From IMG/VR virus record IMGVR_UViG_3300030117_004768, positions 1 through 23,896 of that record: DNA of 23,896 nucleotides; one strand, written 5' to 3'. The position numbers were made by a program, and so were the translations under genes. Source of the stretch: a virus. The notes beneath the pieces are model-generated. The model was not told the origin of the DNA. It saw only the letters and a list, made by a program, of their open reading frames with translations, and searched no databases. Positions within the stretch are counted from its first letter, which is position 1; each line of letters starts with the position of its first letter. Positions 1 to 23,896 of the stretch are shown piece after piece.

Positions 1-875
1 ACAAATGCTATAAATTTATTATTGTAAGTACTTGAGCTTCCGCGACCTGTTACTAACCTGCCTAGAGATAAATCTTGACGCCCTCCTTCATTTATTTTGT
101 CTACGTGTTCTTTAATGTCGTATAGTTTAGCACGTAGGTTAGACCTGTTATAATCTTCTCCTACATATGAATCGCTATCCCCTGCCTCTCTAAACATAAG
201 GTCTTCTTCTTCAATATCTATAATCTTCCTATCTAAGTCAGAAACACCTACAGGTTTTTCAACTTTTCGAGAGGTTGCTGCATAATAATCTCTACCGTCT
301 CTATAGCCATTCATTATTTCCTTAATTCTTTTTTCACTATAGCCTTTTTTAGTTAATTTTTGGTAATACTTTTGAGATTTTAAACTATTAAGCCAGTCGT
401 CTATCTGTTCATTAAGCTTACTAGAGCTTACATAATTAGTACTATCGTCTTGCTGTAGATAATTAATATTTCCTAAGCCCATACTTTCTATAGCTTTTTC
501 TCTACGCTCTTTTATTTTTTTATCAGCATCTCCGACATAATCTCTCTGCTCTACAGGAACCTCGACACTACCATCATCGGTATCCATAACATCTCTCTCT
601 GATAAATTAGCTTGCTTGACCTTATCCATAACATCTTTTTCTGCGGTCGTTTCCTCAAATCTAGGGTCTGGTTTAAAATATCTTTCATCTTTTTCGTCAA
701 CTTTACCGCCCTCTTGATATTTCTCTGTATCACCACCTTTATTATACATAGCGCCGGGCGTAGGTTTTCTTAGTTGATTATCTCTCATAACCTCCTGTTC
801 TTCACCCTTAGGCTTTATAACCCCACCTGTATCATATACAATTTTATAATGCTCTTCTTTTACATTTCCAGCCAT
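1..875 (-). CDS. Partial phage protein, probable virion-associated (C-terminus outside window)
   Basis: An uninterrupted minus-strand frame of 291 codons starts at an ATG at 875 and runs off the left edge without a stop, so only the N-terminal part is visible. The start has a good SD (GGAG, 5 bases before the ATG). The visible protein is very hydrophilic and rich in Lys, Glu, Asp and Tyr. Residues 40-60 hold two Gly-Gly motifs (YNKGGD and YQEGGKV) of a kind common in small marine phage structural proteins. The middle is charged and probably helical (residues about 115-200), and no catalytic motif is visible. It is the last visible gene of the cluster that includes the large terminase, so a portal-adjacent or head-associated role is possible but unproven. 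I do not recognise a family. Confidence 0.75.
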   Translation of the reverse strand, partial: MAGNVKEEHYKIVYDTGGVIKPKGEEQEVMRDNQLRKPTPGAMYNKGGDTEKYQEGGKVDEKDERYFKPDPRFEETTAEKDVMDKVKQANLSERDVMDTDDGSVEVPVEQRDYVGDADKKIKERREKAIESMGLGNINYLQQDDSTNYVSSSKLNEQIDDWLNSLKSQKYYQKLTKKGYSEKRIKEIMNGYRDGRDYYAATSRKVEKPVGVSDLDRKIIDIEEEDLMFREAGDSDSYVGEDYNRSNLRAKLYDIKEHVDKINEGGRQDLSLGRLVTGRGSSSTYNNKFIAF

Positions 876-883
876 TTTATCTC

Positions 884-1222
884 CTATCTGCCCATTCCCG
901 GACAGTCTTTACCTGCATAACCCCCTCTTCTGTACACCCCTGAATCAGAGGCGTGCTTAACACGTTTTTTGCGTTTTTTTACGGGGTCTTTAGCTATATT
1001 CATACCTTTCCTAGCTTTAGGTAGGGGTTTTAGTTTTGCCACAGACGATGGGTCATTATTTATAGCCTGTAGCTGTGATTTAAATTTTTTAGCCGACTCT
1101 TTATTGACGATAAACTCTCCGCCTTCAACTTCTATCATTCGACCTTGTCTCCTTACTTTAGCTTTGACGCCTCCACGTTCATGAGAGGCGCCTTGAACTT
1201 TACCTGAAAAAGCTTTGGACAT
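884..1222 (-). CDS. Small basic phage protein with EGGEFIVNK motif
   Basis: This 112-residue protein is strongly basic. Residues 17-43 contain a Gly-rich segment leading to the motif EGGEFIVNKESAKKF, a pattern seen in many uncharacterised phage proteins of the 'GGE(F/Y)(V/I)(V/I)N' type found in structural gene clusters. The C-terminal half is Lys/Arg-rich (DPVKKRKKRVKHA) and ends in GKDCPGMGR. The ATG at 1222 directly follows the stop of the upstream gene (TAAATG), which suggests translational coupling; its own SD is weak (GGCGGA). Eight bases separate it from the next gene. Function unknown; a minor virion or DNA-contacting role would be inference from charge and position. Confidence 0.75.
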   Translation of the reverse strand: MSKAFSGKVQGASHERGGVKAKVRRQGRMIEVEGGEFIVNKESAKKFKSQLQAINNDPSSVAKLKPLPKARKGMNIAKDPVKKRKKRVKHASDSGVYRRGGYAGKDCPGMGR

Positions 1223-1435
1223 TTACGGTTTTCCGCCTTTTCCGCCGCCACCCATAGCTGGCTTTCCACCTTTAGATGGAGGTGTTGGTTTTCCTTTTCC
1301 GCCTTTAGCTACTTTTTTAATTAGCTTGCCTTTAGCTTTAGTTGCTCCAATTACTGCTTTTGAGCTCTGGTTTCCACGAGCAATAGTTTTCATAAGTGAT
1401 ATTGCGTCGCTGTAAAACTCTTTACTGTCTGCCAT
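1223..1435 (-). CDS. Small Gly/Lys-rich phage protein
   Basis: This 70-residue protein has a helical N-terminal half (residues 1-45) and a low-complexity C-terminal tail of Lys, Gly and Pro (residues 45-70). The start ATG overlaps the upstream stop (TAATG) and has an SD (GGAG) 8 bases away, so the start is well supported. The basic disordered tail resembles tails that contact DNA or peptidoglycan, but no domain is recognised. It is co-transcribed with the large terminase and its neighbours. Function unknown. Confidence 0.7.
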   Translation of the reverse strand: MADSKEFYSDAISLMKTIARGNQSSKAVIGATKAKGKLIKKVAKGGKGKPTPPSKGGKPAMGGGGKGGKP

Positions 1436-1632
1436 TACGATTTCTCCTTTCTATTTTTTGAAGTTTTGCCCTCTACAAAATCTGGTAAATCTTTAGGGTC
1501 TAAGTCTGCTATTCCTGTGATTGGATACTCTCTGTCTTTACTGTTATCAGCGTGGAAAAAATCTCCGTTAGCATTGGTTCCAATCCAATTATCGGTTAAT
1601 TTACCACCTTTTTTTCTTTTTTTCTTAAACAA
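1435..1632 (-). CDS. Small phage protein downstream of large terminase
   Basis: This is a 65-residue protein with a TTG start whose first codons overlap the 3' end of the large terminase gene by 8 bases; the purine-rich GGGGGA upstream could act as SD. The N-terminus is basic (KKKRKKGGK), followed by an aromatic/acidic stretch, and the C-terminus is Lys-rich. A central segment (YPITGIADLDPKDLPDF) looks like a short folded or binding motif. No family recognised. The overlaps on both sides (terminase stop, TAATG with the next gene) argue that it is translated in register with the terminase operon. Confidence 0.6.
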   Translation of the reverse strand: MFKKKRKKGGKLTDNWIGTNANGDFFHADNSKDREYPITGIADLDPKDLPDFVEGKTSKNRKEKS

Positions 1633-3028
1633 TTTTCCAAGTCCCCCTATTTTTTTGGTTTCTAGCAGTCATCATGTCCATCGCATAGTTATATTGTGAC
1701 GATGGGTCAGATGAATCTGCAAAATTAATGAAGTACCTTAAAGCGTCCATTGCATGGTCGTCTTTCTTTTTAGGTGCCTCAGGTGCGTTTTTACTTCCTT
1801 CTAAATTGTATCCTTGCCATGTGTAGTCCTGTATCTCCTCTATAAAAGGCTCATTGTTCTCCATGTCGAATACAAATAATTTTGGCTTGCCGGAAATCGG
1901 GTCGAGTTTTATATACCGGCTAACTCTATCTATTCCGGCGACTACATCGTTATTTGCACTTTCCCAAAAGATTCCACAATCTTCGTACTGTCCAGCTATT
2001 GTCATGTCTGATGCTAACCCTCCTCTTTGGTGGAATATAGAAGGGTCGGCTAGCCATCTAGATATGGTGTCATTACCGACTATTTGCCAAATCTTTTCAG
2101 CGTGATAGTCAATCCATTGGTCGGATTCGTAGTGCATATTATATAGGTATGCATTTCCCTTATCATCAACTGCGAAAAATAATACTGCCGTAGGATTTCT
2201 ATGTCCGTGGTCGAGAACTACGTACTTATTCCACCACTTAGGAATAGGAAACGGTTTTATAACATGGGTTGTTTCGTCAAATTCACTCCATATAAGACCT
2301 TCGTAATTGTCCCAAGAACCATAAACGAATCTCTTGACCCATCTTTCGGGCTGTGATAGACGGTCAGCAATGTAGTCCCACGGCAGATTTGGGTTGTCGC
2401 AATGCAACGGGGTTACTTCTTTTTGTGAGGTAGGAGGAGGTGTACCTTCACGCCAAATTTTACCTTCGACACAATTATAGTCCTTGCGTCCACCGTTCTT
2501 TATCCACCTTCTCCAAACCCAGCTATGCCCGTTTGGATTGGCGGTAGCGAAACTTCTACGAGAAGCATTCTTTCTTCTGAGCTGACCAATACAAGCTATC
2601 CATACATTCTCGGATATCTCCTCTATCTGGTCAACCATTACAGCGCCTATATTCATAGACTTTACTTTCTGCATAGCTTCTCTGCTCTCATCGAGCTGCA
2701 TATAAAATAGTTTACTGTCATTTAAAAATGTAATCGATTGCTCACTGCGGTCATGCCTTTTAATAATAGCAGGGTCAATCAAGTCAAAGAAAGATACCAA
2801 TGTCGATTTTTTAAGTGCCATTAATGTCTTCCTACCTATAATAACAACGTTTCTCGGGAAGCTCATGCACTCAATCGCAGCTTGCAATACTAACCAGTCA
2901 GTCTTTCCCCAACCAAGAGAACCTGCTGCTAATATATGCTTCTCTGTCGTATCGAACAATGTCTTCTGGCTAATCAGAGCATCCGATGGTTTTCCGTCAG
3001 CGTCTTTGAATCCGAGATATACGTCCAT
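1625..3028 (-). CDS. terL: Terminase large subunit (packaging ATPase and nuclease)
   Basis: The large terminase powers DNA translocation into the prohead and cuts the concatemer. All expected parts are visible in 467 residues. They are a Walker A at residues 36-43 (GSLGWGKT), a Walker B-like segment at 128-137 (AVMVDQIEEI), a coupling motif near 159-166 (SFATANPN), and a C-terminal RNase H-like nuclease with candidate metal ligands D273 (VVLDHGH), D328 (LADPS) and D423/D424 (KKDDHAMDALRY). Length is normal for the family. Walker B has DQIEE rather than the common DE(A/V)(E/D) arrangement. The ATG overlaps the upstream stop (TAATG), implying translational coupling with the 62-residue gene. It lies in the same direction as the small terminase. 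I am confident about the function and less so about the packaging type. Confidence 0.96.
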   Translation of the reverse strand: MDVYLGFKDADGKPSDALISQKTLFDTTEKHILAAGSLGWGKTDWLVLQAAIECMSFPRNVVIIGRKTLMALKKSTLVSFFDLIDPAIIKRHDRSEQSITFLNDSKLFYMQLDESREAMQKVKSMNIGAVMVDQIEEISENVWIACIGQLRRKNASRRSFATANPNGHSWVWRRWIKNGGRKDYNCVEGKIWREGTPPPTSQKEVTPLHCDNPNLPWDYIADRLSQPERWVKRFVYGSWDNYEGLIWSEFDETTHVIKPFPIPKWWNKYVVLDHGHRNPTAVLFFAVDDKGNAYLYNMHYESDQWIDYHAEKIWQIVGNDTISRWLADPSIFHQRGGLASDMTIAGQYEDCGIFWESANNDVVAGIDRVSRYIKLDPISGKPKLFVFDMENNEPFIEEIQDYTWQGYNLEGSKNAPEAPKKKDDHAMDALRYFINFADSSDPSSQYNYAMDMMTARNQKNRGTWKIV

Positions 3029-3216
3029 TACTTCATATTCTTAGTTTTCTTTTCTAACTTCATAATTCTATCTGATTGACTTTTACTTCTCATTTCAAGG
3101 TCAGCAACCTTTAAATCGAGCTCATTTGGCTTTTCGACATAGTCGAGTACCTTGTCGAGCTTAAACTTGCTTAAAACAACCTTTAATATAGTATTAGTTA
3201 ACATCTTAGTAATCAT
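3028..3216 (-). CDS. Small coiled-coil protein upstream of large terminase
   Basis: This 62-residue protein has a hydrophobic N-terminus (residues 1-18) and a heptad-like charged C-terminal half (residues 33-60, about LKVADLEMRS and IMKLEKKTKN), consistent with a short coiled coil. It has one of the strongest ribosome sites in the window (AAAGGAGG, 6 bases before the ATG) and lies just downstream of a candidate promoter element at 3239-3251, so it may begin the terminase transcript. Its stop overlaps the terminase start. No family recognised; a membrane-proximal or terminase-assisting role cannot be assigned from sequence. Confidence 0.7.
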   Translation of the reverse strand: MITKMLTNTILKVVLSKFKLDKVLDYVEKPNELDLKVADLEMRSKSQSDRIMKLEKKTKNMK

Positions 3217-3413
3217 TAGATACCTCCTTTGGTATGATAAATATGATATTCAAATATAGAGCCCAAAAAAAATGAGGTCGCTGTATATAGGGAGGTGGCT
3301 AGCGCGAGGTGGCTTACCCCCCCTGCAACGCTCCCTTCGCGTAGGAGGTCGTTAGCACGGTCTCTACGCGTAGTTGACTGCGCTGTCCTCTTATGCGTAA
3401 GGGTCGATTCCAT
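3216..3413 (-). CDS. Doubtful 65-codon ORF between terS and the terL operon
   Basis: This open frame starts 4 bases after the small terminase stop and ends on the next gene's ATG. The N-terminal half is basic and low in complexity, and the C-terminal half has one hydrophobic stretch (about residues 35-54) that could be a membrane helix. Its start lacks a convincing SD, it runs across the candidate promoter element and the strong SD of the next gene, and it lies inside the CGCG-rich island, where long open frames appear on both strands. It may be a real single-pass membrane peptide, but intergenic DNA with a fortuitous frame is at least as likely. Confidence 0.3.
   Translation of the reverse strand: MESTLTHKRTAQSTTRRDRANDLLREGSVAGGVSHLALATSLYTATSFFLGSIFEYHIYHTKGGI
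3239..3251 (-). promoter_or_regulatory. Candidate promoter/operator element, copy 1
   Basis: On the minus strand the element reads GAATATCATATTT. It matches, in the same position relative to a transcription unit, elements at 4130-4142 (plus) and 16872-16884 (minus). It begins 23 bases upstream of the ATG at 3216 and is followed by a strong SD. An A/T-rich run lies further upstream. Whether it is a -10 region or a repressor site cannot be decided from sequence. Confidence 0.45.
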
Positions 3414-3416
3414 TCT

Positions 3417-4007
3417 CTATACGCGTCCCACGATTTCGTCGATGGCTCCTTTCTTCTCTCTTCGCGTGGGAGGGCTAACCTCTTCCTTCGCGTACGAGCT
3501 GACACCGCTTCCGAAATTTATATTGATGTCGACGTTAGCACCGTTCGCGCGCTTGTCCGCGTAGCGGTCTCTGTTCAGTGATTTCATTCTAAATATCCTC
3601 TCGGTGACGTTCTGTTTCAGCATCGCGTTTCGCGTGCTCACGCGTTCGAGCTCCATTAATTCGACCTCATCGGTGATTTTCCTAGCCAACGCGTAGGCTG
3701 ACTTGAAATGTTTATCTACGCGTAAGGCGATTGCTACGTCTGCCTTGCTTACTCCGACGAGCTCGCAAGCTTTGCTGATTGATACATTCCCTTCGGCAAT
3801 GAAGGTTTCGATGAGTTTTTGATATTGAGGTTCCAGCTTACGCGTAAGAGCCTCGATTCCTTTTTGGCTGTTTTGTGTCGGTAACAAATTTACAGAATTC
3901 GACTCTAAAGCCGACGGTTTAGTAGTTTTTTTGGATTTTTTTTCCAATTTCATGCTAAAATCTACCATTAGTGACGGCAATGATGCAACAAAATTATGAG
4001 TTAGCAC
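3417..4007 (-). CDS. terS: Terminase small subunit (DNA recognition)
   Basis: The small terminase recognises the packaging site and regulates the large subunit. The 196-residue frame has a poorly conserved basic N-terminus (1-50), a helix-turn-helix at about 75-98 (SISKACELVGVSKADVAIAL), a helical oligomerisation region (105-150) and a characteristic tail with FRMKSLNRDRYADKR followed by DININFG. This architecture matches small terminases that act with TerL of this type. The listed start is a GTG; in-frame ATGs at 3968 and 3953 are alternatives, and none has a strong SD, so the N-terminus is uncertain. The GTG falls inside a perfect palindrome at 4001-4015. The gene lies wholly within the CGCG-rich island. 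A pac-type phage would be expected to carry its packaging site in or near this gene. Confidence 0.85.
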   Translation of the reverse strand: MLTHNFVASLPSLMVDFSMKLEKKSKKTTKPSALESNSVNLLPTQNSQKGIEALTRKLEPQYQKLIETFIAEGNVSISKACELVGVSKADVAIALRVDKHFKSAYALARKITDEVELMELERVSTRNAMLKQNVTERIFRMKSLNRDRYADKRANGANVDININFGSGVSSYAKEEVSPPTRREKKGAIDEIVGRV

Positions 4008-4015
4008 GGTGCTAA
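4001..4015. promoter_or_regulatory. Perfect palindrome over the terS start
   Basis: TTAGCACGGTGCTAA is a 7+1+7 perfect inverted repeat built from two head-to-head copies of the motif that is over-represented throughout the window. It spans the GTG start of the small terminase, so a bound protein or an RNA hairpin here could influence terS expression. No regulator is proven. Confidence 0.4.
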
Positions 4016-4226
4016 TAGTGACGGGATTAACTAAATTTTCAAAAAGTCCTCTGATTTTGGTAAAATTTCCGATACATTAGGCAAGCTATACCGACGGCAT
4101 AGGAAAGTTAATGAAAAATAATCCTTGCAGAATATGATATTTATGATTAATTTAATTTCAGTGACCGACGGGACACCGACAACAACAAAACAACCCGACG
4201 AGACGTCGTCGAAAATGGAGTAAAAA
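4008..4226. promoter_or_regulatory. Divergent intergenic region between terS and the early operon
   Basis: This is 219 bases without a convincing gene, separating leftward late genes from the rightward operon. It contains the element at 4130-4142, a TTGAAA on the minus strand with an AT-rich hexamer about 17 bases downstream that could serve terS, and a series of GACG-containing sequences between 4160 and 4215 just before the first rightward gene. The ATG at 4227 has an SD (GGAG, spacing 7). This is the natural place for early promoters. Confidence 0.5.
4130..4142 (+). promoter_or_regulatory. Candidate promoter/operator element, copy 2
   Basis: GAATATGATATTT is preceded by CTTGCA and an A-rich run, and lies 84 bases upstream of the first rightward gene. 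The same order (A/T run, CTTGCA, GAATATGATATT) is found on the minus strand at 16872-16884. TATGAT inside the element resembles a bacterial -10 box, but I see no standard -35 hexamer at 17 bases, so an activated or phage-specific promoter, or an operator, is possible. Confidence 0.45.
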
Positions 4227-4643
4227 ATGAAAAATCAAGTTAACAATTCAACCCTACGCGTAGACAACAACAACAACATCGAGCCTTGCACCGAAGGGGC
4301 GCTCAAATGCACGCTTATGAGCGCGCAAATGGACGCGAAGGTGCTTCTTCGCGAAGGCAAATTCGAGCCAAAATGGACATCAATCATCGACGAGAATGGC
4401 GAACACACGCTCGAGTGCGCACTTGTGCCCGTGTATGTGGGCGACGACGAGCAATTCGACGGGCTAGACTTTCCGTTCCTCGTGGAAATCGTCGAGAGTT
4501 CCTTCGGTGACACCTTCGCGAGTGATGAGCTCGACGAGATTGCCCTTCGCACATATGAGGCGCAGACACGCTTGCAAGAGTGCGCGTTCCGAGGCATCGA
4601 ACTGATTGACGGGAATATCGAGTTCATAGCTTGCCAAATCTAG
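4227..4643 (+). CDS. Acidic protein, first gene of the rightward operon
   Basis: This 138-residue protein of unknown family has about 27 acidic against about 10 basic residues, most strikingly in residues 70-105 (VGDDEQFDGLDF, then SDELDEIAL). The N-terminus is Asn-rich. The ATG has a good SD (GGAG, spacing 7). As the promoter-proximal gene of what looks like the early operon it is a candidate for host takeover or anti-defence; strongly acidic early phage proteins sometimes mimic DNA, but that is inference and no specific homology is visible. The C-terminus alternates hydrophobic and charged residues and looks folded rather than disordered. It lies in the CGCG-rich island and uses CGC/CGA-rich codons unlike later genes of the operon. 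Confidence 0.8.
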   Translation: MKNQVNNSTLRVDNNNNIEPCTEGALKCTLMSAQMDAKVLLREGKFEPKWTSIIDENGEHTLECALVPVYVGDDEQFDGLDFPFLVEIVESSFGDTFASDELDEIALRTYEAQTRLQECAFRGIELIDGNIEFIACQI

Positions 4644-4732
4644 GCAACGCGTAACACGTACACAGCGCGCTTGCACACGGCGGGCGCGCGTTCACAAAAC
4701 CCCGATTTTATCGTCGGGGAAAGGGGTAAATT
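4644..4732 (+). promoter_or_regulatory. GC-rich intercistronic segment with hairpin before the 63-residue gene
   Basis: The segment contains two GCGCGC blocks (near 4664 and 4684) that could pair, and a 6-bp GC-rich hairpin (CCCCGA at 4700-4705 with TCGGGG at 4714-4719, 8-base loop). The second arm runs straight into the purine-rich SD (AAAGGGG) of the next gene, so the hairpin may control initiation or RNA processing. There is no U-run after it, so it is not a typical terminator. Confidence 0.4.
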
Positions 4733-4924
4733 ATGAAAAAATGGAGACACTGGTCTGATTCTAAAAATTTCTTTAACGCTCGTCTATGCGCATATCTGTA
4801 CGCAAAGACACGCGAAGAGGAACTCAACGGCGGAAAGCCTTGCAACGCGTTAGACCGAGCAATTATGTACTGGCTACGCGAATGGTGTGACATCGACGCT
4901 GTACGGTGGTACTATGGGGTTTAG
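4733..4924 (+). CDS. Small Trp-rich protein of unknown function
   Basis: This 63-residue protein is unusually rich in Trp and Tyr, with clusters at both ends (KKWRHWSD; MYWLREWCDIDAVRWYYG). It has a good SD (AAAGGGG, 5 bases before the ATG) and follows a GC-rich hairpin. No family or motif is recognised, and there is no continuous hydrophobic stretch long enough for a membrane helix. Second gene of the rightward operon and still in the CGCG-rich island, so it may have arrived with the gene before it. Early small proteins in this position are often host-interaction factors, but nothing in the sequence shows this. Confidence 0.65.
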   Translation: MKKWRHWSDSKNFFNARLCAYLYAKTREEELNGGKPCNALDRAIMYWLREWCDIDAVRWYYGV

Positions 4925-5000
4925 TACGCGTAAATGAGCAGAAAAAAACAATACAACGCGTAGACGTGGTGTCTTCGCGCAAATCAAAACGACGTTTTAC

Positions 5001-5036
5001 ATATAATACTCTGAGTATTTATGAAGAGTATTATAT
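5001..5036 (+). promoter_or_regulatory. 12-bp hairpin upstream of the AAA+ ATPase gene
   Basis: ATATAATACTCT (5001-5012) and AGAGTATTATAT (5025-5036) are exact reverse complements around a 12-base loop. There is no U-tract, so it is not a simple terminator. It contains TATAAT-like sequence on both strands, and the loop holds the ATG of a possible 19-codon leader ORF. Candidate regulatory hairpin, operator or RNA processing site. Confidence 0.5.
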
Positions 5037-5080
5037 ATAAAGCAAAACATCGCCAAACGGCGGAAAGGAAAGCAAAATGA
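5021..5080 (+). CDS. Possible 19-codon basic leader peptide
   Basis: A short frame starts at an ATG in the loop of the 5001-5036 hairpin and ends with TGA overlapping the ATG of the ATPase gene (ATGA). The peptide would be MKSIIYKAKHRQTAERKAK. The SD is weak. The overlap arrangement is typical of coupling, but with so few codons chance is a serious alternative. Confidence 0.2.
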   Translation: MKSIIYKAKHRQTAERKAK

Positions 5081-6513
5081 AACCTACAATGGAAAGTAGC
5101 GTAAATGAAATGCGACGTTATTTGTCTCGGCAAATAGCCAACCAAACAATACCAACGACGGGGACACATCCAAGCGCCCCGAGCAAAGTTATCCGAATGG
5201 CTACCAAAGATAAACTTTGGGGCTGGATAAGCAACCACCGAATCGATTGGGCAAATTACGACTCCGACGGTGTAGTATTGTCCGAAGACTCAAGCTCTAA
5301 CGAGCAAAGCAGTTCTAGTAGTGACGAGGCTAGTGGAGAAAGCTCAACTAGCGAAGCTACAGAAGCTACAGAAGCTAGCGACAATGCTAACTCTGAAGAG
5401 TTAACCGAGGCTGTGCCTTTACCCGAAAAGCTGGACGGTATCAAGGGACTACCTTCGATGTCTTCACAAGGGGGTGACTGCAAATACATAACGACCAGTG
5501 GAGCAGTAGGTCTCGACGTACTACAGCAAGACTCGGGAACGGTCGCCTTATGTGATGACATAAGCACAACTCAGCACACAGTCAACGCCATTATCGACAG
5601 CAATGCTAATTTTAACAAGCTAGTCAAGAGGCAAGTGCTTAAAACCAATAGACGAGTTAACGAGCTTGCAAAGCAAGTAGACGACCTCGACGGTACTGGT
5701 AGCGTTAGCATCAAGATTAATGACGTCGAGATTAAGACTAATAGTGACGAGCATTATCACCCTAAGTTCGAGACGATAGCCAATTATCTCCGATGGGATA
5801 AACAAGTTATGCTTGTCGGTAGAGCTGGTACGGGTAAAACAACTATAGCACATCAGCTTGCTGATGCTTTCGGTGTTAAATTTGCTCACCTTAGCTGTTC
5901 AGCTGGAATGAGTGAAGCGCACTTGCTCGGTCGTATGTTGTTCGACGGTGAATATGTCATGGCAGATTTCGTCGATATCTATGAGAATGGAGGTGTGTTC
6001 CTCTTCGATGAGTTCGATGCTATGGACGGCAATACCGCAGTGGTAATTAACTCGGCATTAGCAAATGGTAAAATGAGCGTACCTAATAGAAAAGATAACC
6101 CGACAGCTTATAGGCACAAAGACTGCTACATTATTACCGCCTCTAATACTTGGGGCACTGGCTTCGGTGATGGCATTTATGCTGGACGTAATAAACTTGA
6201 CGGGGCTACACTTGACCGATTCTGTGCATCAAGGGTACACTTTGACTATGATACAAAGCTAGAGCGTAAGCTAGCACCGAATAAGGACGTAGCTAAGGCG
6301 CTTTGGAAACTACGTAAAATGGTCGAAAAGTACAAGTTGCAACGTATAGTGTCGACAAGACTATTCTTTACTGCTAACGTTCACACCAAAGGTGGCGAGT
6401 CAATCAAGGACTTTTTCAATACCGTTACTATTGATTGGACGGATGAAGAAAAAGCCAAGGTTGATATCGACGGTATCATTACATTAGCACAAGGGGGTAG
6501 CAATGAGTCATAA
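5077..6513 (+). CDS. MoxR/CobS-like AAA+ ATPase
   Basis: This 478-residue AAA+ protein has a long N-terminal extension. Residues 70-112 form a Ser/Glu/Thr-rich, probably disordered linker, and residues 170-205 look like a coiled coil. The AAA+ core has Walker A at 248-255 (GRAGTGKT), Walker B at 307-312 (VFLFDE), sensor 1 N357 (ITASNTWG) and a probable arginine finger R381 (ATLDRF). The sequence style is that of the MoxR/CobS and dynein-like AAA_5 group, whose members remodel partner complexes, usually with a von Willebrand A protein. The next gene overlaps by 11 bases and is a degenerate VWA-like protein, supporting this pairing; N4-like phages encode comparable pairs. SD AAAGGAA precedes the ATG. 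Target unknown. Confidence 0.88.
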   Translation: MKPTMESSVNEMRRYLSRQIANQTIPTTGTHPSAPSKVIRMATKDKLWGWISNHRIDWANYDSDGVVLSEDSSSNEQSSSSSDEASGESSTSEATEATEASDNANSEELTEAVPLPEKLDGIKGLPSMSSQGGDCKYITTSGAVGLDVLQQDSGTVALCDDISTTQHTVNAIIDSNANFNKLVKRQVLKTNRRVNELAKQVDDLDGTGSVSIKINDVEIKTNSDEHYHPKFETIANYLRWDKQVMLVGRAGTGKTTIAHQLADAFGVKFAHLSCSAGMSEAHLLGRMLFDGEYVMADFVDIYENGGVFLFDEFDAMDGNTAVVINSALANGKMSVPNRKDNPTAYRHKDCYIITASNTWGTGFGDGIYAGRNKLDGATLDRFCASRVHFDYDTKLERKLAPNKDVAKALWKLRKMVEKYKLQRIVSTRLFFTANVHTKGGESIKDFFNTVTIDWTDEEKAKVDIDGIITLAQGGSNES

Positions 6514-7435
6514 ACCATACATTCATGACAGTGTCGACGTCAGAGTCGTACATAAGAATGACGGCAAAAAATGTGACCCTCGAATGCTCATGTTACGAGA
6601 GTGGACTAACATATCTGAAATCATAGATTTCGTTGATAATTGCCCTCTTGATGCCTTCGGCAGAGATGACAATCATGAGAAAGGCTACGCCACCGATGTC
6701 GATGCTAACGTTAATAAAGGCTGGCGCTACGGTAATTTCAGAACGTTAAAGCGTACTCGTAAAGCGTTAGAGCAAGGTCGATGCTCAAATTTAGTCAAAG
6801 ACTATATCGAAGAGTATAGAAAAAAGCTAAAAGCCGACGGTCTTTATGACACTCCCGACGAGCTAAAAGATAGCGTTAAACGTCGACGAGTTTGGAGCGA
6901 AGAAGGTGCGGAACTTGACATAGACGCCGTCATGAGCGGTGACCCTAATTACTGGGTCAAGACAGTACGTAACGGCAAAATGCGAATAGTACGACTAGTC
7001 GTAAACTGGTCATTCAGTGGCGGTAATAGCTCATCTGAATCATCAAAACTGTTAGCACTGTGTTACTGTGTAGCAGAAGTATTAGAGCGACTCGGGTACG
7101 GTGTTGAAATATACGGCGCTCAGTACTGCTGGGCACCGCATACTTTTCAAGCTGACGGTGACAAGCATGAGCAAGGCAGTATTGTACCGTTAAAAACAGT
7201 ACAACAACCGCTTGACCTACAAAGAATAGGTAGCGCATCGATTACGGGACTATTTAGGTATTTCGGTTTCGTTATGGATAACGAGCTATTCGGTAATTTC
7301 AACGGTAGATGTGTATCACCGTCTAAAGAATGGTTAGCATATATAGGTACTGACGTTTTAATAGATACATCATGGTCTCGAGGCAACCAAACAACTAAAG
7401 TTAAAAAAATAATCGATAGATTAAAAGGAGCGTAA
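6503..7435 (+). CDS. VWA-like partner of the MoxR-type ATPase
   Basis: This 310-residue protein overlaps the AAA+ gene by 11 bases, with its own SD (GGGGG). The N-terminal 120 residues are charged and helical. From about residue 129 (RVWSEEGAELDIDAVMSG) the sequence follows a pattern seen in phage VWA-like proteins that travel with MoxR ATPases. The expected metal-ion-dependent adhesion site appears at 166-172 as VVNWSFS, where the canonical first Asp of DxSxS is Asn (N168). It continues with a helix and strand (LALCYCVAEVLERLGYGVEIYG) as in a Rossmann-like VWA fold. The substitution may weaken or abolish metal binding. By analogy it would recruit or present the substrate for the ATPase; substrate unknown. 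Confidence 0.65.
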   Translation: MSHKPYIHDSVDVRVVHKNDGKKCDPRMLMLREWTNISEIIDFVDNCPLDAFGRDDNHEKGYATDVDANVNKGWRYGNFRTLKRTRKALEQGRCSNLVKDYIEEYRKKLKADGLYDTPDELKDSVKRRRVWSEEGAELDIDAVMSGDPNYWVKTVRNGKMRIVRLVVNWSFSGGNSSSESSKLLALCYCVAEVLERLGYGVEIYGAQYCWAPHTFQADGDKHEQGSIVPLKTVQQPLDLQRIGSASITGLFRYFGFVMDNELFGNFNGRCVSPSKEWLAYIGTDVLIDTSWSRGNQTTKVKKIIDRLKGA

Positions 7436-7437
7436 GA

Positions 7438-7782
7438 ATGAAAAAAGCAGAGTTTAAAACATGGTCACTGATTGTAGCATATGCTAAAGACAGCGACATA
7501 CCATTAATGACAGATAGTAACGTAGTTAGCATTGACATTCATGGTTCACTCACTCAAATAGTGAACGCCATTAACGGTAGCATGGCTAATTACATAGGGC
7601 TTGAGCCTATACCTAAGCAGTCGTTACGTAAGGGGATTGCTGAGTGCATGGATAATAATTCATCATATTACCTTAATGTAGAGCATGGAGGTAATATGTT
7701 GAGCTTCAGAGTTGACAAGCATTTACTCGAGGCTGGAATAACAATAAACACATCGTCTATTGACGAAAAGGAATCAAAATGA
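7438..7782 (+). CDS. Unknown early-operon protein (114 aa)
   Basis: This 114-residue soluble-looking protein has a clear SD (AAGGAG, 7 bases before the ATG) and sits 2 bases after the VWA-like gene. Predicted alternation of strands and helices (LIVAYAKDSD, VVSIDIHGSLTQIVNAI, LSFRVDKHLLEAGI) suggests a small alpha/beta fold. No catalytic motif or family is recognised. Its stop overlaps the next start (ATGA), so both are probably made together. Function unknown. Confidence 0.75.
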   Translation: MKKAEFKTWSLIVAYAKDSDIPLMTDSNVVSIDIHGSLTQIVNAINGSMANYIGLEPIPKQSLRKGIAECMDNNSSYYLNVEHGGNMLSFRVDKHLLEAGITINTSSIDEKESK

Positions 7783-8372
7783 ACAATAAAAAAGCGCAAT
7801 TATTAAAAGATACTTTAATTAAACAAGCAAAGAAAAACATTGACGACCCCGACACACTGAATCACTATCTTGAAAAGATAGAGCAGATGACTGACACGGG
7901 AATCACTAACTTAGCTATTCGTAGAATGCAAGATGATGTTAAACATATAGATAGCATATTTAAGGCTATGGAACCTTTGTTTAACTTAGTGACGTCAATA
8001 CTACAAGTCATGGAAGAGTCATCGCCTAGGTTATTCAAGAAAGCTATTAACGATTTAACTGACGGCGTAAAGTTCACAATAGGTGGTAGGCATACCTTGA
8101 GCGAAGAAGACTCTATGAGTGACGTCTTAAAGTGCATATTTAATGATGCATTTTACAGCATGATGAAAGAAGCTCGTACTAGCGTTGGTATGTTAGAGAA
8201 CGGAATAGACACGATTGATATGCTAACTAATGTTACTGACGAGGAATACGAAAGGTTGACCAAAAAAATAGCTAAGGAAAAGTTTCCAGAGGATATTAAA
8301 GAAGAGGTTGACAAGGCTACTGAGCGTATCAGAAAGTCTAAAAAGAAAGGGGGTGTCAGTGCAGAAGCGTAA
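7779..8372 (+). CDS. Unknown helical early-operon protein (197 aa)
   Basis: This 197-residue, almost wholly helical, charged protein has no membrane segment. SD AAGGAA precedes the ATG, which overlaps the previous stop by 4 bases. The C-terminus is Lys-rich (RIRKSKKKGG). Regular heptad-like spacing in residues 15-75 and 150-190 could support oligomerisation. No recognised domain; it may act as a scaffold or adaptor, but the sequence does not decide. The following gene starts inside its 3' end. Confidence 0.75.
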   Translation: MNNKKAQLLKDTLIKQAKKNIDDPDTLNHYLEKIEQMTDTGITNLAIRRMQDDVKHIDSIFKAMEPLFNLVTSILQVMEESSPRLFKKAINDLTDGVKFTIGGRHTLSEEDSMSDVLKCIFNDAFYSMMKEARTSVGMLENGIDTIDMLTNVTDEEYERLTKKIAKEKFPEDIKEEVDKATERIRKSKKKGGVSAEA

Positions 8373-8607
8373 AACTAAAACACCCGAAATTCAGATAAAA
8401 GAACAAGCGTGCGAATTTGCCTCCTCTACGAGGGGGCAGTTCATCATTGGTAAGGCGTTAGCAGTGGCTGTTGAGACTTTGTCTAAGCTACCATCTGAGA
8501 GAAGACCCTCCAGTGATATTGACGATATGAAATACTTAATAGACCACCTATTCCAAATGGGCGCAGTTTGTCATGCCCTAGAGAATGGGGAAGGAGCAAA
8601 ATCATAA
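8359..8607 (+). CDS. Small unknown protein, GTG start inside previous gene
   Basis: I choose the GTG at 8359 because an SD (AAAGGGGG) ends 5 bases upstream; a frame extension to 8308 would lie wholly inside the preceding gene. This gives 82 residues. The N-terminus is basic (QKRKTKTPEIQIKEQ), followed by two helices (FIIGKALAVAVETLSKL and DDMKYLIDHLFQMGAVCHAL). No family recognised. Its stop overlaps the next ATG (TAATG), continuing the chain of coupled small genes. Confidence 0.7.
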   Translation: MQKRKTKTPEIQIKEQACEFASSTRGQFIIGKALAVAVETLSKLPSERRPSSDIDDMKYLIDHLFQMGAVCHALENGEGAKS

Positions 8608-8840
8608 TGAAACACATCAAAGATGAGATTAAAAAAGTAATGGGTAATATAACCGTAGAAGGAATGTTAGCATCATTCGAGGACTGGAAAGCGTACAAAG
8701 ACGTACAGAATAGCGGTTCTTTTAATATGCTATCACCAATGGCTATGGAGCTGAGCGGGTTAGAAGAAGAGGTTTATTTCGATATAATCGAAAACTATGA
8801 TGAATACGAAAAGCTCTACGGTGAAGGGTTATTTGACTAA
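8607..8840 (+). CDS. Small acidic protein (77 aa)
   Basis: The ATG at 8607 overlaps the previous stop and has an SD (AAGGAG, spacing 10); an earlier in-frame ATG at 8568 has none and lies in the preceding gene. The 77-residue product is helical and acidic in the C-terminal half (LSGLEEEVYFDIIENYDEYEKLYGEG). No recognised family. It is followed by a 21-bp hairpin, so it may close a translational segment of the operon. Confidence 0.7.
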   Translation: MKHIKDEIKKVMGNITVEGMLASFEDWKAYKDVQNSGSFNMLSPMAMELSGLEEEVYFDIIENYDEYEKLYGEGLFD

Positions 8841-8850
8841 TAAAGCAACG

Positions 8851-8899
8851 GTAGTAATTATATGTAGTTATGCAGTTTATAGCTACATATAATTATTAC
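8851..8899 (+). promoter_or_regulatory. 21-bp stem hairpin ahead of the glycosylase-like gene
   Basis: Bases 8851-8871 and 8879-8899 pair along 21 consecutive positions in plus-strand RNA (19 Watson-Crick, 2 G-U wobbles) around a 7-base loop GCAGTTT. The stem ends 2 bases before the SD (AGGAG) of the next gene. No U-run follows, so it is not a standard terminator. G-U pairs preserve the fold only in the plus-strand transcript, pointing to an RNA function such as RNase III processing or control of the downstream ribosome site. Confidence 0.65.
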
Positions 8900-8911
8900 A
8901 TAGGAGAACTT

Positions 8912-9334
8912 ATGCAAACATTTTTACCGCTTGAATCAATACCGTTATCGATGACAGCTTTAGATGACAAGCGCTTAGGCAAACAGCGCGTAGAAGCATT
9001 ACAAATCATCAAAGCATTAACACTCGACGATTACGGCTGGAAGAATCACCCATGTGTTAAAATGTGGGACGGTCATTTAGACTGGCTTAAATACTACATG
9101 AAATGCGCTATTAAAGAGTGGATTCGTAGAGGATTTAAAAACACTATGATTATTGACGAGGATTATAACCTTACAGAAGACAACAAACCTAATTGGCTAG
9201 GGGACGATAGAGTACACGGTTCTCACCGTGCTAACCTTATCAGAAAAGACCCTAAATATTATAGCAAACATAAATGGACTGATGACCCGTCTACGCCTTA
9301 TTACTGGGCGGGCTTTGGCAAAGGAGAAAAATGA
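8912..9334 (+). CDS. Pyrimidine-dimer DNA glycosylase-like protein
   Basis: This 140-residue protein begins MQTFLP, followed by LDDKRLGKQRVEALQI, YGWKNHPCVKMW, the segment PNWLGDDRVHGSHRANLIRKDPKYY, and a C-terminal YYWAGFGKG. This order of motifs is that of the family commonly annotated as pyrimidine dimer DNA glycosylase/endonuclease V-like, found in many phages and bacteria. Such an enzyme would remove UV-damaged bases, though family members are mostly uncharacterised and the function is inherited from annotation. I choose the ATG at 8912 (SD AGGAG, 5 bases upstream) over an in-frame ATG at 8870, which lies in the hairpin stem and lacks an SD. Its stop overlaps the next ATG (ATGA). Confidence 0.75.
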   Translation: MQTFLPLESIPLSMTALDDKRLGKQRVEALQIIKALTLDDYGWKNHPCVKMWDGHLDWLKYYMKCAIKEWIRRGFKNTMIIDEDYNLTEDNKPNWLGDDRVHGSHRANLIRKDPKYYSKHKWTDDPSTPYYWAGFGKGEK

Positions 9335-9708
9335 GATATAAAATATACATAACAAACGGCGGTAATATGGGTCTTACAATTAAAGACACGTCGTTGACCA
9401 ATATAATGTTCGACTCGTTAGCAGAGGCGAAGACATACTGCTTAGATAGGTGGGTTAACAACAAAATTAGCATGAATAACATCACTGGTGAGTATAGGTA
9501 TAAAAATAAAAAATACCCTTCATACGAGGATTATGTCATGAGCATGACGCTAGTAGAGTTAGCAGAAAATGTTGACTTTAATGGTGAGCTGAGAGATATA
9601 GAGCTAACAAAAGTTTCTCTTAAAGAAAAACTTAGGATACTAGATATAAAAGCTGACCAGTGGAAAATGTTAGCATGGGATTTTGACAAGGAGGTAGAGA
9701 GTGATTGA
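9331..9708 (+). CDS. Unknown protein (125 aa)
   Basis: This 125-residue protein overlaps the glycosylase-like stop by 4 bases and has an SD (AAGGAG). The first 70 residues look like beta strands with a Tyr/Lys-rich loop (GEYRYKNKKYPSYEDYV); the C-terminal 50 residues are helical (MTLVELAENV through LRILDIKADQWKMLAWDFDKEV). No recognised motif. Its end overlaps the start of the membrane protein gene. Function unknown. Confidence 0.7.
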   Translation: MRYKIYITNGGNMGLTIKDTSLTNIMFDSLAEAKTYCLDRWVNNKISMNNITGEYRYKNKKYPSYEDYVMSMTLVELAENVDFNGELRDIELTKVSLKEKLRILDIKADQWKMLAWDFDKEVESD

Positions 9709-10000
9709 TTATATAATTGCATATATGATAACAATAATATTGTTAGCATTCTCAATGCTAGTAATAACAACACATTTTTATTTTAAAAATAAACAACTAA
9801 ACAAACAACTTGACTTTCTAGAGGACGAGATAGAGAGCACTCTTGAAGAAGAGAAAAGTAAGAGGAAGCCTAATTGGTTTTCTGAGCAAGATGCTCTTAG
9901 CCAAGGTTGGATTGAAGCCCTACAGTACTCACTGAGACAAGTAAGATTTGTTAGACTGCTAAAATTAAAGGAGATTAACAATGTCAACAAAAAATCATAA
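9701..10000 (+). CDS. Single-pass membrane protein with cytoplasmic helical domain
   Basis: This 99-residue protein has one N-terminal transmembrane helix (about residues 4-27, IIAYMITIILLAFSMLVITT) followed by a charged, coiled-coil-like region (33-56) and a second amphipathic helical section. GTG start with a strong SD (GGAGG, spacing 5), overlapping the previous gene. An N-terminal anchor plus coiled coil is also the layout of inner-membrane spanins, but the position in the early operon and away from the lysozyme-like gene argues against that. Function unknown. Confidence 0.7.
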   Translation: MIDYIIAYMITIILLAFSMLVITTHFYFKNKQLNKQLDFLEDEIESTLEEEKSKRKPNWFSEQDALSQGWIEALQYSLRQVRFVRLLKLKEINNVNKKS

Positions 10001-10145
10001 TCCAATAACACATACATATTATTACTTGCGAGTCAATCGATTCTTATGGACTCGATTCAAGTCAGCTTGCGCAAAGCGTAACGAAACTATGAGAGACATT
10101 ATTGTCAAGCTTATTAAAGCTTGGACAGAAAAGAACGAAATGTAA
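9981..10145 (+). CDS. Ribbon-helix-helix regulator (Arc/CopG-like), 54 aa
   Basis: This short frame has a good SD (AAGGAG, 8 bases upstream) and overlaps the membrane-protein gene end by 20 bases. After a 14-residue N-terminal extension, the protein reads YYLRVNRFLWTRFKSACAK followed by RNETMRDIIVKLIKAWTEKN. This is the classical RHH layout. A beta strand (YYLRVN) would insert in the DNA major groove, helix A (FLWTRFKSACAKR) follows, then a turn with NET and helix B (MRDIIVKLIKAW). RHH proteins bind DNA as dimers at short inverted or direct repeats and typically repress transcription. Last gene of the rightward operon. Palindromic elements in this window (AATATNATATT; TTAGCAC-N-GTGCTAA) are possible targets, which is inference. 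Confidence 0.72.
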   Translation: MSTKNHNPITHTYYYLRVNRFLWTRFKSACAKRNETMRDIIVKLIKAWTEKNEM

Positions 10146-10154
10146 AATATCTCT

Positions 10155-10283
10155 ATGATTAGCATCGGAAACGAGCCTACTTGTTAAAGACGGGAATAAA
10201 AGCGCCCGCAGATTCATTCGAGAATCTTAACCAAGTGAAACCGCTTATAATGTAGGAACAACTCAAAGTACGGTGCTAATCAT
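10155..10283 (+). ncRNA. Candidate structured RNA closed by a 13-bp stem
   Basis: The ends pair: ATGATTAGCATCG (10155-10167) with CGGTGCTAATCAT (10271-10283), 12 Watson-Crick pairs and one U-G wobble in plus-strand RNA. Inside, ACTTGTTAA (10179-10187) pairs with TTAACCAAGT (10227-10236) with one bulged C; within that are CGGG/CCCG (10191-10194 with 10205-10208) and a 6-bp hairpin AGATTC/GAATCT (10210-10215 with 10222-10227, which shares its last base with the longer helix). An alternative CCTAC/GTAGG pairing also exists. The element begins 9 bases after the RHH stop and its 3' arm overlaps the end of the convergent VRR-NUC gene. I do not recognise a known RNA family. A 3' UTR element, terminator-like fold, processed small RNA or ribozyme are all possible. 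Confidence 0.5.
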
Positions 10284-10596
10284 TAATGATTATCCACTTA
10301 CTCAGTCCGTCCTTCACATCATTCACAGAACACGCCACAAAAGAAATCGCATTATGTCTTCTCTTCTCTGCTAACCACTCTTCTTGTATGCGCGTAGCTT
10401 TCTTTCCTTCACGCTTCACCTCAATCGCTATGTACGTACCATCGGGTGCGCACGCGACTATGTCACTCATGCCTCTACGCCCGTAAGTTCCAATCGTAAT
10501 TACATCAGCAGAAAATCCATGCTCTTTTAAGAATTTCATAATCTGATTCTGTATTTGTTTTTCTGTTAATTTTTTCTTTGTTTTCTTTATTTCCAC
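10276..10596 (-). CDS. VRR-NUC domain nuclease
   Basis: This 106-residue stand-alone VRR-NUC protein belongs to the PD-(D/E)XK nuclease superfamily. The N-terminal helix (TEKQIQNQIMKFLKEHGF) is followed by GRRGMSDIVAC (D45), the IEVK motif (E59, K61) and Q71 in RIQEEWLAEKRR. These are the catalytic Asp, Glu-x-Lys and Gln of the family. Length is typical of phage versions. Such enzymes cleave structured DNA such as junctions or flaps and often lie next to phage helicases and primases, as here. GTG start; GAGGG upstream can serve as SD, and lies within the repeat array. The 3' end overlaps the structured RNA element on the opposite strand. Confidence 0.92.
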   Translation of the reverse strand: MEIKKTKKKLTEKQIQNQIMKFLKEHGFSADVITIGTYGRRGMSDIVACAPDGTYIAIEVKREGKKATRIQEEWLAEKRRHNAISFVACSVNDVKDGLSKWIIIND

Positions 10597-10598
10597 GC

Positions 10599-10791
10599 GT
10601 TACCCTCTGTTACCCTTTTGTTACCCCTAATTCTCTTCGATGTAACCTTGTAACCCTATTTTTAGCGCTCAAAACAAATAGAACAACGTCTCTATATATG
10701 CAGTAAAAAAAGGTTACAGAGGTTACAGAGGTTACAACCGAAGGTACCGCAAAGGTTACATTTAGGTTACAACCTCTTAATTTTAGGTTAC
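10599..10791. repeat. GGTTAC/GTTACCC repeat array, candidate iterons
   Basis: Eleven copies of a GTTAC core lie in 193 bases between the primase stop and the nuclease start. They comprise GTTACCC at 10599, 10609 and 10620, GTAACC at 10642 and 10650 (opposite orientation), and GGTTAC at 10712, 10721, 10730, 10754, 10765 and 10786. The first three GGTTAC copies are spaced exactly 9 bases apart as AGAGGTTACA-like units. The middle (10657-10710) is AT-rich and repeat-free. Short clustered repeats around an AT-rich core next to a primase gene resemble a replication origin with initiator-binding iterons. A frame of 64 codons (10610-10804) runs through it but is a by-product of the repeats. Confidence 0.7.
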
Positions 10792-10793
10792 AT

Positions 10794-13448
10794 TTACTCT
10801 TCATACATCTTTTTCGCTACTAATTTTGGAATATCAAAGACTCTTGCTTTACGAGTTACATCTTGTAGTCGCACTGCTTTATAGCCAATATAATAATCCA
10901 TTTTGCTAACTTGTTTAACAAATTCACTATGTGAAATTATCTCACCTTCAAAGCTAGTCTCCCTCGCCCACTTTTTAAACTTCGGGTAAATTGTTGGAGT
11001 ATGAAGATATAACTGAGTCTGTTCTAAGTTAGTGTCAATTACATCAGATTCCAATATCCCCGATTGCCTCATGACAAGCATTGCTTCCAATATATTGTCG
11101 ACAGCAGAGCGAGTCTCTCCTAAGATTGTCTGAGCTTCTAGCTGTGTATTCATAACAACTTCTTTCTCAGATTCTAATTTCAGGGGAATACCGTTAGCAT
11201 CGTAAAACTTCTCTAACAGGGTTAACCCTGTATTTATCATCGCTATGTTATGGCGAACCCTTCCATTGCCTTTAATATTATCTTTAAAGATTTGGAAAAG
11301 CTCCTCGTCTGACAGCGTTAAAGTCCAGTTTAAAATAGCATTACCAAGCTTGCTAATCGGCAACTTAGATAGTTTTATAAAGTTATCTAAGTATTGGTGC
11401 GCATCTAATTTATTAACAAATACGTCTGCGCTACGCTCTCGTAATGCGGGCTCATCAAACCCCATCTCACCTATAACAACTGCGGGTGCGTATATTTTAA
11501 ACTCTCTCGTGCTAAGGTCTTTCGTTCCTCTCATAGAACTCTCATTATCATATAAACCGCGAATCATCTTACTAATCATCTTAATTTTACTGTTGTCGAA
11601 CAGTGCTGGTTTATACTCGTCGTAAATGAGCGGGAACATATTTGTCGAAGAACCTAACGCTGTGAACGCAAAGTTAGTTATATCGTCAACCCTTAGCATA
11701 GGAGATATGTCTCCGAAGAAAGGTTGAATAAAATGTCGGGCGGTTTCGGACTTACCGCTCCCAGCTTGTCCGTGTATCATTAGCACGGGGAATCTCACAG
11801 AGTGTGATTCATATAATCTTTGCTTAACAAAGATACTGATACACCACCCGACAATAGTTGCACAAACAGATATGTCATTGAATTGAAATATGTACCTGAT
11901 AAAGTTTTTTAGCTCGTCCGCAGCGATGCTAACTTCAGGTGAAAAAGTCAACTCTTTCTTGACGGCAGGGTTGAAATATATAAAGTCTTCCCTTTGAGAA
12001 TTTTTGTCCCAACTCATCAACTGTGTTAGCACAATCCAATTTTTACTTAGTGGGTCTTTTACCATACCAACACTACTACAACCCTGTACCGAAGGTAACT
12101 TTGGATAGTGTTGATTTATATAGTCTAATACTCTCATTAAATCGTTCTCAGAACCGTACCACAATAGCTTATGATACAGGGACATAATCTTGCGTTTAAA
12201 CGCGGGCAGAGAAGATACGTCACCTGCATCAAAGCTAACGGACTTAATCATTTTATCGGGAGTAATTAAGTCCCATACTCTACTAATTTGGTCTTCTATG
12301 CGAACAACCCTCACAGGTTCAACAGTAAAAGTAGACAGCTCTTTATCTACTTTAGCACCTTCAATCCAATATCTACCCCTAGATTCGTAAACAGGTGTGC
12401 TAACCGAATTAGTTTTTATCCCTGCAACAGCAGGGGATTTATAAGGAACTTTCACATCGTCCTTAAAATCTGTGTTCTTCTGAATCCAATTATAAGTAAT
12501 TGGCTTCATTCCTTCACAGGACAGTATCTTTTGCTGAGTTAGCTTCCTATCGTACCGCCGGCTGTCAAGCGATGAGATATTATGGATTGCTTTGATTCCC
12601 TCGTCTCCGAAAGGTAGAAGGTTCGTTATGAGAGAAATCCAAGCGTTGTAATCAACTAAAGAGGGATTGTTCTTACACCATGAGATGAAAGGGTCATTGA
12701 GAACGTTAATTAACCCATCGGGAGCGTAGGTATACTCAATAGTATCTTGCTCGTATACAGCAGAGCTTTCAACTTCATTAAGTAAGTCCCACTTGTCCAA
12801 GAGAGTGTTTATGATTTCGGGTGTCAGCTTAACGACCTCGTCTAAAAATATCTCTATGTCAGAGACATCTTTAAATTTATAACCCTTTTCATCTATGAAG
12901 TGAGTCCCTTTGTCTATAAACATCGCACTGAAAGGCATATGGATTAAGTTTCCAAATCCTTTCGATGTTTCAAACAACCTATCCTGCGAAGGAAAAAATC
13001 TATCCATTGAGGAGAGCTTGTCAGCTCTACAAGCTAACAAGAATCCCCCCATTAGCCTCCTTGCCTTCCATGATTCAATTTCTTCTGAGAAGAAAAACCA
13101 TATATGCATTCCATTTCCAGACTTAGATACTTCTGCGTAGAAATGTATATTTAGCTCATCTGCTAACATATGCATGGCATTTAAAGCTTCTGTAGCCTCT
13201 TCTTTCTCTGACTCAGAATGAAAATCAAAGTCAGCAGATATCCATTTAGTTTTATTTCCTTCTAATAACGGATAAATTCCTATACCATAAAACTTCTTAT
13301 CCGTTACGTGCTTCTTAATTAATTCTTGTGTTATTTTCTTCTTTACGGACTTGTAAGCGTAGCGCTTTGTCCTTTTATCGTAGAAACATTCCGCGTACAC
13401 ATCATTACGTGCATGGAATAGCTCCATTAATTTTTTGTATGTTTTCAT
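10794..13448 (-). CDS. Primase-helicase: archaeo-eukaryotic primase domain fused to AAA+/SF3-like helicase
   Basis: This 884-residue protein probably primes and unwinds phage DNA. The N-terminal domain (about 1-185) has the AEP signature of the type also found in TOTE conflict systems. It carries GIGIYPLL, catalytic ADFD (D73, D75), SKSGNGMHIWFFF (H115) and later PSQ plus GNLIHMPF. A middle region (about 240-540) of unknown fold follows. The C-terminal ATPase has Walker A at 560-567 (GQAGSGKS), Walker B LIYDE (D610, E611), and R670/R672 in ALRERSADVF as likely arginine finger. I choose the ATG at 13448 (SD GGGGAG, spacing 6); a frame extension to 13487 runs through a hairpin and has no better start. 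The C-terminus abuts the GGTTAC array. Confidence 0.9.
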   Translation of the reverse strand: MKTYKKLMELFHARNDVYAECFYDKRTKRYAYKSVKKKITQELIKKHVTDKKFYGIGIYPLLEGNKTKWISADFDFHSESEKEEATEALNAMHMLADELNIHFYAEVSKSGNGMHIWFFFSEEIESWKARRLMGGFLLACRADKLSSMDRFFPSQDRLFETSKGFGNLIHMPFSAMFIDKGTHFIDEKGYKFKDVSDIEIFLDEVVKLTPEIINTLLDKWDLLNEVESSAVYEQDTIEYTYAPDGLINVLNDPFISWCKNNPSLVDYNAWISLITNLLPFGDEGIKAIHNISSLDSRRYDRKLTQQKILSCEGMKPITYNWIQKNTDFKDDVKVPYKSPAVAGIKTNSVSTPVYESRGRYWIEGAKVDKELSTFTVEPVRVVRIEDQISRVWDLITPDKMIKSVSFDAGDVSSLPAFKRKIMSLYHKLLWYGSENDLMRVLDYINQHYPKLPSVQGCSSVGMVKDPLSKNWIVLTQLMSWDKNSQREDFIYFNPAVKKELTFSPEVSIAADELKNFIRYIFQFNDISVCATIVGWCISIFVKQRLYESHSVRFPVLMIHGQAGSGKSETARHFIQPFFGDISPMLRVDDITNFAFTALGSSTNMFPLIYDEYKPALFDNSKIKMISKMIRGLYDNESSMRGTKDLSTREFKIYAPAVVIGEMGFDEPALRERSADVFVNKLDAHQYLDNFIKLSKLPISKLGNAILNWTLTLSDEELFQIFKDNIKGNGRVRHNIAMINTGLTLLEKFYDANGIPLKLESEKEVVMNTQLEAQTILGETRSAVDNILEAMLVMRQSGILESDVIDTNLEQTQLYLHTPTIYPKFKKWARETSFEGEIISHSEFVKQVSKMDYYIGYKAVRLQDVTRKARVFDIPKLVAKKMYEE

Positions 13449-13473
13449 TATTTCTCCCCGTGCAAGGTGTTGT

Positions 13474-13493
13474 GCGGGGGCTTTCACCCCCGC
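13474..13493 (-). promoter_or_regulatory. GC-rich intercistronic hairpin before the primase gene
   Basis: GCGGGGG (13474-13480) and CCCCCGC (13487-13493) form a perfect 7-bp stem with a 6-base loop. It lies 8 bases after the ssDNA-binding gene stop and ends 25 bases before the primase start. In the minus-strand transcript no U-run follows, so it is more likely an mRNA stability or processing element, or an attenuator, than a full terminator. Confidence 0.5.
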
Positions 13494-13501
13494 TTATTTA
13501 A

Positions 13502-14230
13502 CTAACTAAATATCTCGTCAACTTCTTTCTTTTTTGACCCGATATCTTTTCCGAACTCGTTATCTTTTTCCATCTCAGGACTGCTAACGAACTCTCTTGA
13601 TGATTCCCATAACTGCGCAGCCGTGCTAACATCAGCTTCTGACGCAGATGCTTTTGGCTGAGCTTTAGCTTGAATCACGTGGTATTTATTACCACTCTTC
13701 TCTTCAAGAGCAGAAGATATTTTAAAATAACTTCTCCATGAAGGTCTGATATACATAAGGTTAGCATTCAGATTCTTAGCGAACTTAGCTGAAGCACCTT
13801 TAAATGTTATCATAGCAGGCATTATAGAGTCTTTAATTAAGACTAGATAATGGTAGCTTTTAACTGCGTGAGAGCCATCTTCTTTCCATGCGAACTCTTT
13901 AGGATTAATCAAAGAGCCGTCTTCCCAATGTTTACCATCTCTGCTAAACTTCTTGACTTCTCTTCTGCCCGATTCACCTGCTTCGCCGAATACACGCGCA
14001 GTTGTGTAGTACGAAATAATAACGCATTCAAAGCTGTTACCGTATATTTCACCAGTTACGGGATTTACAAAATCCCCAGCCTTTACGTTTTCGCCCTCAA
14101 ATTCAGACATATCTGATATCTTTTGCCATAGTACAATACTAGGTATTCTAACATCTGATTTGTCTATATCCATTGCATAACCCTCTGGTATTGCTATGCT
14201 ACTATTTTGCTTTGTTATTTTATCACTCAT
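13502..14230 (-). CDS. Candidate single-stranded DNA-binding protein
   Basis: This 242-residue protein lies next to the primase. The N-terminal half has the pattern IPSIVLWQKISDMSEFEG, then KAGDFVNPVTGEIYG and a strand-rich core (FECVIISYYTTARVF, YHYLVLIKDSIMPAMITFKG) compatible with an OB-type beta barrel. The C-terminal quarter is low in complexity and ends with an acidic, Ser/Glu-rich tail finishing VDEIFS, reminiscent of the acidic protein-interaction tips of phage and bacterial SSBs. Similar proteins occur beside phage primases and are often left unannotated. SD AAGGAT precedes the ATG. The function is inferred from composition, tail and context rather than a decisive motif. Confidence 0.55.
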   Translation of the reverse strand: MSDKITKQNSSIAIPEGYAMDIDKSDVRIPSIVLWQKISDMSEFEGENVKAGDFVNPVTGEIYGNSFECVIISYYTTARVFGEAGESGRREVKKFSRDGKHWEDGSLINPKEFAWKEDGSHAVKSYHYLVLIKDSIMPAMITFKGASAKFAKNLNANLMYIRPSWRSYFKISSALEEKSGNKYHVIQAKAQPKASASEADVSTAAQLWESSREFVSSPEMEKDNEFGKDIGSKKKEVDEIFS

Positions 14231-14233
14231 TGT

Positions 14234-14656
14234 TTATCCTTTTTTTCTTATTGTTAACTTTTCAAAACTATCAAATTCAGCACTCTTTGGCATAGGCAGT
14301 TGTCCTTCCATAACCATTCTGTGAATCTCTTGTACTCCACCTAAATTAAGTTGGCGCCTTAGCACGAACTCAACATCGTTTCTAGTACAGAACTTTTGGA
14401 ATGCTTGATAGTCACTTACTTTCATTGTGACAACTCTTTCTTTCCAACACGTACCCGCTCCGTCTACGCTAACTATTTCCGACTTTTCTTCGTCTTCCGC
14501 GATAGAGAGGTCTTTCGTGATTTCTTCGTTGACCCTTTTGAGCTCGTCTTTGAACGGCTTCGAGAGGGCTTCTTTTTGGTCGATTTCGTCTTTGATTTCG
14601 CGCCAGTAGATGATTTTTTCTTTGAGCGTGAGCTCTTCTGTGTCTTTGAACTGCAT
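14234..14656 (-). CDS. Unknown replication-module protein (140 aa)
   Basis: The N-terminal half is a charged helical region (residues 1-60). The C-terminal half has a conserved-looking block with GAGTCWKERVVTMKVSDYQAF, FVLRRQLNLGGVQEI, and the ending FEKLTIRKK, a pattern I associate with uncharacterised phage proteins of replication modules. I choose the ATG at 14656 because of its SD (AAGGAG, 8 bases away); a frame extension to 14698 has none. Its 5' end overlaps the H1-like frame by 184 bases. Codons in the overlap are visibly GC-richer than in the rest of the gene. Function unknown; Gam-like or recombination roles cannot be shown. Confidence 0.72.
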   Translation of the reverse strand: MQFKDTEELTLKEKIIYWREIKDEIDQKEALSKPFKDELKRVNEEITKDLSIAEDEEKSEIVSVDGAGTCWKERVVTMKVSDYQAFQKFCTRNDVEFVLRRQLNLGGVQEIHRMVMEGQLPMPKSAEFDSFEKLTIRKKG

Positions 14657-14745
14657 TTTTTCGTCTCCTTCTTCGTTTCTTTTTTTTCTGTCCCCCATAT
14701 TAAATCCATGAGGTCTTGTAATATGTCTTGTACGCTTTTACTCAT
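14473..14745 (-). CDS. Possible overlapping gene encoding an H1-like Lys/Ser-rich protein (90 aa)
   Basis: This frame starts at an ATG with an excellent SD (AAAGGAG, spacing 9) and overlaps the upstream zinc-ribbon gene by 8 bases. Residues 1-19 are helical and amphipathic (MSKSVQDILQDLMDLIWG); residues 20-90 are almost only Lys, Ser, Thr and Arg, like histone H1-type or bacterial Hc1-like tails. From 14656 on it shares DNA with the 140-residue gene in another frame. The strong start and 30 unique codons support real translation. The tail could, however, be a by-product of Asp/Glu/Lys-rich codons read out of frame. If real it would bind nucleic acid non-specifically. Confidence 0.5.
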   Translation of the reverse strand: MSKSVQDILQDLMDLIWGTEKKETKKETKKCSSKTQKSSRSKKKSSTGAKSKTKSTKKKPSRSRSKTSSKGSTKKSRKTSLSRKTKKSRK

Positions 14746-14893
14746 TGTTGTCTTCTCCTTTGTAAAACTCTACATAGGCATTACAATTAGGGCAAGTGAA
14801 GTTAGAAACTATACCTTCTCCTTCTAATCCATAGTCTTCATAAGTATGGTCTCCACCCCATATTAGCACCGTCTTACAATGCCAACAATTCAT
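14738..14893 (-). CDS. Small zinc-ribbon protein (51 aa)
   Basis: A 51-codon frame encodes a protein with two CxxC knuckles: C3/C6 (CWHC) and C34/C37 (CPNC), separated by 27 residues. This is a classical zinc ribbon, a fold used for nucleic-acid or protein contacts. It begins with ATG overlapping the preceding stop (ATGA) and has AAAGG about 10 bases upstream; its stop overlaps the next start (ATGAGTAA). It sits between the SNF2 helicase and the H1-like frame. Small phage zinc-ribbon proteins are common and mostly of unknown function. Confidence 0.75.
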   Translation of the reverse strand: MNCWHCKTVLIWGGDHTYEDYGLEGEGIVSNFTCPNCNAYVEFYKGEDNNE

Positions 14894-14958
14894 GGTAAAT
14901 AGAACCTTTGCTGGTTAACGAATGTTGGGTTTTTATTGCCGTCAAAACTATCTACCAT
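14890..14958 (-). CDS. Possible 22-codon ORF between helicase and zinc-ribbon genes
   Basis: A short frame begins at ATG directly after the helicase stop (TAAATG), with AAAGGTG as a possible SD, and ends on the zinc-ribbon ATG (ATGA). The product would be 22 residues without a recognisable motif. The coupling pattern on both sides supports translation, but the peptide may serve only to carry ribosomes to the next gene. Confidence 0.35.
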   Translation of the reverse strand: MVDSFDGNKNPTFVNQQRFYLP

Positions 14959-16611
14959 TTACTTATCACCTTTGATATCTTCTATCATTGAATAGACCAT
15001 ATCATTTAGTCCTTGTTTTTTCATAACGGCTTTATAAACTCTAAAGTCCACGCTTTTATCAGCACACAAAAATGTGTAATTGCACGTTTTAGATTGCCCA
15101 ATCCTATGAATCCTTTCTTGGGATTGATATAAATCATCAAGAGAATAAGACAAAGAGTAGTATATAACGTTAGAACAGTTAGTGAAAGTAAGACCATACT
15201 TAGCACTCTGAACGTTAGCAAACAAAATACGCGCATCACCGCTTTTAAATCTTTCAATAGCTTCTTGTTGCGAGGTAACTGATTGTCCTCCGTGTATAAA
15301 TGCTCCATCTTTATATAACTCCTTGAATATTGCTATCTCTCCTTTATAAGTGCAGTAAACAATAACCTGCTCTTCTGCTAACTCACCCATTAGCATGGAT
15401 TCTAGCTCTTTGTTTTTAGCGTTATGAAATTCTGTAAAAGTTTTATCACCGTCGTCCTCATGATAAACAAAACCGCTTGTTATCTGTGACAGCTTCTGTA
15501 ACTTAGCACCCGCATTTACAGCAGTGATAGTTTTATCGTCTATCTCTGTTATAAATTGCTTTGCCATTTCATCATAAAATTTTTTCTGTTCCCTTGTCAT
15601 AGGAATCTTTCGTATATTATATATTTTCTCCGGCAAATCTAAACAATCATCTTTCTTATGTCTTATAACTAATCTTTCTATCTTAGAAGTTATTGCTTCA
15701 AAGCCTTTCTTTTTAGGCACCCATTCTTTATTCATATAAGAAAACGGATTTGGGGTAAAATATTTATGTCTAAATTGATAAAACGAACCTCCTAGTAAAC
15801 TAGGCTCTACTATATTAAAAGGTGAATATATCTCCATTAAGTTGTTTGGAGTTATAAGACCCGATATAATTATTCTATTTGGTATAATTCTAGATAACTC
15901 AGTAACTCTTTTTGTCCATTTAGCACTAGGATTTTTTAATCTCACAGCTTCATCGCATACCATCATGTCATAGCCTTCGTCCTCAAAGGTAAACTTTGTA
16001 TGTAAGGATTCATAATTAGTAACATATATGTTAGCATCAGAGTTAAAAGCCTCTAATTTCTTCTCGGCAGTGCCCACCGCAGCAACTATTTTTAAGTGAG
16101 GATAAGTCTTATTACAATCGGCTATCCAACTGCTCTGTATAATACTTTTCGGACAAATAACCAAGACTTTTATTTTATTATTCTCTTCCCAGTGCTCATT
16201 GATAACAGAAAGAGTAGCTATAGTCTTGCCCGTCCCGCAGTCGGAAAGGTCTGCATAACTGCCTCTAGTTTTCCCAAATAATCGAGTCTGATTTTGATGT
16301 CCATATAATATATGATTATCATCTTTAGGTAGGTCTGTAAACCCTGCGCGTTTGTACGCGCCCGCGCTATTTTCTATAAACATAAGCTCATCATATACCT
16401 TGCTTAAAGCAGGAGAGAATGTAATATTTAAATCTAAGAGAGCTTTACATATAGGTAGTGTTGGCTCTATAAAATACCAATACTTCTCTTTTTTATTCCA
16501 TAAAGCACCTACAAGCTTAACTCTATCCTTGTACTCAAAAGGTACGTCTAAAGCTATTTCTCTTGTTTGAGGGTCGTATTTTGCAGTAATTATATTAGAT
16601 TGTGTCGTCAT
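14959..16611 (-). CDS. SNF2-type (SF2) DNA helicase/translocase
   Basis: This is a 550-residue ATP-dependent DNA translocase. The N-terminal domain (about 8-60, with ALWNKKEKYWYF) resembles the HARP-like module of SMARCAL1-type proteins that grips branched DNA. The SF2 core follows with motif I at 124-130 (DCGTGKT), motif Ia region (VLVICPKSIIQSSW), motif II DEAV at 220-223 instead of the usual DEAH, and motif III as IIISGLITPNN instead of LTGTP. The C-terminal lobe has YCTYKGEIAIF, GLTFTNCSNVIYY and motif VI SQERIHRIGQ. Phage SNF2 proteins probably act in replication or recombination. It overlaps the histone-fold-like gene by 17 bases; the SD is weak, consistent with coupled translation. Confidence 0.92.
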   Translation of the reverse strand: MTTQSNIITAKYDPQTREIALDVPFEYKDRVKLVGALWNKKEKYWYFIEPTLPICKALLDLNITFSPALSKVYDELMFIENSAGAYKRAGFTDLPKDDNHILYGHQNQTRLFGKTRGSYADLSDCGTGKTIATLSVINEHWEENNKIKVLVICPKSIIQSSWIADCNKTYPHLKIVAAVGTAEKKLEAFNSDANIYVTNYESLHTKFTFEDEGYDMMVCDEAVRLKNPSAKWTKRVTELSRIIPNRIIISGLITPNNLMEIYSPFNIVEPSLLGGSFYQFRHKYFTPNPFSYMNKEWVPKKKGFEAITSKIERLVIRHKKDDCLDLPEKIYNIRKIPMTREQKKFYDEMAKQFITEIDDKTITAVNAGAKLQKLSQITSGFVYHEDDGDKTFTEFHNAKNKELESMLMGELAEEQVIVYCTYKGEIAIFKELYKDGAFIHGGQSVTSQQEAIERFKSGDARILFANVQSAKYGLTFTNCSNVIYYSLSYSLDDLYQSQERIHRIGQSKTCNYTFLCADKSVDFRVYKAVMKKQGLNDMVYSMIEDIKGDK

Positions 16612-16855
16612 ATTCTAGATTCATTCCCTTTAAACTTTTTACATACTGTTTTTCTATAAGGGCATAAATCTGTTCAGACTTTAGTCGCTTAATCTTATGT
16701 TTCTTGACATCATTACATAAGTCTTTTAGAATATTCTCTAAATGCATTTGAAGCGCATAGATAGCACCTGCGGAAATTTGTATACCTTCCTCATTAGCAT
16801 ATCTTTTAATTTGCTTGATTTTTAAAAGTCTTGGTTGTCTATCACCTCTGCCCAT
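16595..16855 (-). CDS. Histone-fold-like small protein (86 aa)
   Basis: The sequence has the layout of an archaeal-type histone. After a basic N-terminus (MGRGDRQPRL) comes a short helix (LKIKQIKRYANEEG), loop 1 (IQIS), a long central helix (about 29-54, AGAIYALQMHLENILKDLCN) and a basic loop 2 (KIKRLK). A last helix follows (SEQIYALIEKQYVKSL). Spacing of hydrophobic positions and the S/A after loop 1 fit the fold, and histone-fold proteins are known from some bacteria and viruses. It would bind and compact or bridge DNA as a dimer. Its gene is coupled to the SNF2-type helicase. No SD precedes the ATG, which lies just 17 bases from the promoter-like element at 16872-16884. Homology has not been tested. 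Confidence 0.55.
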   Translation of the reverse strand: MGRGDRQPRLLKIKQIKRYANEEGIQISAGAIYALQMHLENILKDLCNDVKKHKIKRLKSEQIYALIEKQYVKSLKGMNLEYDDTI

Positions 16856-16871
16856 GAAGCAAAGTTACAAC

Positions 16872-16884
16872 GAATATCATATTC
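16872..16884 (-). promoter_or_regulatory. Candidate promoter/operator element, copy 3
   Basis: The minus strand reads GAATATGATATTC, a perfect 6+1+6 palindrome except for the central base, preceded by CTTGCATT and a T-rich run. It shares CTTGCA and GAATATGATATT with the plus-strand element at 4130-4142. It lies between the lysozyme-like gene and the histone-fold-like gene and could start the replication-module transcript with a very short leader. Confidence 0.45.
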
Positions 16885-16899
16885 AATGCAAGAAAAAAA

Positions 16900-17397
16900 T
16901 TATTTTTCTTTTTTCTCTTCGGGTTTGTACCCGTTCATACTGCAAAAATGCTCAACCGTTCCGCGTCCTTTTTCGCTGTTGTATATACGCTTCCAATACT
17001 TAGCTTGTGCTAATATATCTCCCATAGGAGGTAGCGGAGCAGGGTCTCTCCAAAACTTGATTCTACATAAACATATAGCAAACGCCATGTTGGTTCGTAG
17101 TTGAAAATCTAGTTCTAATTTATCAGCTCTTTGCTCCCATCTAAAACCTACAGTTTTCAATTTTTCAATCAATAGCGGTCTAAATTGGACAAAATGGTCT
17201 AAAATATCCTTAGCAGTGTCTGGTTCTACTTGCCAAAAAGAAAGAGCAGGATTGCCGTTAGCAGGGCTTGTAATATGCCTGTAGGCAGATTCAGCCATAC
17301 CAACGTGATATATTAAATCAACAGCTTCATTGCTGTGCATCCCTATCTTTAATAAAGTATCGGATATTATTTTTTTTATTCCGGTAACTTTTTCCAT
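16900..17397 (-). CDS. Lysozyme/transglycosylase-like phage protein
   Basis: This 165-residue protein has a probable catalytic glutamate in HVGMAESAYRH (E36), followed by NPALSFWQVEPDTAKDI and a C-terminal segment AQAKYWKRIYNSEKGRGTVEHF. This arrangement recurs in phage proteins thought to cleave peptidoglycan with a lysozyme-like fold, where E-S-x-Y-R and the F/Y-Q-x-E-P-x-T motif form the active-site region. There is no signal peptide. The holin-like gene two genes upstream supports a lysis role, although a virion-bound muralytic role is possible. ATG overlaps the previous stop (TAATG). Confidence 0.6.
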   Translation of the reverse strand: MEKVTGIKKIISDTLLKIGMHSNEAVDLIYHVGMAESAYRHITSPANGNPALSFWQVEPDTAKDILDHFVQFRPLLIEKLKTVGFRWEQRADKLELDFQLRTNMAFAICLCRIKFWRDPAPLPPMGDILAQAKYWKRIYNSEKGRGTVEHFCSMNGYKPEEKKEK

Positions 17398-17588
17398 TAG
17401 TCTTTCATAATAGCTTCTTTAAGAACATCTTCTACAGCATCCCAAATTGCTGTAAATACTTTCTCTTCTGTAGCTTCTGATAGCATTGGAATGTTGATAT
17501 CATCATTGATTTTTTTAATCAACTCAGCTTTTCTTTCTTCGTTAAATAACCATCCTATAACTATCTTTTTAAAGCTTTCATCTGCCAT
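17397..17588 (-). CDS. Small helical protein in lysis region (63 aa)
   Basis: This 63-residue protein is predicted to be all helical, with an amphipathic N-terminus (FKKIVIGWLFNEERKAELIKKI) and an acidic C-terminal helix (FTAIWDAVEDVLKEAIMKD). SD AAAGGAG lies 6 bases before the ATG. It sits between the holin-like and lysozyme-like genes, with an overlap to the latter, so an accessory lysis function is possible. No family recognised and no clear membrane helix. Confidence 0.7.
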   Translation of the reverse strand: MADESFKKIVIGWLFNEERKAELIKKINDDINIPMLSEATEEKVFTAIWDAVEDVLKEAIMKD

Positions 17589-17590
17589 AT

Positions 17591-17896
17591 CTATCTCCTT
17601 TTTTTCTTTTTACCTAAAATATGATTTATCTTATCTTGTAAACCATTACCGCTTAATTTAGCAATAATATGCACTAATGCCTCATATTGTTTTTGCAAAC
17701 CTCTATTTTCTATTTGAATTTTTTTCTGCTGGTCTATCAATTTAATTATAATAGCCTCTAATCTATTGAACTTGCTATGTAAATCTTTGGTTAGGTCGTC
17801 CTGTATATATTTGTTTTGTTTCCATATAAAATAACCAAATGCCGATGCCACTACGACAGGTATCCCAAATTGTTCTAAGGCTTGTATTATATCCAA
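17591..17896 (-). CDS. Holin-like single-pass membrane protein
   Basis: This 101-residue protein has one N-terminal membrane helix (about residues 10-26, FGIPVVVASAFGYFIWK), a long coiled-coil-like region (30-80) and a strongly basic tail (GKKKKRR). This is the layout of small class III-like or haemolysin-XhlA-type holins encoded next to phage lysozymes. It uses a TTG start preceded by AGGTG. Its position two genes from the lysozyme-like protein supports a role in timing lysis. Other single-pass phage membrane proteins have the same layout, so the call is by context. Confidence 0.5.
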   Translation of the reverse strand: MDIIQALEQFGIPVVVASAFGYFIWKQNKYIQDDLTKDLHSKFNRLEAIIIKLIDQQKKIQIENRGLQKQYEALVHIIAKLSGNGLQDKINHILGKKKKRR

Positions 17897-17904
17897 GTTA
17901 GCAC

Positions 17905-18480
17905 CTAGGTTGGGTTAGCATCTGTGGTATATGTCAGTTCTTTTTGTCTTAAATAAACTTCGTCTAAAAACATAATATCGCCTACATTATTAGCAACTAT
18001 ACCTATTGTACAAAACGCTCCTGCGCCGGGAGAAACCCATGAAAGAGAAAACCCTTGAACCCATTTTCCCTCTATCATATTAGAAGAGTCTATACCTATG
18101 ACGCCTGAATAAGCGAGGTCAGTATTATATGCAGTACTTCCTATAGCAACAACATATCCTGTAGGTTCAGCAGTCGACGGTACGGTAGGTATTAACACTT
18201 TAAAGCTTAATTCGTATTCCCTACCAGTCGCTAAACTTACATTGGTAAAACACGTTTTACATAATCCTGTCCCTGTCCCTGTTAGCTTAATAGAGTTAGC
18301 ACCAGTAGAACTATATTCTGTTGACTGAGTTATTAAGCAGTTTAAGTTATCGGCTGGATTACTAGTATTGTCCCTCCATTGGTTTGCACCCTCACCTATA
18401 GATACGGTAGAGCCTGTAGAGAAAGCGTTAGACTGTTTATTGTCTCCATAAAACTTAGGGTCAACTCTATATGTTGTCAT
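17905..18480 (-). CDS. Beta-sandwich virion-type protein, possible receptor or glycan binding
   Basis: This 191-residue protein is rich in Ser, Thr, Gly and Asn. After a variable N-terminal segment, residues 55-182 follow the pattern of carbohydrate-binding jelly-roll modules: ANSIKLTGTG, REYELSFKVLIP, YVVAIGS, then KWVQGFSLSWVSPGAG, FCTIGIVANN and the ending DIMFLDEVYLRQKE. Such modules occur in phage fibre, tail-tip or head-decoration proteins. The start overlaps the stop of the giant protein gene (TAATG), so it is translated with it. No catalytic motif; binding target unknown. Confidence 0.6.
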   Translation of the reverse strand: MTTYRVDPKFYGDNKQSNAFSTGSTVSIGEGANQWRDNTSNPADNLNCLITQSTEYSSTGANSIKLTGTGTGLCKTCFTNVSLATGREYELSFKVLIPTVPSTAEPTGYVVAIGSTAYNTDLAYSGVIGIDSSNMIEGKWVQGFSLSWVSPGAGAFCTIGIVANNVGDIMFLDEVYLRQKELTYTTDANPT

Positions 18481-21400
18481 TATTGTTTCTCCTGCTCTTC
18501 TCTTAATAACATTTCATAATTTTGCTTAGCATCAAAAAGCTTGCCTTCGTATGCCTCTGGGTCTAATTCTTTTAGCTGTTGGAATACTCTGTATTGTAAA
18601 AAGGCTCGATTTATCTCTGCGCTTGAGACCTGTGTCATTACTTGACCCGTAGATTGCTTATAAAAAGTCTCAAAATCTTTTCCACCCAAATCGTCGCTTG
18701 AAGCAATATAACTGTAATCTCTTTGAGGATTCAAAAGAAACTCAGTTTCTAAATCGTATTTTTCTATAAATTTTGATGCTTGGGTTTCACCTAAGCCTTT
18801 TACAATCTTATCAATCATTTTCAATTTACCTTTTTGCAAGACTCTAGTCTTGTTTTCGTCAGAATCAACTCCACCCGTCCATCTATCTGCTAACTTCAGG
18901 TTTCCATTTTTATCTAAATTTAGTTTTAGCTCTTCTCTTCCTTCGCTATTTCTTATAATTCTACCATCTTCATCTCTAGCGTAATCAAATATCATGTTGT
19001 CAAGTAGAAAAATAAAATTATTTTGCCCAGCAGCAGCGTTTATTAAATATTTATCTATCCTGCTAAGAGGTAGTTGAGCTATTGTTTTTCTATTCTCTTC
19101 AAATAAATTCATCTCGTTAAGTCTTAGCAGTTCATCTGTCACAAGATTTCTAGCTTGCTGATAGAACTTAGGATTCTCCATTACTTTTGCAAATTTATCA
19201 GGCACATTGCCCCAAAAATTCTTAATTTCAGCCTGATTCATTGTGTTGATACCGTAAAGGGAGCCATAACCTTGCTTCCTAACAACAGGCTCACCAAATA
19301 TATCTAGTCTAGGTAAGTTCATTGTATAGTCATTAAAGAAGTCTTTACCCATAATTAAATCTGAAATATTTGATAGACGTGCTCTAGCTTCTTCTTCCGA
19401 TATACCGTCTTTTTGCATTACCTCAGCAATCATAGACTCTCTTTTTTCGTTAGCAGCAGCCTTTAAACCATCTAGAGTAGACTTAGCTGTCTCGCCTCCA
19501 AACAACTCTCCATAACCAGTTATAAATTGTTTTTCAAAATTTCTCCAAAGAATATTTGTGTCAGTAAATACACTGTATTTACTCGGGTTAACTATATTAA
19601 CCTGTCTATACCCTTCTGTTTTTTCATTATAATCATTACTTTCGTAATAATAAGGGTCTATAATAGTACCATATGTAGAAATCATATTTGGCATAAAAAT
19701 ACCTCTACCTAACTCCATTAGAAAATCTACACCGGTAGTTCTGCCTGAAAAAAGGTCTCCAAATTCATCTAATCCGCTTAAAAATGGGTTTTCTAAGAAA
19801 GCTAAGCCCAAAGCTACCATAGCGTTTTCACCTCTTTTATAAGCGCTCTCGTCGCCGCTTCCGTCCATTATACCGCCTATCATAGACAAAACTTCGTTGT
19901 GAGGAGAAAACCCTCTTGTGCTTATAGTTTCCACTGTACCCGCATCGTCGTATCTAACCAAATCTCCGGGCTTTATTCCTTTAATTTCGTAAACCTGTTT
20001 TTCGCTATCGCTCAACATCTTGTAAGGTTTAGCAATAAACCAACCTCTATAACCTTCTTCGTTAGCCTCCTCTAATGGGGCAGGAGTTCCGTCTGACAGA
20101 TAACCCCCATACATATTATTTGCCATAGAATACAGAGTGTATCCAAACAAACTACCTGTTGTCTGTTTAGCTGAAACGTCTGCAAATATACCCCAATCTC
20201 CATACTTTACACCTCTACCTATACCACTTAACCCATCCTTGCTTAAAAAGCCTAATCCGGGCGTTCTTTGTGCGATAGTTTTACTTATATTTACAGGAGT
20301 GTTAAAAAACGGTACCCAAAATTGAAGAAAGCTACCAAAATTTCCACTACGAGTCTTGCCAAACGCTTGACCTAACTGTCCAAGCTTTGCTTGGAACGTA
20401 GAATATTCAGCGCTTGCTATAGCCTCATTAACTATTCTTGCAGGAGGGTCTTTCATTAAAGCGTCAAATTGATTTTTAAACTCTTTTGTCCCGGGCTTTA
20501 AATTTTGTTTTCTTAAATACCTATATATATACTGTGCAACAAAACCCTCTTCTGCTGGCTGTCTAAAAAATATATCCAATGCAGCTTGACTTCTTTGTGG
20601 AGTCCTTATTATTTTACCCCAAGCCCCGCCAATAACTCCTTCAGGTGCGAACCGTTCTTTTTTATAAAAAGCATCTGTCTTTAAATAGTTTATATCTTCA
20701 AACATCATAGCTCGAATATTGTTATAAACAGTACCATTTTCTCCTCTATACTTACCACCAAAATAAGAGTTAAATGTAGCTTTTGTATATGCTAACGATT
20801 CTCCGAAGAAACGAGACCTTTCAGGTGTGACCTTTAATGCATCAGGAAGGTCTTCCCACTTCTTACCTGTTAGCTTTGAGTATACCCATGCGCTCGGCTT
20901 TCTTCCAAGGGGAGTAAATGCATATCTATCAATATTTGTTAGCACCGCGTCATAGAACCCTGAGATAGGCTTATCTGTATAAAGGAGGGCTTGGTTTGTT
21001 GCGTTTCCAAAAGTACCTCTAACTAAAGACCCTATAGAAAACAGCTTAGCATTCCTAGAAACCTCTACTAATGCATTAATTTTATTATTAAACCAACTAG
21101 CGCTTTTCGGAGCATCCTTCCCTGCAAACCTTACTGCCATCTCATCTAACAAAATATTTCCCCGAGCTGTATAAAGCTGCCCTTCATTAAAAATCATTGC
21201 AGCATCGTCTGACATAGGTTTTTTCGATATATTTAACAATCTACCAGCATTTCCACTGTGCGAGGTTAAGGCATTGAAAAACTGCCTCATCTGTGCTAAG
21301 CCAGCTTCGTATTCGCTCATTTTCATCTTATTTAGATTATTAACATGATTTCTGGTCATAGCAACTAATATTCTTTCCGCAGCTACATATTCAACATCTG

Positions 21401-23861
21401 TAAATAAAAACTTTCCACTTTTAAAGTCGGCTTCTGTTGCATTAACTACTTTTTGTATCACAGACCTGATAACTTCTGGTTGTACAGACTCCTCATCAAC
21501 GGTAGTCCAATTTCTTTTACCTAGAGCTCTAATCTCTTTATTCGCTTCTTTACCTAAAAATCTACCAAGATTTGCTATATAGTTTCTTACATTTACATCT
21601 TCAATTTTATCTAGATTAATATTCCCAGTGTAGTTATAAGACTCATCCATTTTACCAGCAGGAGGAGTAGGCTCTCCGCCTTTGCCCGTAGGCTTATTAG
21701 TTGCCATCTGATTAGCTTTTCTAATGTTATCTTGAATAACTTTAAATTTAGAATTATAGGCATCACCCATAAATCTTCTTAATAAATCGTTGTCGTCTTT
21801 ATTTAATTTATTTCTACCAAAAAAAGCTTTAGTGAGGCTATTCCAGTTATTATCTAGGTATTTCTGCCAAGCATATAAGTCCTTATTCATATAATCAGGG
21901 TCGGCTATAAATTTCTGTAATAAGTTACCAATAACCTCATCTAGCTCATTTGCAACTAAATCAAGGTTTTTAGGAGTCACGCCTTCTTTTTTAAGCTTAG
22001 CGTCGATACTCTTTTTCTTCTTATCGTCCATTTTGCCTTTCTTAAAAATAGTAGATAAAAACTTCCTTCCTTCTGGAGCTGCTAACACTGATATTAAATG
22101 CTCTTGAACATCTCCTCCTAGCTTAGCTACTTCTCTTGAGTGATATGGCTGAGCTATACTTCCAGCGCTACCGAAAGTATTTAAAAAATTGTTTCTCTGG
22201 ATTTGAAAATCTACTATTTTATTCTTGCTCCAATTATAGCCTTTATAACCTCCGTAGGCAACAAAAGGAGATATCATCAGACCGTCAAATGCTAACTCTC
22301 CCCAAAGCCTAGACATTTCTTGGTTGTTTTGCTCGCTATCTGGTAAATTGGAATAAGTTACAATATCACTTATCTTATTGCCGCTATCCCATGCTAACCC
22401 TCCAAATATAGAATACCCTACAACTTTAACGGCTTTATCATAAAAAGCAGGGCTGCTTTGTGCTAACGCTTGAAACCCTTTTGTTCCGAGTACAGTCATA
22501 CCTACATTTAACGGAGTAACCAACTCTCCACCTTTTTGACCTACAGTAGTCAAGCCTTTCATAAATCTAGTCCAACCTCCTACATCCATAGACATAGCAT
22601 CCATAGGTAACAATCCTTGGTCGTCCATATCTTTAACAAACTTTGCAATCTTTTCGTCATTATATAGTATATTCTGATTAAACCAATCTTCAAAAACTGA
22701 ACGACTAGACCATACCTCGCCCCCTAAAGCCTCTCTCCACATTTGAGGGCTAAATATAAGATTAGCCACATCACTTAGCAGATTGTTAGACCAAGAATCT
22801 GTCAGAGTTTTTAATTTAAAATACTCTTTCATACCTAGCGAGCCACCAGCATCTACTTCTTGCATTTGTTTTTTACTTCCAGAGACAGCTCTTTCTCCAT
22901 ATTCTTTTGTCCAAGAGTCTTCAAAAGACCTAAATTCTTCCATTATGCTATTTATATTGTTTTGACCAGCGTAGGCGTCGTCTAGTTCTTGCAACCTGTT
23001 TTTACCGTCCTGCTCGTTAAAGGCAGTATTTGCTAGGAAAAACTTTAAATTTCTTAAATATCTAGCCTGACTCTTAACATCGTTCATTGTTAGCACATCG
23101 CCTGTTTCTAAGTCGTTCTTGCTATATTTTGAGCCATCCTCCCAGCCATTATAATAATAAAACTCGTCTTTACTTAATGGAGACCAGTTTGGGTTGCCTT
23201 CTGTGTATTGCAAATACATATCATATGCTTCAGACCTATTAGGTACAGTAAAGTCTCCTCTCTTGTCAAAATAAGTGTCGACCAATCCCTTCATCAATCT
23301 TATAACTTCTCTCTTATTTTCATCTCCATAAAGAGTATTGAATGCTACAATTTCAGCTTGAACTTTTTGCATCTCATGCTCCATAGCATAAGGACTAACC
23401 CAATTAGGGTCATCTAAGTTAGCACCTCTTTCAATGCCTTGCAGCCAATCAATTTTTTGCTTTATTTTATTCCAAGCAATATATTTATCAGTACCAACTT
23501 CCATGCTTGTTCCGTCAGAATACTCAGCTATTATTTTATCAGGAACGCTATGGGTTCTCTCTATACTTAAAACAGTTCTGCCTAAGTCATCTATATCCCT
23601 TACAACCTCAAAAACATCTTCACTAAATATCTCAGATATAGGCATTCCATCATCAGGATTAACCCACCTCATCACTCCTTTTTGTATACTAGTACCCCTA
23701 CCAGAAAGAATTTCTGTCATGCTAACATCACCATTTTCTATAGATTTTAACAAAACAGGGTCTTTATAGATTTCATCTGGAGTAAGATTAACAGGTTCGC
23801 TATATATAAAAGTATTGCTAAGAGGTATTTTGCCAGCCTCATAATAGTCTTTTAAAGCCAT
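18480..23861 (-). CDS. Giant internal-virion/ejection-type protein (1793 aa or longer)
   Basis: This very large, mainly helical protein has a hydrophobic stretch at about residues 445-500, a basic low-complexity region near 635-750, and a segment near 1170-1200 (SFLQFWVPFFNTPVNISK, followed by RTPGLGF) that resembles the domain found in 'large polyvalent' phage proteins and podovirus internal virion proteins. These are thought to enter the host with the DNA. I see no convincing RNA polymerase, protease or lysozyme motif. SD GGAG lies 5 bases before the ATG at 23861, which supports this start, but the frame is open for the remaining 35 bases to the window edge, so an N-terminal extension cannot be excluded. 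Confidence 0.75.
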   Translation of the reverse strand: MALKDYYEAGKIPLSNTFIYSEPVNLTPDEIYKDPVLLKSIENGDVSMTEILSGRGTSIQKGVMRWVNPDDGMPISEIFSEDVFEVVRDIDDLGRTVLSIERTHSVPDKIIAEYSDGTSMEVGTDKYIAWNKIKQKIDWLQGIERGANLDDPNWVSPYAMEHEMQKVQAEIVAFNTLYGDENKREVIRLMKGLVDTYFDKRGDFTVPNRSEAYDMYLQYTEGNPNWSPLSKDEFYYYNGWEDGSKYSKNDLETGDVLTMNDVKSQARYLRNLKFFLANTAFNEQDGKNRLQELDDAYAGQNNINSIMEEFRSFEDSWTKEYGERAVSGSKKQMQEVDAGGSLGMKEYFKLKTLTDSWSNNLLSDVANLIFSPQMWREALGGEVWSSRSVFEDWFNQNILYNDEKIAKFVKDMDDQGLLPMDAMSMDVGGWTRFMKGLTTVGQKGGELVTPLNVGMTVLGTKGFQALAQSSPAFYDKAVKVVGYSIFGGLAWDSGNKISDIVTYSNLPDSEQNNQEMSRLWGELAFDGLMISPFVAYGGYKGYNWSKNKIVDFQIQRNNFLNTFGSAGSIAQPYHSREVAKLGGDVQEHLISVLAAPEGRKFLSTIFKKGKMDDKKKKSIDAKLKKEGVTPKNLDLVANELDEVIGNLLQKFIADPDYMNKDLYAWQKYLDNNWNSLTKAFFGRNKLNKDDNDLLRRFMGDAYNSKFKVIQDNIRKANQMATNKPTGKGGEPTPPAGKMDESYNYTGNINLDKIEDVNVRNYIANLGRFLGKEANKEIRALGKRNWTTVDEESVQPEVIRSVIQKVVNATEADFKSGKFLFTDVEYVAAERILVAMTRNHVNNLNKMKMSEYEAGLAQMRQFFNALTSHSGNAGRLLNISKKPMSDDAAMIFNEGQLYTARGNILLDEMAVRFAGKDAPKSASWFNNKINALVEVSRNAKLFSIGSLVRGTFGNATNQALLYTDKPISGFYDAVLTNIDRYAFTPLGRKPSAWVYSKLTGKKWEDLPDALKVTPERSRFFGESLAYTKATFNSYFGGKYRGENGTVYNNIRAMMFEDINYLKTDAFYKKERFAPEGVIGGAWGKIIRTPQRSQAALDIFFRQPAEEGFVAQYIYRYLRKQNLKPGTKEFKNQFDALMKDPPARIVNEAIASAEYSTFQAKLGQLGQAFGKTRSGNFGSFLQFWVPFFNTPVNISKTIAQRTPGLGFLSKDGLSGIGRGVKYGDWGIFADVSAKQTTGSLFGYTLYSMANNMYGGYLSDGTPAPLEEANEEGYRGWFIAKPYKMLSDSEKQVYEIKGIKPGDLVRYDDAGTVETISTRGFSPHNEVLSMIGGIMDGSGDESAYKRGENAMVALGLAFLENPFLSGLDEFGDLFSGRTTGVDFLMELGRGIFMPNMISTYGTIIDPYYYESNDYNEKTEGYRQVNIVNPSKYSVFTDTNILWRNFEKQFITGYGELFGGETAKSTLDGLKAAANEKRESMIAEVMQKDGISEEEARARLSNISDLIMGKDFFNDYTMNLPRLDIFGEPVVRKQGYGSLYGINTMNQAEIKNFWGNVPDKFAKVMENPKFYQQARNLVTDELLRLNEMNLFEENRKTIAQLPLSRIDKYLINAAAGQNNFIFLLDNMIFDYARDEDGRIIRNSEGREELKLNLDKNGNLKLADRWTGGVDSDENKTRVLQKGKLKMIDKIVKGLGETQASKFIEKYDLETEFLLNPQRDYSYIASSDDLGGKDFETFYKQSTGQVMTQVSSAEINRAFLQYRVFQQLKELDPEAYEGKLFDAKQNYEMLLREEQEKQ

Positions 23862-23896
23862 TTCTTCTCCACCAGTACCAAAGATAGATGTAGATG

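Follow-up and report, generated by a model that had tools for sequence, protein, structure and literature searches.

Bacterial histones with solved folds include HLp of Leptospira and HBb of Bdellovibrio, cellular proteins that bind host chromosomes and for which we know of no SNF2 neighbour. Phage histones have already been defined within the alpha3 histone family (Schwab et al. 2024, PMC11390915) as small histone-fold proteins of tailed phages without the RxTxxxD motif, in which the middle helix is 4-5 residues shorter than its nucleosomal counterpart and a helix 3 of 3-4 residues is followed by a C-terminal tetramerisation helix; SNF2 is unmentioned in that paper. Histone-fold proteins also occur paired with motor proteins, as in NC2-Mot1, where the Swi2/Snf2 domain of Mot1 contacts the NC2 histone fold (PMC4565979), and in MHF1-MHF2 (CENP-S/X), a histone-fold cofactor that adds a DNA-binding site to the fork-remodelling SF2 translocase FANCM/Fml1 (PMC6952179). 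The PF07432 proteins of moraphages and Hc1 of Chlamydia are short, Lys-rich and very basic (PMC12619734). Among the papers listed by a literature search on this subject, none describes a pair like the one reported here. Phage histones as such are known; what seems to be new is an operon in which a predicted histone-fold protein is joined by an SNF2 translocase and by a basic protein overprinted on another gene.

The genes in question lie in a window of 23,896 nucleotides (the whole stretch of DNA that was analysed). The virus record from which it is taken has 26,386 bases and carries phage terminase and structural genes. They form an operon-like run on the minus strand, comprising an 86-residue protein (hist86, 16595-16855), an SNF2-family DNA translocase of 550 aa (14959-16611), a 51-aa zinc ribbon, a 90-aa H1-like protein (14473-14745), a 140-aa gene (14234-14656), a 242-aa Pam3 gp34-like protein (13502-14230; Pfam PF23977, E 1.2e-12), an 897-aa PrimPol with an AEP-TOTE primase and a C-terminal helicase-like region (10794-13487; PF22548, E 1.1e-36) and, at the operon end, a VRR-NUC/Holliday-junction-resolvase-like nuclease (10276-10596; PF08774, E 1.4e-8; PHROG 93 endonuclease). 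The three ORFs that a preliminary description had placed here on the minus strand, of 86 aa, 550 aa (SNF2) and 90 aa (K/S/R-rich), are all present as described. Together they head a replication operon that continues with PrimPol and the VRR nuclease, and the content of this operon (SNF2, PrimPol, nuclease) indicates a role in replication and recombination.

Fold of the 86-residue protein

The hist86 protein is net positive, with 17 K/R, 11 D/E and a pI of 9.5. AlphaFold2 monomer prediction, with the four sequences of the hist86 family as input, placed helices at residues 13-22, 29-52 and 60-77 (pLDDT 72), and a better model was obtained for the homologue on contig L008, with helices at 12-21, 28-51 and 59-70 (pLDDT 84, about 90 in the core). 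Both divergent homologues were thereby modelled as three helices in short-long-short order with two loops. When the L008 model was compared with the PDB using Foldseek, all 50 of the 50 matches listed were histone-fold entries, and DNA-bound HLp, a bacterial histone, ranked first among them (TMt 0.74, E 0.02, probability 1.00); the hist86 model gave weaker matches, of which ranks 1-14 were histone-fold entries with E-values of at least 0.4. Because the predicted helices have histone spacing and the L008 model matches histone-fold entries, hist86 very probably adopts a histone fold. The archaeal-histone-like helix spacing proposed in the preliminary description is thus borne out by the AlphaFold2 models and their top Foldseek matches, and structure prediction with fold search, the check suggested there, gave a histone fold for two models. 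Similar phage proteins of 64 aa are present in BFVD.

It could be argued that the histone matches of hist86 reflect no more than a common helical arrangement in a small and otherwise ordinary protein of three helices, as the Foldseek E-values for the two models are individually 0.02-0.4, with none at or below 0.001, and VIA-align Z scores reach at best 4.9 for hist86 and 6.6 for L008, which is below 8, in the range where a common helical arrangement is possible, and is too low to prove a histone fold by itself. Sequence matches are likewise not significant: the Pfam Histone family matched hist86 at E 0.034 (14.8 bits, below the cut-off of 26.4), leaving no Pfam histone match above cut-off; the PF00808 profile found no match in the phage's own genome; and an HMM search of the PDB gave six weak matches only, including TADA1, histone H4 and, as the top profile match, NC2-alpha (4wzs_A). 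However, alignment of the hist86 profile with archaeal histones using hhalign recovered the expected register, with a score exceeded by one of 300 column shuffles, and sequence-profile evidence in the same register, along with the uniform histone-fold character of the matches listed for the better model at probabilities up to 1.00, leaves the non-histone interpretation with very little probability.

Within the predicted fold, the conserved basic residues K51, K52 and R57 (VKK-x-K-I-x-R-L) map to loop L2 and the last part of helix 2, a position that would correspond to the DNA-contacting edge of histones. The RxTxxxD motif is absent from hist86, where the positions aligned by hhalign are I55, R57 and Q62, and in this respect, as in its small size and in having sequence beyond helix 3, hist86 resembles the alpha3 phage histones. 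The 24-residue helix 2 of the hist86 and L008 models, with a 4-residue gap relative to archaeal histones in the hhalign alignment, is also in keeping with the shortened middle helix of that group. In contrast, the third helix of the hist86 family spans 12 (L008) or 18 (window) residues in the monomer models and could represent helix 3 fused to an extension, the alpha3 group being compared here by its description; the C-terminal extension is short in hist86 and absent in L008. The closest solved folds, HLp and HBb (VIA Z 5.5 for the latter), show about 17% identity, and the R55/D62 clamp of HLp is missing from hist86.

Pairing with the SNF2-family translocase

Assignment of the 550-aa protein to the SNF2 family, as originally proposed, is confirmed by the Pfam domains SNF2-rel_dom (E 1.4e-31) and Helicase_C (E 4.7e-14). 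The protein also matches PHROG 62 (DNA helicase, E 2e-113), and its translation contains the canonical motifs DCGTGKT and QSQERIHRIGQ. The 'HARP-like' N-terminus of the preliminary description is best read as a resemblance only, since the Pfam match that passes the cut-off in this module is to DUF5710 (residues 20-46, E 1.9e-7), with no HARP family among the matches at E<=1. PADLOC matches of the translocase to ZorD and DpdE were set aside, as they reflect nothing beyond the motor held in common.

The hist86 gene is immediately 5' of the SNF2 gene and their ends overlap by 17 nt. Relatives of hist86 were found on contigs L001 and L002 at 92-93% identity and on L008 (71 aa) at 37%, and those of the translocase on L001, L002 and L003 at 93-96% and on L008 at 56%. 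In each of the three relatives covering this region (L001, L002 and L008), the histone gene is directly upstream of and overlapping the SNF2 gene, and the recurrence of this overlap as far as the distant L008 indicates that the pairing has been maintained. Given linkage conserved at about 37% and 56% protein identity, the pairing is likely to be functional. Comparison of hist86 between the window and L001 showed 28 codons with synonymous and six with nonsynonymous changes.

The hist86 family has four members only, all from IMG/VR. Searches by tblastn with hist86 and its L008 homologue found no match in 50,697 annotated phage records, and pattern scans built on the histone and SNF2 alignments found no relative in 84,980 genomes. 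Running the hist86 profile against ORFs of four annotated-phage SNF2 loci and of contigs L010 and L011 gave no further member. SNF2 matches occur in 2,475 of the 50,697 phage records, and in the annotated phages examined the slot before SNF2 holds a nuclease (VRR-type, two loci) or nothing related. Co-transcription alone would also explain the linkage of hist86 and SNF2, although a VRR nuclease fills the slot in some phages.

The basic protein and the gene it overlaps

The 90-aa H1-like protein consists of a conserved, helix-like N-terminal segment, SVQDILQDLMDLIWG, and a disordered-looking tail of K, S and R (pI 11), and an AGGAG Shine-Dalgarno sequence stands just 5' of its start in the window. 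Its first 30 residues, which are outside the overlap described below, are conserved. In L001, L002 and L003 its start coincides with the SNF2 stop or follows it closely, and the frame is kept in all three contigs that reach it (in L002 to the contig end). The preliminary description had named loss of this frame as grounds for abandoning its proposal, and the frame persists; it is, judged from sequence, a real conserved coding frame. No H1/Hc1, linker-histone or PF07432 domain was found in the protein in Pfam or NCBIfam. Of the 'H1-like' Lys/Ser-rich tail as first described, the basic conserved frame therefore remains, without an H1/Hc1 domain and with 61 codons overlapping the next gene, and the term 'H1-like' describes amino acid composition only. 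The resemblance to the moraphage PF07432 and Hc1 proteins is similarly limited, as the tail is Ser/Lys/Arg-rich and overprinted and lacks a PF07432 or linker-histone domain.

The dual-coding stretch (14476-14656, minus strand) comprises the H1-like tail and, in a different frame, the first 61 codons of the 140-aa gene. Third positions of the latter show a C:T ratio of 24:1 where the frames overlap, compared with 10:22 in the remaining codons (Fisher p 4e-7), a skew also present in L001 and L003 and unmatched in any 61-codon stretch of eleven other genes (maximum C fraction 0.70 vs 0.96). Such a C-rich skew is expected from selection against hydrophobic residues in the tail, because third positions in this stretch are second positions of the H1-like frame. 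In a recoding test, synonymous codons of the 140-aa gene were drawn 20,000 times from the phage's own usage; the second frame was open in 0.02% of recodings, and the observed 53 K/R/S/T residues were reached by none of the 20,000 (mean 28). As synonymous recoding never recreated the basic tail, its composition has very likely been selected. Between the window and L001, five of seven changed tail codons alter the H1-like residue, so that only the composition and openness of the frame look selected.

The 140-aa gene has counterparts of 96-99% identity in L001 and L003. Its match to PHROG 13900 (E 1e-6) runs the length of the protein, on which basis it is probably the older frame, with the H1-like tail as the overprint. 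A longer ORF from 14698 is possible for this gene, and the start at MQFKDTE was preferred for its own AAGGAG site. Lower synonymous divergence in the overlap was rejected as a test of dual coding, as the 140-aa gene is just as conserved beyond the overlap as within it, with third-position rates of 0.08-0.13 in both parts vs 0.22-0.34 in the neighbouring genes SNF2 and g242. The overlap presents a clean case of a basic disordered tail selected in the second frame of a replication gene.

Proposed role and alternatives

The operon content and the NC2-Mot1 and MHF-FANCM precedents favour, at about even odds, a model in which hist86 acts with the SNF2 motor on forks and recombination intermediates, either as its DNA-binding partner or as its protein:DNA substrate. 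Under this model, hist86 would be made just ahead of the translocase, probably by translational coupling, would dimerise through the usual histone handshake, and would use its basic L2 loop and the start of helix 1 to bind DNA, duplex or branched. The H1-like protein, its tail presumably having arisen by overprinting of the next gene's start, would add a second basic, flexible DNA-binding tail and may attach to a replication protein through its short conserved helix. The analogies have their limits: NC2, like hist86, is a histone-fold protein paired with a Swi2/Snf2 ATPase, but it is a heterodimer acting with TBP, which a phage lacks; the heteromeric MHF complex is bound by a region of FANCM, which is not of the SNF2 family, and offers a works-like analogy only. 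A bolder form, in which the locus is a minimal phage chromatin-remodelling module, with a homodimeric histone-fold protein as dedicated SNF2 partner or substrate, an overprinted linker-like basic protein, and an origin independent of other histone/remodeller pairings, is advanced tentatively and is rather doubtful.

A role as SNF2 cofactor or substrate is favoured over compaction for packaging. The idea of the preliminary description, a DNA-compaction set cleared by its own translocase, would have hist86, perhaps with the H1-like protein in a linker role, coating or compacting the phage genome in the course of infection or packaging, and SNF2 evicting it for transcription, replication or packaging. 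It draws on the pairing of a histone fold with SNF2, on the very basic tail, on the wrapping of about 60 bp by HLp and the bending of DNA by HBb (PMC12701072) and on the suggestion that an H1-like protein compacts moraphage genomes (PMC12619734). It is nevertheless unlikely, as the genes head a replication operon and have no virion link, which points to replication and recombination rather than virion chromatin, the fold is without RxTxxxD, the H1-like protein has no H1/Hc1 domain, and phage SNF2 proteins are common and mostly have no known partner of the hist86 kind. The tight link to replication genes makes it highly unlikely that the H1-like protein, with or without hist86, condenses host DNA or shields phage DNA from nucleases independently of SNF2, although so extreme a K/S/R tail, conserved in its composition and not in its sequence, would suit such a function. 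A further alternative concerns a 27-bp near-palindrome, TTGCATTGAATATGATATTCGTTGTAA (16865-16891, minus strand), just upstream of hist86 at the operon head, which is probably the operon promoter/operator; the 20 bases at its core are shared with L001, L002 and L008, the only other viral contigs in which they occur, and a consensus promoter scan showed no excess and missed the element. Conservation of this element from the window to L008 could indicate that a hist86 dimer binds it in the manner of NF-Y/NC2-type transcription factors and so controls expression of its own (replication) operon, with SNF2 either merely co-transcribed or acting as remover. This is distinctly unlikely, however, given that any host or phage regulator could bind the element, that an extra ORF separates it from the histone gene in L008, and that DNA binding by those bacterial histones that have been studied is non-specific (PMC12701072).

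Taken with the overprinted tail, the preferred hist86-SNF2 partnership suggests that some phages use a stripped-down form of the histone-plus-remodeller pairing of cells like ours. Phage SNF2 proteins are abundant, and for most of them no target is known; if one of them has a conserved partner with a histone fold, the two proteins would make a compact system open to experiment and would hint at the way in which pairs of histone and remodeller arise outside eukaryotes.

The remaining ORF of the run, encoding the 51-aa CxxC...CxxC zinc-ribbon-like protein (14738-14893, minus strand), lies between the SNF2 and H1-like genes. It had no tblastn match in the relatives L001-L003 and was found in the window phage only; its DNA shows a local match of 78-80% to the marine single-cell viruses AG-345.

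Operator-like element and cysteine-rich genes of the replication operon

The replication operon is headed by a near-palindrome of 27 bp (16865-16891, minus strand), which is kept even between the window and its distant relative L008 (counterpart L008:2289-2315) and is probably the promoter/operator of the operon. Within the operon, the zinc-ribbon ORF (14738-14893, minus strand) had no tblastn counterpart in the close relatives L001-L003, and its DNA matches AG-345 marine single-cell viruses at 78-80%, a resemblance that suggests acquisition by transfer. The corresponding operon of L008 carries another, different cysteine-rich ORF (2343-2669).

Silent-site conservation and the SNF2 frame

Silent sites of the 140-aa gene (14234-14656, minus strand) are far better conserved than those of adjoining genes along its entire length, including outside the overlap with the H1-like frame, with approximately 90 nt identical in three contigs, possibly reflecting recombination or additional constraint. 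In L002, the SNF2 frame is broken into two ORFs of 127 and 403 aa (L002:2373-4018), which is a frameshift or an assembly error of that contig.

Other genes of the window

The 1793-aa protein (18480-23861, minus strand), without any match in PHROG, is probably a large virion protein. On the plus strand, opposite to the replication operon, 5077-7435 encodes an AAA ATPase, which has a match of CobS type (PHROG 249, E 1e-45), followed by a 310-aa protein (PHROG 1909), perhaps together constituting a CobS/CobT-like pair.
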